A stretch of 64,000 nt of DNA from Actinomycetospora sp. NBRC 106378 (GTDB taxonomy: Bacteria; Actinomycetota; Actinomycetes; Mycobacteriales; Pseudonocardiaceae), in assembly GCF_030269685.1 (NCBI RefSeq), contig NZ_BSTT01000007.1, positions 62,001 through 126,000 on the forward strand, written 5' to 3'. The position numbers were made by a program, and so were the translations under genes. Within the stretch, counting starts at the first letter, position 1. Each line of letters starts with the position of its first letter. The notes under the pieces are model-generated. The model ran no database searches. It was not told where the DNA came from and was given only the letters and a program-made list of their open reading frames with translations. Shown here in pieces: positions 1 to 64,000 of the stretch.

Positions 1-139
1 GGACGAGCTCGCGCTGGATCGCGTAGCCGTCCGCCATCCCCAACGACGGGTCGTCGTCGGTGAACGGCGGGATCGGGGTCCGCGTGCGTCGCGCCTCGTA
101 GAGCGCGCGCGCCTTGGCCTGCGGGTCAGACACGGGCAT
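1..139 (-). CDS. 2-keto-4-pentenoate hydratase family protein (5' end only)
   Basis: Only the first 46 codons lie in the window; the gene runs off the left edge. The start is ATG at 139-137. The peptide begins MPVSDPQAKARALYEARRTR and continues with PIPPFTDDDPSLGMADGYAI. The pattern of an R-x-P-I-P-P segment followed by a D-x-Y-x-I-Q helix is typical of the N terminus of MhpD/XylJ-type hydratases of the fumarylacetoacetate hydrolase superfamily. These enzymes hydrate 2-hydroxypenta-2,4-dienoate in the lower meta-cleavage pathway. It overlaps the preceding IclR gene by 14 bp, so it should be co-transcribed with it. The divergent catechol 2,3-dioxygenases support the role. The catalytic region cannot be seen. 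Confidence 0.75.
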   Translation of the reverse strand, partial: MPVSDPQAKARALYEARRTRTPIPPFTDDDPSLGMADGYAIQRELV

Positions 140-923
140 GGAGGTGGTCCGTCCTCTCTGCTGATGCTTCCGGGTTCCACCCGAGTCGCCGCGACACGGC
201 CTCCCCGGCCTCGACCACGCACCGCACCAGGTGATCACGCGGGAGGGTGAGGAACCGCATCACCGGGGCGCCCACGCTGATCGCGGCCACGACGTCGCCG
301 CCGGGGCCGAACACCGGCGCGGCGAGGGACGCGACGCCGATCTCGCGCTCGTCGACCGCGTCGGCCCAGCCCCGGCGGCGGACGGCGGCGAGCTCGGCGC
401 GGACGGCGTCGGGCTCGACGATGGTGTGCGGGGTGAGGGCCGGGAAGCCGCGGGCGATCACGGCCTCCCGGCGCTCGGCGGGCATCGCCGCGAGCAGCAC
501 CTTGCCCGAGCTGGTGCAGTGCAGGGGGACGCGGCGCCCGGTCTCGTGGAAGAGCCGCAGCGAGTGCGTGCTCTCCAGCCGGTCGACGTAGACCACCTCG
601 TCGCCGTCGAGCACGCCCACCTGCGAGGACTCGCCCGTCTGCTCCCGCAGCTCGACGAGGACCGGACCGGCCGCGCCGTGCAGGTCCAGGTGCGCGCGCA
701 CGGCCTCGCCCAGCTCGAACATCACCATCCCCAGCCGGTAGGTGCCGTTGTCGGCCCGGGCGACCAGGCCCTCGGCCGCGAGCGTGGCGAGCAGCCGGTG
801 GACGGCGGACTTGCCCAGGCCCAGGCGTCGGGAGAGCTCCGAGACCCCGAGTGTCTCCTCCCGGGACAGGAACGCCTTGAGCAGGCGCGCCGCGTTGGTG
901 ACCGACTGCAGCGTGGCGTCCAC
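126..923 (-). CDS. IclR-family transcriptional regulator
   Basis: A 265-residue regulator with the usual IclR layout. An N-terminal winged helix-turn-helix spans about residues 5-65 (SVTNAARLLKAFL, then SELSRRLGLGKSAVHRLLAT). The effector-binding domain follows at about 80-245, with the typical LHCTSSGKVLLA segment and a C-terminal AAPVFGPGGDVVAAISVGAP stretch. The GTG start at 923-921 directly follows the TGA of the upstream gene, and its end overlaps the hydratase start. IclR proteins beside catabolic operons usually sense an aromatic compound or ring-cleavage intermediate. It probably binds the palindromic site at 1649-1686 and controls one or both divergent units. A second IclR gene lies at 4639-5445, so which one regulates which promoter is open. 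Confidence 0.9.
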   Translation of the reverse strand: MDATLQSVTNAARLLKAFLSREETLGVSELSRRLGLGKSAVHRLLATLAAEGLVARADNGTYRLGMVMFELGEAVRAHLDLHGAAGPVLVELREQTGESSQVGVLDGDEVVYVDRLESTHSLRLFHETGRRVPLHCTSSGKVLLAAMPAERREAVIARGFPALTPHTIVEPDAVRAELAAVRRRGWADAVDEREIGVASLAAPVFGPGGDVVAAISVGAPVMRFLTLPRDHLVRCVVEAGEAVSRRLGWNPEASAERTDHLHARV

Positions 924-1631
924 TCACACCGCCCCGGCGGTGCCGGCCGGCGTACCCCCGAGCGCGGCGACGAGGACGCGCCGGACGGCGTCGGGATCGG
1001 GCGCCGAGCCGGGCCGCAGAGCGGCGTCGACGGCGTCGGAGACCGGCGCGTTGTGCGGCGCGATCGCCCGGGCGAGCAGGACCTGCGCCCGCGCGAGCCC
1101 CGCCGTCGCCGCACCCTGCATCTCGTCGACGAGGGCCTCGCGGCCGCGCGCGCGGGACCGGAGGGCGTCGAAGTCGCGGGCGGCCGCGGAGTGGCCGGCG
1201 GCGAGCCCCGAGCCGACGTGGCCGGCGTGGTGCGGCGAGAGGCCGGAGCCGGGCTGCGTCACCAGGTGGTAGAGGACGGTGGAGATGCCGAGCGTGCCCC
1301 GGACCTCGTCGGGACGGGGTCCCTGTCCCTCGTCGATCAGCCCGAGCGCGGGCAGCACGACGGGGTCGTAGAACCGGACCCTCCAGTCCAGGCCGTCGAG
1401 CGACCCCGGGAGCTCGACCTCCTCGCCCCGCAGCGGTCCGAGGGGCTCGGTGGTGGCGAGGACGTGGAGGTGGCGGGCCCCGGCGGCGACCACCGTGAAG
1501 CGTCCGGCCGCGAGCAGCGGCATCCGCCCGCGCACCGCCGGCGGGAACGTCGCCGCCTGCTGGGCGTAGGCCGCGTGGATGCCCTCGACGTAGCCCGCGA
1601 CGGCACGACGCATCGCCATCGGGTCGGCCAC
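924..1631 (-). CDS. Uncharacterised protein of the meta-cleavage locus
   Basis: A 235-residue soluble protein I do not recognise. The GTG start at 1631-1629 is chosen because an AGGAGG ribosome-binding sequence lies 4 bases upstream; in-frame ATGs at 1619 and 1613 are alternatives. No signal peptide or membrane segment is visible. The middle has a His-rich stretch (HHAGHVGSGLAAGHSAAAR, about residues 138-156), which could bind metal or be structural. It is the first gene of the minus-strand unit that continues into the IclR regulator and the hydratase, and it is divergent from the catechol dioxygenases. Context suggests an accessory role in aromatic catabolism. No function is assigned. Confidence 0.65.
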   Translation of the reverse strand: MADPMAMRRAVAGYVEGIHAAYAQQAATFPPAVRGRMPLLAAGRFTVVAAGARHLHVLATTEPLGPLRGEEVELPGSLDGLDWRVRFYDPVVLPALGLIDEGQGPRPDEVRGTLGISTVLYHLVTQPGSGLSPHHAGHVGSGLAAGHSAAARDFDALRSRARGREALVDEMQGAATAGLARAQVLLARAIAPHNAPVSDAVDAALRPGSAPDPDAVRRVLVAALGGTPAGTAGAV

Positions 1632-1648
1632 CGCGCCTCCTCGGGGTC

Positions 1649-1686
1649 GTTCCGGCTTCCGGAACGCGGGCTCTTCTCCCCGGAAC
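1649..1686. promoter_or_regulatory. Candidate IclR operator in divergent promoter
   Basis: GTTCCGG (1649-1655), a 3-bp spacer and CCGGAAC (1659-1665) form a perfect inverted repeat. A third half-site CCGGAAC lies at 1680-1686. It sits in the 115-bp gap between the minus-strand unit starting at 1631 and the plus-strand dioxygenases starting at 1747. Three half-sites in a divergent catabolic promoter fit IclR-family binding, as seen with PcaR/PobR-type operators. The assignment is inference. Confidence 0.5.
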
Positions 1687-1746
1687 GCTAGGGCGGTTAG
1701 CGTCGTGACGTCAAGCACACGAGTCCCCGACGGAGAGGACCCCGAC

Positions 1747-2661
1747 GTGGGCATCCTGCGCCTCGCACACATCGACGTGCGGACCCCCGACCTCGACCTC
1801 TCGACGGCCTACTACACCGAGGTCATGGGCCTGCAGCAGGTGCAGCGGACCGACGACACGGTGTACCTGAAGTGCTGGGACGAGGAGGACCACCACTCCC
1901 TGCGGATGCGGTACAACCCGCGCACCGGGATGGACTCCTTCACGTTCCGCGTGGAGGCCGAGGACGACCTCGCCGACTTCGAGAACAAGGTCGAGGCCTA
2001 CGGCTGCCCGACCTCGCGGGTGAGCCGCGGCGAGGCGGTCGGCCAGGGCGAGTCGTTGCGCTTCGAGGTCCCGTCCGGCCAGATCATGGAGCTGGTCTGG
2101 GACATCGAGAAGACCGGCAACCTGCTCGGCAAGCACAACCCGTCGCCGACCCCGCCGCCCGACCTCCCGGGCATCGCGCCCCCGCGCATGGACCACATGC
2201 TGGTCAACGCCGAGGAGGTCGCCGAGTCGGCGCGGTTCTTCATCGACGTGCTCGGGCTGCGGATGACCGAGCAGGTCCTCGACGGCAACGGCCACCAGCT
2301 CGGCGTCTGGCTCGCCGGCCGCACGAACTCGCCGCACGACATCGCGATCGTCAACGGCCCGAACGGCGCACTGCACCACTGGGCCTACTGGCTCGACGAC
2401 TGGGACCACATCCGCAAGGCCGCCGACACGCTCGCCTTCAACGGCGTGCAGATCGACCAGGGCCCGACCCGCCACGGCGTGACCCGGGGCAACACCATCT
2501 ACTTCTTCGACCCGCTCGGCATCCGCAACGAGGTCTTCACCGGCGGCTACTGGGTCGACCCCGACACCGAGATCCTCACGTGGACCGAGGACAACTTCGG
2601 CAAGGGCCTCTTCTACTACGAGAACGTCGTCAGCCAGCGCTTCCTGCGCATGCACACCTAG
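1747..2661 (+). CDS. Catechol 2,3-dioxygenase (extradiol), copy 1
   Basis: A 304-residue two-domain VOC-superfamily enzyme that cleaves catechols next to the diol (meta cleavage) using Fe(II) and O2. The GTG start at 1747 is preceded by GAGAGGA and gives an N terminus (MGILRLAHIDVRTPDL) that matches the family. The expected metal ligands are present: H150 (RMDHMLV), one of H210/H211 (LHHWAYW) and E262 (RNEVFTGGY), close to 153/214/265 of XylE. The family signature YFFDPLGIRNE is intact. It is the first gene of a plus-strand operon. A paralogue starts 12 bp downstream, which suggests an old tandem duplication with different substrate ranges. Expression is probably controlled by an IclR protein. 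Confidence 0.93.
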   Translation: MGILRLAHIDVRTPDLDLSTAYYTEVMGLQQVQRTDDTVYLKCWDEEDHHSLRMRYNPRTGMDSFTFRVEAEDDLADFENKVEAYGCPTSRVSRGEAVGQGESLRFEVPSGQIMELVWDIEKTGNLLGKHNPSPTPPPDLPGIAPPRMDHMLVNAEEVAESARFFIDVLGLRMTEQVLDGNGHQLGVWLAGRTNSPHDIAIVNGPNGALHHWAYWLDDWDHIRKAADTLAFNGVQIDQGPTRHGVTRGNTIYFFDPLGIRNEVFTGGYWVDPDTEILTWTEDNFGKGLFYYENVVSQRFLRMHT

Positions 2662-2672
2662 GCGGCCGAACC

Positions 2673-3617
2673 ATGCCCACCAATTCCTCGTCCGACCGCA
2701 TCCTCCGGCTGCAGCACGTCGAGATCCGGGTCCCCGACCTCGAGCTCGCCGCCGCCTACTACACGGAGGTGCTCGGCCTCGTCGAGACCGCCCGCGACGA
2801 GCGCGACGGCGCCGAGCGCGTGTTCCTCAAGTGCTGGGACGAGCGCGAGCACCACTCGGTCATCCTGCGCGCCGCGCCCACCCACGGCCTCGACCACATG
2901 TCGTTCAAGCTGCACGCCCCCGAGGACCTCGACCACTTCACGACGAAGCTCGAGGCGGCCGGGGTGGGAGTCAAGCGCTTCGCCGCCCGCGAGCTCGGCC
3001 CGGGCTGGGGCGAGGCCATCCGGTTCGAGGCCCCGTCGGGCCACCTCGTCGAGCTGACCCACGGCACCGAGCGCATCGGGAACATGCTGCCGATGCAGAA
3101 CCCGCCGCCCCGGCCGCAGGACCTGGTGGGGATCGCGCCGCCCCGGCTCGACCACATCTTCGTCATGGCCGAGGACGTCGAGACGTTCACCGCGTTCTTC
3201 ACCGAGCTGCTCGAGTTCCGGCTCACCGAGCAGATCCTCGCGAACGACGGCCACCAGCTCGCCACGTTCCTCGAGCACTCCCACACCCCGCACGACATCG
3301 CCGTCATCACGGGCCCGAACGGCGCGTTGCACCACTTCGCGTTCTGGATGGACGACTGGAACGGCATCCGCGACGCCGCCGACACCCTCGCCTACCACGG
3401 TGTGCCGATCGACGTGGCCCCCACGCGCCACGGTGTCACCCGCGGCTACACCACGTACTTCTTCGACCCGGCCGGCAACCGGAACGAGCTGTTCACCGGC
3501 GGCTACTGGGTCGACCCCGACTTCGAGCCGATCACGTGGACCGAGGAGGAGATGGGCCGGGCGATCTTCTACTACCACCGCCAGGTCAACGAGCGCTTCT
3601 TCACGGTGCACTCCTGA
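2673..3617 (+). CDS. Catechol 2,3-dioxygenase (extradiol), copy 2
   Basis: A 314-residue paralogue of the preceding gene with the same two-domain VOC fold. The N terminus (MPTNSSSDRILRLQHVEIRV) carries about eight extra residues. All metal ligands are kept: H161 (RLDHIFV), one of H220/H221 (LHHFAFW) and E272 (RNELFTGGY). The two copies share many blocks (AAYYTEV, FLKCWDE versus YLKCWDE, GGYWVDPD) but differ throughout, so the duplication is not recent. The stop codon overlaps the next start as TGATG, implying translational coupling. Retaining two complete enzymes suggests complementary substrates, for example catechol versus alkylated catechols; that is inference. Confidence 0.92.
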   Translation: MPTNSSSDRILRLQHVEIRVPDLELAAAYYTEVLGLVETARDERDGAERVFLKCWDEREHHSVILRAAPTHGLDHMSFKLHAPEDLDHFTTKLEAAGVGVKRFAARELGPGWGEAIRFEAPSGHLVELTHGTERIGNMLPMQNPPPRPQDLVGIAPPRLDHIFVMAEDVETFTAFFTELLEFRLTEQILANDGHQLATFLEHSHTPHDIAVITGPNGALHHFAFWMDDWNGIRDAADTLAYHGVPIDVAPTRHGVTRGYTTYFFDPAGNRNELFTGGYWVDPDFEPITWTEEEMGRAIFYYHRQVNERFFTVHS

Positions 3618-4636
3618 TGGCGCGCGACCCGCGGTCCGTCGACCGTTACGAGACGCCGGACTACCTCTCGAAGTACCGGTCCCGCCGGCAGGTGGCGACC
3701 TCGGAGGCGCCGACCGAGGACGGCACGCCGCTCTACCTGCGCCGCTTCCGCGAACGGACCACGGCCTCGTCGGGCACCGAGACCAGCGTCTCCTACGACG
3801 GCGAGCGCTTCACGCCGGCCCTCGCCGAGGCCAGCCGCGGCAAGGAGATCGCCGCGCCGGTGGAGCGGAAGGCCACCGAGAAGATCACCTGCGAGATCTC
3901 GATCATCCGCCACGGGATCACGCAGGGGTACTCGACCGACGCCGGACTGACCCCGATGGGCGCCTGGCAGGCGCATCGGCGCGGTCACGAGCTCGCGCGA
4001 CGCTTCTCCGACGGCGACCGCGTGCTCCTGGTCTGCGCCGACACCAACCGGGCCCGCCAGACCGCCGACCAGCTCTTCCGCGGCGCGAAGGACGGCCTGT
4101 CGATGTGGGGCATCGACGCCGAGATCACCGACAAGGAGCCGATCCCGGAGCTGCGCAACTTCGGGGTGTGGACCCCCGACGGGCTGCGCGACGTGACCTC
4201 GGCGTTCCGGCAGTACCAGGCGACGAACGAGACGCTCGAGCGGCTCGCCGTCGGGGACCGGCCGCGGTGGCTCGTCGAGATCGACCGGTTCTACCGGACC
4301 CAGCTGGGCGGGGCGGACCCGATCCAGGAGTGGCTGACGATCCCGATGATGTACTTCGAGCCGCCCGCGATGTGCGTGCGGCGGTTCTGGCGGGGCTTCC
4401 ACCGGCTGATGACGGAGCAGCCCGGCCACCAGCGGATCCTGGCGGCGACGCACTCCGGCCCGATGCGTGCCTTCGCCACGTGGGCGCACGGCTACGACCC
4501 CGGCGAGCCCCTCAACACCGAGGAGATCCGGGTCAAGATGCGCGAGGGCGGACGCACCGCGTTCGTCTCCTACCGGAATCGGGTGACCGAGGTGAACGTG
4601 CCACCGCCCGACGAGTTCCCGAACTGGGAGGCGTGA
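3617..4636 (+). CDS. Histidine phosphatase superfamily protein with long N-terminal extension
   Basis: A 339-residue protein coupled to the upstream dioxygenase by a TGATG overlap. Residues from about 95 onward resemble the histidine phosphatase (phosphoglycerate-mutase-like) fold. The phosphohistidine motif reads SIIRHGITQGYSTDAGLT, and a late ATHSGPMRAF segment supplies the second catalytic His. The first roughly 90 residues (MARDPRSVDRYETPDYLSKY onward) are polar, rich in Arg and Tyr, and match nothing I know. A phosphatase is unexpected in a meta-cleavage operon. It may remove phosphate from an intermediate or regulate something; the sequence does not say. The downstream IclR gene begins only 2 bp after the stop, so it lies inside the operon. 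Confidence 0.8.
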   Translation: MARDPRSVDRYETPDYLSKYRSRRQVATSEAPTEDGTPLYLRRFRERTTASSGTETSVSYDGERFTPALAEASRGKEIAAPVERKATEKITCEISIIRHGITQGYSTDAGLTPMGAWQAHRRGHELARRFSDGDRVLLVCADTNRARQTADQLFRGAKDGLSMWGIDAEITDKEPIPELRNFGVWTPDGLRDVTSAFRQYQATNETLERLAVGDRPRWLVEIDRFYRTQLGGADPIQEWLTIPMMYFEPPAMCVRRFWRGFHRLMTEQPGHQRILAATHSGPMRAFATWAHGYDPGEPLNTEEIRVKMREGGRTAFVSYRNRVTEVNVPPPDEFPNWEA

Positions 4637-4638
4637 CC

Positions 4639-5445
4639 ATGACGGTGCTGCCCTTCTCGCCGCCGGTGTCCGACGACGCGCTCGAGGACGCGCCGCTGCG
4701 GTCGGTCTCCACCGCGGTCGCCGTCCTCGACTGCTTCGCCTCCGAGGCCGAGCTCGGTGCGACGAAGGTCGCGGCGCGCCTCGGGATCGCGAAGTCCACG
4801 GCCTGCCGGATGCTCGCCGCCCTCGCCGCGGGTGGACTGCTGGAGAAGGCGGGGTCGGGGCGCTACCGGCTCGGGCTGCGGCTCTTCGAGTACGGCCAGC
4901 TCGCGGTGGACCGGCTGCTGCTGCGCGAGGTCGCGATGCCGATCCTCGGCGAGCTGCGGGAGACGGTCCGCGAGACCGTGCAGCTCGGCGTCGCGGTGGG
5001 CACCGACGTGCTCTACCTGGAGCGGTTGGAGACGGCGGGTGCGGGGCTGCGGTTCCGCACCGACTACCACCGCAACCCGGCGCACTCCTCGTCGATCGGG
5101 CGGGTGCTCGCGGCGTCCGACCCCTCGCTGACGATGGCGATCCTGGAGCGCGGCCTGGAGCGCCGGACCCCGTTCACGGTCGTCGACCCGCGCCGCTGGC
5201 GGCAGACGCTCGTGCAGACCCGCGAGCAGGGCTACGCCACGTGCCGCGACGAGTACGACCAGGGCTGGTCGTCCATCGCGGCGCCCATCCTCACCGGGGC
5301 CTCCGGTCGGCGCCGGGCCGTCGCCGCCGTGTCGGTGGTCGGCTCGACCTCCCGCGTGCTCGGGCCGCGCAAGCCCGCGCTCGTGCAGGGGGTCCGCCGC
5401 GCCGCCGAGCGGATCACGGTGGCGTTGGAGCGGGCCGGGTCCTGA
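4639..5445 (+). CDS. IclR-family transcriptional regulator
   Basis: A 268-residue IclR protein starting at ATG 4639, two bases after the phosphatase stop. The HTH domain lies at about residues 20-80 (STAVAVLDCFASEAELGATK, then ARLGIAKSTACRMLAALA). The effector domain follows at about 95-262, with NPAHSSSIGRVLAAS and SSIAAPILTGASGRRRAVAA. As the last gene of the dioxygenase operon it may autoregulate that operon. It is clearly distinct from the IclR at 126-923. A strong palindrome follows immediately and probably terminates transcription. Confidence 0.9.
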   Translation: MTVLPFSPPVSDDALEDAPLRSVSTAVAVLDCFASEAELGATKVAARLGIAKSTACRMLAALAAGGLLEKAGSGRYRLGLRLFEYGQLAVDRLLLREVAMPILGELRETVRETVQLGVAVGTDVLYLERLETAGAGLRFRTDYHRNPAHSSSIGRVLAASDPSLTMAILERGLERRTPFTVVDPRRWRQTLVQTREQGYATCRDEYDQGWSSIAAPILTGASGRRRAVAAVSVVGSTSRVLGPRKPALVQGVRRAAERITVALERAGS

Positions 5446-5454
5446 GCCCCTTCG

Positions 5455-5509
5455 TGGCAGGAAAGCGTCGTTGCCGGCGTCCAGTGGCAGCAACGACGCT
5501 TTCCTGCCA
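5455..5509. terminator. Perfect 20-bp inverted repeat, likely shared bidirectional terminator
   Basis: The left arm TGGCAGGAAAGCGTCGTTGC (5455-5474) and its exact complement (5490-5509) flank a 15-base loop. It fills the gap between the IclR stop (5445) and the nitrile hydratase alpha stop (5510, opposite strand), so it can serve both convergent transcripts. No T-tract follows. A copy of the left arm recurs at 42154-42173, so this is also a dispersed element. Confidence 0.75.
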
Positions 5510-6106
5510 TCACACCTGAGGGACGGCCACGCCGATCAGACAGTCCCGGGTGACGACGGCGAGCTGCTCATCGTCCGGGAGCGCGTCCACCCCGTCCGGC
5601 GCCATCGGCACGACGAGGTACCGCGCCTCGGCGCTCGCGTCCCACACCCGGACCTCGACGTCGTCCGGCAGCGTCGTCCCGAACTCCGCCAGCACGCCAC
5701 GCGGGTCGCGCACCACCCGCGACCGGTAGGCCTCGCTCTTGTACCAGGCCGGGGGCGGGCCGAGCCAGGCCAGCGGGTAGCAGGAGCACAGGGTGCAGAC
5801 GACGACGTTGTGCAGCTCGGGCGTGTTCGCCACCGCGTGCAGCCGGATCTCCGACGAGTAGCCCCCGCCCGCGACGCCGAGCTCGGCCGCGGCCGCCCCG
5901 GCGTCGCCGAGCAGACGCTCCCGGTACCCGTCGTCGTTCCAGGCCCGGACCACCATCCGCGCCCCGTTGACCGGCGACACCGACCGGTCCAGCGTCTCGA
6001 TCCGCCGGTCGATCTCCTCGCGGTCGACGATCCCGCGCTCCTCGGCGAGGGCCAGCAGCGCGTTCACCCGCGCCTGCAGCTCGCCGTTGCGGTGGTGGCC
6101 GGTCAT
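5510..6106 (-). CDS. Nitrile hydratase alpha subunit, cobalt type
   Basis: A 198-residue protein with the metal-binding claw C104-T-L-C107-S-C109 (VVVCTLCSCYPLAWLGPPPA). Thr in the CTLC position is characteristic of Co(III) enzymes, and two of the cysteines are normally oxidised to sulfinic and sulfenic forms. The flanking P-x-W-Y-K-S and DPRGVLAEFG segments are also family hallmarks. The enzyme hydrates nitriles to amides. The ATG at 6106 overlaps the stop of the upstream beta C-domain gene (ATGA), giving a three-gene operon. No activator (P14K-like) gene or amidase is next to it in the window. The paralogous gamma subunit of thiocyanate hydrolase is an alternative identity, but the operon layout here is closer to three-subunit nitrile hydratases. 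Confidence 0.92.
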   Translation of the reverse strand: MTGHHRNGELQARVNALLALAEERGIVDREEIDRRIETLDRSVSPVNGARMVVRAWNDDGYRERLLGDAGAAAAELGVAGGGYSSEIRLHAVANTPELHNVVVCTLCSCYPLAWLGPPPAWYKSEAYRSRVVRDPRGVLAEFGTTLPDDVEVRVWDASAEARYLVVPMAPDGVDALPDDEQLAVVTRDCLIGVAVPQV

Positions 6107-6372
6107 GGGTGCTCCAGGTACGACTCGAAGAGGTCCACGTGCACGAGGTCCCGCGCGCCGCCGTCGGGACCCCACAGCTCTCTCCCGGTGAAGGCCACCG
6201 TCCAGATCGCCTCCCGCCGGGCGTCCGCCCCGACCGCCGCCGCCTCGTCGGGGAAGCGCCCGTCGCCCACCGGGCGCACGACGACACCGGTCCGCCCCCG
6301 CACGTACGACGGCGCCCGGTTGTGCCCCGGCGGGTTCAGCGCGCGGACCCGCACGCGGTCGCCCGCCTTCAC
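6103..6372 (-). CDS. Nitrile hydratase beta subunit, C-terminal domain as a separate gene
   Basis: An 89-residue protein corresponding only to the SH3-like C-terminal domain of nitrile hydratase beta. It begins MKAGDRVRVRALNPPGHNRA and includes PSYVRGRTGVVVR, then IWTVAF, GRELWGP and VHVDLFESYLEHP. The Arg within GHNRAPSYVRG matches the conserved beta Arg that contacts the alpha-subunit claw. Its GTG start at 6372 overlaps the TGA of the upstream N-domain gene (GTGA), and its own stop overlaps the alpha start (ATGA). Separation of the two beta domains is known in toyocamycin nitrile hydratase (ToyK/ToyL) and in thiocyanate hydrolase. It therefore looks like a genuine small subunit, not a broken gene. 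Confidence 0.88.
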   Translation of the reverse strand: MKAGDRVRVRALNPPGHNRAPSYVRGRTGVVVRPVGDGRFPDEAAAVGADARREAIWTVAFTGRELWGPDGGARDLVHVDLFESYLEHP

Positions 6373-6623
6373 GCCGCCAGCAACCGTTCGACCGCGTACA
6401 GCCAGCGCTCGTAGTACGGCATCGCGTAGTACTGCGCCGGCGGGATCCGCTCCATCGTGTGCCGGAACTCGTCGAGTGTATAGACGCCCGCGGCCACGCA
6501 CGCCTGGTTCAGCGCGAAGACCTGGGCCTCCCACACCGACTCGAAGCCGTGGTCCTCCGGCAGGTCCCCGAACCCGTGCATGCCACCGACGTCGTTCGCA
6601 TACGCCACGGCCCCGAGTCTCAC
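6369..6623 (-). CDS. Nitrile hydratase beta subunit, N-terminal domain as a separate gene
   Basis: An 84-residue protein matching the helical N-terminal domain of nitrile hydratase beta. It contains NDVGGMHGFGDLPED, then WEAQVFALNQACVAAGVYTL and DEFRHTMERIPPAQYYAM, ending PYYERWLYAVERLLAA. The Arg in EFRHTMERI is the other conserved beta Arg of the family. GTG 6623 is the preferred start because a GAGGG lies about 8 bases upstream; GTG 6608 is possible. The start codon lies inside a dispersed palindromic element (6622-6668). As first gene of the operon it would be transcribed from the 116-bp gap shared with the divergent TetR gene. Confidence 0.87.
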   Translation of the reverse strand: MRLGAVAYANDVGGMHGFGDLPEDHGFESVWEAQVFALNQACVAAGVYTLDEFRHTMERIPPAQYYAMPYYERWLYAVERLLAA

Positions 6624-6668
6624 GAGGGGAACCCTCGCACCACAAGAGCGCTCACATCCTCCCCTCAC
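6622..6668. repeat. Dispersed 47-bp palindromic element, copy 1
   Basis: This stretch begins ACGAGGGGAACCCTCGCACC and ends ATCCTCCCCTCAC. It is about 80 percent identical over 47 positions to 48941-48987. It contains internal complementarity (GAGGGGA with TCCCCTC). Here it supplies the ribosome-binding region and part of the start codon of the nitrile hydratase beta N-domain gene. Confidence 0.65.
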
Positions 6669-6711
6669 GATCGCAAGCCACCGTCTGATCCGCCAGTCAG
6701 TCCTTGCGATC
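6669..6711. promoter_or_regulatory. Candidate operator, 9-bp inverted repeat
   Basis: GATCGCAAG (6669-6677) and CTTGCGATC (6703-6711) are perfect complements separated by 25 bp. They lie just upstream of the TetR-type regulator at 6740 and between it and the divergent nitrile hydratase operon. Autoregulatory binding by the HTH-TetR fusion is plausible. No experimental evidence is available. Confidence 0.45.
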
Positions 6712-6739
6712 CGAGCAAGGGAGCCGTAGCGTTCCAGCT

Positions 6740-7570
6740 ATGGACGACGACGGGCTCCGCGACCGGGTCCGCGCGGCGATCGACGCCGCGGGTTCCCGAC
6801 GACGGGTCGCGGCGGCGGTCGGGCTCGACGAGACCAAGCTGTCGAAGTCGCTGGCCGGTCGGCGCCGCTTCACCCCGGACGAGCTGGACCGGATCGCCGC
6901 GCACACGGACGTCGAGCTGACCTGGCTGCTCCGCGGCGAGGGCGCTCCCCCGGTGACGGCCGCGTCCGACCTCATCGCGGCCCGGGACGAGCCCGACGAC
7001 GCCCGCAAGCGCATCCTCGACGCGGCGTGGACGCTCATCGCGACGCGCGGCTACCACCGGGTGCGCATCGCCGACGTCGGCGAGGCCGCGGGCACCAGCA
7101 GCGCGAGCGTCCACTACCACTTCGCCGACAAGGACGCGCTGCTCGACGAGGCGCTGCGCCACAACGTGGAGCTCGCCCACGACCGGCAGGCCGCCGCGCT
7201 CGCCGGCGTCGACGACCCGCTCGAGCGGTTGCAGACCCTGCTCGACCTGCAGATGCCCGAGGGCCCGGTCCTGGAGCCGGAGTGGTCGATCTGGATGCAG
7301 GTCTGGGTCGAGGCGCTCACCGAACCCCGCCACCGCGACCTCTACGCCCGCGGGCAGGACCGCTGGTTCCGCACCGTCCTGATGACCCTCGTCGACGGAG
7401 CCGAGCGCGGGGTGTTCACCCACGGCGACCAGGAGCTGCGCGCCCGCCAGCTCACCGCCCTCGTCGACGGTCTCGGCGTCGGCGTGATGACCGGCGCTTC
7501 CACCCCCGCCCAGATGCGCGCCGCCCTGCGCGACTTCACCACGACCATCGTCCGGAAGGACCTGCCATGA
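6740..7570 (+). CDS. TetR-family regulator with an extra N-terminal Cro/C1-type HTH domain
   Basis: A 276-residue protein with two DNA-binding modules. Residues 5-68 look like a Cro/C1-type HTH (RRRVAAAVGLDETKLSKSLA, then FTPDELDRIAAHTDVELTWL). Residues 82-130 are a standard TetR HTH (ARKRILDAAWTLIATRGYHR, then AGTSSASVHYHFADKDALLD). The rest is a TetR ligand-binding domain with a WSIWMQVWVEAL segment like the BetI/TetR_C_6 type. ATG 6740 is used because it starts exactly where the first HTH begins. Its stop overlaps the BKACE start (ATGA), so it is the first gene of that operon and likely its ligand-responsive repressor. Confidence 0.88.
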   Translation: MDDDGLRDRVRAAIDAAGSRRRVAAAVGLDETKLSKSLAGRRRFTPDELDRIAAHTDVELTWLLRGEGAPPVTAASDLIAARDEPDDARKRILDAAWTLIATRGYHRVRIADVGEAAGTSSASVHYHFADKDALLDEALRHNVELAHDRQAAALAGVDDPLERLQTLLDLQMPEGPVLEPEWSIWMQVWVEALTEPRHRDLYARGQDRWFRTVLMTLVDGAERGVFTHGDQELRARQLTALVDGLGVGVMTGASTPAQMRAALRDFTTTIVRKDLP

Positions 7571-8460
7571 CCCGTCCGAGGAACCGTCGGGTGGTGATCA
7601 CGGCCGCGCTCACCGGCGCCGCCGACTCCCCCGCCAAGAGCCCGCACGTCCCCGTCACCCCGCAGCAGATCGCCGACGACGCGATCGCCGCCGCCCGGGC
7701 GGGCGCGGCGGTCGTCCACGTGCACGTGCGGCACCCCGAGACCGGCATCCGCTCCCGCGACGTCGCGCTCTACCGCGAGGCGGCCGGGTTGATCCGGGCG
7801 AGCGACGTCGACGTCGTCCTCAACCTGACCGCGGGCATGGGCGGCGACCTCGTGGTCGACGCCGAGGACCCGCTCAAGCCCGTCGACGGCACCGACCTCG
7901 TCAGCCAGCACGACCGGATGCCGCACGTCGAGGAGCTGCTCCCCGACATCGCGACCCTCGACTGCGGCTCCTACAACTTCGGCGACGGCCAGGCGCTCTA
8001 CGTCTCGACCACCGACATGCTGCGCGAGGGCGCGAAGCGGTTCCAGGAGATCGGCGTGAAGCCCGAGCTGGAGGTGTTCGACTCCGGCCAGCTGTGGTTC
8101 GCCAAGGTCCTGCGCGAGGAGGGCCTCATCGACGCGCCGGGGCTCTTCCAGCTCTGCATGGGCGTGCCGTACGGCGCGCCCGCCGACCCCGGCCTGCTCG
8201 CCGCCATGGTCAACCTGCTCCCCGACGACGCCGAGTTCACCTCCTTCGCCCTCGGCCGCGACCAGCTGCCGTGGGTCGCGCAGTCGGTGCTCCTCGGCGG
8301 CCACGCCCGCGTCGGGCTGGAGGACAACCTCTACCTCTCCCGCGGGGTGCAGGCGACGAACGCCCAGCTCGTGGACAAGGCGGTGACGATCATCGAGTCG
8401 CTCGGCTCGGCCGTGGCCACGCCCGACGAGGCACGCGAGATCTTCGGGCTGCAGCGGTGA
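7567..8460 (+). CDS. Beta-keto acid cleavage enzyme (BKACE, DUF849)
   Basis: A 297-residue TIM-barrel enzyme of the BKACE family. These Zn enzymes condense a beta-keto acid with acetyl-CoA, releasing acetoacetyl-CoA and a shorter CoA-less product. The zinc-binding HxH motif is visible as H51-V-H53 (AAVVHVHVRHPETGIRSRD). Other family segments are LNLTAGMGG, CGSYNFGD and the C-terminal ARVGLEDNLYLSRG. The start overlaps the regulator stop (ATGA) and its stop overlaps the next start (GTGA). The carnitine-dehydrogenase-like gene downstream suggests the substrate is 3-dehydrocarnitine, which would give glycine betaine and acetoacetyl-CoA. The substrate is inferred from context only. Confidence 0.92.
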   Translation: MTRPRNRRVVITAALTGAADSPAKSPHVPVTPQQIADDAIAAARAGAAVVHVHVRHPETGIRSRDVALYREAAGLIRASDVDVVLNLTAGMGGDLVVDAEDPLKPVDGTDLVSQHDRMPHVEELLPDIATLDCGSYNFGDGQALYVSTTDMLREGAKRFQEIGVKPELEVFDSGQLWFAKVLREEGLIDAPGLFQLCMGVPYGAPADPGLLAAMVNLLPDDAEFTSFALGRDQLPWVAQSVLLGGHARVGLEDNLYLSRGVQATNAQLVDKAVTIIESLGSAVATPDEAREIFGLQR

Positions 8461-9365
8461 TCGCCTGCATCGGCGCCGGCGTCATCGGCGGCGGCTGGGC
8501 CGCGTACTTCCTCGCGCAGGGCCACGACGTCGTCGCCTGGGACCCTGCCCCCGACGCCGAGGCGCGGCTGCGCACGATCATCGAGGCAGCCCGTCCCGCG
8601 CTCAACTCGTTGGGCCTTCCCGACGACAGGTGGGGCGGGTTGCGCGTGGCGGCGTCCTTGGAGGACGCCGTGCGGGACGCGGAGTTCGTGCAGGAGTCGG
8701 CGCCCGAGGACCTCGAGCTGAAGCGGTCACTCCTGGCCGACCTGGCCGCGGCGACGGGGCCGGACACGATCGTCGCGTCGTCGACGTCGGGCTTCCCCAT
8801 GACCGACATGGCGGTGCGCGCGGCGGACCCGTCGCGGCTCGTCGTCGGGCACCCGTTCAACCCCCCGTACCTCATCCCGCTCGTGGAGGTGGTCGGCGGC
8901 GAGGCGACCGCACCCGCCGTCGTGAAGCAGGCGGCGGAGTTCTACCGGTCGCTCGGCAAGTCCGTGATCGAGATGGATCGGGAGGTGCCCGGGTTCGTCG
9001 CGAACCGGCTGCAGGAGGCGCTCTGGCGCGAGGCGCTGCACATGGTGGCCAACGGGGAGGCGACGGTCGAGCAGATCGACGCGTCGATCACCGAGGGGCC
9101 GGGCCTGCGCTGGCCGGTCCACGGCCCGTGCCGGACGTTCCACCTGGCGGGCGGGGAGGGCGGGATGGCGCACATGCTCGACCACTTCGGCCCGTCGTTG
9201 CAGGCGCCGTGGACGCGGCTCGAGGCGCCGTCGCTCACGCCGGAGCTGCGCGACGCGATGGTGGACGGCACCGCGACCGACCGGTCGTTCGCGGAGCTCG
9301 TCACCGAGCGCGACCGGGCCGTGATCGCCATCCGCCGGGCCGTGGAGGAGTCGCGAGCGGGCTGA
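8457..9365 (+). CDS. L-carnitine dehydrogenase-like 3-hydroxyacyl-CoA dehydrogenase family protein
   Basis: A 302-residue NAD-dependent dehydrogenase. The Rossmann motif is at the very N terminus (CIGAGVIGGGWAAYFLAQGH). The family signature HPFNPPYLIPLVEVVGGEAT and VPGFVANRLQEALWREALHM follow. The C-terminal GPGLRWPVHGPCRTFHLAGG and GGMAHMLDHFGPSLQAPWT resemble carnitine 3-dehydrogenases more than fatty-acid enzymes, in which that part differs. It would oxidise L-carnitine to 3-dehydrocarnitine for the upstream BKACE. The GTG start overlaps the BKACE stop (GTGA). L-gulonate 3-dehydrogenase (lambda-crystallin type) is the main alternative. A hairpin 60 bp downstream may end the transcript. Confidence 0.85.
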   Translation: MIACIGAGVIGGGWAAYFLAQGHDVVAWDPAPDAEARLRTIIEAARPALNSLGLPDDRWGGLRVAASLEDAVRDAEFVQESAPEDLELKRSLLADLAAATGPDTIVASSTSGFPMTDMAVRAADPSRLVVGHPFNPPYLIPLVEVVGGEATAPAVVKQAAEFYRSLGKSVIEMDREVPGFVANRLQEALWREALHMVANGEATVEQIDASITEGPGLRWPVHGPCRTFHLAGGEGGMAHMLDHFGPSLQAPWTRLEAPSLTPELRDAMVDGTATDRSFAELVTERDRAVIAIRRAVEESRAG

Positions 9366-9650
9366 CTTCTGCGCGTCGCGGACTAACCCAGCATCTGCTG
9401 CGATACGTTGACGATCCGGGGCCGATGCCGCGATAAGCCCTCTTATCGCGGCACTGGCTATGTGGCCACAGCCGTGTCCGGCAGAGAGCGAGCAGTCTTC
9501 CGGACGGACCTTCTCGCTCCCGGTCGACCTCCGGCACGTCTTTGGCGGCGGCGTGCTGGACGTCGGAGCGCTAGTCGGTCGGCGTCCCGAGGTGGTCTGC
9601 TCGCATCCGTGTTGGCGGCTGTCTCTCCAGCGAGGGCGGCTGGCCCGAGC
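9366..9650. other. Intergenic region between convergent genes
   Basis: About 285 bp without a credible gene. It holds the palindrome at 9426-9453 and otherwise no repeat, RNA or coding signal that I can support. Short frames in it lack ribosome-binding sites and family resemblance. Confidence 0.6.
9426..9453. repeat. Palindromic element TGCCGCGATAAG, copy 1 (terminator-like)
   Basis: TGCCGCGATAAG (9426-9437) and its exact complement (9442-9453) are joined by a 4-base loop CCCT. The stem is 12 bp with no mismatch. A second copy with an 11-bp stem and a 6-base loop is at 13630-13657. It lies downstream of the carnitine operon and could terminate it. Confidence 0.65.
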
Positions 9651-11480
9651 TCACGTGAGGAACCTCTGGAGGGCCGCGGCGACGAGGGCGGGTCGCCCGC
9701 CTCGGCCGGTGTTCCAGGGTCCGGAGTGCCCGAGTCCGTCGAGTTCGACGTGCTCGGCGTGGGGCAGCGGCCGGGCCAGCTCTCGGCTCCGGTCGCGGAG
9801 GAACGCTGGGCTCTTGGTTCCACTAAGCAGGAGGACCGGCGTGGTCATCCCGGCGAAGGTGTCGATCTTCCCGTTCATCGCGCCGACGACGGCGAAGTCG
9901 TAGCGGATACCGGGCAGGAGGTCGCGGAACCGCTGCGGGGGTACGGCCACCAGGTCGTGCACCCGGAGCGCGAGGGCGGCGATCCATCGCGCGAGGCCCC
10001 GTGGCAGGACCCGGAAGGGTGCCGGTGCGGTTCCCGCGGTCAGGAGTGCGGTGACCAGCGCGGCGGCGAGGTCGCCGCGCTCGATCTCCTCCCCGAGTCG
10101 CCGCTCTCCGTTGTCGGAACGGCCCGCCGCATAGAAGGGCGGCTCGTACACCGCGGCGCGGGCAACCCGCGGGAGTGTCCGCGCCGCTTCGAGGGTGATG
10201 ACGGCGCCGGAGCTGAGGCCGAAGAGCCGGTCGGCGCCGGTGGCGGCCAGGACCGCGTCGAGGTCCTCGACGTCGCGGGCGATGTCGTGGTCGACGTCGT
10301 AGGGCCTCGGGCTCATCCCGCGGCCGCGACGATCGGGGCGGACCACGGTGAAATCGCGGGCGAGCTCCCGCGCGAGCTCGTCGTACTGCTCGGCCGTGGC
10401 CATCGCGCCCTGGACCAGCACGACCCCTGGTCCGTTGCCTTGGCGCAGGAAACCGATCCGCGTGCCGTCCCGGGAGACCACGTCGCTTCTGGTGATCGTC
10501 TCGACGGTCGGTGCCGCGAACGAACCCGGCCCTGGTAGGAGCACGGGTCTCCCGCCGGCGGTTCCGTCGCGGTCGTCACGGTTGGCCTGCACGGCCTGTT
10601 CGAGGGGATAGGCGACGGTCGTCGGAGGGCGCAGACGGCCCGCCGCGATCTGCGCCGTCGCATCGGCGAGTGCGCCGGGCACCCATCGTCGACCGACGAA
10701 GCGCACGCCGTGGACGCCCGCGTCGGGGCGAGCGATGGTGACCACCTGTTCCGGTCCACCCGCCAGCGCCAGGAGGTCGTCGAGCTCTCCTCGTCCGGCC
10801 ACGTCGAGCACCGCATCGACGACCGGCCCCGTCGACTCCGGTCGCCCCAGAGCGGCGCGGACCCGGCTCACGAGGCCGTCCCCGTAGACGACCGGGGTCG
10901 CGCCCAGGGTCGTGACCTGCTCCTGACGAGCCGGTCCAGCGCTGCCGATGACGTGCAGCCCGTCCGCGACGGCGGCCTGGACGGCCATCGTCCCGACACC
11001 GCCGGAGGCGCCGTGCACGAGCAGGACCGCGCCCGGCTCGAGGGAGAGCTCGTCGAGGGCGCTGCGAGCGGTGTGCACGGCGACCTCGAGAGCGCCGGCG
11101 ACCTGCCAACTCATCGTCGGAGGCTTCGCCACGATCTCCTTGACCGACGCGAGGGCCTTCTCGGCGTGGGAGCCGCCGGTGGCGCGTCCGAGCACCTCGT
11201 CTCCTACGACCAGGTCGGCGACGCCCTCACCGAGGGCCTCGATCACCCCGGCGACGTCGGTCCCGGGGATCACCGGCGCGTCGGGATCATTGGAAGTAGC
11301 CAGCAGTCCGTCGCGCAGCAGTTGGTCGAACGGGTTCACCGCCGCTGCCCGGACCACGAGCCGGACCTGGCCTGGGCCGGGTCGCGGGTCCTCCCGCTGT
11401 ACCAGCTCCAGCATCTCCGGCCCGCCGTAGCGGCGGTAGCAGACGGCTCGGGAGCCCCGCTCGATGTCCTCGGTGGTCAT
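9651..11480 (-). CDS. Fusion of MDR quinone oxidoreductase and alpha/beta hydrolase
   Basis: A single uninterrupted 609-residue protein. Residues 1-315 form a zinc-independent MDR/NADPH:quinone-reductase-like domain, with PGTDVAGVIEALGEGVADLV and the cofactor loop VHGASGGVGTMAV at about 155-167. A short Gly/Pro-rich linker (about 310-322) leads to an alpha/beta hydrolase at about 335-609. It has the nucleophile elbow G-L-S423-S-G and a late catalytic His (DGLGHSG, H585). ATG 11480 is chosen over an upstream in-frame ATG because it fits the MDR N terminus. The gene is divergent from a MarR regulator, which probably responds to the electrophile or substrate handled by this enzyme. The joint reaction is unknown. 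Confidence 0.87.
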   Translation of the reverse strand: MTTEDIERGSRAVCYRRYGGPEMLELVQREDPRPGPGQVRLVVRAAAVNPFDQLLRDGLLATSNDPDAPVIPGTDVAGVIEALGEGVADLVVGDEVLGRATGGSHAEKALASVKEIVAKPPTMSWQVAGALEVAVHTARSALDELSLEPGAVLLVHGASGGVGTMAVQAAVADGLHVIGSAGPARQEQVTTLGATPVVYGDGLVSRVRAALGRPESTGPVVDAVLDVAGRGELDDLLALAGGPEQVVTIARPDAGVHGVRFVGRRWVPGALADATAQIAAGRLRPPTTVAYPLEQAVQANRDDRDGTAGGRPVLLPGPGSFAAPTVETITRSDVVSRDGTRIGFLRQGNGPGVVLVQGAMATAEQYDELARELARDFTVVRPDRRGRGMSPRPYDVDHDIARDVEDLDAVLAATGADRLFGLSSGAVITLEAARTLPRVARAAVYEPPFYAAGRSDNGERRLGEEIERGDLAAALVTALLTAGTAPAPFRVLPRGLARWIAALALRVHDLVAVPPQRFRDLLPGIRYDFAVVGAMNGKIDTFAGMTTPVLLLSGTKSPAFLRDRSRELARPLPHAEHVELDGLGHSGPWNTGRGGRPALVAAALQRFLT

Positions 11481-11624
11481 GACGCTCGCTCCCGTTCGCT
11501 GGTCGATACCGCGGTCCCCCGGCGCCAAACGCTCCGGTAAGTTGCTCTACAGCATACCTACTTTGTGGCAGCGTGACTTGGTAACCGGCTAAGCTGGTGC
11601 GCGAGTTCGACGGCGAGGAGGGAC

Positions 11625-12101
11625 GTGGGCGAACATGGCGACGAAGGACGTCGGCGCGAGCAGCTGATCGAGAACCTTCAGGGTTACGCATCCGGCCAGA
11701 GCGAGCTCGGCCGCGAGTTCGCCCGGCACGAGCACATGCACGTCACCGACTCCGCCGCGATCGTGGAGATCCTGCGAGCCGAGGGACGAGGGCTTCCGCT
11801 GACTCCGGCCCGCCTCGCCGAGCGGGTGGGCCTGAGCTCCGGCGCGACCTCCATCCTGCTCAACCGCCTCGAGGATGCCGGGCACGTCGCGCGTCGGCGC
11901 GGCCACAGTGACCGACGCCTGGTCACGTTGCACTCGACCCCGTCGGTGCACGCATCCGCCGACGCCTTCTTCAGCCCGCTGCGCGCCCGCATCGATGAAC
12001 TCATGGATCGCTACACGATCGAGCAACTCGACCTCGTCGACGAGTTCGTGACCGACATGCGTCGGGCGGTGGAGAACCACCTGCAGAACCGGCCGGGCTG
12101 A
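11625..12101 (+). CDS. MarR-family transcriptional regulator
   Basis: A 158-residue MarR protein. The winged HTH spans about residues 45-115, with LTPARLAERVGLSSGATSIL, LNRLEDAGHVARRRGHSD and the wing RRLVTL. The GTG start at 11625 follows a GAGGAGGG ribosome-binding sequence. It is divergent from the oxidoreductase-hydrolase fusion. The 144-bp gap between them (11481-11624) should contain both promoters and the operator, but I see no clear palindrome there. The 188 bp after the gene (12102-12289) contain nothing I can support. Confidence 0.88.
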   Translation: MGEHGDEGRRREQLIENLQGYASGQSELGREFARHEHMHVTDSAAIVEILRAEGRGLPLTPARLAERVGLSSGATSILLNRLEDAGHVARRRGHSDRRLVTLHSTPSVHASADAFFSPLRARIDELMDRYTIEQLDLVDEFVTDMRRAVENHLQNRPG

Positions 12102-12289
12102 CACGCTCGGCCGCGCCCCCTCGATCAACTGCGCCTCAGACCGACGGCGGCGGTGGCCCGCGCCCCCGGGTCGCGGCATCGACAGGCTGACACCACCAGC
12201 GAAGGAGTGTTCAGCGTCGGTCCCCGCCAGCCCTCCCGGGCGCTCCATCACAGCAGTTCCGCGACCGATCGCTCAGCGACGAGAAGGTG

Positions 12290-13000
12290 TCACGCGCTCG
12301 GCGCCAGCCCAACGCCCCTCGCCTTCGCTGGCGTCGCACGCGAGCGGGCGACCAGTGCCACGACCAGGCCGATCGCGGAGAGGACGGGGAGGTCGACGAC
12401 CCCGAACGCGTGCAGGGTGATGTCGATCAGGGGTAGCCCGACCATCATCGCGAAGACCCACCTCGGGGCGGTGGGCCGGCGTCCCGGGGCCCGCCGTCCC
12501 CACCGTGTCCGGCCACCGGGCTTGGCGACCGAGAGCCACACCTGCGCGGCGAGACCCGTCGCAACGAGCCCGAGCCCGAGCGCCACCGGGAGCGCGGCCC
12601 CGTGGGCGCCCGACCGCGCGTCCTCCACGACGCCGGGCAGGGCCTGGCCGAGTACCCCGGTCCCGAGCGCGATCTGCGCGAGGGTGAGGACGACCTTCGC
12701 CGAGACCCACCGGTGCTGGAAGCATCCCCAGGCGGTGGCGGTGGACAGCGCGAAGCCGGACAGTGCCGCGATCATGGCTGAGAATCCGAGCACGGTGAGG
12801 TCGAGTTCGTTCGCCATCGCCGCTGCGGCGACCCGGGTCTCGCCCGGCGGGGACGAGAGGCTCAGGCCCAGCAGGGCGACCAGGGCGACGGCGAGGCCGA
12901 GCCAGCAGACGGACGCGATGACGTGGATCGAGACGAGCAGGGCTCGCCAGGACCGGACCGAGGGCAAGGATGCCGAGGACGGCACGTGCGGGACCCGCAT
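12290..13000 (-). CDS. Integral membrane protein, DUF2269-like
   Basis: A 236-residue protein with about five hydrophobic segments. The first is SIHVIASVCWLGLAVALVAL near residues 24-43, and others lie near 67-90, 103-120, 137-157 and 185-220. The His followed by Trp-Leu-Gly in the first helix resembles DUF2269/CopD-type membrane proteins, though the match is loose. No catalytic motif is seen. It is divergent from a MarR gene with only 72 bp between the starts, so it is a likely target of that regulator. Function unknown; export or stress tolerance is possible. Confidence 0.7.
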   Translation of the reverse strand: MRVPHVPSSASLPSVRSWRALLVSIHVIASVCWLGLAVALVALLGLSLSSPPGETRVAAAAMANELDLTVLGFSAMIAALSGFALSTATAWGCFQHRWVSAKVVLTLAQIALGTGVLGQALPGVVEDARSGAHGAALPVALGLGLVATGLAAQVWLSVAKPGGRTRWGRRAPGRRPTAPRWVFAMMVGLPLIDITLHAFGVVDLPVLSAIGLVVALVARSRATPAKARGVGLAPSA

Positions 13001-13026
13001 GCCCGCAGGCTACCCGGATAGCTAAG

Positions 13027-13052
13027 CTGTTTAACGAAACTGTTTGACGAAC
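13027..13052. promoter_or_regulatory. Tandem 13-bp direct repeat, candidate MarR operator
   Basis: CTGTTTAACGAAA (13027-13039) is followed directly by CTGTTTGACGAAC (13040-13052). The two 13-mers differ at two positions. They are unusually AT-rich for this DNA and sit in the 72-bp gap between the membrane protein start (13000) and the MarR start (13073). Half-sites one helical turn plus a few bases apart would allow two dimers to bind or a promoter to be blocked. Confidence 0.5.
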
Positions 13053-13072
13053 TCGGAGGATCGGAGCCGGAG

Positions 13073-13540
13073 ATGACCGACGAGGCGGCCTCCCTGGACG
13101 CCGAGCTCGACGCCCTCGACGACACCACGCTCGCGGTCCGCGACCTCATCAGTGCCTCGCAGGACCTCACCGCCCGGATGGCCCGGCGCATGCGGATGAA
13201 CGTCAGCGACATGACCGCGATCCTCATGCTCTCCGAACGCGGGCCCCTGGGTGGCACCGAGCTCGCCCGCCTGCTCGGGGTGTCCACCGCCGCGGTCACG
13301 ATCCTGGTCGACCGGCTCGAGCGGTCCGGCCACGTCGAGCGTTCCCGCGATCCCGACGACGGGCGCCGGATGCGGGTGTCGGGGACCACGGCGGCCCGCA
13401 CCGCGGCCCTGCGCGCGTGGATGCCGGCGATCCAGGACCTCGACGAGGTCTGCCGGTCGCTGTCCACCGCCGAACGCGCCGTCGCCCGGGACATCCTGGG
13501 ACGTCTTGCTGCGGCGATGGCGCGGCACGCACAGGTCTGA
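13073..13540 (+). CDS. MarR-family transcriptional regulator
   Basis: A 155-residue MarR protein. The winged HTH at about residues 45-110 includes GGTELARLLGVSTAAVTILV, DRLERSGHVERSRDPDDGRR and a wing ending MRV. The ATG at 13073 is preceded by GGAG-type sequences. The N terminus is acidic (MTDEAASLDAELDALDD). It is divergent from the membrane protein at 12290-13000 and probably binds the 13-bp direct repeat in their shared promoter. Confidence 0.88.
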   Translation: MTDEAASLDAELDALDDTTLAVRDLISASQDLTARMARRMRMNVSDMTAILMLSERGPLGGTELARLLGVSTAAVTILVDRLERSGHVERSRDPDDGRRMRVSGTTAARTAALRAWMPAIQDLDEVCRSLSTAERAVARDILGRLAAAMARHAQV

Positions 13541-13864
13541 CCCGTAGGGTGGCCACCCCTGGACGAACTGGACTTGATGTCGCGGTTGGGCTGCTACCCC
13601 GACTCCGTCACGTCCGCTCGCTCTGCTCGTGCCGCGATAAGCCCCTTTATCGCGGCATGGCTCCGTGCGCGGACCACGGTGGCTGGTCCACTGACCTGGC
13701 ACCGCTGCCACTTTCGCCCTCGCCCCCGAACCGGGCAAAGTCGATCGCTGGTATCTCCCTGCGACCCCGAACGGTCGATTCGTGTGTGCCCCGCGCAAGG
13801 ATCGACTCGGTTCCTCGCCTCGTTCCCGATAAGTGTGCGTCCCGTGCACAGGCACACTCGAGCT
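13541..13864. other. Intergenic region with palindrome and two GTGTGCG-type motifs
   Basis: About 324 bp. A frame open through this region continues into the Nudix gene but shows no protein-like sequence before 13865. It contains the palindrome 13630-13657 and two copies of the dispersed motif: GTGTGTGCCCCGCGCAAGG at 13782-13800 and GTGTGCGTCCCGTGCACAGG at 13833-13852. The second lies just upstream of the Nudix start. Confidence 0.6.
13630..13657. repeat. Palindromic element TGCCGCGATAA, copy 2
   Basis: TGCCGCGATAA (13630-13640), a 6-base loop GCCCCT and the complement TTATCGCGGCA (13647-13657). This is the same element as at 9426-9453, with the same outer stem and a changed loop. It lies 90 bp after the MarR stop and may act as a terminator. 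Confidence 0.65.
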
Positions 13865-14314
13865 GTGCCCTCCCCCGTCCGGCTCCGCGTCGCCGTCGCC
13901 CTGACCCGCGAGACCGACCACGGGCCCGAGGTGCTCGTGTTCGACCACCGGGACGTCCCGCAGGCCGGCACGCAGCTCCCGGGCGGCGGCGTCGACCCGG
14001 GCGAGTCGCTCGAGGCGGCGGCCCACCGGGAGGTGTTCGAGGAGACCGGCCTGACCGGCATCACCGTCGGCGCCCGGATCGCCGTGCACAACCGCCCGAC
14101 CGCGGAGGGCGCCCCGCAGCACACGGTCCTGGTCCGCGCTAGGACCACCGAGACGCGCGACCGGTGGCAGTACACCGTCGAGGGCGAGGGCCACGACCGC
14201 GGCCTGGTCTACCTGTGCCGCTTCGTCCCGCTTCCCGCGCACGTCGACTTCCACCACGTGCCCCGTCCCGCACACGCGAACGATGCGGTGTCTCGGGGGA
14301 ACGCCCGTTCCTAG
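13865..14314 (+). CDS. Nudix hydrolase
   Basis: A 149-residue Nudix protein. The Nudix box is complete: GGGVDPGESLEAAAHREVFE followed by ETGL, with the REVFEE metal-binding core. These enzymes hydrolyse nucleoside diphosphates linked to another group; the substrate cannot be read from sequence. The GTG at 13865 is preferred because the protein-like sequence (VPSPVRLRVAVALTRETD) begins there. It ends 10 bp before the ATG of the MetE-like gene, so the two may be co-transcribed. Confidence 0.82.
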   Translation: MPSPVRLRVAVALTRETDHGPEVLVFDHRDVPQAGTQLPGGGVDPGESLEAAAHREVFEETGLTGITVGARIAVHNRPTAEGAPQHTVLVRARTTETRDRWQYTVEGEGHDRGLVYLCRFVPLPAHVDFHHVPRPAHANDAVSRGNARS

Positions 14315-14324
14315 CGTCGGGGCC

Positions 14325-15470
14325 ATGCAGCGCAGCGGAGAGCGGATCCTCACCACCCACGTCGGCAGCCTCGCCCGTCCGGAGGCGCTGCTCGACACCA
14401 TGCGGGAGAAGGAGCACGGCCGCCCGTACGACGAGGCCGGGTTCGCCAAGCAGGTGGCCGAGGCGGTCCGCGACGTGGTGGCGAAGCAGGTCGAGGTGGG
14501 TCTCGACGTCGTGACCGACGGCGAGATGGGCAAGGTCAGCTTCGCGACCTACATCCAGGACCGCCTCGAGGGCTTCTCCCCCAGCAGCGGGGAGAAGCTG
14601 CTCCCGCCGTCGTGGCAGCTCGAGCTCGACGCCTTCCCCGGCTACTACGAGCAGTACATGGGGAAGTACACGAAGACGGTCGCGCCGATGGTGACCGTGG
14701 CGTGCGTCGGACCGGTGTCCTACTCGGGCCACGACCAGCTGCGCACCGACATCGACAACCTGAAGGCGGCGCTCGTCGGCGTCGACGCCACCGAGGCGTT
14801 CATGCCCTCGACCTCACCGCGCGGGTTCGGGCGCAACGAGTACTACGCGACCGACACCGAGTACTACACGGCCGTCGCCGAGGCGCTGCGCGAGGAGTAC
14901 CTGGCGATCGTCGACGCCGGGTTCCTGCTGCAGATCGACGACCCGTGGCTCATCGAGATCCTCTCCGACCCGGAGCTGTCCCCCGAGGAGCGACAGCGCA
15001 CCGCCGCCGAGCACGCCGAGATCGTCAACCACGCGCTGCGCGACATCCCGACCGAGAAGATCCGCCTCCACACCTGCTACGGCCTCAACCACGGGCCGCG
15101 CATCCACGACATCACGATGGCTGAGGTCGCCGGTCCGATGCTGGCGATCCGGGCGGGGGCGTACTCCTTCGAGGTCGCGAACCCGCGCCACATGCACGAG
15201 TGGACGATCTGGTCGGACGCGGCGCTGAGGGAGAAGCTCGGCGACGCGATCCTCGTCCCGGGCCTGCTCGGGCACGCCCAGAACTACGTCGAGCACCCCG
15301 ACCTGATCGCCGAGATGCTGCGCCACTACGTCGACGCCGTCGGTCGCAAGCAGGTCATCGCGGGCGCCGACTGCGGGTTCTCCTCGCGGGCGAGCTACCA
15401 GCCCGAGGTGCACCCGACCGTCGTCTGGGAGAAGTTCCGCGCCCTGCGCGCCGGCGCAGACCGCGTCTAG
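14325..15470 (+). CDS. MetE-like (cobalamin-independent methionine synthase C-domain family) protein
   Basis: A 381-residue protein like the catalytic C-terminal half of MetE. It starts MQRSGERILTTHVGSLARPE. Zinc-ligand candidates are His and Cys of RLHTCYGLNHGP and the Cys of GADCGFSS near the C terminus. It is too short for full methionine synthase (about 750 residues) and lacks the N-terminal half. Stand-alone homologues are common in actinomycetes near catabolic genes and may transfer a methyl or alkyl group to or from a thiol other than homocysteine. Its stop overlaps the stop of the convergent maleylacetate reductase by 4 bp. Substrate unknown. Confidence 0.83.
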   Translation: MQRSGERILTTHVGSLARPEALLDTMREKEHGRPYDEAGFAKQVAEAVRDVVAKQVEVGLDVVTDGEMGKVSFATYIQDRLEGFSPSSGEKLLPPSWQLELDAFPGYYEQYMGKYTKTVAPMVTVACVGPVSYSGHDQLRTDIDNLKAALVGVDATEAFMPSTSPRGFGRNEYYATDTEYYTAVAEALREEYLAIVDAGFLLQIDDPWLIEILSDPELSPEERQRTAAEHAEIVNHALRDIPTEKIRLHTCYGLNHGPRIHDITMAEVAGPMLAIRAGAYSFEVANPRHMHEWTIWSDAALREKLGDAILVPGLLGHAQNYVEHPDLIAEMLRHYVDAVGRKQVIAGADCGFSSRASYQPEVHPTVVWEKFRALRAGADRV

Positions 15471-16498
15471 ACCGGCCGCTCCCCCGCCCACGCCCGGCCG
15501 AGCAGCGACCGCAGCCCCTCGCGGGTCAGCTCGGCCGGGTTGGGATACGGGGTCCCGACGGCGAGCTCGGCCGCCCGGTCCAGGTCGGCCTCCGCCATCC
15601 CGAGCTCGCGCAGGGAGGTCGGACCACCCGCCGTCGTGACCAGGTCGAACACGCCGCCCGGAGCGTCCGGGACGTCGAGGGCCTCGGCGAGCCGGCGCAT
15701 CGCCCCGGGAGCGGCCGCGGCGTTGTAGGCCATCGCGTGCGGGAGCACGACGGTGTGGGTCGGGGCGTGCGGCAGGTCGAACGAACCGCCGAGCGTGTGG
15801 CAGAGCTTGTGGTGCAGCCCCATGCCCACCGACCCGAGGCACGTCCCCGCCAGCCACGCACCCATCAGCAGGTCGTCGCGGGCACCCGGGGTGTCGAGCC
15901 CGCGCAGGCCGGCGGCCAGCCGGCGGACGGCGTCGAGGGCGAGCAGGTCGACGACCGGGTTCGCCTGCGGCGAGTACACCGCCTCGACGGCGTGGGCGAG
16001 GGCGTTGACCGCGCTCGTGACGGTGACGTCGTGGGGCAGCGAGCGGGAGAGCTCGACGTCGTAGAGGACGGTCTCGGGGAGGATGTCCGGCGAGCTCCGC
16101 GTCGTCTTGACGCCGTCGGCGGTCTCCCCGAGGACGGGCGTGACCTCGGAGCCGGAGTACGTGGTCGGCACGATCACCTGGTCGACCCCGGTGCGCACCG
16201 CGAGCGCCTTCGCCAGGCCGGTCGCCGAGCCGCCGCCGACGGCCACGACGCAGTCGGCGTCCGCCTCGCGCAGAACGGTCAACGCCTTCTCGGTCACCGC
16301 CACCGGCGTGTGCATCGCCGCGCCCTCGAAGGTCCCAACGGCGAGCTCTCCCAGCACGGCCTCGATCCGCGCACGGTGCCGGGCGCCGGCGAGCACGAGG
16401 ATCCGGGACCGGCCGAGCCGCTCGACCTCCTCGGCGAGCCGGTCGAGACTCCCGGCGCCGAAGACGACGCGGGCGGGCTGCGCGGTGTAGACGAACAC
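15467..16498 (-). CDS. Maleylacetate reductase (iron-type alcohol dehydrogenase family)
   Basis: A 343-residue enzyme of the Fe-ADH superfamily. It begins with VFVYTAQPARVVFGAGSLDR, the usual maleylacetate reductase N terminus. VVAVGGGSATGLAKALAVRT is the NAD(P) site, and IVPTTYSGSEVTPVLGETAD is the typical family block. GLHHKLCHTLGGSFDLPHAP supplies the metal or active-site histidines. It reduces maleylacetate to 3-oxoadipate at the end of hydroxyquinol, resorcinol or chloroaromatic pathways. GTG 16498 is used although AGGAGG is only one base upstream, because no other start fits. No hydroxyquinol dioxygenase is in the window, so its pathway partner is elsewhere. Confidence 0.88.
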   Translation of the reverse strand: MFVYTAQPARVVFGAGSLDRLAEEVERLGRSRILVLAGARHRARIEAVLGELAVGTFEGAAMHTPVAVTEKALTVLREADADCVVAVGGGSATGLAKALAVRTGVDQVIVPTTYSGSEVTPVLGETADGVKTTRSSPDILPETVLYDVELSRSLPHDVTVTSAVNALAHAVEAVYSPQANPVVDLLALDAVRRLAAGLRGLDTPGARDDLLMGAWLAGTCLGSVGMGLHHKLCHTLGGSFDLPHAPTHTVVLPHAMAYNAAAAPGAMRRLAEALDVPDAPGGVFDLVTTAGGPTSLRELGMAEADLDRAAELAVGTPYPNPAELTREGLRSLLGRAWAGERPV

Positions 16499-16559
16499 GC
16501 CTCCTTCTACCGCAATGGTCAAGGGTTCAACCGTGCACGCGGCGGGGCACCCGCCCCTC

Positions 16560-17642
16560 ATGCACGCGCTCTCCCGTCCCCTGATCGTCGGCGTCACCGG
16601 CATCGTCGGCCACGCCCTCGCCGAGCGGCTCACCGTCCGCGGCGGGCACGTCCTCGGGCTGTCGCGACGCTCGTCGTCGACGGTCCGCGAGGTCGAGGGC
16701 CTGCACGCCGACCTCACCGACGCCGACGCCCTGCGCTCGACGATCGCCGGCACGCGGCCGAGCTCGGTCTTCCTCACCGCCTGGTCCCGCCAGGACACCG
16801 AGGAGGAGAACATCCGGGTCAACGGCGGGATGGTCCGCGACGTCCTCGCCGCGGCCGGTGCCGAGGGGACGGTGCAGCACGTCGCGCTGATGACGGGGCT
16901 CAAGCACTACCTCGGCCCGTTCGAGGCCTACGGCCAGGGCGACATGCCGGAGACCCCGTTCGTCGAGACCGAACCGCGCCTCGACCACCCCAACTTCTAC
17001 TACGCGCAGGAGGACGAGCTGTTCGCCGCCGCGCGCGAGCACCGGTTCTCCTGGAGCGTGCACCGGGCCCACACGGTCGTGGGGTACGCGGTCGGCAACG
17101 CCATGAACATCGCCTCGACCCTCGCCGCCTACGCTGCGCTGTGCCGCGAGACCGGCCGGCCGTTCACCTTCCCCGGCTCGCAGCAACAGTGGGACGGGCT
17201 CACCGACATGACCGACGCCGGCCAGGCCGCCGAGCAGATGATCTGGGCGACCGGGTCGCCGTCGGCCCACGACCAGGCGCTGAACGTGGTCAACGGCGAC
17301 GTCTTCCGGTGGCGCTGGATGTGGCCGCGTCTCGCCGAGTTGCTCGGGGTGAAGGCGGAGGGGTTCGACGGCACCGTCCGCCCGCTCGAGGAGCAGACCG
17401 CAGGCATGGACGACGTGTGGGCGCGGATCGCCGAGCGAGAGGGTCTCGTCGAGACCGACCTCGGCCGGGTCGCCTCGTTCTGGCACACCGACGGCGATCT
17501 CGGTCGCGACATCGAGTGCCTCACCGACATGTCGCGCTCCCGGCTCGCGGGGTTCACCGGCTACGTCCGCACAGTCGACGCGTTCGAGGCCGTGTTCGAC
17601 CGGCTCGCCGCCGACCGCATCGTCCCGCACGTCCGGACGTGA
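16560..17642 (+). CDS. PRISE-like SDR family reductase
   Basis: A 360-residue atypical SDR. The nucleotide-binding motif is near the N terminus (RPLIVGVTGIVGHALAERLT), followed by GLSRRSSSTV. The central block VALMTGLKHYLGPFEAYGQG and FYYAQEDELFAA are like the progesterone 5-beta-reductase/iridoid synthase (PRISE) group, which uses a Tyr and Lys in altered positions to reduce enones. Here K (TGLKHY) and Y (NFYYAQED) fit that pattern. ATG 16560 is chosen because the Rossmann fold starts at once; an in-frame ATG at 16515 would add 15 residues. It is divergent from maleylacetate reductase and followed by an acyl-CoA dehydrogenase 49 bp downstream. Confidence 0.8.
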   Translation: MHALSRPLIVGVTGIVGHALAERLTVRGGHVLGLSRRSSSTVREVEGLHADLTDADALRSTIAGTRPSSVFLTAWSRQDTEEENIRVNGGMVRDVLAAAGAEGTVQHVALMTGLKHYLGPFEAYGQGDMPETPFVETEPRLDHPNFYYAQEDELFAAAREHRFSWSVHRAHTVVGYAVGNAMNIASTLAAYAALCRETGRPFTFPGSQQQWDGLTDMTDAGQAAEQMIWATGSPSAHDQALNVVNGDVFRWRWMWPRLAELLGVKAEGFDGTVRPLEEQTAGMDDVWARIAEREGLVETDLGRVASFWHTDGDLGRDIECLTDMSRSRLAGFTGYVRTVDAFEAVFDRLAADRIVPHVRT

Positions 17643-17691
17643 CCTCCGCCCGCGCAGGTGCGGGAGAGCTCGAGGGCGGGAAGACACAGCC

Positions 17692-18891
17692 ATGAGCTGG
17701 AGCCGGAAGAACCTCGAGGGCGTCGAGACGCTCGCGCCCGCGGCGAGCGTGTACCTCACCCCGGAGCGGCTGGAGCTGCAGCGGGTCGCGCGGACGTTCG
17801 CGATGGAGGAGGTGCTGCCGGTCGCCGACGAGCTCGACCCGCAGCGCGCCGAGATCCCCGACGAGCTGATGGCGCGGCTCGCCGAGCTCGGCTACTTCGG
17901 CGTGATGATCGACCGCGAGCACGGCGGGCTCGGGCTCGGCGTGCTCGAGTACGCCCTGATCTGCGAGGAGCTCGCGCGGGCGTGGATGAGCGTCGCGAGC
18001 ATCATCGCCCGCGGCAACGGCACCGGGTGCGCCGGCCGCCCGGACCTGCTGGAGCGTTCCGCCCGGGGTGAGTGGATCGGCGGGATCGCGTTCTCGGAGC
18101 CCTCGGCCGGCTCGGACCTGGCCAACGTGGGCTGCCACGCCGAGCGGGACGGTGAGGATTGGGTCATCACCGGCACGAAGCGCTGGGTGGGGCACGCGAA
18201 GCGCGCCGACTTCCTGCACCTGCTCGCCCGCACCCGCGAGCCCCGTGAGGGGCACGGCCGCTCGGACGGGCTGGAGCTGTTCCTGGTCGAGAAGGCCCGC
18301 GGCGAGTTCCCCGAGGGCGTCACCGGCACCCCGATCGACAAGATCGGCTACTACGGCCTGACGACGTGGGAGCTGCAGATCGACGGGCTGCGGCTCCCGG
18401 CCGACGCGCTGCAGGACACCGGGCAGGACGAGGGCCAGGGGTTCAAGGAGTCGCTGCGCTGGCTCGGACCGGCGCGCGTGCAGACGGCGGCACGGGCCGT
18501 CGGGCTGGCGCGCGGGGCGGTCGAGGACGCGATCGCCTACGTGAAGCAGCGGGTCCAGTTCGGGCACCCGATCGGCGACCAGCAGGTGATCCGACACGCG
18601 CTCGCCGACCTCTCCGCGGACGTCGAGGCCGCCCGCCAGCTCTACCTGCACGCCGCGTGGCTGGTCGACTCCGGCGTGCGCGCGGACGTCGAGACCTCGC
18701 AGGCCAAGCTCGTGGCCTCCGAGACCGCGGAGCGGGTGACGTCGCGGGCGCTGCAGATCTTCGGTGGCAACGGCTACACCACCGAGTACTCGGCCGAGCG
18801 GTACTGGCGCGACGCCCGGCTGACCACGATCTTCGAGGGCACGTCCGAGATCCAGCGCAAGATCGTGTCGGACGCGCTGCTCACCGATTGA
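17692..18891 (+). CDS. Acyl-CoA dehydrogenase
   Basis: A 399-residue flavoenzyme that oxidises an acyl-CoA to the enoyl-CoA. Family signatures are GIAFSEPSAGSDLANVGCHA (flavin site), WVITGTKRWVGHAKRAD, and the C-terminal LQIFGGNGYTTEYSAERYWR. The catalytic Glu is present in ITTIFEG-type context (LTTIFEGTSEIQRKIV). The length is normal. It lies 49 bp downstream of the PRISE reductase on the same strand and may be in one unit. The specific acyl substrate is unknown. Two palindromes follow the stop codon. Confidence 0.92.
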   Translation: MSWSRKNLEGVETLAPAASVYLTPERLELQRVARTFAMEEVLPVADELDPQRAEIPDELMARLAELGYFGVMIDREHGGLGLGVLEYALICEELARAWMSVASIIARGNGTGCAGRPDLLERSARGEWIGGIAFSEPSAGSDLANVGCHAERDGEDWVITGTKRWVGHAKRADFLHLLARTREPREGHGRSDGLELFLVEKARGEFPEGVTGTPIDKIGYYGLTTWELQIDGLRLPADALQDTGQDEGQGFKESLRWLGPARVQTAARAVGLARGAVEDAIAYVKQRVQFGHPIGDQQVIRHALADLSADVEAARQLYLHAAWLVDSGVRADVETSQAKLVASETAERVTSRALQIFGGNGYTTEYSAERYWRDARLTTIFEGTSEIQRKIVSDALLTD

Positions 18892-19002
18892 GCGAAGGGC
18901 ACCTTCGGTCGAATAGGCGGGCCGGGGGCGCCCTTCGCCAGTGGCGCCTCCGCGGGCGAAGGGCGCCCTCGGGCGGATAGACCGACCGGAGGGCCCCTTC
19001 GC
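18892..19002. repeat. Two tandem copies of a 47-bp GCGAAGGGC palindrome
   Basis: Copy A (18892-18938) starts GCGAAGGGCACCTTCGG and ends GGGGGCGCCCTTCGC. Copy B (18956-19002) starts GCGAAGGGCGCCCTCGGGCG, has the loop ATAGA and ends GGGCCCCTTCGC. Each can fold into a long GC-rich stem. They fill the gap between the acyl-CoA dehydrogenase and the pseudouridine synthase. A third copy is at 42611-42656. They may terminate the upstream transcript. Confidence 0.7.
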
Positions 19003-19015
19003 TCACAATGGGGTG

Positions 19016-19987
19016 GTGCGCCCGCCACCGTCCCTGCCGCCCCGCTTCGGCCTCGACCCTGCGCGCATGCGGCTCCCGGTGTCGCAGGAGTGGGCGACGA
19101 TCCGCGACCACGTGGTGACGCGGGTGCCGCTGCCGGCGTCGCAGGTCGACGCCATGTTCGACGCCGGGCGCTTCCACGACGCCGACGGGCCGCTGGCGCT
19201 CGACGCGCCCTACGTCAGCGGCGGGTCGGTCTGGTTTCACCGCGACCTCCCCGACGAGGCCCCGGTCCCGTTCGGCGTCGACGTGGCGTTCCGGGACGAC
19301 CGGGTGCTGGTCGCGGACAAGCCGCACTTCCTGGCGACGATCCCGCGGGGCCGCCACGTGCGGGAGACCGCGCTCGTCCGGATGCGTGACGAGCACGGGC
19401 TGCCCGACCTCTCCCCCGCCCACCGGCTGGACCGGGTGACGGCCGGGCTCGTGCTGTTCGTCATCCACCGGGAGGACCGCGGGACTTTCCAGAACCTGTT
19501 CCGCGACCGACGGGTGTCCAAGACGTACGAGGCGATCACCCGCTACGACCCCACCCTGCCGCCGGAGCAGGTCGTCCGGTCCCGGATCGTGAAGGAACGG
19601 GGGATCGTGACCGCCCGCGAGGTCGACGGCGAGCCCAACGCCGAGACGCTCGTGGAGCTCGTCGCGCACCGCGACGATCCGGTGCTCGGACCGATCGCGC
19701 GGTACCGGCTCACTCCGCGGACCGGCCGCACCCACCAGCTGCGGCTGCACCTGTGCTCGCTCGGGATCCCGATCCTCGGCGACCCCTTCTACCCGGACCT
19801 CCGCGACGTCCCGCTGGACGACCTGCGCGCGCCGCTCCAGCTGCTCGCCCGGACCCTGGGCTGGCCCGATCCGGCGACCGGCGACCCGGTGGCGGTGCAC
19901 TCGCAGCGCACCCTGCAGGCGTGGGACGACCCGGCCGGCTGGCTCGCCGGGCCAGCGGGTACCTCCCCCCGGTGCCCGACCCGCTGA
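19016..19987 (+). CDS. RluA-family pseudouridine synthase
   Basis: A 323-residue protein. The catalytic motif HRLDRVTAGLVLFV contains the essential Asp. Other family blocks are DKPHFLATIPRG and RTGRTHQLRLHLCSLGIPIL. These enzymes isomerise specific uridines in rRNA or tRNA. The GTG at 19016 gives MRPPPSLPPRFGLDPARMRL, a common N terminus in actinomycete homologues; GTG 19013 is equally possible. It overlaps the next gene by 16 bp. The target nucleotide cannot be predicted. Confidence 0.9.
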   Translation: MRPPPSLPPRFGLDPARMRLPVSQEWATIRDHVVTRVPLPASQVDAMFDAGRFHDADGPLALDAPYVSGGSVWFHRDLPDEAPVPFGVDVAFRDDRVLVADKPHFLATIPRGRHVRETALVRMRDEHGLPDLSPAHRLDRVTAGLVLFVIHREDRGTFQNLFRDRRVSKTYEAITRYDPTLPPEQVVRSRIVKERGIVTAREVDGEPNAETLVELVAHRDDPVLGPIARYRLTPRTGRTHQLRLHLCSLGIPILGDPFYPDLRDVPLDDLRAPLQLLARTLGWPDPATGDPVAVHSQRTLQAWDDPAGWLAGPAGTSPRCPTR

Positions 19988-20481
19988 TCATCTCCGCCGT
20001 CCTCGTCCCCGACGCCCAGGCCGACCTCGACGCGCAGCGTCGGCGCTGGTTCCCCGCGGACCGGCTGCACGTCGGGGCGCACATCACCCTGTTCCACGCC
20101 CTGCCCGGGGACCTCCTCGACGACGTCCGGACCCAGCTCTCCCGCCTCACCCGGGGCGAGCGGCCCGCCATCCACGTGGGCGAGCCGTTCAAGCTCGGGC
20201 GCGGCGTGGGCCTGCGCCTGCAGTCCTCCGAGCTCGAGGGCATCCGCGGCGCGATCGCCAAGCGCTTCGAGGCGAACCTCACCGACCAGGACGCCCGGCG
20301 CTGGCGCCCGCACGTGACGATCCAGAACAAGGTGAGCCCCGACGAGGCCCGCCGGACGTTGGAGAGCGTCCGGGAAACGCACGTCCCGTACGACACCGAG
20401 GTCGATGCGCTCGCGCTGTGGCACTACCGTGGCGGCCCGTGGGAGGCGGCGGGGGACTTCGGATTCGCACGGCCGGACTAG
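19972..20481 (+). CDS. 2'-5' RNA ligase/2H phosphoesterase superfamily protein
   Basis: A 169-residue protein with the two H-x-T motifs of the 2H superfamily: HITLFHAL (about residue 38) and HVTIQNKV (about residue 112). These act on 2',3'-cyclic phosphates or 2'-5' linkages in RNA. The GTG start at 19972 overlaps the end of the pseudouridine synthase gene, which suggests coupling of two RNA-related activities. The true substrate is unknown. Confidence 0.83.
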   Translation: MPDPLIISAVLVPDAQADLDAQRRRWFPADRLHVGAHITLFHALPGDLLDDVRTQLSRLTRGERPAIHVGEPFKLGRGVGLRLQSSELEGIRGAIAKRFEANLTDQDARRWRPHVTIQNKVSPDEARRTLESVRETHVPYDTEVDALALWHYRGGPWEAAGDFGFARPD

Positions 20482-20509
20482 TCCGGACCAGCACGAACGG
20501 CGCGGACGG

Positions 20510-21535
20510 ATGCGCCCGGTGAACCCGATCGTCGCGGCGCCCATGGCGGGCGGCCCGTCCACCCCGACCCTGGTGGCCGCCGTGGCAGGGGCGGGCGCCT
20601 TCGGCTACCTCGCGGCCGGCTACCTGACCGCCGACGCGCTCGCCGCCCAGCTCGCCGAGCTCCGGCAGCGCTCGGACGCGCCGTTCGGGGTGAACCTGTT
20701 CCTGCCGGACCAGGGTCCCCGCGCCGGCCGTCGGGACCGCGCCGTCGCGGCCTTCGCGACGCGGATCGCGGGCGAGGCCCGCGCGCTGCACGTGGAGCTC
20801 GGGGACCCCCGTCCAGCCGACGATCCCGACGACGGGCCCGGGCTCGACGCGAAGATCCGGGTGCTGGCCGCGGACCCGCCGGACACCATCAGCGTCACCT
20901 TCGCCCTGCCCGACGCCGGGCGCCTGAGCGCGCTGCGGGCGACCGGCGCACGCCTGGTCGCCACCGTGACCAGCGTGGAGGAGGCCCGGGCGGCCGCCAC
21001 CGCCGGGTTCGACGGCCTGGTCGTCCAGGGCACCGACGCGGGCGGGCACCGTGGCACGCACGCGGTGGCGACCGAGCCGAACGACCTCGACACCGTCGAC
21101 CTGCTGCGGGCGATCAGGCCGTACACGGCGTTGCCGCTGGTCGCGGCCGGCGGGGTGGCGGACGCACCCGGGGTCCGTCGGGCGCTCGACGCGGGCGCGA
21201 GCCAGGTGCAGCTCGGCACGGCGTTCCTGCGTACCGACGAGGCCGGCACCTCGACGACGCATCGCGAGGCCCTGGCCGACCCCACCTTCTCCGGCACCAC
21301 CGTCACCCGCGCCTTCACCGGACGGGCGGCCCGCGCGTTGACCAACCGGTTCGCCGTGGAGCACGGTCCCGCCGCGCCCGCCGCCTATCCCGAGCTGCAC
21401 CATCTGACCCGCCCGGTCCGGACGGCGGCGGCGAAGGCCGGTGACGCGACGCGGCTGCACCTCTGGGCCGGGGTCCACTTCCGGCGGGCGGGCACCGGTC
21501 CCGCCGCCGAGGTGGTGCGGGCGCTGGTCCGATAG
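20510..21535 (+). CDS. Nitronate monooxygenase family protein
   Basis: A 341-residue FMN-dependent TIM-barrel protein. The N terminus NPIVAAPMAGGPSTPTLVAA and the flavin-binding QGTDAGGHRGTHAV are class hallmarks. VAAGGVADAPGVRRALDAGA and VQLGTAFLRTDEAG follow in the expected order. It oxidises nitronates (tautomers of nitroalkanes) using O2; some relatives are enoyl reductases. ATG 20510 begins directly at the conserved N terminus. It lies 28 bp after the 2H phosphoesterase gene on the same strand. Confidence 0.9.
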   Translation: MRPVNPIVAAPMAGGPSTPTLVAAVAGAGAFGYLAAGYLTADALAAQLAELRQRSDAPFGVNLFLPDQGPRAGRRDRAVAAFATRIAGEARALHVELGDPRPADDPDDGPGLDAKIRVLAADPPDTISVTFALPDAGRLSALRATGARLVATVTSVEEARAAATAGFDGLVVQGTDAGGHRGTHAVATEPNDLDTVDLLRAIRPYTALPLVAAGGVADAPGVRRALDAGASQVQLGTAFLRTDEAGTSTTHREALADPTFSGTTVTRAFTGRAARALTNRFAVEHGPAAPAAYPELHHLTRPVRTAAAKAGDATRLHLWAGVHFRRAGTGPAAEVVRALVR

Positions 21536-21594
21536 GACGCGTCCCGCCGCCGACGTTCGGGTACCAGCGCGCGCCGAACGGGAGGAGACGAGCC

Positions 21595-22116
21595 ATGTCC
21601 GACGGTGCCGAACCCACCGACACCAGCACGACCCGGCGCGCGGGCGACCGACTCGCCGGAGCCGTGAAGAAGGCGGCCGGAGCGGTCACGGGCAACGACA
21701 CGCTGCGCGCCGAGGGCGAACTGCAGGCCGAGCGCGCCGACGCCGAGAAGGACGCGCAGCGCGCCGAGGCCGAGGCCCGGCAGAAGCGCGAGGAGGCCGA
21801 GGCCGAGGCGCGCGCCGAGGAACTGCAGGTCGAGCGCGAGCGGCTCGCCGCCGAGGACGCGCGTAGCGAGCGTGAGGAGCGGGCCGAGGCCGAGCGCGTG
21901 GCCCGCGAGCAACGGATCGAGAGCGAGACCGCGCAGCGCGAGCAGGCGGTCTCGCAGACGGCCCGCGCCCAGGAGCAGGCCGCCCGGCGCGACGAGGCCG
22001 CCGCCGTGGCGGAGCGGGGCGAGGCGGAGAGCCGCGTGCGCGACGAGGAGCAGCGGGCCGAGGAGGCCCGCCGCACGGCGCGCACGCTCGAGCACGTCGA
22101 GGAGGAGGACCGATGA
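21595..22116 (+). CDS. CsbD-like head with long charged coiled coil
   Basis: A 173-residue protein. Residues about 15-45 (RAGDRLAGAVKKAAGAVTGN, then DTLRAEGELQAE) resemble the CsbD stress-protein family. From about residue 45 to the end it is almost only Glu, Ala, Arg and Gln with a heptad-like pattern, predicting a continuous alpha-helical coiled coil. No signal peptide or membrane helix is visible. The ATG follows GGGAGGAGAC. Its stop overlaps the next start (ATGA). It is first in a three-gene unit ending in a GH15 enzyme. A structural or stress role is likely; no enzymatic motif is present. Confidence 0.78.
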   Translation: MSDGAEPTDTSTTRRAGDRLAGAVKKAAGAVTGNDTLRAEGELQAERADAEKDAQRAEAEARQKREEAEAEARAEELQVERERLAAEDARSEREERAEAERVAREQRIESETAQREQAVSQTARAQEQAARRDEAAAVAERGEAESRVRDEEQRAEEARRTARTLEHVEEEDR

Positions 22117-22733
22117 GCAATCCGGTGTCGGCGGTGGCGGGGCCCGTGATCTCGCTGGGCTTCGGCGTGGTGCGCGTGCCGGTGGGGCTGTTGGCCCAGG
22201 TCACCGGCAACGGCGGCAACAAGGAGTGGGGGCCGTCGCTGGCGGTCGACGCGGTCGAGGGCGGCGTGCGGCAGCTCCTCGGGTCGCTGCTCGGCGACCC
22301 GGGCCTGGCGGCCCAGGGCGACGTCACCGATGCCCGGGTGCAGCAGCGGACCGAGGCCGCCGAGCGGGACCAGGCGGCGCAGGCCCGCCGCGAGGTCGCC
22401 GACGACCGCCTCGCGCAACGCCGTGAGCGCGACCAGGAGGCCAGGCAGCAGGCCCGGAAGGCCGAGCAGGAGCAGCACCAGCGGCTCGAGCGCGAGAAGC
22501 AGCAGCGTCAGCAGCAGGAGAAGGAGCGCGAGCAGGAGCACAAGCAGGCCGCGCAGCGCGAGGAGCAGCGGAAGCAGGAGATCGCCGACGAGCACGCCCA
22601 CGAGGCGCGGCGCACGCGTGTCGAGGCGGAGTCCGAGGCCGTCGAGGCCGAGCGGGCGGCCGCCGCGGCGAAGGCCGAGGCACTCGACCTCGCGAACGCG
22701 AAGGAGAAGGCGAAGAACGCCCGCAAGCAGTGA
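22113..22733 (+). CDS. Coiled-coil protein of unknown function
   Basis: A 206-residue protein. The first 70 residues (MSNPVSAVAGPVISLGFGVV onward) are moderately hydrophobic with GLLAQVTGNGGNKEWGPSLA and could form an amphipathic or peripheral membrane segment. From about residue 72 it is a very charged helix rich in Gln, Glu, Arg and Lys with many REQE/EREK-type runs. It does not match a family I know. Both ends overlap neighbours by 4 bp (ATGA upstream, GTGA downstream). The shared composition with the previous gene suggests the two helices pair, perhaps as a filament or scaffold. Confidence 0.72.
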   Translation: MSNPVSAVAGPVISLGFGVVRVPVGLLAQVTGNGGNKEWGPSLAVDAVEGGVRQLLGSLLGDPGLAAQGDVTDARVQQRTEAAERDQAAQARREVADDRLAQRRERDQEARQQARKAEQEQHQRLEREKQQRQQQEKEREQEHKQAAQREEQRKQEIADEHAHEARRTRVEAESEAVEAERAAAAAKAEALDLANAKEKAKNARKQ

Positions 22734-24613
22734 CCGATTCCGTGGGGGCGGATCCGCTCGGGACCGCCCCCACGGGGTACCACCCGATCATGCTGGCCAT
22801 CGAGGACCACGGAGTGATCGGCGACCTGCGGACGGTCGCGCTGGTGGGTACCGACGGCAGCATCGACTTCGCGTGCCTTCCCGACTTCGACTCCCCCGCC
22901 GTCTTCTCGGCCCTGCTCACCGAAGAGGGCGCGGCCGCCGAGCGGAGCACGTTCACGGTGCGCCCGGGCTCGTGCACCCGCACCAAGCAGCTCTACCTGC
23001 CCGACTCCAACGTCCTGATGACCCGCTTCCTCGACGCGGACTCGGTCGCCGAGGTGGTCGACCTCATGGACCCCGAGGACGACGGGACGCGCCCGCTGGT
23101 CCGCACGGTGCGCGTCGTCCGCGGCCGCCAGAGCTTCACCGTGCGCTGCGCGCCGGCCTTCGACTGGGGGCGGGTCCGCCACTCCGTCGAACTGCTGGAG
23201 GGCGTCGGTGCGGTCTTCCTTCCCAGCGACGACTCGGCCGGGTCGGGCTGTCTGGTCCTGCGGACCTCCGCCGCACTGCGGGTGGCCGACGACCCCGAGG
23301 CGACCGGACCCGCCGTCGTCGCCGAGATCGACCTCGGCGCGGGCGAGGCCGCGGACTTCCTGCTCACCTGGCACGACGAGGCCCCGCACCGCAACGACGT
23401 CGACGTCCTCGGCGAGCACGAGGCCGACCGGCGCCGCGACGCGGTGCTCGCCTACTGGCAGCAGTGGCTGGCCCGCTCGACCTACGCCGGACGCTGGCGC
23501 GAGATGGTGCACCGCTCGGCCCTGCTCCTGAAGCTCATGGTGCACCGCCCCACCGGGGCGCTGATCGCGGCGCCGACCGCGGGTCTGCCCGAGGAGATCG
23601 GCGGGGAGCGCAACTGGGACTACCGCTACGCGTGGCTGCGCGACGCGGCGTTCACCTCCTACGCGCTCATGCGACTCGGGTTCGTCGAGGAGGGCCGGGC
23701 GTTCCTGTCGTGGCTCGAGCAGCGGATGGCCGAGGCGGACGACGAGTCGGGCCTGCTGCCGGTCTACACCGTGCACGGGGCTCCGCCGCCGGAGGAGGTC
23801 GAGCTGACGCACCTGTCGGGGTACCGCGGCTCGCGGCCGGTGCGGATCGGGAACGCCGCCGGGTCGCAGCGCCAGCTCGACACCTACGGCGAGGTGATGG
23901 ACTCGGTCTACATCGCCAACAAGGAGACCCCCATCTCCTACGACCTCTGGACGCGGGTCCGCGGGTCGCTGGACTGGCTCGACCGCAACCGCCACCTGCC
24001 CGACCAGGGGCTCTGGGAGTCGCGGGGCGAGCCGCAGTTCCACACCTACTCGCGGGTGATGGTGTGGGTGGCGTTCGAACGCGCCCTGCGACTGGCACGC
24101 CAGCGGGGCCTCCCCGCACCCGTCGAGGCGTGGGAGAAGGCCGCCGCCGAGGCCTACGAGGAGGTCCAGCGCGACTGCTGGGACGGCGACCTCGGGACGT
24201 ACACGCAGTTCCCCGGGACCGACCAGGTGGAGGCGGGGCTGCTGATCCTGCCCCTGGTGAAGTTCTCCGGACCGACCGACCCCCGCTTCCTCTCGACGCT
24301 GCAGCGGATCGAGAGCGACCTGGTCGTCGACTCCCTCGTCCAGCGCTACCCGCCGGACGGTTCCGACGGGCTCGACGGCGGGGAGGGCACCTTCAACCTG
24401 TGCTCGTTCTGGTACGTGGAGGCCCTCACCCGGTCGGGGCGGCTCGACCGGGCCCGCAACGTGCTGGAAAAGGCGTTCACCTACGCCAACCACGTCGGGC
24501 TGTTCGCCGAGGAGCTCTCCGCCTCGGGTGAGCAGCTCGGCAACTTCCCCCAGGCCCTCACGCACCTCGGGCTGATCAGTGCCGCGGTGAACCTGGACCG
24601 GGCGCTCGGTTGA
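22730..24613 (+). CDS. Glycoside hydrolase family 15 protein (glucoamylase/trehalase type)
   Basis: A 627-residue protein with the GH15 layout. An N-terminal beta-sandwich domain begins with IEDHGVIGDLRTVALVGTDG and IDFACLPDFDSPAVF. The (alpha/alpha)6 catalytic domain follows. Its first acidic region is NWDYRYAWLRDAAFTSYALM and the late one is EGTFNLCSFWYVEALTRSGR, which should hold the catalytic Glu pair. Actinomycete members include trehalases, so trehalose or maltooligosaccharides are candidate substrates. There is no signal peptide, so it is cytoplasmic. GTG 22730 overlaps the upstream stop (GTGA). Its 3' end overlaps the convergent membrane-protein gene by 38 bp. Confidence 0.9.
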   Translation: MTDSVGADPLGTAPTGYHPIMLAIEDHGVIGDLRTVALVGTDGSIDFACLPDFDSPAVFSALLTEEGAAAERSTFTVRPGSCTRTKQLYLPDSNVLMTRFLDADSVAEVVDLMDPEDDGTRPLVRTVRVVRGRQSFTVRCAPAFDWGRVRHSVELLEGVGAVFLPSDDSAGSGCLVLRTSAALRVADDPEATGPAVVAEIDLGAGEAADFLLTWHDEAPHRNDVDVLGEHEADRRRDAVLAYWQQWLARSTYAGRWREMVHRSALLLKLMVHRPTGALIAAPTAGLPEEIGGERNWDYRYAWLRDAAFTSYALMRLGFVEEGRAFLSWLEQRMAEADDESGLLPVYTVHGAPPPEEVELTHLSGYRGSRPVRIGNAAGSQRQLDTYGEVMDSVYIANKETPISYDLWTRVRGSLDWLDRNRHLPDQGLWESRGEPQFHTYSRVMVWVAFERALRLARQRGLPAPVEAWEKAAAEAYEEVQRDCWDGDLGTYTQFPGTDQVEAGLLILPLVKFSGPTDPRFLSTLQRIESDLVVDSLVQRYPPDGSDGLDGGEGTFNLCSFWYVEALTRSGRLDRARNVLEKAFTYANHVGLFAEELSASGEQLGNFPQALTHLGLISAAVNLDRALG

Positions 24614-25085
24614 CCGCGGCGAACCACGCGTTCGAGGCCGGGAGGAAGAGCAGCACGAGGACCGCGACCTGGCACCCCAGCGCCAGGACGGGCAGCAGGG
24701 TGGCCCAGAGCGGGACGCAGAGCACCGCCGAGACCAGCGCGCCCAGTCCGGTCAGCACGGCGTACCCGACGCGGGCCGGCGACGAGCCGCTCCGCATCCG
24801 GAGGCCGAGGAGGAGCCAGACGATGTTGGTGCCGACCCCGAGGACCAGGATCGCGGCCGCGAACAGGTACAGCGACAGGGCGCTGTACCCCAGCGCCCAG
24901 ATCAGCGTGAAGCCGGCGCCGGCGAGCGACCCGACGACTCCGACGGCCGCGGGCGGGACCATCGTCCAGAAGGCGGCCTCGACCTCGGTCGGCCGACCCG
25001 GTGGCGCACCGGCGGGCGGGGCCGGAGGTAGGACGGCGGAGGCGCCGACGGTGGCGGGACGGCCGGAGTACGCAGGAAGAGTCAT
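24576..25085 (-). CDS. Small integral membrane protein
   Basis: A 169-residue protein. A Pro/Ala-rich cytoplasmic head (about residues 1-35) leads to four predicted helices. They are near 45-65, 70-95 (ALSLYLFAAAILVLGVGTNI), 110-130 and 135-152. No recognised domain. ATG 25085 is selected because the earlier in-frame start would add an implausible leader. It is convergent with the GH15 gene, overlapping it by 38 bp. Function unknown. Confidence 0.65.
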   Translation of the reverse strand: MTLPAYSGRPATVGASAVLPPAPPAGAPPGRPTEVEAAFWTMVPPAAVGVVGSLAGAGFTLIWALGYSALSLYLFAAAILVLGVGTNIVWLLLGLRMRSGSSPARVGYAVLTGLGALVSAVLCVPLWATLLPVLALGCQVAVLVLLFLPASNAWFAAVNRAPGPGSPRH

Positions 25086-25167
25086 GGAGCGATCGTGACG
25101 CTCCGTATCACAAAAGAGAAGAAGTCTGGCGAAAATCGCCACGCGTCACTACGGAGTGTGATGCGTG

Positions 25168-25195
25168 CGCCCGTCCCCCTCGCCGGGGACGGGCG
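25168..25195. terminator. GC-rich hairpin, probable terminator of the small membrane protein gene
   Basis: CGCCCGTCCCC (25168-25178) and GGGGACGGGCG (25185-25195) form a perfect 11-bp stem with a 6-base loop. It lies 47 bp beyond the stop of the small minus-strand gene at 25242-25397. Confidence 0.6.
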
Positions 25196-25241
25196 TTCGC
25201 GTCGAAGGCCCCGGGTCGCCCCCGCTTCCCGGGGCTCCCGG

Positions 25242-25397
25242 CTAGAAGTAGGTCTTGCGCCCGCCCACACCGCGGCCGACGGCGCCGAGGATGGTGAGGA
25301 TGAGACCGACGACCACCAGGATCCAGCCGATCGTGTAGAGGATCGGGATACCGATGAGGTAACCGATGATGAGGCAGATGATGCCCAGGATGATCAT
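25242..25397 (-). CDS. 51-residue hydrophobic membrane protein (DUF6131-like)
   Basis: A short gene starting at ATG 25397, with GGGAGTGTC just upstream of the start. It encodes 51 residues with two hydrophobic segments, IILGIICLIIGYLIGIPIL and ILVVVGLILTILGAV, ending GRGVGGRKTYF. The two-helix hairpin and the Gly-Arg-rich C terminus are like small actinobacterial membrane proteins annotated as DUF6131. A hairpin terminator follows. Function unknown. The minus-strand GTGTGTG motif at 25451-25470 lies upstream of it. Confidence 0.72.
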   Translation of the reverse strand: MIILGIICLIIGYLIGIPILYTIGWILVVVGLILTILGAVGRGVGGRKTYF

Positions 25398-25490
25398 GAC
25401 ACTCCCTCGTGTGGAGCCGGCTGGTCAGCCGGCGGCAGCGAAGTACCCGAGCGTCACGCGGCACACACACAAGGTCCACACTTCACCGGT

Positions 25491-26117
25491 GTGAGTGGCA
25501 CCGACCCTGACTCCTCGTCGCGCCGTGAGACACAAGGAACGTCCCTGCCTCCTGCTGACGCCTGGGCCACCCACGAGGTGAGCACCGTCTGGGCCGCACC
25601 CCTCACCGTCACCACGGACGACGACGACGCCACGATCCGCGTCGACCTGCACGACGTCACCGCGCCCGAGGGCGACCGCTTCGACTATCCCGTGGTGCAC
25701 CTGCCGTCGGTCGCGGTCGCCGTGGTGGTCCGCGACGGCGAGGTCCTCGTGCTCCGGACCTACCGCTACCCGGTGGGCCGCTACGGCTGGGAGCTCCCCG
25801 GCGGGGGCGTGGACCGGGGCGAGGATCCGGCGGTCGCGGCGGCCCGGGAGACCGCGGAGGAGACCGGGTGGGCGCCGGTCGGACCCGGCCGGCCGCTGAT
25901 CTCCTTCCAGCCACTGCCCGGCGGCGTGGTCTCCACGGTGCACGTCCACGTCTGGACCGACGCCGAACGGAGCGACGCCCCCCTCGACCGCCACGAGCCC
26001 GGTCGGGCGCAGTGGATCCCCGTGGCCGACGTCGTCCGGCTCGCCGCGGCCGGGGAGCTGCTCGGCTCGGGGACCCTCGTCGGGCTCCTGCAGTACGTCG
26101 CCGAGTCGCAGACCTGA
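25491..26117 (+). CDS. Nudix hydrolase, ADP-ribose pyrophosphatase-like
   Basis: A 208-residue Nudix protein. The Nudix box is GGGVDRGEDPAVAAARETAE followed by ETGW. Upstream VVVRDGEVLVLRTYRYPVGR and GWELPGG resemble ADP-ribose or sugar-nucleotide pyrophosphatases. The start is uncertain: GTG 25491 is used, but GTG 25578 (MSTVWAAPLTV) is credible and would remove a polar 29-residue leader. The gene is followed by the icmF promoter. Confidence 0.8.
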   Translation: MSGTDPDSSSRRETQGTSLPPADAWATHEVSTVWAAPLTVTTDDDDATIRVDLHDVTAPEGDRFDYPVVHLPSVAVAVVVRDGEVLVLRTYRYPVGRYGWELPGGGVDRGEDPAVAAARETAEETGWAPVGPGRPLISFQPLPGGVVSTVHVHVWTDAERSDAPLDRHEPGRAQWIPVADVVRLAAAGELLGSGTLVGLLQYVAESQT

Positions 26118-26174
26118 CGGACGACCGACCACCACCGGCCGTGACAGACGGCCAACGCAGAGTCATCGTCGCAT

Positions 26175-26194
26175 TTACTAGGACGTCCTACTAA
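26175..26194. promoter_or_regulatory. Near-perfect 20-bp palindrome upstream of icmF
   Basis: The sequence reads TTAcTAGGACGTCCTAcTAA. The core TAGGACGTCCTA (26179-26190) is a perfect 12-bp palindrome and the flanks TTA/TAA continue the symmetry; only the two marked C positions break it. It is 53 bp before the icmF ATG in an AT-rich patch. This size and form fits a TetR-type operator. The regulator is not adjacent. Confidence 0.6.
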
Positions 26195-26246
26195 TGTGGG
26201 TCGCGTACGTAGGCCCCCACCCCCGGCGACCGAGGACGATACGAGC

Positions 26247-29200
26247 ATGGCCGAAGAGCTGTACGTGCCGAGCAACCCGATCCGGGTGGTGACCGCCGCG
26301 AGCCTGTTCGACGGGCACGACGCCGCGATCAACATCATGCGGCGCATCCTGCAGCGGCAGGGCGCCGAGGTGATCCACCTCGGGCACGACCGCTCGGTCG
26401 ACGACGTGGTGTCGGCGGCGGTCGAGGAGGACGCGCACGCCGTCGCCATCAGCTCCTACCAGGGCGGGCACGTCGAGTACTTCACCTACCTCGTCGACCT
26501 GCTGCGCGAGCGCGGTGCGGGCCACGTCCGCGTGTACGGCGGGGGCGGCGGCGTCATCGTCCAGCGCGAGATCGACCAGCTGCACGCCCACGGCGTCGCG
26601 CGCATCTTCTCCCCGCAGGACGGCCAGCAGCTCGGCCTCCCGGGCATGATCAACATGATCATCCGCGAGTGCGACGAGGACCTCGGCGCGCAGGCCCCGT
26701 CGTCGTGGGACGGACTGTTCACCGGCGAGCGCGCGGTGGTGGCGCGCGCGGTGACGGCGGCCGAGTCGGGGGTGCTGCCCGGGGACGTCCGCGAGCGCGT
26801 CGACGCCGCGAACTCCGAGCGCCACGTCCCGGTCCTCGGCATCACCGGCACGGGCGGGTCGGGCAAGTCCTCGCTCACCGACGAGCTGGTCCGCCGCACC
26901 CGCATGGACCGCGAGGACAAGCTCAAGGTGTCGGTGCTCGCGGTCGACCCGACCCGGCGTCGGGGCGGCGGCGCCCTGCTCGGCGACCGCATCCGGATGA
27001 ACGCCCTCGGCGGCCCGGTCTCCTTCCGGTCGATGGCCAACCGCGGATCGGGCACGGCGCTGCCCGAGCGGCTGGCCGACGTCATCGCCGTGCTCCGCGC
27101 CTCCGGGGCCGACCTCGTCATCGTCGAGACGCCGGGCATCGGGCAGGGCGACGCGGGCATCGTCGAGCACGCCGACGTCTCGCTCTACGTCATGACCCCG
27201 GAGTTCGGCGCGGCCTCCCAGCTCGAGAAGATCGACATGCTGGACTTCGCCGACGTCGTCGCGATCAACAAGTTCGAGCGCCGCGGCGGCGACGACGCCC
27301 GCCGGGACGTCGCCCGCCAGCTGGTGCGCAACCGCGACGCGTGGGGTGCGAGCTGGGAGGACATGCCGGTCTACGGCACCAGCGCCGCCACCTTCCACGA
27401 CGAGGGCGTCACCGCGCTCTACGGCAAGCTCGTCTCGCTCCTGTCGGAGAAGGGCCTCCCGGAGGGCACCGCCCACCTCGAGATCCCCGACACCCGCGTC
27501 TCCACCTTCGCGGGCTCGGCCATTCCCGCCGAGCGCGAGCGCTACCTCGCCGACATCGCCGCCACCGTGCGGAAGTACCACGAGGACACCGAGGCGATGG
27601 TCGGCGCGACCCGGAAGCGCTCGGCGCTGAAGCAGGCGGCGGACCTGCTCGGCGACCGCGACGCCGGGGAGCTGCCCGCGGTGCTCGAGGAGGCCGAGCG
27701 GGACGTGCCGCGCGAGGCCGGTGACCTGCTCGCCGGTTGGGAGCAGACCAGGGAGGACTACGCGGGCGACGAGTTCGTCTACAAGGTCCGCGACAAGGAG
27801 AACCGGATCCAGCTGACCAGGGAGACGCTCTCCGGGTCGAAGGTCAACCGCGTCTCGCTGCCGTCGTTCACCGCCGACGAGGAGGTCGTGCGCTTCCTGC
27901 GCACCGAGAACCTCCCCGGGTACTTCCCGTTCACCGCGGGCGTCTTCGCGTTCAAGCGCGACGGCGAGGACCCCGCCCGGATGTTCGCCGGCGAGGGCGA
28001 CCCGTTCCGCACCAACCGCCGCTTCCACTACCTGTCCGAGGACTCGCCGGCCAAGCGCCTGTCGACCGCCTTCGACTCCGTGACCCTCTACGGCCGGGAC
28101 CCGGCCACTCCCCCGGACGTCTACGGCAAGGTCGGCACCTCCGGGGTCTCGATCGCGACGCTCGACGACATGAAGGTGCTCTACGGCGGGTTCGACCTGA
28201 CCTCGCCGACCACCTCGGTGTCGATGACGATCAACGGCCCCGCGCCGACCATGCTCGCGTTCTTCCTCAACACCGCGATCGACCAGGTGGTCGACACGTA
28301 CCGCGAGGAGCACGGCGAGGAGCCCTCGGAGGAGAAGCGCGCGGAGCTCGTCGCGCACGCCGTCTCGAACGTCCGCGGCACGGTGCAGGCCGACATCCTC
28401 AAGGAGGACCAGGGCCAGAACACCTGCATCTTCTCGACCGAGTTCTCGCTCCGGATGATGGCCGACATCCAGGAGTGGTTCATCAGCCACCAGGTCCGGA
28501 ACTTCTACTCGGTCTCGATCTCCGGCTACCACATCGCCGAGGCCGGGGCGAACCCCATCTCGCAGCTGGCGTTCACCTTGTCGAACGGCTTCACCTACGT
28601 CGAGTCCTACCTCGCGCGCGGGATGGACGTCGACGACTTCGCGCCCAACCTGTCGTTCTTCTTCTCCAACGGCATGGACGCGGAGTACTCGGTGATCGGC
28701 CGGGTCGCGCGCCGGATCTGGGCCGTGGCGATGCGCGAGCGCTACGGGGCCAACGAGCGCTCGCAGAAGCTCAAGTACCACGTCCAGACGTCGGGTCGTT
28801 CCCTGCACGCGCAGGAGATGCAGTTCAACGACATCCGGACGACGCTGCAGGCGCTCTGCGCGCTCTACGACAACGCGAACTCGTTGCACACCAACGCCTA
28901 CGACGAGGCCGTGACGACCCCGTCGCAGGAGTCGGTGCGCCGGGCCCTCGCGATCCAGCTGATCATCAACCGGGAGTGGGGCCTCTCCCTCAACGAGAAC
29001 CCGCTGCAGGGCTCGTTCGTGATCGAGGAGCTCACCGATCTCGTCGAGGAGGCCGTGCTCGCCGAGTTCGACCGGATCGCCGAGCGCGGGGGCGTGCTGG
29101 GCGCCATGGAGACCGGCTACCAACGCGGCAAGATCCAGGACGAGTCGATGCTCTACGAGGGCCGCAAGCACGACGGGTCGCTGCCGATCATCGGGGTGAA

Positions 29201-29480
29201 CACGTTCCTGCCCCCGGCCGACGCCGACGGCGAGGAGCCGAAGGAGATCGAGCTCTCCCGGGCCACGGAGGAGGAGAAGAGCTCGCAGCTGCAGCGCCTC
29301 GACGACTTCCAGGCCCGCCACCAGAGCGAGTCCGCCGAGGCGATCGCGCGCCTGCAGGCCGCGGCGACGGCCGGGGAGAACGTGTTCGACGAGCTGATGA
29401 AGGCCGCCCGCGTGTGCTCGCTCGGCCAGCTCACCGATGCGTTCTTCGAGGTCGGTGGGCAGTACCGGCGTTCCATGTGA
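26247..29480 (+). CDS. icmF: Fused isobutyryl-CoA mutase IcmF
   Basis: A 1077-residue adenosylcobalamin enzyme that joins the mutase with its G-protein chaperone. The N-terminal B12-binding domain starts VVTAASLFDGHDAAINIMRR, with the His that ligates cobalt. The MeaB-like GTPase has the P-loop GITGTGGSGKSSLTDELVRR at about 200-220 and VETPGIGQGDAGI. The C-terminal substrate domain contains SISGYHIAEAGANPISQLAF and YHVQTSGRSLHAQEMQFNDI. It interconverts isobutyryl-CoA and n-butyryl-CoA; some IcmF enzymes also use isovaleryl/pivalyl-CoA. ATG 26247 is preferred over 26196 because homologues start near MAEELY. A nearby 20-bp palindrome probably controls it and a strong hairpin follows. Confidence 0.95.
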   Translation: MAEELYVPSNPIRVVTAASLFDGHDAAINIMRRILQRQGAEVIHLGHDRSVDDVVSAAVEEDAHAVAISSYQGGHVEYFTYLVDLLRERGAGHVRVYGGGGGVIVQREIDQLHAHGVARIFSPQDGQQLGLPGMINMIIRECDEDLGAQAPSSWDGLFTGERAVVARAVTAAESGVLPGDVRERVDAANSERHVPVLGITGTGGSGKSSLTDELVRRTRMDREDKLKVSVLAVDPTRRRGGGALLGDRIRMNALGGPVSFRSMANRGSGTALPERLADVIAVLRASGADLVIVETPGIGQGDAGIVEHADVSLYVMTPEFGAASQLEKIDMLDFADVVAINKFERRGGDDARRDVARQLVRNRDAWGASWEDMPVYGTSAATFHDEGVTALYGKLVSLLSEKGLPEGTAHLEIPDTRVSTFAGSAIPAERERYLADIAATVRKYHEDTEAMVGATRKRSALKQAADLLGDRDAGELPAVLEEAERDVPREAGDLLAGWEQTREDYAGDEFVYKVRDKENRIQLTRETLSGSKVNRVSLPSFTADEEVVRFLRTENLPGYFPFTAGVFAFKRDGEDPARMFAGEGDPFRTNRRFHYLSEDSPAKRLSTAFDSVTLYGRDPATPPDVYGKVGTSGVSIATLDDMKVLYGGFDLTSPTTSVSMTINGPAPTMLAFFLNTAIDQVVDTYREEHGEEPSEEKRAELVAHAVSNVRGTVQADILKEDQGQNTCIFSTEFSLRMMADIQEWFISHQVRNFYSVSISGYHIAEAGANPISQLAFTLSNGFTYVESYLARGMDVDDFAPNLSFFFSNGMDAEYSVIGRVARRIWAVAMRERYGANERSQKLKYHVQTSGRSLHAQEMQFNDIRTTLQALCALYDNANSLHTNAYDEAVTTPSQESVRRALAIQLIINREWGLSLNENPLQGSFVIEELTDLVEEAVLAEFDRIAERGGVLGAMETGYQRGKIQDESMLYEGRKHDGSLPIIGVNTFLPPADADGEEPKEIELSRATEEEKSSQLQRLDDFQARHQSESAEAIARLQAAATAGENVFDELMKAARVCSLGQLTDAFFEVGGQYRRSM

Positions 29481-29491
29481 GCTCCGCTCAG

Positions 29492-29531
29492 GTGAGCACT
29501 AATCCGTGCTCTGGCACGGATTAGTGCTCAC
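29492..29531. terminator. Perfect 18-bp hairpin, shared by icmF and azoR
   Basis: GTGAGCACTAATCCGTGC (29492-29509), loop TCTG and the exact complement (29514-29531). It starts 12 bp after the icmF stop. The stop codon of the convergent azoR-like gene (29528-29530) lies inside the right arm. It likely acts in both directions. Confidence 0.75.
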
Positions 29532-30166
29532 GAGGCGCGCAGCGCCACACCCAGCTTCGCCGCCGCCTCGTGGGCCTCGGCCCGCTTCTGCGCGGCGAGC
29601 GGGCGGAGCTCGGCCATGGCCGGGACCACCTCGGCGAGGGTCAGCTCGGCCTCGACCACGGTGACGTCGGCGCCCCAGACGTCGCGCAGGATGCGGGTGA
29701 TCCAGCCGGTGCCGTGGTCCCAGCCCTCGCGCGGGGTGCCCGGGCCGTAGCCGCCGCCGCGGGAGACCACGAGGACCACCGGGGTGCCGGCCAGGGGTGA
29801 GGTGCCGGGCGCGAAGCGCGGGTCGGTGATGAGCACGTCGACCCAGCTCTTGAGGTGGGCCGCGATCCCGAAGTTGTAGAGCGGCGAGCCGATGACCACC
29901 GCGTCGGCGGCCAGGAGTTCGTCGGCCAGCTCGGCCGCCGTCGCGAGGGCCGCCCGCTGCTCCTCGGTGCGCTCGCCCTCCGGCGTCATCCCGGCGCCGA
30001 CGGCGGTCGCCCAGGTCGCCGCTCCGATCGGGTCGGCGCCGAGGTCGCGGCGGACCACCGCGGCGCCCGGGTCCGACTCGAGGTAGGAGCGCTCGAGGCT
30101 GTCGAGCACCTCACGGCTCACCGAGCCCTGCGGACGGATGCTGCTGTCGATGCGGAGCAGGCTCAT
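29528..30166 (-). CDS. azoR: FMN-dependent NADH:quinone oxidoreductase (AzoR family)
   Basis: A 212-residue flavodoxin-fold protein. The FMN site begins near the N terminus (LLRIDSSIRPQGSVSREV), and SPLYNFGIAAHLKSWVDVLI is the family signature. VVSRGGGYGPG follows. AzoR enzymes reduce quinones (and azo dyes) by two electrons with NADH. ATG 30166 starts exactly at the conserved strand. The gene is divergent from a MarR gene, a common pairing in quinone and electrophile stress response. Confidence 0.88.
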   Translation of the reverse strand: MSLLRIDSSIRPQGSVSREVLDSLERSYLESDPGAAVVRRDLGADPIGAATWATAVGAGMTPEGERTEEQRAALATAAELADELLAADAVVIGSPLYNFGIAAHLKSWVDVLITDPRFAPGTSPLAGTPVVLVVSRGGGYGPGTPREGWDHGTGWITRILRDVWGADVTVVEAELTLAEVVPAMAELRPLAAQKRAEAHEAAAKLGVALRAS

Positions 30167-30203
30167 GTCGATCTCCCGGGTGTGCGTCTGTCGAGATGTT
30201 CTG

Positions 30204-30254
30204 CTCAACAGACTATCTCTACGGAAGATTTCCTGCGCAACCGCGTATGTTGAG
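30204..30254. promoter_or_regulatory. Candidate MarR operator half-sites
   Basis: CTCAACA (30204-30210) and TGTTGAG (30248-30254) are exact complements in the 91-bp gap between azoR and the MarR gene. The second is 3 bp before the MarR GTG start. The DNA between them is the most AT-rich part of the gap and probably holds both promoters. Confidence 0.35.
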
Positions 30255-30257
30255 ATC

Positions 30258-30746
30258 GTGAGCACGCCGCGGCAGGTGGAGTCGGACCTGGGCTGGGCCC
30301 TCGGTCGCGTCGCGCGCGCCCACCTGAAGACCGCCCAGACCGTGCTGGTCGGCCTCCCGGGTGGCCCGCGCGGCTACCAGGTCCTGGCGGCGGTCGCCCG
30401 CGGGGAACCGAGCACGCAGCTCGCGCTCGCCCGCAAGCTCGGCGTCGACCGCACGGTGATGACCTACCTGCTCGACGAGATCCAGTCCGAGGGCCTGGTC
30501 GAACGCCGGCCCGATCCGGCCGACCGTCGCGCCCGGCGCGTCGAGCTCACCGAAGCCGGCCGCGAGCGCCTCTGCGAGCTCGAGCGGCGGCTGCGCGAGG
30601 CCGAGGACCACATGCTCGCCCCGCTCGGCCCCGACGAGCGCGACACCCTGCGCGAGCTGCTCGCCCGCCTGGCCACCGCGGACCCGGACCAGCCGTCGGC
30701 GTGCCAGGTCGCGCAGGACCTGCAGGACGGCTGCACGGAGGGTTAG
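30258..30746 (+). CDS. MarR-family transcriptional regulator
   Basis: A 162-residue MarR protein. The HTH lies near residues 50-105: PSTQLALARKLGVDRTVMTY, LLDEIQSEGLVERRPDPADR and the wing RARRVELTEAGRERL. The GTG at 30258 is used because upstream in-frame sequence is not protein-like. It is divergent from the AzoR gene and convergent with the MDR oxidoreductase, whose stop overlaps by 4 bp. It probably de-represses azoR in response to quinones. Confidence 0.88.
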   Translation: MSTPRQVESDLGWALGRVARAHLKTAQTVLVGLPGGPRGYQVLAAVARGEPSTQLALARKLGVDRTVMTYLLDEIQSEGLVERRPDPADRRARRVELTEAGRERLCELERRLREAEDHMLAPLGPDERDTLRELLARLATADPDQPSACQVAQDLQDGCTEG

Positions 30747-31696
30747 GGCACCAGGACGATCCGGCCGAACACCTCGCCCGCGTCCATCCGCCGGTGGGCC
30801 TCCACGGCGTCGGCGAGCGGGAGGACGTCGTGCACCACGGTGGTCAGCTCTCCGCGGGCGGCCGCCGCGAACTGGTCGTCCCGGACGGCGTGCTGCCGGT
30901 CGCGGGGGACCGTGTCGGCGCTGAAGGTGCCGATCGAGACGGACCGCCGGAAGTTCGCGAACAGGCGCGACCCGAGGTCCGCGGGCGGCATGCCGGCGAC
31001 CACCCCGACCACGACCAGGCGCCCGTTCGGTGCGAGGCGGTCGACGAAGGACGGGAGGTCGGCCCCGCCGATGACGTCGACCACGACGTCGAACTCGGCG
31101 GGCCCACCGACCCCGGCGCGGTCGAGGACGTCGGTGGCTCCGAGCGCGCGGAGCCGCTCCCCCCGTCCGGCCGACGACGTCGTCACGGCGACGGCACCCG
31201 CGCCCGCCCGGCGCGCCAGCTGCACCGTCGCGATCCCGATGCTCCCGGCGGCACCCCGGACGAGCACCGACTCCCCCGCGGCGAGGTGGGCCTGCGCGAG
31301 CGCGAAGTGGGCGACCACGCCCGAGTTCCCGAGGGTCACCGCCGCAGCGCCGTCCAGCCCCTTCGGCAGGACGGCCAGGTCCCGCGCGTCCGCGACGGCC
31401 TGCTCGGCGTAGGCCCCGCCGGTCCCGGTGAAGGCCCACACGCGCCGGCCGACCCAGCCCGGGTCGACGCCCTCGCCCGCCGCCGTGACCGTCCCCGCGA
31501 CCTCGGCGCCGGGGACGAACCCCGTCGGGAACCCGTACCCGCCGAGGGTGCCGCGACGGATCACGGCGTCGACCCCACCGACGCCGATCGCCTCGGCCGC
31601 CACCACCACCTGCCCGGCCCCCGGGACCGGCTCGGGGCGGTCCACCACCACCAGCCCCTCGGCGGGCCCGAACGTCCCGATCTCGACCGTCTGCAC
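30743..31696 (-). CDS. MDR-family quinone oxidoreductase
   Basis: A 317-residue zinc-independent medium-chain dehydrogenase. PGAEVAGTVTAAGEGVDPGW and the NADPH-binding VRGAAGSIGIATVQLARRAG (about residue 145) define the family. VVDVIGGADLPSFVDRLAPN and a C-terminal GEVFGRIVLVP complete the fold. No structural zinc cysteines are present. It is divergent from a TetR regulator, 32 bp away, which probably represses it. Likely substrates are quinones or enones. Confidence 0.88.
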   Translation of the reverse strand: MQTVEIGTFGPAEGLVVVDRPEPVPGAGQVVVAAEAIGVGGVDAVIRRGTLGGYGFPTGFVPGAEVAGTVTAAGEGVDPGWVGRRVWAFTGTGGAYAEQAVADARDLAVLPKGLDGAAAVTLGNSGVVAHFALAQAHLAAGESVLVRGAAGSIGIATVQLARRAGAGAVAVTTSSAGRGERLRALGATDVLDRAGVGGPAEFDVVVDVIGGADLPSFVDRLAPNGRLVVVGVVAGMPPADLGSRLFANFRRSVSIGTFSADTVPRDRQHAVRDDQFAAAARGELTTVVHDVLPLADAVEAHRRMDAGEVFGRIVLVP

Positions 31697-31728
31697 GGCG
31701 CCGGACGCTCACGGACGGAGGCGTCCGG

Positions 31729-32319
31729 TTGACTCAGGTGAGAGTCGTGGGCGAGCAGATGACCCGGATCCGGCGCAGCGACGCCGTGGAGAACCGCGCC
31801 CGCCGGCTCGACGCGGCCCGCGTCCTGTTCGCCCGCGACGGGCTCGACGTGCCGATGCGGGAGGTCGCCCGGCACGCCGGTGTCGGCCCGGCCACGCTCT
31901 ACCGGCACTTCCCGACGAAGCAGGACCTCGCCGCGGACGCGTTCGCGGCCGAGATGCAGGTCTGCCGCGCCGCGGTCGACGAGGGCCTCGCCGCCCCGTC
32001 CGCGTGGGAGGGCCTGCGCCGGATGATCGACCGGCTGTGCGTCCTGCACGCCCGCAACCGCGGCTTCACCGAGGCCTTCCTGACGACCTTCCCCGACGCC
32101 GTCGACCTCTCCACCGAACGACGGGTCGCGCTGGACGGGGTCGCCCGCCTCGTCCGGCGGGCGCAGGCCGAGGGGAATCTGCGCCGGGACTTCCGCCCGG
32201 ACGACCTCGTCCTCACCCTCCTGGCGACGCGCGGGCTCGACGGCCTGCCCGAGGCGGACCGCCCGGCGGCGGCCCGGCGGCTCGCCGCGCTCCTCGTCGA
32301 GGGGCTGCGCGCGGGGTGA
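31729..32319 (+). CDS. TetR-family transcriptional regulator
   Basis: A 196-residue TetR protein. The HTH is ARRLDAARVLFARDGLDVPM followed by ARHAGVGPATLYRHFPTKQD (about residues 25-70). The C-terminal ligand domain is short and Arg/Leu-rich. The TTG start at 31729 is supported by GGAGG seven bases upstream; GTG 31738 and ATG 31759 are alternatives. It is divergent from the MDR oxidoreductase and probably regulates it. Its stop lies 15 bp before the stop of the convergent propeller gene. Confidence 0.87.
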   Translation: MTQVRVVGEQMTRIRRSDAVENRARRLDAARVLFARDGLDVPMREVARHAGVGPATLYRHFPTKQDLAADAFAAEMQVCRAAVDEGLAAPSAWEGLRRMIDRLCVLHARNRGFTEAFLTTFPDAVDLSTERRVALDGVARLVRRAQAEGNLRRDFRPDDLVLTLLATRGLDGLPEADRPAAARRLAALLVEGLRAG

Positions 32320-32334
32320 GATCGGTGCGAGGAC

Positions 32335-33876
32335 CTAGCACCCGACGCGCAGGACGCCCCCGGTCCCGGTCAGCCCGACCACCAGCCCGCCGTCGTGCAC
32401 GGCCAACGCCGCGTACGGCGCGGGCCGCTGCGCGAGCGACCCGGTGCCCGACCCGTGCGCGGGCACGTGGGGCGGCAGCGTCGCCAGCGGGAGGTTCCCG
32501 ACGACGGGTGTGCTCGTCCGGGTGCGCGGGTCCACCCGCGTGAGCCGACCCGCGGCCGCCTCGACCACGACGAGCGCACCGCGATGGGCCACCAGACCCT
32601 CGGGCCGCGCGAGTCCGGCGGCCACCACGAGACCGTCCGAGAGCCGCACGACCTGGCCGCGGCCCGCGTCGGTCACCCACACCTCGCCGTCGGCCGCGGC
32701 GAGGTCGACCAGGCGGTCGAACCCCGACGCGACGGGGTCGATCTCGCCGGCGCGGCCGACGCGCACCACGCGGTCGACCCCCGACTCCGCGACCAGCACC
32801 TCTCCCCCGGCCGCCACCAGCCCGCACGGCCGGTCCAAGCCGCGCGCCACCCGGTGCCACCGGCCGCCGACGGTCCCGCACCGCAGCTCGCCCGCCTCGG
32901 TGGTGACGAGCAGCTCGCCGTGCATCGCCGCCAGCCCCCGCAACCCGTGGGCCCCGACCTCGTGGGCGCACACGGCACCGTCGACCAGCTCGGCCAGCGT
33001 GTGGTGGTCCGCCGCCACGATCCGGCCGCCCACCGACGCCAGGCCGAACGGACCGCACAGGCCCGGCGGGAGGACCTGCCGTCGGGACCCGCCGGGCGCG
33101 AGCGCCACCAGCCCGCCGGTGAAGGCACCGGTGACGTACCAGGTGCCGTCCGGGCCGACCGCGAGGTTGTCCGCCCCGCGCACGCCGGTCGACACCGGGT
33201 CACGCCCGTCCACCAGCACCGACCCGTCCGCGTTCGACAGCACCAGCATCCGGCCCCCCGCGTCGAACCGGACCGCCACGGGCCGGTCGAGGCCGTCGAG
33301 CAGCCGCTCGGGCTCCCCGCCGTCGGGATCGACCGCCCACACCTCGCCGCCCGACAGGTGCGGGTACACGAGCCGCCCGTCGGGACCGACGGCCATCGCG
33401 TTGCCCAGGGCGAGCCCGGCCGCCAGCTCGTGCCACCGGCCGTCGGGAAGGATCTCCAGCAGCCGACCGTCGGGCGCGAGTTCGTTGACGAACAGGCGCC
33501 CCCGCCACGTGGCGATCCCGTCCGGTGCGACGATCCCGTCGGTGACCAGCGACAGCGTCCCGTCCGGCGTCCGCCGCCAGACCAGGCCGGGCGGGAGGTC
33601 GACGACGTAGCAGGACCCGTCGTCGGCGAAGGCGAGGTCGTCCGGCGCGGTCAGCGGTCCCTCCGACCCGAGCACGGGCTCGAGCGAGCCGGTCGCGAGG
33701 TCGAGCGCGGACACGGTGCCACCGAGGAACTGCGCGATCCACAGCCGGCCGTCCGGGGCGAACGCGAGGCCGTTGGAGGCGTGCAGCGGGTTCGGCTCCA
33801 CGAGCGCGGAGACGACGACGCCGGGCGCGAGCGGCTCGGGCGTCCCGCCGACGCCGTGGAACGGGCGGGCCGTCAT
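32335..33876 (-). CDS. SMP-30/lactonase-like beta-propeller protein
   Basis: A 513-residue protein made of many NHL/SMP-30-type repeats. Examples are ASNGLAFAPDGRLWIAQF, APDDLAFADDGSCYVVDLPP and ADNLAVGPDGTWYVTGAFTG. It is roughly twice as long as a single gluconolactonase (about 300 residues), so it may contain two propellers. Asn and Asp residues of the N-G-L and D-D-L patterns could bind the catalytic Ca(II) or Zn(II). No signal peptide is seen. The ATG overlaps the monooxygenase stop (ATGA), so it is coupled to the Baeyer-Villiger enzyme and may hydrolyse the lactone or ester it makes. Confidence 0.78.
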   Translation of the reverse strand: MTARPFHGVGGTPEPLAPGVVVSALVEPNPLHASNGLAFAPDGRLWIAQFLGGTVSALDLATGSLEPVLGSEGPLTAPDDLAFADDGSCYVVDLPPGLVWRRTPDGTLSLVTDGIVAPDGIATWRGRLFVNELAPDGRLLEILPDGRWHELAAGLALGNAMAVGPDGRLVYPHLSGGEVWAVDPDGGEPERLLDGLDRPVAVRFDAGGRMLVLSNADGSVLVDGRDPVSTGVRGADNLAVGPDGTWYVTGAFTGGLVALAPGGSRRQVLPPGLCGPFGLASVGGRIVAADHHTLAELVDGAVCAHEVGAHGLRGLAAMHGELLVTTEAGELRCGTVGGRWHRVARGLDRPCGLVAAGGEVLVAESGVDRVVRVGRAGEIDPVASGFDRLVDLAAADGEVWVTDAGRGQVVRLSDGLVVAAGLARPEGLVAHRGALVVVEAAAGRLTRVDPRTRTSTPVVGNLPLATLPPHVPAHGSGTGSLAQRPAPYAALAVHDGGLVVGLTGTGGVLRVGC

Positions 33877-35642
33877 CGGGCCGTGAACACCTCCTCGCGG
33901 TCGCCGTGCGCACGCCACTCGGCGAGCACCGCGTGGAACTCGACGGGGCCGCCGCCGAACTGCTCGGACCGGCGTCGCGGCCGCCCCTCGCCGTTGTAGT
34001 ACCCGGGCGTGCAGGCGGCCTGGAACACCTGCAGGTCCACCGCCCGCTCGCGGATCGTCGCCACCCAGCGGTCCTCGGCGGCGGCGCTCGGCTCCACCAG
34101 CACGTCGCCGCGGGCCTCGGCCTCCGCGACCACCCCGGCAACGTGCTCGGCCTGCACCTCGAGGACGTGCGCGAAGTTGGGCGAGGCGGCGTTCTGGGTC
34201 GAACCGAGGTGGAACAGGTTCGGGAAGCCGCGGCTGACCCAGCCGTGCAACGTGCGCAGCCCGTCGGCCCAGTACTCGGCCAGCGGCAGCCCGCCGCGCC
34301 CGCGGATGTCGGCGCCCGCCCGCGTCGCGGGGTCCACGCCGAGCTCGAAGCCGGTGGCCAGCACGATCGTGTCGACGGGGTACTCGACGCCGTCGACGAC
34401 GATCCCGTCGGCGGTCACGCGCTCGACGCCGGCGCCGCGGGTGTCGAGCAGCGTGACGTCGGGCCGGTTGAACGCCTGCAGGTAGCGGTCGGAGAACGTC
34501 GGGCGCTTGCACATCTGGCGGTACCAGGGCTTGAGCGCCGCAGCGACCGTCGGGTCGACGACGAGGTCGTCCACCCGCGCCCGGATCTCGGTCATCTTCT
34601 CGGCGTCCGCCAGCTCGGTCGCCAGCGCGGGTTCCTCCTCGCCCCGTGCCCGACGACGGCTGCCCCGCACCGGGGCGGTGTCGGTCCAGCGGTCGTCGAC
34701 GAGGTCGACGTCGGCGTGCCGCCCGTCGACCAGGTCGAGGAAGTTCTCCCGTCGCGCGCGCTGCCAGCCGGGTTCGAGGGAGTCCCACCAGGCCGGGTCG
34801 GTCGGCCGGTCGCCGCGCTCGTCGACGGTGGACGGCGTGCGCTGCACGACGTACAGGTGCCGCGCACCCTCGGCCAGGTGCGGGACCGCCTGGATCGCCG
34901 TGGCCCCGGTGCCGATGACGGCGACCCGACGGTCGGCGAGCCGGTCGAGGCCGCCGTCGGGACCCCCGCCGGTGTGGGCGTAGTCCCAGCGGCTGGTGTG
35001 GAAGGTGTGGCCGCGGAAGTCGGCGAGGCCGGGGATGCCGGGCAGCTTCGGCCGGTTGAACGGGCCGCTGGAGACGACGACGTAGCGGGCCGCGACGACG
35101 TCGCCGTGGTCGGTGCGGACGGTCCAACGGGCGGCGTCGTCGTCCCAGCGCAGGCTCGTGACCTCGGTGCGCAGGAGCGCGTCGCGGTACAGGTCGAACC
35201 GTCGGCCGATGGCCCGGGCGTGCTGACGGATCTCCTCGCCCGGCGCATACTTGCGGGTCGGCATCACCCCGACCTCCTCGAGCAGCGGCAGGTAGATGTA
35301 GGACTCCACGTCACAGGCCACGCCCGGGTAGCGGTTCCAGTACCAGGTGCCGCCGAGGTCACCCGCGGCGTCGACGATCCGGATCCGCTCGAGCCCGGCG
35401 TCGCGCAGGCGGGCCGCCGCGACCAGGCCGCCGAACCCGCCGCCGACCACCAGGGCGTCCACCGCGTCGTCCACCGGGTCGCGCCGGTCCTCGCCGGAGG
35501 TCCAGGGGTCGCCGGCGCCGCGTCGGTCGGCCAGCGGGGTGTACTGGTCGTCGCCGTCGGGGCGCAGACGGCGGTCCCGCTCGGCCCGGTACCGGGCGCG
35601 CAGGGCTTCCAGGTCGATCCGCTGCTCCGGGTGCACCGTCAC
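33873..35642 (-). CDS. Baeyer-Villiger monooxygenase (flavin-dependent)
   Basis: A 589-residue FAD/NADPH enzyme. The first Rossmann motif is VVGGGFGG (about residues 66-72), the second IGTGATA (243-249). The Baeyer-Villiger fingerprint F-x-G-x-x-x-H-x-x-x-W appears as FRGHTFHTSRWDY (209-221). LATGFE is the late flavin-binding block. It inserts oxygen next to a ketone to form an ester or lactone. The N-terminal region before the Rossmann fold (about 60 residues) fits the cyclopentadecanone or phenylacetone type. GTG 35642 follows AAGGAG at 5 bases. It forms an operon with the propeller gene and is divergent from a mycofactocin-type SDR. Confidence 0.93.
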   Translation of the reverse strand: MTVHPEQRIDLEALRARYRAERDRRLRPDGDDQYTPLADRRGAGDPWTSGEDRRDPVDDAVDALVVGGGFGGLVAAARLRDAGLERIRIVDAAGDLGGTWYWNRYPGVACDVESYIYLPLLEEVGVMPTRKYAPGEEIRQHARAIGRRFDLYRDALLRTEVTSLRWDDDAARWTVRTDHGDVVAARYVVVSSGPFNRPKLPGIPGLADFRGHTFHTSRWDYAHTGGGPDGGLDRLADRRVAVIGTGATAIQAVPHLAEGARHLYVVQRTPSTVDERGDRPTDPAWWDSLEPGWQRARRENFLDLVDGRHADVDLVDDRWTDTAPVRGSRRRARGEEEPALATELADAEKMTEIRARVDDLVVDPTVAAALKPWYRQMCKRPTFSDRYLQAFNRPDVTLLDTRGAGVERVTADGIVVDGVEYPVDTIVLATGFELGVDPATRAGADIRGRGGLPLAEYWADGLRTLHGWVSRGFPNLFHLGSTQNAASPNFAHVLEVQAEHVAGVVAEAEARGDVLVEPSAAAEDRWVATIRERAVDLQVFQAACTPGYYNGEGRPRRRSEQFGGGPVEFHAVLAEWRAHGDREEVFTAR

Positions 35643-35678
35643 GGTTGCTCCTTCCGCTCGGGTCGTCCCACGGTATCT

Positions 35679-35702
35679 TTTGTGGCAGTAGGCGCCATCA
35701 AA
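35679..35702. promoter_or_regulatory. Candidate operator between BVMO and SDR
   Basis: TTTGTGGC (35679-35686) and GCCATCAAA (35694-35702) form an inverted repeat with one extra base in the right arm. It lies midway in the 93-bp divergent promoter and is more AT-rich than its surroundings. No regulator gene is adjacent. Confidence 0.35.
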
Positions 35703-35735
35703 TGAGGAATCGGCCACAGCCGAAGGGACGGGCAC

Positions 35736-36551
35736 ATGAGCGGACGGGTCGAGGGAAAGGTCGCGCTGGTCACCGGCGCTGCCCGCGGGCAGGGGCGGGC
35801 GGATGCGGTCCGGCTCGCCGAGGAGGGGGCCGACGTGATCGTCGTCGACGTCTGCGGGCCGCTGCCCGGGGTCGACTACGCCGCGGCGACGCCGGGCGAG
35901 CTCGACGAGACCGTGGCCCTGGTGGAGAAGACCGGGCGGCGGGCGGTCGCGGGCCGGGTCGACGTCCGCGACCTCGACGGGCTGCGCACCCTGGTCGACG
36001 ACGCCGTGGCGCGGTTGGGGCGGCTCGACGTCGTCGTGGCCAACGCGGGCATCTGCATCCCCCGCACCTGGCACCGGGTGACGCCGGAGATCTTCCGGGA
36101 CACCCTCGACGTCAACGTGACCGGCACCTGGAACACGATCATGGTGGGCGCACCGCACCTGGTGACGGCGGGCGGGGGCTCGGTCATCGTCATCAGCTCG
36201 GCGGCCGGCATGAAGGTGCAGCCGTACATGGTCCCGTACACCGCGAGCAAGTGGGCCGTCCGCGGCATGGCGAAGGCGTTCGCCGCCGAGCTCGCGCAGC
36301 ACTCGATCCGCGTCAACAGCGTGCACCCGACGGGCGTCCTCACCGGGATGACCGGCGAGGCGATGCAGTCCGCGCTCGGCGAGGCGATGGCCGAGAACCC
36401 CCGCCCGCGGGCGATGTTCACCAACCTGCTGCCGGTGGACGTGACGATGCCGGAGGACGTCGCGCAGACGGTGCTCTTCCTCGCCTCGGACGAGTCGCGC
36501 TACATCACGGCGCACGAGCTGGCGCCCGACGCGGGGGTCACCGAGTTCTAG
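35736..36551 (+). CDS. Mycofactocin-coupled SDR family oxidoreductase
   Basis: A 271-residue short-chain dehydrogenase. The cofactor motif is G14AARGQG20 and the catalytic residues are Ser154/155, Tyr168 and Lys172 (YTASK). Residues about 41-70 (CGPLPGVDYAAATPGELDET) form an insertion after the second strand. That insertion and the GAARGQGRADAVRLAEEGAD start are typical of carveol-dehydrogenase-like SDRs, whose NAD is held tightly and recycled by mycofactocin. It would oxidise a secondary alcohol to the ketone used by the divergent monooxygenase. No mycofactocin biosynthesis gene is in the window. Confidence 0.88.
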   Translation: MSGRVEGKVALVTGAARGQGRADAVRLAEEGADVIVVDVCGPLPGVDYAAATPGELDETVALVEKTGRRAVAGRVDVRDLDGLRTLVDDAVARLGRLDVVVANAGICIPRTWHRVTPEIFRDTLDVNVTGTWNTIMVGAPHLVTAGGGSVIVISSAAGMKVQPYMVPYTASKWAVRGMAKAFAAELAQHSIRVNSVHPTGVLTGMTGEAMQSALGEAMAENPRPRAMFTNLLPVDVTMPEDVAQTVLFLASDESRYITAHELAPDAGVTEF

Positions 36552-36569
36552 CGCCTCCGGTCACGCGAA

Positions 36570-36650
36570 GTGATCCCGCCTCCCGGACCACCGCGGGGAA
36601 CCGGTGCGAGCGGCATCGGTTCCCCGGCACGGTCCGCGGAGACGGGTCAC
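36570..36650. terminator. Long imperfect hairpin between convergent SDR and WS/DGAT
   Basis: An approximately 80-bp structure whose left arm begins GTGATCCCGCCTCCC and right arm ends GACGGGTCAC. The inner stem pairs GGGGAACCGGTGC with GCATCGGTTCCCC around GAGCG. Several mismatches interrupt the outer stem. It lies between stops at 36551 and 36669, so it likely terminates both genes. Confidence 0.65.
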
Positions 36651-36668
36651 CCGCCGTCACCGCGTCGC

Positions 36669-38015
36669 TCACAGAGCGCGCAGCTCCTCGTCCAACGCCT
36701 CCGCGAACCGGTCGAGGCCCTCCTGCCCGCCGATGAGCCCGAGGTCGGCGTCGATGCCCAGCCGCACGCGGCCCGCGTAGGACAGCACGGAGACGCCGAG
36801 TCCGAGCCGCGCGGAGCACGGCACCCAGAACATGACGTCCCGGACGTGCACCGACCCGAGGGTGAGCTCCTCCAGCGGTCCCGGCACGTTCGAGATGATC
36901 AGCGAGCCGGCCCGGGCGTAGCGCGCGACCAGCTTCTGGGTGTGCGACGGCGTCCCCAACCCGGCCGCCGCGATCCCGGTGAAGCTCGCCAGCGCCTGGT
37001 TCGTGCGCTTGATCGTCGCCATCGACCGGTGCATCCGCTCGATGCGCCGACCGCGGTCCGGCTCGTCGGTGGGCAGCGGCGGCAGGACCAGCCCGAACTC
37101 GTTGCCGAGCTCGGCGGAGATCGGCCGGTCCAACGGTCGCAGGTTGGTCGGCATCACCGCGCGCAGCCGGGGCACGTCCTCACCGAGGTACGTCCGCAGG
37201 GCCCCGGCGATCGCCGCGCACAGGACGTCGTTGACGCTGCCGCCCGCAGCCTTCCCGGCCGCCTTCACGACGTCGAGCTCCAGGTCCCGGGTCCACCGGG
37301 CCCCCTTCGCGACGCCGGGCCGCCCCTGCAGCGGGGAGGGCTTCTCCCGGGGCGGGCTCGCGAGCAGCCACGCCGAGTTCTTGATCGCCCGGCCGGTGGC
37401 GCCGAGCTCCGCGGCCCCCTCGGGCGTCCCCGAGCGCCGGACCGTCGCCCAGAGCGCGGACGCCCGGTCCCGGACCTCGCGGCGGAAGAGCCGGACGTCG
37501 TGAACCGGCTGCGCCCCGCGCGGCGGCTCGACGTAGGCGGCCGGCGTGCGCGGGTCGGACACCGGGTCGGCCAGGGCGTGGAACAGGTGGTTGAGCGCCA
37601 CCCCGTCGGCGAGACCGTGGTGGATCGCGACGTGCACGGCGGTGCCGTCGTAGCCGGTGATCGCCTCCACGCGCCACCAGGGCCGGTCGGCGGGCAGCGG
37701 CGTCGACATCAGCTCGCCGATCCGCCGGGCCAGCGTCCGGTCGTCCCCCGGCGCCGCGAGGGCCATCGTCGTGACGTGCACGGAGAGGTCCGGCGGCGCG
37801 TCCACCCACCGGGCGGGGCCGATCGGGCCGGTCGGCCAGGTGGGGCGTTGCCGGAACCCCGGGTAGACGTCGACCCACCGTTCCCGGATCCGCGCCCGCA
37901 GCTCGTCGAGATCGACCGGGCCGTCACAGAACAACAGCCCGTGCACGACCATCCGGTTGGTCTCCTGCTCGAGCTGCAGCCACGCGGTGTCGATGCCGGA
38001 CGCCCAGCGGTCCAT
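36669..38015 (-). CDS. Wax ester synthase/diacylglycerol acyltransferase (WS/DGAT)
   Basis: A 448-residue acyltransferase. The catalytic motif is H132-H133-G-L-A-D137-G138 in VHVAIHHGLADGVAL. The N-terminal start MDRWASGIDTAWLQLEQETN and a later NDVLCAAIAGALRTYL and SLIISNVPGP match the family. It transfers acyl groups from acyl-CoA to fatty alcohols or diacylglycerol for storage lipids. GAGGAG six bases upstream supports ATG 38015. Its 5' end is divergent from the BtuF-like gene, with 82 bp between them. Confidence 0.92.
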   Translation of the reverse strand: MDRWASGIDTAWLQLEQETNRMVVHGLLFCDGPVDLDELRARIRERWVDVYPGFRQRPTWPTGPIGPARWVDAPPDLSVHVTTMALAAPGDDRTLARRIGELMSTPLPADRPWWRVEAITGYDGTAVHVAIHHGLADGVALNHLFHALADPVSDPRTPAAYVEPPRGAQPVHDVRLFRREVRDRASALWATVRRSGTPEGAAELGATGRAIKNSAWLLASPPREKPSPLQGRPGVAKGARWTRDLELDVVKAAGKAAGGSVNDVLCAAIAGALRTYLGEDVPRLRAVMPTNLRPLDRPISAELGNEFGLVLPPLPTDEPDRGRRIERMHRSMATIKRTNQALASFTGIAAAGLGTPSHTQKLVARYARAGSLIISNVPGPLEELTLGSVHVRDVMFWVPCSARLGLGVSVLSYAGRVRLGIDADLGLIGGQEGLDRFAEALDEELRAL

Positions 38016-38097
38016 CACGTCTCCTCGCCAGTGTGAGGTACGCACGGTACCGGGTGAGCGACGCCACCGCGCGGGGGCACCCGGCAGACTGGTGACC

Positions 38098-38895
38098 ATG
38101 AGCGCCACGCCGATCGACGACCAGGGGACGACCGTGGAGGTGCCGGCCACGGTGCGCCGGGTGGTCAGCCTCGTCCCCTCCCTCACCGAGGCGATCGGCG
38201 TCTCCGACCCGCACCTGCTCGTCGGCGTCACCGACTGGTGCACCCACCCGACCGACCTCGACGAGCAGGTCGTGACCCCGCCCCAGCGCATCCGTGGGAC
38301 GAAGAACCCCGACCTCGACGCGATCGTCGCCCTCGCGCCCGACCTCGTCGTCGCGAACGACGAGGAGAACAAGCCCGAGCACATCGCGGAGCTGCGCGAG
38401 CGCGGGATCGCCGTGTACGTGACCGACGTCCGCACCGTCGACGGCGCGTTCTCCAGCCTCGACGGGATGCTCGCCGCCTGCGGCCTGGAGCGTCCGGCGT
38501 GGCTGGAGGGGGCGGAGAAGGCCTGGTCGGAGATCGAGCGGGTTCCCGACGACGAGCGGCGCAGCGCGGTCGTGCCGATCTGGCGCAGGCCGTGGATGGC
38601 GGTCGGCTGCGACACGTTCGCGGGGGCGCTGCTCGATCGGCTCGGCGTCGACAACGTCCTCGCCGACGGCGGGCCGGGCGCGGAGCGCTACCCGCGCTTC
38701 GACCCGACCGACCTCCCGGCCCACGACCTCGTGGTCCTGCCCGACGAGCCCTACCGGTTCACCGCCGACGACGGTCCGGAGGCGTTCGACGCGCCCGCCG
38801 CGCTGGTCAGCGGGCGGCTGCTGACCTGGTACGGGCCGAGCCTGCTCGAGGCGGCGACCACGCTGCCCGGGGCGCTCCGCGTGCCTACGACGTGA
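38098..38895 (+). CDS. BtuF-like helical-backbone metal/cobalamin-binding protein without signal peptide
   Basis: A 265-residue periplasmic-binding-protein-like protein. VSLVPSLTEAIGVSDPHLLV and GVTDWCTHP, then GTKNPDLDAIVALAPDLVVA match the cobalamin-binding (BtuF) branch. These proteins are normally lipoproteins delivering ligands to an ABC transporter. Here the protein starts MSATPIDDQGTTVEVPATVR with no signal sequence or lipobox, and no permease or ATPase is adjacent. It may act inside the cell or be exported by another route. The adjacent SDR gene is convergent and overlaps by 11 bp. Confidence 0.82.
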   Translation: MSATPIDDQGTTVEVPATVRRVVSLVPSLTEAIGVSDPHLLVGVTDWCTHPTDLDEQVVTPPQRIRGTKNPDLDAIVALAPDLVVANDEENKPEHIAELRERGIAVYVTDVRTVDGAFSSLDGMLAACGLERPAWLEGAEKAWSEIERVPDDERRSAVVPIWRRPWMAVGCDTFAGALLDRLGVDNVLADGGPGAERYPRFDPTDLPAHDLVVLPDEPYRFTADDGPEAFDAPAALVSGRLLTWYGPSLLEAATTLPGALRVPTT

Positions 38896-39646
38896 GCAGC
38901 CCGCCCTCGACCGGCAGCGTGATGCCGGTGCAGTAGGACCCGGCGTCGGAGACCAGGAAGATCAGCGCCGCCGCGAGCTCCTCGGGGTCGCCGATGCGGC
39001 GGGCGAGGATGCGCGGGAGCTGGGAGTCCAGGTAGCCGTCCTGGTAGGTGTCGGTCATCTCCGAGGTGAAGAAGCCGGGCGCGATCGCGTTGACGCGGAT
39101 GCCCTTGCGGGGCGTCCACTGCTGGGCGAGGTCGCGGGTCAGGCCGATCAGACCGGCCTTGGACGCCGAGTACGCCGCCTGCGGCAGACCCGCCGTCGTC
39201 ATGCCGAGGACCGACGAGATGTTGACGATGGAGCTGCCCTCCCCCATCACACGCGCCGCGGCCTGGGCCATCCAGTAACAACCGTTGAGGTTCACGTCGA
39301 TGACCTGCCGGAACTGCTCCGGGGTCTCCTTCGTGGCCGGCACCGCGGTGCCGATGCCCGCGTTGTTGACCAGCACGTCCACCCGCTCGAACTCCGTCAT
39401 CGCGGTGTCGATGAGCGTCTGGCAGTCGTCGGGCGAGGCCACGTCGGTGCGCACCGCGACGGCGCGGCGACCGGCCTTCTCGACGGCGGCCCGGGTCTCG
39501 TCGAGCTTGTCGATCCGGCGGGCGCCGAGCACCACGTCGGCACCCGCCTCGGCGAGGGTGCGCGCGAACACCGCGCCGAGCCCGGAGGAGGCGCCGGTGA
39601 CCACGGCGACGCGGTCGTCGAGACGGAAACGATCGAGGATGCCCAC
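38885..39646 (-). CDS. Short-chain dehydrogenase/reductase
   Basis: A classical SDR of about 253 residues. The cofactor motif is VVTGASSGLGAVFARTLAEA. NNAGIG, the catalytic Ser (NISSVLG), and Tyr/Lys (AAYSASKAGL) are all present. The C terminus AGSYCTGITLPVEGGLLTS is standard. The GTG at 39646 (MGILDRFRLDDRVA) is preferred on similarity to relatives; GTG 39655 would add three residues. It overlaps the convergent BtuF-like gene by 11 bp. Substrate unknown. Confidence 0.87.
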   Translation of the reverse strand: MGILDRFRLDDRVAVVTGASSGLGAVFARTLAEAGADVVLGARRIDKLDETRAAVEKAGRRAVAVRTDVASPDDCQTLIDTAMTEFERVDVLVNNAGIGTAVPATKETPEQFRQVIDVNLNGCYWMAQAAARVMGEGSSIVNISSVLGMTTAGLPQAAYSASKAGLIGLTRDLAQQWTPRKGIRVNAIAPGFFTSEMTDTYQDGYLDSQLPRILARRIGDPEELAAALIFLVSDAGSYCTGITLPVEGGLLTS

Positions 39647-39679
39647 GGCGGGCACCGTAGCCAGTTCCCGTCGCGGGCG

Positions 39680-40831
39680 TCAGGCCCGCGAGCTCTCCAA
39701 CGCCGCCGGCGCCGGCCCCCGATCGGCGTGCTCGGATGCAGCGTCGGGACCCAGGTCCTCCCGCGGTTCCGGATCGAGCGCCCCGGGCTCCGGCTCGGGC
39801 GCCGGCTCGGGCCATACCCGCCCGCCGAGCCGGCCGAGCTGGGTCTCCTCCGGGTCGGCGAAGATGTGCAGGCCGAAGCGGTCGGAGAGCTCCCGGAACA
39901 CGTTGATGCCGCGGACCGAGTTGCCGTGCATGTCCAGGCCGGGTGAGAACACCGACAGGCCGACCTGGTTGGGGATCGCGGCCATGATCCCGCCGGAGAC
40001 CCCGCTCTTGGCCGGGATGCCGACGTCGTTGGCCCACTGCCCCGCGGCGTCGTACATGCCACAGGTGAACATGACGCCGATGACGTCGCGGACGTAGGTG
40101 CGCGGCATGGCTCGCTCGCCGGTCCGCGGATTCACCCCGCCGTTGGCGAGCGTGGCGCCCATCTCCGAGAGCTCCGCGGTGCTGACGTGCACGGAGCACG
40201 CGGCGAGGTAGACGCGGAGGATCTCGTCGACCTCGTTGACGAGCATCCCCAGCGAGCGCATGTAGTAGCTGATGCCGAGGTTGCGGTCGGCGTCGGCGAG
40301 CATCGCGTCGAGGAGCTCGTCGTCGACGTCCAGGTCGGGGTTCCCGGCGTAGATGCGCATCCGCTCCAGGAGCCGGCCGATCTTCTCGTCGACGTCCGAT
40401 CCGCCCAGGATGTCCGCGGCGACCAGGGCACCGGCGTTGACCATCGGGTTGTGCGGGCGCCGGTTGACCTGGTCGAACTCCAACGCGTTGAAGGGGTCAC
40501 CGGAGGGTTCGACGCCGACGCGGGTGAGCGTCGTCTCCCGCCCGTTGTCCTCCAGCGCCAACGCATAGGTGAACACCTTGGAGATCGACTGCAGGGGGAA
40601 TCGGTGGTCGCAGTCGCCCACCGCCCACTGCGTGCCGTCGACGTGCGTACCCGCCAGGGCGAACAGGTCGCGCTGCGCGATCGCCTCCGGGGGGTAGTAG
40701 GTGACGACGTCGGCGTGCCCCATCCGGGCCTGCCGTTCCAGCAGCTGCTCGAGCTGCTCCCGGGCACGCCGCTTCTCCTGCTCGGTGAGCGTTTCTTCCC
40801 ACGACACGACGCGCATGATGACGTGCCGCAT
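39680..40831 (-). CDS. glsA: Glutaminase A
   Basis: A 383-residue serine-dependent glutaminase that converts glutamine to glutamate and ammonia. The catalytic S82-x-x-K85 motif is in FPLQSISKVFTYALALEDNG, and other family blocks are NPMVNAGALVAADIL, SYYMRSLG and SGVSGGIMAAIPNQVGLSVF. It is longer than the usual bacterial 310 residues because of an N-terminal leader and an acidic, Pro-rich tail of about 40 residues (EPAPEPEPGALDPEPREDLG). The tail has no known function. ATG 40816 is an alternative start. It is divergent from the LLM oxidoreductase, 30 bp away. Confidence 0.92.
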   Translation of the reverse strand: MRHVIMRVVSWEETLTEQEKRRAREQLEQLLERQARMGHADVVTYYPPEAIAQRDLFALAGTHVDGTQWAVGDCDHRFPLQSISKVFTYALALEDNGRETTLTRVGVEPSGDPFNALEFDQVNRRPHNPMVNAGALVAADILGGSDVDEKIGRLLERMRIYAGNPDLDVDDELLDAMLADADRNLGISYYMRSLGMLVNEVDEILRVYLAACSVHVSTAELSEMGATLANGGVNPRTGERAMPRTYVRDVIGVMFTCGMYDAAGQWANDVGIPAKSGVSGGIMAAIPNQVGLSVFSPGLDMHGNSVRGINVFRELSDRFGLHIFADPEETQLGRLGGRVWPEPAPEPEPGALDPEPREDLGPDAASEHADRGPAPAALESSRA

Positions 40832-40861
40832 GGCTGATCGTCACGACGGGAAACCCCGAAC

Positions 40862-41707
40862 GTGCAACACGGCATCATGATGTTCCCGACCGACTACGCC
40901 ATCGACCCGGCCACCCTGGCCAAGGAGGTCGAGGACCGCGGGTTCGACTCGCTGTGGTTCCCCGAGCACTCCCACATCCCGGTCTCGCGGCAGTCGCCGT
41001 ATCCCGGCGGCGGTGACCTGCCCCGGATGTACGTCCACACCTACGACCCGTTCGTCGCGCTCTCCTTCGCCGCGGCCGCCACGACGACGCTGAAGGTCGC
41101 CACCGGCATCTGCCTGCTCATCCAGCGGGACACGATCCACACGGCGAAGGAGGTCGCCTCCCTCGACCGGCTCTCCGGCGGCCGCTTCCTGTTCGGGATC
41201 GGCGGCGGGTGGAACCGCGAGGAGATGGCCGACCACGGGACGAACCCGAAGACCCGCATGCGCCTCCTCGGCGAGCAGGTCCACGCCATGAAGGCCCTGT
41301 GGACGCAGGAGGAGGCCGCCTACGACGGCGAGTTCGTGCAGTTCGAGAACTCCTGGGCGTGGCCCAAGCCGGTCACCTCCCCGCACCCACCGGTGATCAT
41401 CGGTGGCATGGGGCCGACCGTCGAGGACCGCATCCTCTCCTTCGGCGACGAGTGGCTGCCGCAGAGCGTCGGCCCGGACAACGTCGACGAGTTCATCGAG
41501 CGCGCCGAGAAGCTCCAGCAGCGCGCCGCCGACGCCGGGCGCGGCCGGATCCCGATGTCCCTCTTCGGCGCCGAGACCTCCCAGGAGGCCCTCGACGGCT
41601 ACCACCGCGCCGGGCTCGACCGCGTGATCTACGGCGTCACCAGCGCCGACCGCGACACGGTACTCAAGGAGCTCGACGAGCTCGCACCGCTGGTGCAGCA
41701 GCACTGA
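40862..41707 (+). CDS. LLM-class F420-dependent oxidoreductase
   Basis: A 281-residue TIM-barrel protein of the luciferase-like family. GFDSLWFPEHSHIPVSRQSP, VATGICLLIQRDTIHTAKEV, and GGRFLFGIGGGWNREEMADH are typical of the F420-dependent subgroup. It catalyses hydride transfer with reduced or oxidised F420; the substrate is unknown. The GTG start is 30 bp from the divergent glutaminase start. The stop overlaps the next start as TGATG. Confidence 0.88.
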   Translation: MQHGIMMFPTDYAIDPATLAKEVEDRGFDSLWFPEHSHIPVSRQSPYPGGGDLPRMYVHTYDPFVALSFAAAATTTLKVATGICLLIQRDTIHTAKEVASLDRLSGGRFLFGIGGGWNREEMADHGTNPKTRMRLLGEQVHAMKALWTQEEAAYDGEFVQFENSWAWPKPVTSPHPPVIIGGMGPTVEDRILSFGDEWLPQSVGPDNVDEFIERAEKLQQRAADAGRGRIPMSLFGAETSQEALDGYHRAGLDRVIYGVTSADRDTVLKELDELAPLVQQH

Positions 41708-42120
41708 TGCCGACCCTCGGGCCGGACGACGCACGCGCACGCTTCGCCGCCGCGCGCGTCGCCCGGCTCGGGACCGTCACCCCCTCCGGAGCGCCGCACC
41801 TCGTGCCGGTGGTGTTCGCGGTGGCGGACGACCGGGTGCTGATCGCCGTCGACCAGAAGCCCAAACGGACCCGCGACCTGGCGCGGCTGCGCCACATCGA
41901 GGCCAACCCGGCGGTGTCCCTGCTCGTGGACGAGTACTCCGACGACTGGTCCACGCTCTGGTGGGTCCGCGCCGACGGGGAGGCGTCGGTGCGGTGGGAC
42001 GCGCTCGACGAGGCCAGGTCCCTGCTGGCCGACCGCTACCCCCAGCACGCCGCCGACCCGCCCGAGGGGCCGGTGATCGACGTGGCGGTCGGCCGGTGGT
42101 CCGGGTGGTCGGCGCGCTGA
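41707..42120 (+). CDS. F420-type pyridoxamine 5'-phosphate oxidase-like protein
   Basis: A 137-residue split-barrel flavin/deazaflavin-binding protein. ARLGTVTPSGAPHLVPVVFA is the usual cofactor strand, with DQKPKRTRDLARLRHIEANP and VSLLVDEYSDDWSTLWWVRA matching a known F420-associated subfamily. It is translationally coupled (TGATG) to the LLM oxidoreductase, so the two likely act together in one F420-linked reaction. Confidence 0.86.
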   Translation: MPTLGPDDARARFAAARVARLGTVTPSGAPHLVPVVFAVADDRVLIAVDQKPKRTRDLARLRHIEANPAVSLLVDEYSDDWSTLWWVRADGEASVRWDALDEARSLLADRYPQHAADPPEGPVIDVAVGRWSGWSAR

Positions 42121-42153
42121 CGCCCCCTCCTCCGTGGCAGGACCCTTCCTCCG

Positions 42154-42190
42154 TGGCAGGAAAGCGTCGTTGCCGGCATCCAGCGGCAGA
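42154..42190. repeat. Decayed copy of the TGGCAGGAAAGCG palindrome
   Basis: The left arm (42154-42173) is identical over 20 bp to 5455-5474. The expected right arm is degraded to GGCAGAAACGCCGC. A short extra fragment, TCCGTGGCAGGA, lies just upstream at 42131-42142. It cannot form the full stem of copy 1. Confidence 0.6.
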
Positions 42191-42219
42191 AACGCCGCAT
42201 CGTCCATCGGCCCGGTCTC

Positions 42220-42340
42220 CGCGTCGCGCGCACACTCCGGCCGGTCCGGCGAGCGACCCCGCTCGCCCCTGCGCGTCCCGCACACACTCCGGCCGGTCCG
42301 GCGATCGACCTCGGGCACCCCTGCGCGTCCCGCACACCCT
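42220..42340. repeat. Tandem 52-bp direct repeat (two units plus truncated third)
   Basis: Unit 1 (42220-42271) and unit 2 (42272-42323) are head to tail with an exact 52-bp period. They share CACACTCCGGCCGGTCCGGC and CCCCTG and differ at several positions in between. A third unit begins at 42324 (CGCGTCCCGCACAC) and breaks off after about 15 bases. Each unit carries the reverse of the dispersed GTGTGCG motif. Confidence 0.7.
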
Positions 42341-42610
42341 TACCGCCAACGCCGGTGACACCCCGACGTCCTGAGCGCGTCGCACGACCACGTGCGCACG
42401 TCGCTCACGAACTCGCGAGCACGCCGGTGCCGGCCCCGCCACGCCGTCGACCGCTCAGGAGTGTGCGTCCCGCGGGATACACGCCGGAGTAGACGTGCCG
42501 GGGGCCGGATCTGTGTGCGTCGCGCGCGGTCCTCGCCGGACCCGGATCGGTGCGCATCCCGAATGTGCGCGTCCCGCACTCCAACCGCCGTGCGAACTCC
42601 ACAACCCCGA

Positions 42611-42656
42611 GCGAAGGGCACCCTCGGCCGGACAGACCGGCCGAGGGGCCCCTTCG
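42611..42656. repeat. GCGAAGGGC palindrome, copy 3
   Basis: GCGAAGGGCACCCTCGGCCG(G) pairs with CCGGCCGAGGGGCCCCTTCG(G) around an ACAGA loop. It is the same element as at 18892-19002. It lies 15 bp beyond the MFS stop (42672) and probably terminates that gene. Confidence 0.7.
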
Positions 42657-42671
42657 GTCACCAACGACGCC

Positions 42672-43883
42672 TCACGCGGGAACCAGCACACCGTCGACCC
42701 GGCGCGCCTCCCGGCGGGCCTGCACCTGGAGCCCGCCGCTGACCAGCAGCACCGCCAGCCCGGCGACCGCCAGCACGGCACCGACCAGGGCCGGGGCGAG
42801 GAGGCCGAACCCGGCGGCGATCACGATCCCGCCGAGCCAGGCGCCGAGCGAGTTCGCGACGTTCGAGGCGGACTGGATCGCGGCCGACGCCATGGTGGGG
42901 GCGTCGCCGACGATGTCCATGATCCGGGTCTGGATGGCCGGGCCGAGGGCGAGCGAGAACATCCCGGCACCGAACAGCGAGACGACGGCGAGCCCCGGGG
43001 TCCCGACCGTCAGCGGGAAGGTCGCGAGCACCACGGCGAGGGCGACGAGGCAGCCGCACAGCGTCTTGAGCGGCGCGCGGTCGGCGAGGCGGCCGCCGAC
43101 GACCGACCCCGCCGTCATGCCGAGGCCCACCACGGCGAGGAGCAGGGTGACGGTGGTCGGGGCGAAGCCGCCGACGTCGGTGAGCATCGGAGTGACGTAG
43201 GAGTAGCAGGCGAACATCGCGCCGAAGCCGAACACCACGGCGCCGAGCGAGAGCAGGACCTGCGGGTGGCGCAGCGCCGACACCTCGCTCTTCAGCGCGG
43301 CCCGGCCCCCACCCGTCGGTGCGGCCTCCGGCACCAACGCCCACACCGCGACGACGGCGAGCACCCCGATCACGCCGACCGCGGCAAACGTCGCCCGCCA
43401 GCCGAGCGCCTGTCCGAGCAGGGTGCCGAGCGGGACGCCGGCGACGTTGGCGATCGTCAGGCCGAGGAACACCCGGGCGACGGCGGTGGCACGGCGCTCG
43501 CGGGCGACCATCGAGGCGGCGGCCACGGAGGCCGCGCCGAAGAACGCGCCGTGCGGCAGGCCCGTCAGGAACCGGATCACGAGCAGCGAGCCCATCTCGG
43601 GGGCGAGCGCGGAGAGCAGGTTCCCGACGGCGAACGTGCCCATCAACGCGACCAGCACCTGCCGTCGGGAGAAGCTCACCCCGGCGCCGGCGAGCAGCGG
43701 GGCCCCGACGACGACGCCGAGGGCGTAGGCGGAGATCAGGTGCCCGGCCTCCGACACCGACACCCCGAGTCCGGCGGCGACCTCGGGCAGCAGGCCCATG
43801 ATGACGAACTCGGTGGTCCCGATGCCGAAGGTGCCAACGGCGAGGGCGAAGAGGGCGAGCCCTGCAGTAGGACGACGGATCAC
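42672..43883 (-). CDS. MFS transporter, DHA1-type (AraJ/Cmx-like)
   Basis: A 403-residue permease with about 12 hydrophobic helices. It begins MIRRPTAGLALFALAVGTFG, then IGTTEFVIMGLLPEVAAGLG and ISAYALGVVVGAPLL. RFLTGLPHGAFFGAASVAAA and VPLGTLLGQALGWRATFAAV are typical of the DHA1 drug/sugar efflux branch. The substrate is not predictable; sugar or chloramphenicol-type efflux are possibilities. GTG 43883 is preceded by GGAG. It is divergent from a LysR regulator with 120 bp between them. Confidence 0.88.
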   Translation of the reverse strand: MIRRPTAGLALFALAVGTFGIGTTEFVIMGLLPEVAAGLGVSVSEAGHLISAYALGVVVGAPLLAGAGVSFSRRQVLVALMGTFAVGNLLSALAPEMGSLLVIRFLTGLPHGAFFGAASVAAASMVARERRATAVARVFLGLTIANVAGVPLGTLLGQALGWRATFAAVGVIGVLAVVAVWALVPEAAPTGGGRAALKSEVSALRHPQVLLSLGAVVFGFGAMFACYSYVTPMLTDVGGFAPTTVTLLLAVVGLGMTAGSVVGGRLADRAPLKTLCGCLVALAVVLATFPLTVGTPGLAVVSLFGAGMFSLALGPAIQTRIMDIVGDAPTMASAAIQSASNVANSLGAWLGGIVIAAGFGLLAPALVGAVLAVAGLAVLLVSGGLQVQARREARRVDGVLVPA

Positions 43884-44003
43884 GGCGGCTTCTCCAACGG
43901 GATCGATCCAGCAACGACCCGATCCAGGGTTGGCACCCGCCCGCCATAAGTCGAAGAACCGTCCTACGACAGTCCATAAGCTGGGCTTGTCTATCCTGGT
44001 CAC

Positions 44004-44909
44004 GTGCCGACGCTGCGTCAGCTGGAGTCGTTCCTCACGGTCGTCGATGAGGGCTCGTTCACACGGGCGGCCGGGATCCTGGGTGTCTCGCAGCCCGGGC
44101 TGTCCCAGCAGATCGCCGCCCTGGAGGGCGAGCTGGGCACGGCGCTGTTCAGCCGGCTGCCGCGCACGGTCACGCTGACCCCCACCGGGCGGGCGCTGCT
44201 GCCCCACGCGCGGGCCGCGGTCGACGCCGCCGCCCGCGGGACCAGCGCGGCTCGGGCCGTCGTCGGGTCGGGCGCCGGGGAGCTGCGGATCGCGACGGTC
44301 TACTCCACCGGGCTCGGCGTCCTCCCGGCCGTGCTCACGCGGTGGCGCGCCGAGCACCCCGACGTGACGGTGCGGCTGCTGGAGCACCGCACGACCGAGG
44401 CCATGACGACCGCCATGCAGGCGGGTCAGGCCGACGTCGCCGTGGGGCCGACGCCACCGGGGTGGCGCGGCCGGGTGCGGGCGCTGGGCACCGAGGAGCT
44501 GGTCGTGCTGCTCCCGGCCGAGGGCCCGCCCGACCTCCGGCACCACGAGATCGCGCTGGAGCGGCTCGCCGACGCCGCGTGGGTGCAGTACGCGCCGAGC
44601 CACGGCCTCGCCGAGGAGCTCGACCGGGCCGCCCGGGACGCCGGGTTCCGGCCCCGACCCGCCGTGCGCACCGAGCAGACCGCGATGGCGCCGCTGCTCG
44701 TGGAGGCGGGCCTCGGACCGGCGCTCGTCCCCGCGGGCATCGTCCCGCCGTCGTTCGCGGGCCGCATCGCGCGCCCGGTCCCCGCGATCACGCGCGAGCT
44801 GGCCGCGACGACGGGCCCGGAGCCCGACGAGCTGACCTCACGCTTCGTCGCGCTCCTGGCCCGACGGGCCGTCCTCATGCCCCCGCACGTCGCCGAACGG
44901 CTGCGTTGA
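44004..44909 (+). CDS. LysR-family transcriptional regulator
   Basis: A 301-residue LysR protein. The N-terminal HTH is LRQLESFLTVVDEGSFTRAA followed by GILGVSQPGLSQQIAALEGE. The co-inducer domain (about 90-290) starts GELRIATVYSTGLGVLPAVL. The GTG start at 44004 is adjacent to the divergent MFS promoter. Two CCATAAG direct repeats at 43944-43950 and 43974-43980, 30 bp apart, could be its recognition sites. It overlaps the convergent gatD gene by 35 bp. Confidence 0.88.
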   Translation: MPTLRQLESFLTVVDEGSFTRAAGILGVSQPGLSQQIAALEGELGTALFSRLPRTVTLTPTGRALLPHARAAVDAAARGTSAARAVVGSGAGELRIATVYSTGLGVLPAVLTRWRAEHPDVTVRLLEHRTTEAMTTAMQAGQADVAVGPTPPGWRGRVRALGTEELVVLLPAEGPPDLRHHEIALERLADAAWVQYAPSHGLAEELDRAARDAGFRPRPAVRTEQTAMAPLLVEAGLGPALVPAGIVPPSFAGRIARPVPAITRELAATTGPEPDELTSRFVALLARRAVLMPPHVAERLR

Positions 44910-45633
44910 GGCCGCGAAATCGCGCACCGAGGCGGCGCGCCGTCGACGACGGCAGGCCCTCCGGCACCTCCAGCGGGGGCAGCGTCCCCAGGGCACGGGT
45001 GAGGAGCAGATCGGCCAGGGCCGGGTTCCGTGCGAGGACCGGGCCGTGGAAGTAGGTCCCCACGATGCTGCCGCCCCGGCCACCCACCGCGCCCTCGATC
45101 CGGTCGCCGGTGCCGTTGCCCGCGCCGGCGCCCCGCACGCGGGCCAGCGGCGCCGCGTCGGCCCCCAGGGTGGTGACCCCGCCGTGGTTCTCGAACCCCA
45201 CCAGCAGCTCGTCGAGCCCGTCGAGGAGCGGGTCCGCCGTCACGTCGCCGATGCGCCGCGCGCCGCGGCCGGGGGTGGTCTCGACGTCGAGCATCCCCAG
45301 ACCGGGCACCCACGTGCCGTCGGCGACGGTGAACGCCCGGCCCAGGATCTGCAGCCCGGCGCAGACCGCGAGCGTGGGAGCCCCGCGGTCCAGCGCCCGG
45401 CGCAGCCCGGCGGAGCCCCGCAGCCGCTCCACGGCGAGCATCTGCGCGGCGTCCTCCCCGCCGCCGAGGACGTAGACGTCGCCGCCCTCGGGCACCGCGT
45501 CGTCCCAGCCGACGGTGTGGACGTGCGCGTCGATCCCGCGCCAGCGCAGCCGGGCGGCGAGCACGGCCGCGTTGCCGGCATCGCCGTAGGTGCCGAGCAC
45601 CTCGGGGAGCAGCAGGACGATCCGGGCGCTCAC
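44875..45633 (-). CDS. gatD: Lipid II isoglutaminyl synthase, glutamine amidotransferase subunit GatD
   Basis: A 252-residue class I glutamine amidotransferase of the CobQ-like type. The nucleophile is C91 in APTLAVCAGLQILGRAFTVA. GTYFHGPVLARNPALADLLL carries the catalytic His. It supplies ammonia to MurT, which amidates the alpha-carboxyl of D-Glu in lipid II. The GTG start overlaps the murT stop (GTGA). The 3' end overlaps the convergent LysR gene by 35 bp. Confidence 0.93.
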   Translation of the reverse strand: MSARIVLLLPEVLGTYGDAGNAAVLAARLRWRGIDAHVHTVGWDDAVPEGGDVYVLGGGEDAAQMLAVERLRGSAGLRRALDRGAPTLAVCAGLQILGRAFTVADGTWVPGLGMLDVETTPGRGARRIGDVTADPLLDGLDELLVGFENHGGVTTLGADAAPLARVRGAGAGNGTGDRIEGAVGGRGGSIVGTYFHGPVLARNPALADLLLTRALGTLPPLEVPEGLPSSTARRLGARFRGLNAAVRRRAGA

Positions 45634-46904
45634 GTGAGCACCCGCGCCGCGTCGTGGAAGGCCGTGTAGTTGCCGACCAGGTCCACCGGCCCGACCGTGT
45701 CGCGCGTCGCCGCCACGGCGTCGTCGGCGAGCCGGTGCGGGAGTCCCGCGTAGGCCAGCCGGACCGACAGCTCCGCCGCCCGCTCCCCCGCGACCACCAC
45801 GGGGTGCCCGGCCAGCCGCTCGAACGGCACGTCCCAGAGCCACGACACGTCCCGCCCGTCGGCCTCGCGCGAGTTGACCGCGACGACCACGGGCCGCCCC
45901 GGGCCCTCGTCGAGCAGGTCCAGCACCTGCGCCCACCCGGCCGGGTTCTTCGCCAGCAGCAGCCGCGTGGTCCCGCCCGGGCGCGTCACCGTCCGGTAGC
46001 GGCCGCCGACCTGCTCCAGGCCCCGCAGCCGGGCGGCGGCCACGGCGGGCGCGACGCCGAGCTCGGTGGCCACCGCGATCGCGAACGCCGCGTTGAGCCG
46101 GTTCGCGTGCCCGGGCAGCGCGAGCTCCAGCGGCACCTCGACGCCGTCGGGACCCCGCACCGACCACCCGGCGTCGTCGCGCACCAGCGCCCAGTTGCCC
46201 GGCGGGCGCTCGAGCCCGCACGACCCGCACGTCCAGCGCAGCCCGGCGTGCGTGACGGGCCCGTCGCAGCGGGGGCACACCCCGGCGTCCCCGGTCCACG
46301 AGGACGGCGAGGACACCCAGAGCGGCGACGCCGAGCGCAGTCCGGCGCCGGCGCAGAGGACGTCGTCGGCGAACGCGACCACCCGGGCCCGCGGGTGCGC
46401 GGCGACCGCGTCGCCGACCCGGCGGGCCACGGTACGCACCTCGCCGACCCGGTCGAGCTGGTCTCGGCTGAAGTTGAGCAGGACGATGACGGCCGGGTCG
46501 GTGGCCGCGGCGACCTCGCCGAGGTAGGACTCGTCGACCTCCATCACCGCGAGGCGCGTGCCGGGGGCGTCGAGCAGGGCGGTCGTGATCCCGTCGGGCA
46601 TGTTGGCGCCGAGGTGGTTGGTGGCCACGTCACCGTCGCCGCCTGTCCCGGTCGAGCTCCGCTCCGCTGCGTCTCCCCCCAGGGCACGCGCGATCATCGA
46701 GGTCGTCGTGGTCTTCCCGTTGGTGCCCGTCACGAGCACGACGGTGCGGCCGGCGGCGAGGCGGCCCAGCACCCGTCGGTCGAGCACGGTGGCGACCCGT
46801 CCGCCGATGACGGACCCGTTCCGCCCCGTCCGGCGGGCCAGTCCGCTCACGCTGCGGGCAGCGGCGACGGCCAGACGGGCACGCGCGGGCAGCCTCGGGA
46901 TCAC
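45630..46904 (-). CDS. murT: Lipid II isoglutaminyl synthase, Mur-ligase-like subunit MurT
   Basis: A 424-residue Mur-ligase-type protein. The ATP-binding loop is G60TNGKTTTT in TVVLVTGTNGKTTTTSMIAR. MEVDESYLGEVAA and ATDPAVIVLLNFSRDQLDRV follow. The Cys-rich ribbon (CPRCDGPVTHAGLRWTCGSC) is the MurT zinc insert. With GatD it converts D-Glu to D-isoGln in lipid II. GTG 46904 is used because the protein then starts like homologues. It is first in the murT-gatD operon and divergent from a response regulator (67 bp apart). Confidence 0.94.
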   Translation of the reverse strand: MIPRLPARARLAVAAARSVSGLARRTGRNGSVIGGRVATVLDRRVLGRLAAGRTVVLVTGTNGKTTTTSMIARALGGDAAERSSTGTGGDGDVATNHLGANMPDGITTALLDAPGTRLAVMEVDESYLGEVAAATDPAVIVLLNFSRDQLDRVGEVRTVARRVGDAVAAHPRARVVAFADDVLCAGAGLRSASPLWVSSPSSWTGDAGVCPRCDGPVTHAGLRWTCGSCGLERPPGNWALVRDDAGWSVRGPDGVEVPLELALPGHANRLNAAFAIAVATELGVAPAVAAARLRGLEQVGGRYRTVTRPGGTTRLLLAKNPAGWAQVLDLLDEGPGRPVVVAVNSREADGRDVSWLWDVPFERLAGHPVVVAGERAAELSVRLAYAGLPHRLADDAVAATRDTVGPVDLVGNYTAFHDAARVLT

Positions 46905-46971
46905 GCCGCCGATCGTGCGCGCGGACGGGTTAACGGTCGGCAAGACGACGCGCGGCCTACCGTGATCGCCT

Positions 46972-47646
46972 GTGGCGCAGCTGTGGGTCGTCGAGGACGA
47001 CGACACGATTCGCGGAGTGCTGAGTTCGCGCCTGCAGGCGGAGGGCCACCAGGTGCGGGCCCTTCCCGACGGCGGGTCGGCGCTGGTCCGCTCGCTCCCC
47101 TCCCCCGACCTGGTGCTGCTCGACCTCGGACTGCCCGACCTCGAGGGCACCGAGGTGTGCCGCCGGCTCCGGGTGAGCCACCCGGATGCGGTCCTGGTCG
47201 TGGTGACCGCGCGCGACGACGAGATGGACGTGGTCGTCGCCCTGGAGGCAGGAGCGGACGACTACCTCACCAAACCCGTCCGCTTCACCGAGCTCGCCGC
47301 CCGGGTCCGTGCCCACCTGCGTCGGGCGGGGGCCGCGCTGCCCGAGGAGCGGGGGGCACGGCTCGTCGTCGGGACCCTCGCGATCGACCTCGCCGCGCGG
47401 CGGGTCACCCGGGAGGGCGGCGAGCTGCCGTTGCGCGCCAAGGAGTTCGACCTGCTGGCGCGGCTCGCGGCGGAGCCGGGCGTGGTGGTCACCCGCGAGG
47501 CGCTGATGAGCGACGTGTGGGACGAGCACTGGTCGGGGTCGACCAAGACCCTCGACGTCCACATCGCCGCCCTGCGTCGCAAGCTCGGGCCCGAACCGGT
47601 GATCACGACCGTGCGCGGGCACGGGTACCGCCTCGAGAAGCCCTGA
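46972..47646 (+). CDS. OmpR-family response regulator
   Basis: A 224-residue two-domain response regulator. The phosphoacceptor is D51 (LVLLDLGLPDLEG), with VVVTARDDEMD and DDYLTKPVRFTELAARV. The DNA-binding domain (about 125-224) is a winged HTH ending TKTLDVHIAALRRKLGPEPV and RGHGYRLEKP. GTG 46972 is adjacent to the divergent murT. The stop overlaps the kinase start (TGATG), so the pair is co-translated. Confidence 0.93.
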   Translation: MAQLWVVEDDDTIRGVLSSRLQAEGHQVRALPDGGSALVRSLPSPDLVLLDLGLPDLEGTEVCRRLRVSHPDAVLVVVTARDDEMDVVVALEAGADDYLTKPVRFTELAARVRAHLRRAGAALPEERGARLVVGTLAIDLAARRVTREGGELPLRAKEFDLLARLAAEPGVVVTREALMSDVWDEHWSGSTKTLDVHIAALRRKLGPEPVITTVRGHGYRLEKP

Positions 47647-48944
47647 TGCGCGCGCGGATCGTGCGGTTCGCGGTGATCGTGTCGATGGTCGCGATCACCG
47701 TGTTCGGGCTGCCGCTCGCGGTCGGCGCCGCCCGGTACTACGTCGTGGACGAGCAGTCCGACCTCGAGGGCGACGCCCAGGTCGCCGCGGACGCGATCGG
47801 GCCGGTGCTCGCGGCGGGATCGGTCCCGACCGACGTCTCCCCCGTCTCCGCGGAGAGCCCCGCCGCCGTCTACGGGCTCGACGGCCGGCGCGTCACCGGC
47901 GACGGACCGGACCGGCTCGACGCGACGCTCGCGGGCTCGCTCAACGGACGAGTCGAGCGGCGCGGGTCCGCGGGGGCGTTCCTGGTCGCGGTGCCGATCC
48001 TCGACGGCGACCGCCGCGTGGGCGTGCTGCGTGCGGAGCGGTCGCAGGACGAGGCGGTCGAGCGGACGGCGGTGACGTGGGCCGTCATGCTGGTCCTGGG
48101 GGTCACGGCGGTGGCCGGGACCCGCCTCGTCGCCCGCCGTCTCGCCACCCGTCTCGCCGCCCCGCTCGAGGTCCTCGCCGACGACGCCCGCCGCCTCGGC
48201 GAGGGCGACTTCACCGTGTCGGCCGGAACCGCCGACGCCGCCGTGCCCGAGGTCGCGGCCGTGCACCGGTCGCTCTCGGTCACCGCGACCCGCCTCGCCG
48301 ACCTGCTCGCCCGGGAACGTGCGTTCTCCGCCGAGGCGTCGCACCAGCTGCGCACGCCCCTCGCCGGGCTGCGGCTGCGGCTCGAGGAGGCCGCCTCGCT
48401 GCCGCCCGGGTCGCCCGGGGTCACCGAGGCCGTCGAGGGGTCGCTCGAGTCGGCCGACCGGCTCGACCGCACCGTCACCGAGCTGCTCGCCCTCGCCCGT
48501 GAACCGGCCGGGGCGCGGCGGGCGCGGGTGGACATCGTGGACCTCGTGGAGCAGGTCGTCGAGGACGCGCGTACCGACGGGATGGCCGTCGAGCTGCAGG
48601 TCGCCGACGAGGGGGCGGCGATCTCCGGCTCGGAGGCGGCGGTCCGCCAGGTGCTCGCGGTGCTGCTGGAGAACGCGCGGGTGCACGGGGAGGCGCCCGT
48701 GACCGTGACGGTGCGAGATGCGGGCCCGGCGGTGGCGCTGGACGTGGCCGACGCCGGGTCGCTCACGGTGGACGAATCGGCGCTGTTCGCCGCCCGCTCC
48801 CCGGCCGAGGGCCACGGCATCGGGCTCGCCCTGGCCCGTCGGCTCGCGGAGGACCAGGGCGGGCGGTTGCGGCTGCGCTCGGCGTCCCCGACGACGATCA
48901 CCCTGCTGCTCCCGGCCGCGTCGGACCCCGCTTCCCCGGCGTGA
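47646..48944 (+). CDS. Sensor histidine kinase
   Basis: A 432-residue membrane kinase. TM1 is near residues 7-29 (FAVIVSMVAITVFGLPLAVG). An extracytoplasmic domain (about 30-140) follows, then TM2 near 142-162 (AVMLVLGVTAVAGT) and a HAMP-like linker. The H-box is EASHQLRTPLAGLRLRLEEA. The ATP-binding region is short: GHGIGLALARRLAEDQGGRL and RLRSASPTTITLLLPAA. Its partner is the preceding regulator. The stop codon lies inside a palindromic element at 48941-48987. Confidence 0.92.
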   Translation: MRARIVRFAVIVSMVAITVFGLPLAVGAARYYVVDEQSDLEGDAQVAADAIGPVLAAGSVPTDVSPVSAESPAAVYGLDGRRVTGDGPDRLDATLAGSLNGRVERRGSAGAFLVAVPILDGDRRVGVLRAERSQDEAVERTAVTWAVMLVLGVTAVAGTRLVARRLATRLAAPLEVLADDARRLGEGDFTVSAGTADAAVPEVAAVHRSLSVTATRLADLLARERAFSAEASHQLRTPLAGLRLRLEEAASLPPGSPGVTEAVEGSLESADRLDRTVTELLALAREPAGARRARVDIVDLVEQVVEDARTDGMAVELQVADEGAAISGSEAAVRQVLAVLLENARVHGEAPVTVTVRDAGPAVALDVADAGSLTVDESALFAARSPAEGHGIGLALARRLAEDQGGRLRLRSASPTTITLLLPAASDPASPA

Positions 48945-48987
48945 GGGGAACCCTCGTGCCACACGAGCGCTCGAATCCTCCCCTCAC
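48941..48987. repeat. Dispersed 47-bp palindromic element, copy 2
   Basis: It begins GTGAGGGGAACCCTCGTGCC and ends TCCTCCCCTCAC. GTGAGGGGA pairs with TCCCCTCAC and CGAGCGCTCG is an inner palindrome. The TGA stop of the kinase (48942-48944) is inside the left arm. The related copy is at 6622-6668. Likely a terminator here. Confidence 0.65.
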
Positions 48988-49452
48988 GCTCACCGCGGCG
49001 GGCCGGGCCGTCACGTGGTGACGCTCGCGCGGCACACACACAGTTCTGAAGGCCCGGGGACCGACCCGGGTCCTCCCTGCGCGGCACGCACACATCGAGC
49101 CGGCGTCCCGGCCATGCGGGTCGACGACCGGAGTGCCGGCGGCGAACCGCACCAGCGCCGAGGCGCATCACCCGCTGGACGGCGCGGGGCACGGCGCGGG
49201 GCACGGCGCGGGGCACGGCGCGGGGCTCGGCGAACGTGTGCGCGACGCGGCGGAGTCCCGCCGCCGATCCCGGCCCTCCGCAACACTGTGTGCGCCTCGC
49301 GCAGGAGTCGCCCGCGCCGTGTCGACCCGCGACCACCGTGTGTGCGCCACGCGCACGAGTCGGCCCGGCTCGTGCGGAGGCCGGCGCCCGGACCCGGCCA
49401 CACCCGCCGTCGGGAAGGGGTGGGAGCGCGGCCCGCGGGGAAGGCAGCGCCC
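48945..49452. other. Intergenic region with repeats, no gene
   Basis: About 508 bp. It contains the remainder of the 47-bp palindrome, GTGTGCG-type motifs near 49021-49045, 49078-49093, 49288-49305 and 49338-49360, and a 12-bp tandem repeat at 49181-49228. Frames through it have no protein-like content. The region just before 49453 (GGAAGGCAGC) supplies the ribosome-binding site of the next gene. Confidence 0.65.
49181..49228. repeat. 12-bp tandem repeat, four copies
   Basis: GGCGCGGGGCAC is repeated at 49181-49192, 49193-49204 and 49205-49216, with a fourth copy GGCGCGGGGCTC at 49217-49228 differing by one base. It is in a non-coding gap, so it is probably a slippage-prone microsatellite. 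Confidence 0.85.
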
Positions 49453-50241
49453 ATGGACCTCGGACTGGGTGGAGCACGCGCGATCGTCACCGGGGCGTCG
49501 CGCGGCATCGGGCTGGCGTGTGCGCAGGCGCTGGCGACGGAGGGCGCGCGGGTGGCGCTCGTGGCGCGGACGGCGGGCGACCTCGAGAAGGCCGCGCAGC
49601 AGGTGGACGGAGAGACGCTGCAGCTCGTCGCCGACACCACCGACGACGCGGCGGTGCGGGCAGCGGTGGACCAGGTGGTCGCGGCCTGGGGCGGGGTGGA
49701 CGTGCTGGTCAACGCGGCGGCGCGGCCCGCGGGCGGGGCGGCGATCCCGAAGCTCGTCGACCTCACCGACGACGCGGTCCAGGTCGAGTTCGATACGAAG
49801 GTGATGGGCTACCTCCGGACGGCTCGGGCGGTGGCGCCGTCGATGATCGCGCAGGGGGCGGGCCGGATCGTGAACATCAGCGGCCTGAACGCCCGGAAGA
49901 CCGGGTCGATCGCGGGGACGATCCGCAACGTCGCCGTCGCCGCGCTCACCGCGAACCTCGCCGACGAGCTCGGGCCGCAGGGCATCAACGTGACCTGCGT
50001 GCACCCCGGGATCACCGACACCGAGCGGACGCCGGGCATGCTCGCCGACATCGCCGGGAAGCAGGGCATCTCCGAGGCGGAGGCCCGCGCGGGGCTGGAG
50101 GCGACGACGAGCCTGCGGCGCGTGATCACGGCGGCCGAGGTCGCCGACGTCGTGACCTTCCTGGCCTCGCCCCGCGCGGTGGCGGTGACGGGCGACTCGC
50201 TGGGAGCCGGCGGCGGGCAGCCGGGGGTCGTGCACTACTAG
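49453..50241 (+). CDS. SDR-family protein with degenerate active site
   Basis: A 262-residue protein with a clear SDR Rossmann fold: AIVTGASRGIGLACAQALAT, VLVNAAARPAGGAAIPKLVD and RIVNISGLNARK. The position where classical SDRs carry Tyr-x-x-x-Lys reads AGTIRNVAVAALTANLADEL, with no Tyr and no Lys at the expected places. The C terminus is AVTGDSLGAGGGQPGVVHY. It may still bind NAD(P) or use other residues. ATG 49453 is preceded by a purine-rich stretch. It sits alone between two repeat-rich gaps. Confidence 0.82.
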   Translation: MDLGLGGARAIVTGASRGIGLACAQALATEGARVALVARTAGDLEKAAQQVDGETLQLVADTTDDAAVRAAVDQVVAAWGGVDVLVNAAARPAGGAAIPKLVDLTDDAVQVEFDTKVMGYLRTARAVAPSMIAQGAGRIVNISGLNARKTGSIAGTIRNVAVAALTANLADELGPQGINVTCVHPGITDTERTPGMLADIAGKQGISEAEARAGLEATTSLRRVITAAEVADVVTFLASPRAVAVTGDSLGAGGGQPGVVHY

Positions 50242-50786
50242 CGTCGGAACAGGGCCGGACATGCCGCGGCGGCGCCACCCCAGAGGTGAGGAGTGACGCC
50301 GCCGTGGGCTTCGAAGGAACGTTGTGCTCGGGACCCGCCCCGGACGAACGTCTCGGGTCGCGGCTCACCGCTCGTGGGTCTGCGCTCTCTCGGCGTCGCC
50401 GCGCCGTGCCTCGCGGGCTACGGGCGACCGATGTCCTCTGAGCGGCACGAGCCGGTCCGGTGCGGGATGGTCCCTGCGATCAGACGATCACCTGCCTCCT
50501 CGTCGGACTGGCGGAACGTGCCGCTGTGAGTCGATCCACGGGGCGCTGCGTTCGGAGCTCTGTACCCTGTGATCGGGACCACATCGACCCCTCCGAAGGT
50601 ACTCCGTGTCCGGTCGGTGTCAACGACCCCGTCCGCCCGCCGTTCGGGCGGCGTTCACGCAGCGTCTGCTCCCCCACACGCACATCTCCCCTGCTCGAGC
50701 GCTTGACCGCCCACCGCGCGCTCCGGGAACGGTCGCCGGTGCCCGACCCTCGGTGTCCGGACCGGTCGAGCGGCCACCGGGTCGGG
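50242..50786. other. Intergenic region, no supported gene
   Basis: About 545 bp between convergent genes. The first 70 bp contain a hairpin (50267-50304). The rest has stretches of lower GC than the coding DNA and short frames without starts or family similarity. I see no RNA gene or mobile-element end. Confidence 0.55.
50267..50304. terminator. Hairpin after the degenerate SDR
   Basis: CGGCGGCGCCAC (50267-50278) pairs with GTGACGCCGCCG (50293-50304) with one mismatch and a 14-base loop. It lies 26 bp after the SDR stop and probably terminates it. Confidence 0.5.
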
Positions 50787-51611
50787 TCAATTCGTGTCGA
50801 AGCACTCCGCGAGCCACGTCCGGTAGGTCCGCGCGGGGTGCCCGGAGCGGTGCTCGACCTCGTCGGTGACGGGCGCCGGCACCCCGTCGGTCGCCCGCCA
50901 GTAACGGAAGAGCGAGTCGACGATGCCGGCCGGGACGAAGCGCGCCATCTGCTCCCGGGCGGCGTCGGGGTCGACCTTGCGGGCCTCGACGGGGCGCCCG
51001 AGGTGCTCGGCGATCAGCCCGACCTGCTCGGCCATGGTCAGCGACTCCGGCCCGGTCAGGTGCGGCGACTCGTCGACCGGGTCGGCGAGCAGCGCCGCGA
51101 CGGCGACGTCGGCGATGTCACGCTCGTCGATGGGAGTGGTCGCCGCCTCGGGGAAGGGCAGCTCGACGACGCCCGCCGCGATGCCGCGCGACCACTGCCC
51201 GGTGTTGCCCGCGAACGCGCCGGGACGCAGCGCCGTCGTCGGGACTCCGACTCCGCGCAGCGCGTGCTCGGCGTCGGCGTGATGTGCAGCGATGCCGCCG
51301 GGTTCGGGGTCGGGCTCGAGGAGCACCGACTCCGAGGACAGCAGCACGGCGTGCCGCACCCCCGCCCCGGCCGCCGCGGCGGCGAAGGCGCGCAGGTCAC
51401 CGGTGACGTAGAGGAACACGCGGTCCACCCCGTCGAGCGCGGGTCCGTACGAGGACGGGTCGTCGAGGTCGAGCGCGACCCGGCTCCCGCCGTCGGCGGG
51501 GAGCTTCCCCGGGTCGCGGCCGGCGGCACGGACGTCGACCCCGGCGGCGAGCAGGCCGGCGCGGACGGAGGAACCCACGGCGCCACGGGCGCCGGTGACG
51601 AGGACGGTCAT
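50787..51611 (-). CDS. NmrA/NAD(P)H-binding atypical SDR
   Basis: A 274-residue protein with an N-terminal MTVLVTGARGAVGSSVRAGL motif and ALDLDDPSSYGPALDGVDRV, then RHAVLLSSESVLLEPDPEPG. This is the NmrA-like branch of SDRs; members act as quinone oxidoreductases or redox sensors. The C-terminal TGPESLTMAEQVGLIAEHLG helps place it. ATG 51611 is preferred over 51620. It lies 24 bp after the EEP-family gene and is likely in the same minus-strand run. Confidence 0.85.
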   Translation of the reverse strand: MTVLVTGARGAVGSSVRAGLLAAGVDVRAAGRDPGKLPADGGSRVALDLDDPSSYGPALDGVDRVFLYVTGDLRAFAAAAAGAGVRHAVLLSSESVLLEPDPEPGGIAAHHADAEHALRGVGVPTTALRPGAFAGNTGQWSRGIAAGVVELPFPEAATTPIDERDIADVAVAALLADPVDESPHLTGPESLTMAEQVGLIAEHLGRPVEARKVDPDAAREQMARFVPAGIVDSLFRYWRATDGVPAPVTDEVEHRSGHPARTYRTWLAECFDTN

Positions 51612-51635
51612 GCCGCCCACTCTGCTCCGCGTGGT

Positions 51636-52628
51636 TCAGCCCGGCAGCGACAACCGGGTCAGGACGGCCCGGTGGTCGGTGCCCGGGACGTCGAGCACCT
51701 CGCCGTCCTGCACGCCCACGCCGCCGGTGGTCAGCACGTGGTCGATCTGGACGCCGAACCAGCGCGGGAGATTCGTCGGGAAGGTCGCGGTGGTCCCGGC
51801 GCCGAGGGTCTCCAGGGCGTCGACGCACCCGTCGGACGCGGCCCGGAAGGCGCTCTGGTCGGTGGTGGCGTTGAGGTCACCGACGACGACCGCGGGCGCC
51901 CCCGACCGGCACGCCGGCGCGACCAGGTCCGCGAGGTCCTGTTGCCACGCCCCGACCTGTCCCGGCACGGGCGCCGCCGTGTGCACCGCCAGGAGCCGCA
52001 CGCCCCCGGGCAGGGTCGTCGCCAGGCTGCCGAACAACTGCCCCTGCACGACGTCCACCGTCCCGACGCCGGGTCGGGTCAGCAGGGTCGTCGACCCACC
52101 GTCCTCGACGGCGGGGGCGCTGACGCCCGCGTAGCCGGGCAGCAGCGGGGCGAGCCGCGCCCGGTAGGCGTCGCCCGCCTCGGGCAGGACCACCACGTCG
52201 GGGTCCCGCGCGCGCACCACCGCGGCCAGCGCCCCGACGTCGGCGGCGCCGTGGTCGACGTTGAGCGCGAGCACCGTCAGCGGCCGTCCCGGGGGCGCCG
52301 GGTCGTCGGCGAGCAGGCGGCTCCCCACGATCCCGGCCGCCGTCAGCGCCCCGACCGCCGCCGTCACCATCGCCGCGAACCCGAACGCGAACAGTCGCGG
52401 GTACCGCTCGACCAGGGGGCGCCCGCGTCGGCGCCGCGTCACGAGCACACCGGCGATCCGACCGACGAACACCGACCCGGTGATCACCACCAGGAGCATC
52501 GGCGTCAGCGCCGCCAGCTGCACGAACGGCGTCAGTCGGTCCAGACCGACGTACCCCGGCAGGAGCAGCGCGAGGGCCACCACCGCGCCGACCACGACGC
52601 CGAGCACGGCGGGCAGGGATCGGCGCAC
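51636..52628 (-). CDS. Membrane-anchored endonuclease/exonuclease/phosphatase-family protein
   Basis: A 330-residue protein. Three hydrophobic segments are near residues 7-25, 35-55 (LTPMLLVVITGSVFVG) and 82-103. The EEP fold follows at about 115-330: VLALNVDHGAADV, VVLPEAGDAY, LLAVHTAAPVPGQ and the metal/catalytic VVVGDLNATTDQSAF and PGTDHRAVLTRL. These enzymes cleave phosphodiesters in nucleic acids or lipids. Its orientation with the active domain outside would fit a secreted-side nuclease or phosphatase. Substrate unknown. The GTG start at 52628 is the only plausible one. Confidence 0.85.
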   Translation of the reverse strand: MRRSLPAVLGVVVGAVVALALLLPGYVGLDRLTPFVQLAALTPMLLVVITGSVFVGRIAGVLVTRRRRGRPLVERYPRLFAFGFAAMVTAAVGALTAAGIVGSRLLADDPAPPGRPLTVLALNVDHGAADVGALAAVVRARDPDVVVLPEAGDAYRARLAPLLPGYAGVSAPAVEDGGSTTLLTRPGVGTVDVVQGQLFGSLATTLPGGVRLLAVHTAAPVPGQVGAWQQDLADLVAPACRSGAPAVVVGDLNATTDQSAFRAASDGCVDALETLGAGTTATFPTNLPRWFGVQIDHVLTTGGVGVQDGEVLDVPGTDHRAVLTRLSLPG

Positions 52629-52665
52629 CCGATCATCGTCGCAGGTGTCGCGAGCCGCCCGGGGA

Positions 52666-53460
52666 TCAGCGTCCGCAGGCCAGGACCCCGGTGACCGAGC
52701 CCGGGTAGGCGCCCGGCACGGCGAGCTCGGCGAACCACGCCGCGACCCGGTCGGCGTCGAGCCGACCCTCCGCCACCGCCTGCTCGACCGGCGCCCGCAC
52801 CGCGGAGGCGAACACCGGCGGCGGGATCGGCATCGCGTACGGCGTCTGGTCCACCACGAGCACGCCCGCGTCGGTCAGCAGCGGGCCGAGCGCGCGGCCC
52901 ATGCGGTCGCAGCCCACCGTCCCGCAGACGACGGCGAGCACCGCGTCGGCCGTCTTCGGGTCCCCGCCGAGCGTCATCGAGGCGTAGTCGAGCTCGAACA
53001 GCGCCACCCGCCCGCCGGGCCGACGGACGCGCGCGATCTCGGCCACTGCGTCCGCCGCTTCGTCGACGTACATGAGGACCCGCTCGGCGTAGACCGCGTC
53101 GACGCTGTCGTCCTCCAGCGGCAGGGCCTCCGCGGTGCCCGGCAGCCACCGGACGACGCCCCCGTGCCGGGCCTCCGCCTCCTCGAGCATCCGCGGCCGG
53201 TCGATCCCGACGACCGGTCCGGGCGCGTCGGCCGCCACCCGGGCGGCCGCGAGCGCGGCGGCGTGGTGTCCCGCGCCGCACCCGACGTCGAGCACGGTCT
53301 CCCCCGCCGCGGGCGCCAGGTGGGCCTCGAGCCGCGTCCGGTAGGCGAGCACCGACGGCGACGCCTCGACCGCCCGCAGGAACTCCACGGCGGGCCGGGC
53401 CGACGGGCCCCGCTGGACGTCGTGGAACAGCCGGTGGATGTCCTCGCCACGCTCCGTCAT
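52666..53460 (-). CDS. Class I SAM-dependent methyltransferase
   Basis: A 264-residue methyltransferase. Motif I is ETVLDVGCGAGHHAAALAAA (about residues 54-73). GIDRPRMLEEAEARHG, LPLEDDSVDAVYAERVLMYV and RPGGRVALFELDY supply the remaining SAM-fold motifs. The acceptor is unknown. ATG 53460 is used; an in-frame ATG at 53469 would add three residues. It lies downstream of an alpha/beta hydrolase in a same-strand run. Confidence 0.85.
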   Translation of the reverse strand: MTERGEDIHRLFHDVQRGPSARPAVEFLRAVEASPSVLAYRTRLEAHLAPAAGETVLDVGCGAGHHAAALAAARVAADAPGPVVGIDRPRMLEEAEARHGGVVRWLPGTAEALPLEDDSVDAVYAERVLMYVDEAADAVAEIARVRRPGGRVALFELDYASMTLGGDPKTADAVLAVVCGTVGCDRMGRALGPLLTDAGVLVVDQTPYAMPIPPPVFASAVRAPVEQAVAEGRLDADRVAAWFAELAVPGAYPGSVTGVLACGR

Positions 53461-53492
53461 CCCGACCATGGAACGGGATCTCCGGCGGGTCG

Positions 53493-54641
53493 TCACCGCC
53501 CGGACGGGTCGCGGATCTCCTCCCGGACGAAATCGATGACCACGGGGCGCACGATCTGGGCGCCCGGTGATCCGTACGGGTGATCGAAGACGTGGTCGGC
53601 GTAGGGCACCTGGACCAGCCGTCCCGGCACCCCGGCGGCCCGCAGGGCGGCGTCGAACCCGCGGACCAGGTCGGCCCGGATGAAGTTGTCCGCCCGCCCG
53701 AGCACGAGCAGGGTCGGCGGCAGGCGCGGGTCGACCAGCTCGTCGGGAGAGGCGGCGCGGAGCAGGGCCGGCCGGGCCGAGGCGGGCCCGCCGAACACCG
53801 CGTCCTGCAGTCCGGGCGCCACCTGGGTCATGTCGACGACCGGGTAGAACGCGACCGTCGCCCGCGGCACCGGCGCGCTGCAGCCCCCGGGCAGCGAGGC
53901 GCGGGGCACCCCGGCCAGGGCGGCCGTCGTCGAGAGGGCCAGCGTCGCACCGGCCGACTGGCCGCCGAGGACGACGGCGCCCGGGTCGAGCCCGTGGAGC
54001 ACTCCGGCGCCGGCGATCCAGGCCAGCGCGCACGCGACGTCGTGGCGCTGCGCCTCGCCGAGGGTCGCGCCGGGCAGCGGCGCGTCGCCCGGCAGCCGGT
54101 ACTGCACGGCCACGACCGCGAGCCCCTGGTCGGCGTACCAGCGGTTCGCCCGCGCCCGGTCGGCCGTGGTGCCCCGGACCCAGCTGCCGCCGTGCACCCA
54201 CACCATCACCGGGTGCGGGCCCGGGCCCGACGGCAGGTGGACGGCCAGCTCGAGCCCGGGCTGGTACTCCACGGTGAGGTCGGGCGGGGCGCCGCGCTGG
54301 TCGACGGCGGTGAGGGCCAGCCCCCAGTCGACCCGCACCCCCGCCGCGCGGGCCGCGGCGACCTGCGTCGCGAGGACGACGAGGGTCCCGACGACGGCGA
54401 GCGCCCCCACCGCCGTCACCACCGCACCGAGGCGGGGCACCCCGAGGACGAGCAGCCCGACCCCGGCCGCCAGGCTCACCACCGCCCCGAGCGCGGCGTG
54501 CAACGGGTACTGGCCGGACACGAACGATCCGAGGAACCCGACGACGGGCAGCCGTGGCAGGAACGTGCCGAGCACGACGACGACGAGGGCCAGGGCACCC
54601 GCGACGCCGAGCAGGCCGAGGGCGACACGGGCGATCGTCAC
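53493..54641 (-). CDS. Alpha/beta hydrolase with N-terminal membrane helices
   Basis: A 382-residue esterase-like protein. Three or four hydrophobic segments (about residues 5-27, 45-65 and 70-95) anchor it in the membrane. The catalytic domain starts near 125. The oxyanion motif is HGGSW, the nucleophile elbow is G-G-Q-S-A-G-A and the catalytic His is in YADHVFDHPYG. This is the hormone-sensitive-lipase/BD-FAE-like type (HGG motif). It may cleave esters on the outer face. GTG 54641 precedes the first helix directly. Confidence 0.87.
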   Translation of the reverse strand: MTIARVALGLLGVAGALALVVVVLGTFLPRLPVVGFLGSFVSGQYPLHAALGAVVSLAAGVGLLVLGVPRLGAVVTAVGALAVVGTLVVLATQVAAARAAGVRVDWGLALTAVDQRGAPPDLTVEYQPGLELAVHLPSGPGPHPVMVWVHGGSWVRGTTADRARANRWYADQGLAVVAVQYRLPGDAPLPGATLGEAQRHDVACALAWIAGAGVLHGLDPGAVVLGGQSAGATLALSTTAALAGVPRASLPGGCSAPVPRATVAFYPVVDMTQVAPGLQDAVFGGPASARPALLRAASPDELVDPRLPPTLLVLGRADNFIRADLVRGFDAALRAAGVPGRLVQVPYADHVFDHPYGSPGAQIVRPVVIDFVREEIRDPSGR

Positions 54642-54681
54642 GCCCCGATCTTCGCCCGGACCGCGTCCCCGGTGCGGGTGA

Positions 54682-56619
54682 TCAGTGTCGCGGCCCCGCG
54701 AGGTCGTAGACCGTCTCCGACCCGACCTGTCGGCCCGTGTAGTGCGCGCCCACCCACTGTTGGATCGGCAGGATCGCCTTCCCACGACCGAAGCCGCCAC
54801 GCTGCGCGGCGCCCCCACCGGCACCCGTCGTCGGGGCGACGTAGAAGCGGATGAGGCCGCGGTCGACGTCGGCCTCGAACTGGTCGAGGGTCGGCGTCGG
54901 GTCGTTGCCGGAGAACCCGCCGAGGCCCATCACCGAGGTACCGCTGGCGAGCTCCAGAGCGGAGGCGGCCATCGTCGTGGGCGTCGCCGCGGACCACTGG
55001 GTGGTCGCGCCCCGCAGCAGGGCGGCCACCTGGGGGTCGGTGCGCCCGCCGAAACCGCCGCCACCCGGGAACCCGCCACCGGGGAACCCGCCACCGGGGA
55101 ACCCGCCACCCGGAGACCCGCGACGGGCCGCCGCGGCGAAGCGGTCGGAGCGTGCGTCGTGGACCGCCGGTCCGGGCGAGTCGGCGCTGGTGTGCGGCTT
55201 CACGACCGTGTCCACCGCCCAGGCCGTGGTCCCGCCCAGGGCCCCGATCAGACCGAGGGTCACCGCGGCCACCACTCCGCCCCGTCGGGCGAGCCCGGCC
55301 GGCGCGAGCACGACCACGGCCGCGACCAGGCCCGCGAGCAGGACCAGCCAGCGCAGCCACGGGACGAAGGTCGGCGCCCGGTCGAGCAGCACGAATCCCC
55401 ACGCCGCGCTGCCGAGCACACCGACCGCGAGCAAGACCCGCGCGCCGAGGGCCTCCCGGCGCCGCCATCCCTCGTGAGCCCCCGTCGCGACCAGCGCCGC
55501 GACCGCGGGCGCCATTACGATCGTGTAGTAGGAGTGCACGGTCCCGGCCATGAACGAGAAGACCGCCCCGCTGACGAGCAGCCACCCGCCCCAGAGCAGG
55601 GCCGAGGCACGCAGGCGGTCCGCCCGCGGGGCACGGCGGGTCACCCAGAGCAGCGCCACCAGCGCCAGGATCGCGACCGGCAGCAACCACGCGATCTGAC
55701 CGGCGAACTGCCCGTCGAAGAGCCGACCGAGGCCCGCCGAGTCGCCGCCGAAACCGCCCGGCCGGCCGCCGCCACCCCCGCCGCCACGGCCCTGCAGCCG
55801 CGAGAGCCCGTTGTAGCCGACCGCGAGCTGGAGCAGCGAGTCGTCGGTCGACCCGCCGATCCACGGCCGCTGCGACGCGGGCCAGAGAGCGACGAGCGCG
55901 AGGAACCAGCCGGCGCCCACGACGATGCCGACGCCCCCGAGCAGCAGCTGTCCCACGCGGCGGGTCCACGGGCCGGACGCGGCGACGAGGAACGTCAGGG
56001 CGAACGCCGGCAGCACCAGCAGGGCCACGCCCATCTTCGCCAGGAACCCGAGCCCGACGAGCAGTCCCGTCGCCACCAGCCAGGCCGTCGCCGCGCGGGT
56101 CGTGGCCGCGTCGACCGCCCGGACCAGCGTGTAGGCGGCCGCGACCAGCAGGAACGTGAGCATCGGGTCGGGGTCGTCGAACCGCGACATGATCACCACG
56201 ACCGGCGTCAGCGCCAGCACCACGCCCGCGCCGATGGCGGCCACGTCGCCGCCCCACCGCCGGACCGCGAGCACCAGCAGGGCCACCGACCCGATGCCCA
56301 GCAGCGCCTGCGGGATCAGCATCGACCACGGCGAGAACCCGAACACGTTCGCCCACAGCCCCATCCACCAGTTGTCGGCCGGGGGCTTGTCGACCGTGAT
56401 GAATCCCGGCGCGTCGACCGCCGCGAACAGCCACGCGACCGGGTTGCGGGTCGAGGCCTGCACGGCCGCCGCGTAGAACGGGTTGGCGTCGCCCTGGGCG
56501 CCGAGGTCCCACAGGTCGATCAGTGCGGTGAGGACGAGGACGCCGGCGAGGGCCGGACGGAACCAGGCCCGTTCCCGACGGCGGGTCGGGTCGGCCGGGC
56601 GCGTGAGGGTGGCGGTCAC
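54682..56619 (-). CDS. GT39/ArnT-like membrane glycosyltransferase
   Basis: A 645-residue polytopic protein. About 12 helices are predicted between residues 20 and 455. The first external loop has DLWDLGAQGDANPFYAAAVQ and ITVDKPPADNWWMG, a pattern of the PMT/ArnT group that uses a polyprenyl-phosphate sugar donor. MSRFDDPDPMLTFLLVA is another family block. A C-terminal extracytoplasmic domain of about 170 residues contains four GGGFP-like repeats (about 490-510) and a YDLAG tail. The acceptor may be a cell-wall polymer or protein. The GTG at 56619 is the first codon after the promoter gap. Confidence 0.88.
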   Translation of the reverse strand: MTATLTRPADPTRRRERAWFRPALAGVLVLTALIDLWDLGAQGDANPFYAAAVQASTRNPVAWLFAAVDAPGFITVDKPPADNWWMGLWANVFGFSPWSMLIPQALLGIGSVALLVLAVRRWGGDVAAIGAGVVLALTPVVVIMSRFDDPDPMLTFLLVAAAYTLVRAVDAATTRAATAWLVATGLLVGLGFLAKMGVALLVLPAFALTFLVAASGPWTRRVGQLLLGGVGIVVGAGWFLALVALWPASQRPWIGGSTDDSLLQLAVGYNGLSRLQGRGGGGGGGRPGGFGGDSAGLGRLFDGQFAGQIAWLLPVAILALVALLWVTRRAPRADRLRASALLWGGWLLVSGAVFSFMAGTVHSYYTIVMAPAVAALVATGAHEGWRRREALGARVLLAVGVLGSAAWGFVLLDRAPTFVPWLRWLVLLAGLVAAVVVLAPAGLARRGGVVAAVTLGLIGALGGTTAWAVDTVVKPHTSADSPGPAVHDARSDRFAAAARRGSPGGGFPGGGFPGGGFPGGGGFGGRTDPQVAALLRGATTQWSAATPTTMAASALELASGTSVMGLGGFSGNDPTPTLDQFEADVDRGLIRFYVAPTTGAGGGAAQRGGFGRGKAILPIQQWVGAHYTGRQVGSETVYDLAGPRH

Positions 56620-56770
56620 GAGGGCTGACGATCATCGGCGTTCCTCGCCGGCGGCTGGGGCGTTCCTGTGCAGGTGCTGTGGGCCCGCCGGGTGGCGTCT
56701 GTGCTCTGTGAGGTGGCTGCGCCGGCCGGTCCGGTGCCCTGTTCCGACGGCGTCGCGGCGCCCCGTGCGG

Positions 56771-56797
56771 CCGGGCCGGGCCGGGCCGGGCCGGGCC
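56771..56797. repeat. CCGGG pentanucleotide tandem repeat
   Basis: Five consecutive CCGGG units occupy this stretch, ending directly at the long inverted repeat. Probably replication slippage; can form compact GC structures. Confidence 0.75.
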
Positions 56798-56866
56798 GCA
56801 AGATCTCGTCGCGCGGAGCGAAGCGGTCGCTCAGCGAGCACTTCGCTCCGCGCGTCAGGATCTTGC
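56798..56866. terminator. Large stem-loop with GCAAGATC arms
   Basis: The outer arms are GCAAGATC (56798-56805) and GATCTTGC (56859-56866). Inside them CGCGCGGAGCGAAG (56810-56823) pairs perfectly with CTTCGCTCCGCGCG (56841-56854). The loop also contains TCGCTCAGCGAG. It lies downstream of the TspO-like gene and is a likely terminator. Confidence 0.65.
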
Positions 56867-56978
56867 TGCCCGGCATCCCGCTCCAGGCCACCCGGGAGCC
56901 CGCTCCGGGCGTCGCGGCGCGGGACGAGCAGCACGGAGCCCCGCCGCCGTGTGCGCCCCGCACGAGGCGGCGCGGCCG

Positions 56979-57779
56979 TCAGGCCACGCGGGCGGGCCGC
57001 TGCTCCCGGAGTACGCGCCCGGCGACCAGGCGCCGCACCACCGCGGCGAGCACGAGCACCGCCGCGACGAGCGCGGCGACCACGACCGGCGCCGGCCGCC
57101 CCGCGACGACGATGCCCCCGAGCGCCCACAGCACCGCGAGCGCGTACGCCACGGGCGCCGGACCCGCCGTCGCCACCGCGGCCGCGATCAGCCCCGTCAC
57201 GACCAGCATCACCACGCCGAGCAGGGTCGCGACCCCGCCGGTGCCGGGCAGGCCCGCCCAGACGCCGGTGGCGGCCGTACCGACGACGGTCGCGACGCTC
57301 ACCCAGCCCGCGTAGAACGCGACCGGCACCGCGAGGAGCCAGCGGTCCGCACCCCCTGTCGGCGTGCTCTGCTTTCCCATGGCGAGGCGCGCGAGGACGA
57401 CGGCGAGGCAGACGAGCAGGGCGATGATCGCGATCTCCGCCAGGCCGGGCAGCACCTGGGAGAACAGCGCGATCCAGGCCATGTTGGCGATCGCCGCACC
57501 GACCAGCCACCAGCCCGTGGCGCGGTGCACCGGGCGGGACCGTTGCGCGGGCAGCACCTGCCGGACCGCCAGGACGAGGACGCCGAGGTAGATGAGGCCC
57601 CAGATCGCGAAGGCGCCGCCCGCGGGGACGATCGGCGTCTCGAACACGGCGGAGACCTCCCCGATCGGCCGCCCGAGGGCCCCCGACCCGCCGAACGACC
57701 CGAGGACGAACTGCGCGACGGCCGTCACCAGCACCGCGACGGCGCGGACGGAATCCGAGGTCCCTGGTGTCTTGGTCAC
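56979..57779 (-). CDS. TspO/tryptophan-rich sensory protein-like membrane protein
   Basis: A 266-residue polytopic membrane protein with about eight hydrophobic segments. GAFAIWGLIYLGVLVLAVRQ, near residues 58-77, resembles the first helix of the larger actinobacterial TspO/MBR-like proteins. ANMAWIALFSQVLPGLAEIA and VPVAFYAGWVSVATVVG follow. It is longer than classical TspO (about 160 residues). Role in porphyrin or stress sensing is possible. The GTG start at 57779 is covered by a perfect palindrome (57768-57786). Confidence 0.6.
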   Translation of the reverse strand: MTKTPGTSDSVRAVAVLVTAVAQFVLGSFGGSGALGRPIGEVSAVFETPIVPAGGAFAIWGLIYLGVLVLAVRQVLPAQRSRPVHRATGWWLVGAAIANMAWIALFSQVLPGLAEIAIIALLVCLAVVLARLAMGKQSTPTGGADRWLLAVPVAFYAGWVSVATVVGTAATGVWAGLPGTGGVATLLGVVMLVVTGLIAAAVATAGPAPVAYALAVLWALGGIVVAGRPAPVVVAALVAAVLVLAAVVRRLVAGRVLREQRPARVA

Positions 57780-57786
57780 CAAGACA
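57768..57786. promoter_or_regulatory. Perfect palindrome overlapping a start codon
   Basis: TGTCTTGG (57768-57775), TCA, CCAAGACA (57779-57786). The 8-bp arms are exact complements. The GTG start of the TspO-like gene (57779-57777) is inside it and the divergent lysozyme-like gene starts about 42 bp away. A repressor bound here would block both genes. Confidence 0.5.
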
Positions 57787-57827
57787 TCATGCCCGGGCGT
57801 CACCCGGACGAAACCGGCGTGGATGGG

Positions 57828-58673
57828 ATGCTGGCGCCCGTGGCGCAGTTCCCCCGGACCCGACCGCAGTGGCTGCTCCCCGCGGCGCTCGGCGCCGTGG
57901 TCCTCCTCGCGCTGGTGGTGCTGGTGATCGTGGTGACCGGGACCGGGCCGGCGGCCCGTCCGACCTGCACCGTCACCGCGCCCCCGAACTCGCCGGGGCT
58001 GCGCCCGAGCTGGAGCGGGTCGCCGGAGCAGATGGACAACGCGGCCACGATCGCGGCCGTGGGTCGCAAGCTCGGCGCCCCCGACCGGGCGATCACGATC
58101 GCGCTGGCCACCGCCATCCAGGAGTCGACCCTGGCCAACCTGCGCGGCGGCGACCGCGACTCGGTCGGCCTGTTCCAGCAGCGACCCTCGCAGGGATGGG
58201 GCAGCCCGTCCGAGCTGCTCGACACCGTGACCTCGTCCACCAAGTTCTACGAGGCCCTGCTCGCCACCCCCGGCTGGGCGGGGATGGACGTCACCGAGGC
58301 CGCGCAGCGGGTGCAGCGCAGCGGGTTCCCCGAGGCCTACGCCGACCACGAGCCCGAGGCGCGCACCCTCGCCGTCGCCTTCCTCGGGCAGAATCCGGGC
58401 GGGCTGACCTGCACCGACCTGGACCTCTCGGCCGCGCCCGCCGACACCGTCGCGGGCCTCGCCCGGGCCGAGCTCGGGAACGCGCGCCTGTCCGGGCCGC
58501 AGAGCGCGGAGAACGGGTGGGCGATCGCGTCGTGGCTGGTCGGGCACGCGACGCGGCTCGCCGTCGACCGGGTCACCTACGACGGACGGACCTGGACGGC
58601 GGCCTCGGGCGCGTGGGAGCAGACGGGCTCCGCGGACGGGGTGCTGGCCCTGCACCGGGTCGGAGACCCCTGA
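57828..58673 (+). CDS. Membrane-anchored lysozyme-like (transglycosylase-fold) protein
   Basis: A 281-residue protein. A single membrane helix lies near residues 15-40 (LLPAALGAVVLLALVVLVIV). The extracytoplasmic domain has AATIAAVGRKLGAPDRAITI followed by ALATAIQESTLANLRGGDRD and SVGLFQQRPSQGWGSPSELL. The Glu in AIQEST matches the catalytic Glu of lytic-transglycosylase-like domains common in actinomycetes. It probably acts on peptidoglycan. ATG 57828 is chosen; ATG 57789 would start inside the operator zone. Confidence 0.75.
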   Translation: MLAPVAQFPRTRPQWLLPAALGAVVLLALVVLVIVVTGTGPAARPTCTVTAPPNSPGLRPSWSGSPEQMDNAATIAAVGRKLGAPDRAITIALATAIQESTLANLRGGDRDSVGLFQQRPSQGWGSPSELLDTVTSSTKFYEALLATPGWAGMDVTEAAQRVQRSGFPEAYADHEPEARTLAVAFLGQNPGGLTCTDLDLSAAPADTVAGLARAELGNARLSGPQSAENGWAIASWLVGHATRLAVDRVTYDGRTWTAASGAWEQTGSADGVLALHRVGDP

Positions 58674-58705
58674 GACCGTCGGACCCCCGGGTTACCGTCC
58701 CCGTC

Positions 58706-60973
58706 ATGAGCCGGACCGCATCCCACTGGGGCGTCTACGACGTCGACATCGATGCCGGACGCGTCGTCGGGGTGCGGGGCGACCCGACCGACCCACACCC
58801 GTCCGCGATGGTCACGGGGCTGCCCGAGCTGGTGCACTCCCCGCTGCGGATCGACCGCCCGCACGTCCGCGAGGGCTGGTTACGCCGGCGGGACCGCGCG
58901 GGGCGGGGCGCCGAGGCGTTCGTGCCGGTGGACTGGGACACCGCGCTCGCCCTGGTCGCCGACGAGCTGCCCCGGGTGCGTGCCGAGCACGGGCACGAGG
59001 CGGTCTACGGCGGGTGCTACGGCTGGGCCAGCGCCGGACGCCTGCACCACGCCCCCAGCACTCTCAAGCGCTTCCTCGCCCTCGACGGCGGCTACGTCGA
59101 CAAGGTCGGCAACCACAGCTTCGGGGCGGCCCTCGCCGTCCTGCCCCACGTGCTCGGACGCGGCGACGTCCCGAACCTGACGCCGACCTGGCCGGAGGTC
59201 GTGGAGCACACCGAGCTGGTGGTGATGTTCGGCGGGGCACACCTGAAGAACGGTGCGGTCGACCCGGGCGGCGCCCTCGGCCACACCGGGGCCGACTGGT
59301 TCGCGCGGGCCCACGCGGCCGGGGTGCGCTTCGTCAACGTGAGCCCCGCCCGCGACGACCTCACGGCCGCCGTCGACCCCGAGTGGCTCCCCCTCCGCCC
59401 GGGCACGGACGTCGCGCTCATGCTCGGGCTGGCGCACACCCTGCACGACGACGGGTCGGTGGACCGGGACTTCCTCGCCCGGTACTGCGACGGGTTCGAG
59501 ACGTTCGAGGCCTATCTCGTGGGCCACGACGCGGACTGGGCGGCGGGGGTCACGGGTGTCCCCGCCGACCGCATCCGCGCCCTCGCACGGCGGATGGCGG
59601 CACACCGCACACTGGTCACCACGAGCTGGTCGGTGCAGCGGGCCCAGCACGGCGAGCAGCCGCCGTGGATGACCGTGGCGCTCGCGGCGATGCTCGGGCG
59701 GATCGGGCTGCCCGGACAGGGGTTCGGGCTCGGTTTCGGCAGCATCCGGGGCAACGTGCTGCCCCGCACCGAGCCCGTGCCGCGCCCGACGCTGCCCCTG
59801 GGACACAACCCGGTGGACGTCGCGATCCCGGTCGGGCGCTTCGCCGACCTGCTGCTGCACCCCGGCGAGGAACTCGAGTACGCGGGCGGGCGGATCACGC
59901 TGCCCGACGTGCGGCTCGTCTACTCCGCGGGCGGCAACCCCTTCCACCACAATGCGAACCTGAACCGGCTGCTCGCCGGGTGGCGGCGGCTGGACACCGT
60001 GGTCGTGCACGAGCAGTTCTGGAACCCGCCCGCCCGGCTCGCCGACATCGTGCTCCCGGCCACCACCACGATGGAGCGCAACGACGTCCTCGCCACGGAG
60101 TTCGCCCCGGAGTGGCGGGCCATGTACCGGGTGCTGGCGCCGTACGCGCAGGCCCGCAACGACCTCGACGTGTTCGCCGAGCTGGCCGACCGGCAGGGGT
60201 TCGGCGCGGCCTACCACGAGGACCGCGACGAGATGGGGTGGCTGCGCCACCTCTACGACGTCGCCGCCGACCAGGCGCGCGTCGAGGGCTACGCGCCGGT
60301 CGACTTCGACGAGTTCTGGGCCACCGGTCGGTGTGCCTTCCCGGCGCCGACCGCGCCGCCGGTGTTCTCGGCCTTCCGCGCCGACCCGGCGGCCCACCCG
60401 TTGGCCACCCCGTCGGGGCGCATCCAGATCACGTCGCCGGTCGTGGCGGGCTTCGGGTACGACGACCAGCCCGGTCACCCGCGCTGGTCCGAGCCCGACG
60501 AGTGGCTCGGCAGCGCCCCGCCGGGCGCGCTGCACCTGCTCTCGAACCAGCCCGCCGCCCGGCTGCACAGCCAGCTGGACCCGTCGTCGGGGAGCCGTGC
60601 GACGAAGATCGACGGTCGCGAACCGCTGCGCATCGCGCGCGCGGACGCCGAGGCACGAGGCATCGCCGACGGCGACACGGTGCGGGTGTCGAACGGGCGC
60701 GGCGTCTTCCACGCCGGCGCCCGCGTGACCGACGACCTCCTCCCCGGCGTCCTGTCCATCGCCACCGGGGCGTGGTACGACCCGGCCGATCCCGGCAGCG
60801 CCGGCACGCCCGACAAGCACGGCACGCCGAACGTGGTCACCGCCGACTCCGGCTCCTCCCGGCTCGGCCAGGCCCCGGTGGCGCAGACCGTGCTCGTCCA
60901 GGTCGAGAAGGTGCTCGACGCCCCACCGGTCACGGCCTTCGCGGAGGTCCGGCTCGCGACGGGGGGCGACTAG
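58706..60973 (+). CDS. Molybdopterin oxidoreductase, biotin/TMAO sulfoxide reductase-like (BisC type)
   Basis: A 755-residue Mo-bisPGD enzyme of the DMSO reductase family. The Mo-ligating Ser is S109 in YGGCYGWASAGRLHHA. LVVMFGGAHLKNGAVDPGG, SWSVQRAQHGEQPPWMTVAL and YSAGGNPFHHNANLNRLLAG are pterin-binding blocks. There is no N-terminal iron-sulfur cluster and no Tat signal, so it should be cytoplasmic, like BisC rather than periplasmic TorA/DorA. It may repair oxidised biotin or methionine or reduce S/N-oxides. ATG 58706 starts at the conserved N terminus. It overlaps the convergent lactate permease by 4 bp. Confidence 0.88.
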   Translation: MSRTASHWGVYDVDIDAGRVVGVRGDPTDPHPSAMVTGLPELVHSPLRIDRPHVREGWLRRRDRAGRGAEAFVPVDWDTALALVADELPRVRAEHGHEAVYGGCYGWASAGRLHHAPSTLKRFLALDGGYVDKVGNHSFGAALAVLPHVLGRGDVPNLTPTWPEVVEHTELVVMFGGAHLKNGAVDPGGALGHTGADWFARAHAAGVRFVNVSPARDDLTAAVDPEWLPLRPGTDVALMLGLAHTLHDDGSVDRDFLARYCDGFETFEAYLVGHDADWAAGVTGVPADRIRALARRMAAHRTLVTTSWSVQRAQHGEQPPWMTVALAAMLGRIGLPGQGFGLGFGSIRGNVLPRTEPVPRPTLPLGHNPVDVAIPVGRFADLLLHPGEELEYAGGRITLPDVRLVYSAGGNPFHHNANLNRLLAGWRRLDTVVVHEQFWNPPARLADIVLPATTTMERNDVLATEFAPEWRAMYRVLAPYAQARNDLDVFAELADRQGFGAAYHEDRDEMGWLRHLYDVAADQARVEGYAPVDFDEFWATGRCAFPAPTAPPVFSAFRADPAAHPLATPSGRIQITSPVVAGFGYDDQPGHPRWSEPDEWLGSAPPGALHLLSNQPAARLHSQLDPSSGSRATKIDGREPLRIARADAEARGIADGDTVRVSNGRGVFHAGARVTDDLLPGVLSIATGAWYDPADPGSAGTPDKHGTPNVVTADSGSSRLGQAPVAQTVLVQVEKVLDAPPVTAFAEVRLATGGD

Positions 60974-62637
60974 GGCAGCATCCACCCGAGCACGGGCGTC
61001 GACTGCAGGTAGACCAGCGCCGCCATGCCGACGAGGAACAACACGCTCCAGGGCAGGACCCGCCGGAAGATCTCGCCCTCCCGCCCGGCCATGCCGACGG
61101 CGGAGGCGGCGATCGCGAGGTTCTGGGGCGAGATCATCTTGCCCAGCACGCCGCCGGAGGTGTTGGCGGCGGCGAGCAGGACCGGGTCGAGACCACTGCG
61201 CTGGGCCGCGGCCACCTGCAGGGCGCCGAACAGCGAGTTCGACGAGGTGTCGGAGCCGGTGACCGCGACGCCGAGCCAGCCCAGCACCGGCGAGAGGATC
61301 GCGAAGAACCCGCCGGTCGCCGCGAGCCACTGCCCGATCGTGATCGTCTGCCCCGAGAGGTTCATGACGTAGGCGAGGGCCAGGACCGCCATCACGGTGA
61401 CGATGGCCGTGCGCAGCTCGGTGAGCGTCTGGCCGTAGGAGCTCACGGCGGTCCGCGGGGCCACGCGCAGCACGAGCATCGTGATCAGCCCGGCGATGAG
61501 CAGGATCGACCCGGCCGAGGCGAGCCAGTTGAACGTGAAGCTGGTGGAGGAGACCTGGCTGCCGGTCGGCGTACGCACGTCGAGCCCGGGCCAGCGGAAC
61601 TTCGCCGTCGTGGCGTCCAGGGCCTTCTTCACCGGCGGGATCTGCTGGATCGAGAAGAGCGCGATGATGATGACGTAGGGCAGGTAGGCGAGCACGGTGT
61701 CGCGCGCCGAGTCGCGGGTGGTGTCGCGGGTGGTGTCGCGCTCCGGGGCCGCACCGGACCCGGCGTCGGGACCGGGCCCGTCGGGGACGACCCCTCCCCC
61801 GGCCGCGACCGGCACCCGGTCCTGCGAGGTGCGGCGGGCCCGCACGGTCAGCACGACGGCGCCGGCGCAGAGCAGCGAGGCGACGATGTCGGTGAGCGGG
61901 ACCGACAGGAAGTTCGACGTGAGGAACTGCGCGACGGCGAAGACCAGGCCGCCGACGAGGGCGACCCCCCAGGTCTCCCGCAGGCCCCGCATCCCGTCGA
62001 CGAGCGCCACCAGCACGAACGGCACGAAGACCGCGAGCACGGGGGTCTGCCGCCCGACGACGGCGCCGAGGACGTCCTCGGACAGGCCGGTGACCTGCGC
62101 GAGCGTCGTGATCGGGACCGCGATGGCGCCGAAGGCGACCGGAGCGGTGTTGGCAACGAGAGCGACGACGGCGGCCTTGAGCGGCTTGAAATCGACCGCC
62201 ATCAACATGACGGTGCAGATCGCGACCGGAGCCCCGAACCCGGCCAGCGCCTCGAGCAGCGCCCCGAAGGCGAAGGCGATGATGATGGCCTGCACCCGCT
62301 GGTCGTCGGAGACGGAGCTGAAGGAGCGCCGCAGGACGTCGAAGTGCCCGGTGCGCACCGTCATCCGGTAGATCCACAGGGCGTTGATGACGATCCAGAG
62401 GATCGGGAAGAACCCGAACACGGCGCCCTCGGTGCCGGCGAGCACCGCCTGGCCGACCGGCATCGCGTAGACGAGCACCGCGACCAGCAGCGAGACCACG
62501 AGGGCGATGATCGACGCGAGCCACGCCCGCACCCGGAGGCCGCCGAGCAGGACGAACAGGACGAGGAGCGGGAGGGCCGCCACCAACGAGCTCCAGGCCA
62601 GGGACCCGAGTACCGGCGCGTACTGCTGCACGTACAT
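60970..62637 (-). CDS. lctP: L-lactate permease
   Basis: A 555-residue permease of the LctP family with about 12-14 helices. FPILWIVINALWIYRMTVRT, EALAGFGAPVAICTVMLMAV and TAPVAFGAIAVPITTLAQVT are family blocks; a late NTSGGVLGKMISPQNLAIAA follows. A hydrophilic central loop has a short RDTTRDTTRDSARDT repeat (about residues 300-314). It imports L-lactate or glycolate with protons. ATG 62637. It is divergent from the peptide transporter gene with 135 bp between them. Confidence 0.92.
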   Translation of the reverse strand: MYVQQYAPVLGSLAWSSLVAALPLLVLFVLLGGLRVRAWLASIIALVVSLLVAVLVYAMPVGQAVLAGTEGAVFGFFPILWIVINALWIYRMTVRTGHFDVLRRSFSSVSDDQRVQAIIIAFAFGALLEALAGFGAPVAICTVMLMAVDFKPLKAAVVALVANTAPVAFGAIAVPITTLAQVTGLSEDVLGAVVGRQTPVLAVFVPFVLVALVDGMRGLRETWGVALVGGLVFAVAQFLTSNFLSVPLTDIVASLLCAGAVVLTVRARRTSQDRVPVAAGGGVVPDGPGPDAGSGAAPERDTTRDTTRDSARDTVLAYLPYVIIIALFSIQQIPPVKKALDATTAKFRWPGLDVRTPTGSQVSSTSFTFNWLASAGSILLIAGLITMLVLRVAPRTAVSSYGQTLTELRTAIVTVMAVLALAYVMNLSGQTITIGQWLAATGGFFAILSPVLGWLGVAVTGSDTSSNSLFGALQVAAAQRSGLDPVLLAAANTSGGVLGKMISPQNLAIAASAVGMAGREGEIFRRVLPWSVLFLVGMAALVYLQSTPVLGWMLP

Positions 62638-62772
62638 GGCTGATGACTCCTCGTCGTCGAGTTGCCGTGCCTAGTACCCCATCCGGGGTGGAACACTCCA
62701 CATGGAATTCACGGGACGGAATGTCGCCCGGCCACTGGTGCGGACCTCTCAGGTTTGTCACAGTGTCCGTTC

Positions 62773-64000
62773 GTGACCATCACCCCTGGTAACCCCGACG
62801 ATCCGAAGGCGGTCGATCCCGCCGACGGAGGCGTGACGACGGCCGACACCCCCGACCCCGGCCAGGACTTCTCCGCCGACCGCCGCTTCTTCGGCCATCC
62901 GCTCGCGCTCGCGAACCTGTTCTCGGTGGAGCTGTGGGAGCGGTTCAGCTTCTACGGGATGCAGGCCGTCATGGCCTACTACCTCTACACGCAGGTGGCC
63001 GAGGGCGGGCTGGGCCTGCCGAAGGAGGCCGCGACCAGCATCATCGGCGCCTACGGCGGGATGGTGTACCTCGCCTGCGTCGGCGGGGCGTGGATCGCCG
63101 ACCGGGTGCTCGGCGCCGAGCGGACCCTGTTCTTCTCCGCGTGCACGGTGATGCTCGGCCACATCGCGCTGGCCCTGATCCCGGGCCTCGGCGGCGTCGT
63201 GGTCGGCCTCATCCTGGTCGCGCTCGGCTCGGGCGGGGTGAAGACCTCCGCGACGTCCGTGGTCGGTTCGCTGTACCGCCGCGACGACCCCCGGGCCGAC
63301 GCCGGGTTCTCGATCTTCTACATGGGCGTCAACATCGGCGCGCTGGTCGGGCCGCTGTTGACCGGTCTCGCGCAGACCACGATCGGCTTCCACTGGGCAT
63401 TCGGTCTCGCCGCGATCGGCATGGCGCTCGGCCTCGGTATCTACGTCACGGGCCGCAAGAACCTCCCGGCCACCGCGAACGTGGTCCCGACGCCGCTCAC
63501 GCCGGGGGCCTGGCAGCGGCCGGTCGGCATCGTCGTGGCGGCCGTCGTCGTCATCGTCGTGCTGTTCGTGGTCGGCGTGCTGACCGCGGAGAACCTGTCG
63601 ACCGCGGTGGCGATCGTGGTGGCGGTCATCGCGATCGCGCTGTTCACGACGCTGCTCCGGAGCCCGAAGGTCACGGCGGACGAGCGTTCGCGCACCCGGG
63701 CCTACATCCCGATGTGGCTCGCCAGCGTCGTGTTCTGGTCGCTGTTCCAGCAGCAGTTCACGGTGGTGACCCTCTACACCGACGAGCGCCTCGACCGGAT
63801 GCTCGGCGGCTGGGAGATGCCGATCGCGTGGGTGAACTCCCTCGAGCCGTTCTTCGTCATCGTCCTCGCACCGCTGTTCGCGGTGCTGTGGACCCGACTG
63901 GGCGAGCGGGCTCCGTCGACGCCGGTCAAGTTCGCGATCGGCGCGGGCGGTATGGGGGTGGCGTTCCTGCTCTTCCTGCCCTGGGCGGGCGGTACCGGCA
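62773..64000 (+). CDS. POT-family proton-dependent oligopeptide transporter (3' end missing)
   Basis: The gene runs off the right edge; 409 codons are present. GTG 62773 gives a polar 40-residue head, then PLALANLFSVELWERFSFYG, the POT signature E-x-x-E-R-F-x-x-Y-G with the proton-coupled Glu and Arg. SGGVKTSATSVVGSLYRRDD and FSIFYMGVNIGALVGPLLTG are the next family motifs. It imports di- or tripeptides with protons. The C-terminal helices are outside the window. Confidence 0.92.
   Translation, partial: MTITPGNPDDPKAVDPADGGVTTADTPDPGQDFSADRRFFGHPLALANLFSVELWERFSFYGMQAVMAYYLYTQVAEGGLGLPKEAATSIIGAYGGMVYLACVGGAWIADRVLGAERTLFFSACTVMLGHIALALIPGLGGVVVGLILVALGSGGVKTSATSVVGSLYRRDDPRADAGFSIFYMGVNIGALVGPLLTGLAQTTIGFHWAFGLAAIGMALGLGIYVTGRKNLPATANVVPTPLTPGAWQRPVGIVVAAVVVIVVLFVVGVLTAENLSTAVAIVVAVIAIALFTTLLRSPKVTADERSRTRAYIPMWLASVVFWSLFQQQFTVVTLYTDERLDRMLGGWEMPIAWVNSLEPFFVIVLAPLFAVLWTRLGERAPSTPVKFAIGAGGMGVAFLLFLPWAGGTG

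What the first reader, a model, noticed from the sequence alone, without database searches (positions are those of the whole stretch)
5510..6623. Nitrile hydratase with the beta subunit split into two coupled genes
The beta N-terminal helical domain (84 aa) and the C-terminal SH3-like domain (89 aa) are separate genes joined by GTGA, and the alpha gene (CTLCSC, Co type) by ATGA. The two parts sum to about 173 residues versus about 220 for a normal beta, so the inter-domain linker is missing. That makes a simple frameshift unlikely. Three-subunit nitrile hydratases are few (toyocamycin ToyJKL; thiocyanate hydrolase is analogous). This copy is in a catabolic setting without an adjacent activator or amidase.
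Basis: partly seen in the sequence, partly recalled or inferred. Interest (0 to 1): 0.7.

Follow-up and report, generated by a model that had tools for sequence, protein, structure and literature searches.

The report
Three-part nitrile hydratase, activator-free lineage
This is a real cobalt-type nitrile hydratase whose beta subunit is made as two small separate proteins; one enzyme of the same plan has been studied in Streptomyces, and the plan turns out to be a widespread branch of the family that seems to manage without the usual helper protein.

Summary
On the minus strand lie beta-N, beta-C and alpha, overlapping by GTGA and ATGA. The beta-N start is probably 6608 (79 aa), not 6623. All three match nitrile hydratase (NHase) families; the active-site residues checked are present except the alpha Gln90-Gly-Glu patch. 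About 50 linker residues are absent. It is not an assembly error: the seven Actinomycetospora genomes found with this copy keep split and neighbours, with purifying selection on all three genes. 'Few' is wrong: 17 of 83 loci surveyed have this layout. The precedent is Streptomyces canus ScNHase (PMC7329996), where the beta-N protein doubles as cobalt chaperone. None of 42 distinct loci with this layout has an activator in the fetched flanks; of 96 other rows 87 have one. Eighteen of 18 such genomes searched hold no second beta-N-like protein (two chosen for that). The window's own genome has two activators beside fused-beta NHases. Not a thiocyanate hydrolase by sequence. Substrate unknown; assembly and self-chaperoning inferred; ancestry of the split unresolved. 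Verdict: new member of a known kind.

The parts
6369..6608 (-). beta-N subunit gene (79 aa, GTG start; the alternative start at 6623 gives 84 aa): helical N-terminal half of NHase beta
   Evidence: Pfam PF21006 81.3 bits; start choice from 7 species; Arg/Glu/Tyr/Trp residues conserved
6103..6372 (-). beta-C subunit gene (89 aa): SH3-like C-terminal half of NHase beta
   Evidence: Pfam PF02211 83 bits; PDB NHase beta residues 140-224, E 8e-16; GH-x-R motif conserved
5510..6106 (-). alpha subunit gene (198 aa), metal-binding subunit
   Evidence: Pfam PF02979 248 bits; NCBIfam TIGR01323 246.1 bits, just under its 249.85 cut-off
5780..5797 (-). CTLCSC metal-binding motif of alpha (Cys104, Cys107, Cys109)
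   Evidence: translation; CTLCSC identical in all 39 rows of the core split clade
6369..6372 (-). GTGA overlap: beta-C start codon / beta-N stop codon
   Evidence: -4 overlap with GTG also in the five Actinomycetospora loci listed
6103..6106 (-). ATGA overlap: alpha start codon / beta-C stop codon
6609..6739 (.). divergent intergenic region between the NHase trio (-) and a BetI-type TetR gene (+, ATG 6740), with a conserved inverted repeat CTTGC-N7-GCAAG at 6703-6720: candidate operator
   Evidence: alignment of 7 species: both arms kept in 6 of 7, one arm base changed in A. termitidis; function inferred
6740..7570 (+). TetR-family regulator (BetI-type C-terminal domain), divergent neighbour
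   Evidence: PF13977 and PF00440; TIGR03384 78 bits, under its cut-off

Best explanation
The three genes make one Co(III) nitrile hydratase of the three-subunit kind. beta-N (helical) and beta-C (SH3-like) together replace the usual beta subunit and sit on alpha, which carries the metal in Cys-Thr-Leu-Cys-Ser-Cys; the likely assembly is (beta-N, beta-C, alpha)2. Overlapping start and stop codons keep the three products in step. A free beta-N can also bind alpha on its own and act as the cobalt and subunit-swapping chaperone that in ordinary NHases is a separate activator protein, so no activator gene is needed. The product hydrates an unidentified nitrile to its amide. Shown here: gene anatomy, family membership, most active-site residues, conservation, purifying selection, absence of a local activator. 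From the literature on a same-plan enzyme: hexamer and beta-N chaperone role. Inferred: that this copy behaves likewise, and possible control by the divergent TetR regulator.
For: Families and matches to solved NHases. beta Arg52, Tyr68, Tyr69, Trp72 and Arg157 equivalents in every split N-C-alpha row tested (41 beta-N and 42 beta-C rows); beta Glu56 equivalent in 41 of 41. PMC13243292 (passages) names AnhD-Glu56 and AnhE-His21 as contributing in ScNHase; I place them at the conserved Glu and at the His of GH-x-R (own placement). Split and synteny kept in the seven species found. pN/pS 0.04-0.31 (N), 0.27-0.50 (C), 0.21-0.50 (alpha). No activator in the fetched flanks of 42 of 42 distinct N-C-alpha loci; present in 87 of the other 96 rows. 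18 of 18 genomes searched with a trio have a single PF21006 protein, the beta-N itself (G009 and G013 were chosen because one search showed one match). Precedent: S. canus anhD-anhE-anhA, three subunits, no activator found in the genome, D2E2A2 deduced by its authors from size exclusion, AnhD as chaperone (PMC7329996); TNHase (alpha beta gamma)2 (PMC8574189, passages). Window subunits 9.0, 9.7, 21.5 kDa against 10.41, 11.35, 21.33 kDa for AnhD, E, A.
Against: No expression or activity data. The conserved Gln90-Gly-Glu patch of canonical alpha is replaced (S-[ED]-I in 7 of 7 type A rows), so substrate range or even activity could differ. alpha falls 3.75 bits short of NCBI's NHase alpha cut-off. 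The window's own genome has two activators that could serve it in trans. T. thioparus thiocyanate hydrolase also has three chains but has an activator (PMC7193024), so a split beta does not always mean no activator; and eight SCNase-like fused loci also lack one in their flanks, so missing activators are not unique to the split.
Confidence: 0.85

Rival explanations
1. It is a thiocyanate hydrolase, the other three-chain member of the family.
For: Same kind of split and three chains; alpha scores 185 bits to TIGR03887.
Against: TIGR03887 cut-off is 291.45. Solved-structure matches are much weaker to SCNase (alpha 146 bits against 208, beta-N 31.8 against 57.9, beta-C 34.6 against 61.6). Eight genes over the SCNase cut-off (unnamed family f2) form a distant group with other residues at several motif positions.
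Confidence: 0.03
2. The beta-N protein is really an activator (P14K-like) and the enzyme has only half a beta.
For: Activators are homologous to beta-N; P0001 scores 27.8 bits to the accessory-protein model.
Against: It scores 70.7 bits to NHase beta and is under the activator cut-off of 46. In a tree of 162 rows the 67 activators fall on one side of a branch (support 100) and all beta-N rows on the other (only 96 columns). It keeps the GG and Arg52 positions that activators lack or vary.
Confidence: 0.04
3. A recent frameshift or assembly error broke an ordinary beta gene.
For: Halves adjacent and overlapping.
Against: Seven species share the split; the linker is absent rather than out of frame; purifying selection on both halves; the split clade is coherent.
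Confidence: 0.01
4. The trio depends in vivo on an activator from one of the two fused-beta NHase operons in the same genome (no self-chaperoning).
For: Two activators in the window's genome.
Confidence: 0.1

Closest known systems
ScNHase (AnhD-AnhE-AnhA) of Streptomyces canus CGMCC 13662
   Same: Gene order beta-N, beta-C, alpha; no activator gene beside it; similar subunit sizes; CxLCSC motif; Glu56 and His21 equivalents present (own placement)
   Different: Different genus and neighbours; the window copy is a separate sub-branch if ScNHase lies among the Streptomyces loci (assumed); type A has a short beta-N (79 aa) and beta-C (89 aa); the window's genome also holds activators; activity here untested
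Toyocamycin nitrile hydratase ToyJKL (TNHase) of Streptomyces rimosus
   Same: Three subunits of about 21, 10 and 11 kDa, (alpha beta gamma)2 (PMC8574189, passages)
   Different: Belongs to a nucleoside antibiotic cluster (PMC12648386, passages); alpha alone is reported active (Nelp et al. as cited in PMC7329996); no such cluster among the nine neighbours scanned here; sequence not compared
Thiocyanate hydrolase (SCNase) of Thiobacillus thioparus
   Same: Three chains with the beta halves separate, Co centre, same superfamily
   Different: Much weaker sequence match; has an activator (PMC7193024)
Ordinary Co-type NHase (beta-alpha-activator), as at G000 C1 and C14
   Same: Family, the beta residues checked and the CTLCSC motif; chemistry assumed
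   Different: Fused beta with a long linker, activator gene, QGE patch and CYPWP motif in alpha

Membership tests
Three-subunit activator-less NHase (ScNHase kind) | Gene order beta-N, beta-C, alpha as separate genes | tested here: met
Three-subunit activator-less NHase (ScNHase kind) | No activator gene in the locus | tested here: met
Three-subunit activator-less NHase (ScNHase kind) | No activator gene in the genome | tested here: inconclusive
   Two activators in the window's genome; none found in G009, which carries the same copy
Three-subunit activator-less NHase (ScNHase kind) | CxLCSC metal motif and beta Arg/Tyr/Trp active-site residues | tested here: met
Three-subunit activator-less NHase (ScNHase kind) | Falls in one clade with N-C-alpha loci of Streptomyces | tested here: met
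   SH-aLRT 96 (21 rows), 90 (39 rows), quick trees; genus g8 taken as Streptomyces because every named protein among the best 120 relatives of its alpha (G145) is from Streptomyces; ScNHase's own sequence not available
Three-subunit activator-less NHase (ScNHase kind) | Hexamer, nitrile hydration, beta-N as chaperone | not testable with these tools
   needs protein work
Canonical two-subunit NHase | One continuous beta subunit (TIGR03888 over 152.2 bits) | tested here: not met
   70.7 and 82.6 bits for the two halves
Canonical two-subunit NHase | alpha over TIGR01323 cut-off 249.85 | tested here: not met
   246.1
Canonical two-subunit NHase | Activator gene beside it | tested here: not met
Thiocyanate hydrolase | alpha homologue over TIGR03887 cut-off 291.45 | tested here: not met
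   185 bits
Toyocamycin NHase | Sits in a deazapurine nucleoside cluster | tested here: not met
   Of nine neighbours scanned, eight are catechol dioxygenases, IclR and TetR regulators, a histidine phosphatase, a carnitine-type dehydrogenase and a BKACE; one has no match

The most novel reading that the evidence does not exclude
The N-C-alpha, activator-less NHases are a separate old lineage, not a broken form of the ordinary enzyme: a stand-alone beta-N that is both structural subunit and metal chaperone came first, and ordinary NHases arose by fusing beta-N to beta-C and splitting the chaperone job off into a dedicated activator that was copied once from beta-N.
Probability: 0.25. Interest if true: 0.6.

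Novelty: new member of a known kind. Interest (0 to 1): 0.38.

Why it matters
It shows that a design reported as exceptional (ScNHase, TNHase) is a common branch of the family, found here in many Actinomycetota and in two Eremiobacterota (Vulcanimicrobiota) MAGs, with one deep Pseudomonadota relative. Genomes that hold only this kind of beta-N protein and no activator give a clean natural test of how the cobalt centre is built without a P14K-type helper. It also offers short, separable subunits for NHase engineering. The beta-N halves are named inconsistently in public sources (NHase beta, accessory protein, SH3-like protein, hypothetical), which hides the class.

Tried and rejected
Thiocyanate hydrolase reading: tested and dropped. 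beta-N as an activator: dropped. Frameshift: dropped.

Ancestral split: attractive on the quick trees, where three deep split rows (L140, L144, L077) branch below both the core split clade and the canonical enzymes when the tree is rooted on SCNase-like rows of unnamed family f2. It is not established. The branch uniting the 67 canonical rows has support 93, under the tool's star. The AU test does not reject the core split clade grouped with beta-alpha-activator NHases (p 0.668, likelihood even higher than the free tree), nor all 24 split rows as one clade (p 0.384); the last test did not finish. The outgroup is itself fused in beta, and the T. thioparus enzyme has an activator. Whether activators derive from split or fused beta-N could not be told.

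Substrate from neighbours: type A sits between a catechol 2,3-dioxygenase pair and a BKACE / carnitine-dehydrogenase-like pair in all seven genomes found. None of the 13 other window genes tested was a clear match near the split loci of other genera (one weak oxidoreductase match at L020) or near the two type B loci fetched in full, and one search found no neighbour shared by all the non-type-A split loci it compared. A role in carnitine or catechol breakdown is only a lead. An exact CCTTGC-N7-GCAAGG repeat was found only in the window; the shorter CTTGC-N7-GCAAG form is what is conserved. A guessed second repeat pattern gave no match. Structure prediction and fold search were not used.

Not found in print: a survey of this three-subunit class, or a study of an Actinomycetospora NHase (searches, judged from listings; open-access library only). 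Guo et al. 2019, McCarty and Bandarian 2008 and Nelp et al. 2014 were not read; they are cited through the papers named.

Full report
What is there. Three minus-strand genes overlap head to tail: beta-N, beta-C (GTGA overlap) and alpha (ATGA overlap). Pfam and NCBIfam place them as the N-terminal half of NHase beta, the C-terminal half, and NHase alpha. Among solved structures the best matches are NHases: alpha 208 bits, beta-N 57.9 and beta-C 61.6, against 146, 31.8 and 34.6 for thiocyanate hydrolase.

The linker. After the Trp72 equivalent beta-N has 10 residues left, and beta-C has 16 before the His of its GH-x-R motif (own count). Fused betas with activators have medians of 75 and 76 residues between these points. 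A second kind of split exists (alpha, beta-N, beta-C, activator), in which beta-C keeps 23-25 residues ahead of the domain in 11 of 12 loci (no start was found in L054, whose split is therefore doubtful). It is nested among alpha-first fused enzymes. The two splits are different things.

Not an artefact. Five of five Actinomycetospora loci among the 80 kept by the contig search, and seven of seven genomes of the genus found with this copy (window plus six), have the same split between the same neighbours. pN/pS against six species is 0.04-0.31 for beta-N, 0.27-0.50 for beta-C and 0.21-0.50 for alpha.

How common. Of 83 loci (80 of the 163 relatives found, plus the window and the two other NHase loci of its genome), 17 are beta-N, beta-C, alpha without an activator; 12 are alpha-first with a split beta (L061 holds two sets, one with no activator found); 54 are fused with an activator. 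The 80 were the relatives closest to this alpha, so these are not frequencies for the whole family. In the unnamed family f5, taken as Streptomycetaceae because the named relatives listed for the alpha of one member (G145) are all from Streptomyces, 23 of 297 genomes have a beta-N homologue; 15 loci were fetched, 14 of them N-C-alpha and one fused. Within the genus, 18 genomes were searched: seven carry the window type (A); nine carry a second type (B) elsewhere, whose alphas group with those of Geodermatophilus and relatives; none was seen with both; two incomplete genomes (59% and 83%) have neither. The type B copy of G016 was judged from coordinates only, and several other NHase copies of these genomes were not fetched.

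Activator. Among 138 distinct alpha rows, 0 of 42 N-C-alpha loci have an activator in the fetched flanks. Of the other 96 rows 87 have one (40 beta-alpha, 35 alpha-beta, 12 alpha-first split); the eight SCNase-like fused rows and L141 do not. Flanks reach 8 kb for contig loci (shorter at contig ends, as at L020, L027 and L028) but only about 1.5 kb either side of the matched gene for loci from whole-genome searches. Genome-wide, 18 of 18 genomes with such a trio have a single PF21006 protein, the beta-N itself: 14 of the f5 genomes, taken because of their trio; G263 and G058; and G009 and G013, picked because one search showed one match.

Active site. CTLCSC is identical in all 39 rows of the core split clade. 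The beta Arg52, Tyr68, Tyr69, Trp72 and Arg157 equivalents are invariant in the split N-C-alpha rows examined (41 beta-N, 42 beta-C; numbering recalled from Pseudonocardia thermophila NHase). The canonical Gln90-Gly-Glu patch is replaced: S-[ED]-I in 7 of 7 type A rows; of the 32 other core rows 22 keep a Q at the first position and none has the whole patch. The CYPWP motif becomes CYP[ILV].

Phylogeny. The core split rows form one clade (SH-aLRT 90 with alpha alone, 39 rows; 96 with alpha+N+C, 21 rows; quick trees). Its place against the fused enzymes is unresolved. Activators form one group opposite all beta-N (support 100).

Literature. PMC7329996 (abstract, passages, Introduction, first part of Discussion): ScNHase has the order anhD-anhE-anhA, the beta N- and C-terminal parts, no activator in the genome, D2E2A2 deduced from size exclusion, and AnhD acts as metal and swapping chaperone. 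PMC13243292 (passages) names AnhD-Glu56 and AnhE-His21 as contributing; I place them at residues conserved here. PMC8574189 and PMC12648386 (passages) describe TNHase as three-subunit. PMC7193024 (passages and section 10) lists T. thioparus SCNase with an activator. PMC10098168 and PMC3323583 (passages) gave background.

Context. The trio lies tail to tail with an IclR gene and head to head with a BetI-type TetR gene that leads a BKACE / carnitine-dehydrogenase-like pair. A conserved inverted repeat lies between trio and TetR. This suggests shared control, inference only. Window neighbours were not found beside the split loci of other genera, apart from one weak oxidoreductase match, so the trio looks like a self-contained cassette.

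Verdict. A real three-subunit NHase, new member of a known kind. What is added is the breadth of the class, its link with missing activators, and its motif differences.

Noticed in passing
window 5455-5509; also 42154-42173: A 20-bp inverted repeat (folds at -44.7 kcal/mol, z -8.7) whose arm occurs 221 times in the genome at up to one mismatch (reversed control 0), often as pairs 35 nt apart. It is in 5 of 18 genomes of the genus with counts 221, 24, 103, 126 and 4; no Y1 transposase (PF01797) was found in the window's genome. A REP-like interspersed palindrome of unknown origin.
   Followed up: partly
L131-L138 (eight genomes of unnamed family f2, same order as the window): Genes over the thiocyanate hydrolase gamma cut-off sit beside a fused beta rather than two separate chains, with no activator in the fetched flanks.
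   Followed up: partly
genus genomes G000-G017: In the 16 Actinomycetospora genomes of at least 84% completeness one activator-less split NHase was seen in each, type A or type B, never both (G016 from coordinates only, not all other NHase copies fetched). Could be shared descent; not tested.
   Followed up: partly
window 1753-3617: Two tandem catechol 2,3-dioxygenases, both over the NCBIfam cut-off, next to a histidine-phosphatase-like gene; kept in all seven type A genomes found.
   Followed up: no
window 6624-6650 region: A leader block with a short GC-rich inverted repeat upstream of beta-N, well conserved in five of seven species and absent in two.
   Followed up: no
L128 (G008:C9) and L141 (G026:C2): L128 has a beta-N-like frame with no beta-C or alpha found in its 16 kb; L141 has alpha and beta-C with no beta-N found.
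   Followed up: no
window 924-1772: A protein of up to 282 aa with no Pfam or NCBIfam match at E 1e-5, kept in all seven type A genomes found.
   Followed up: no
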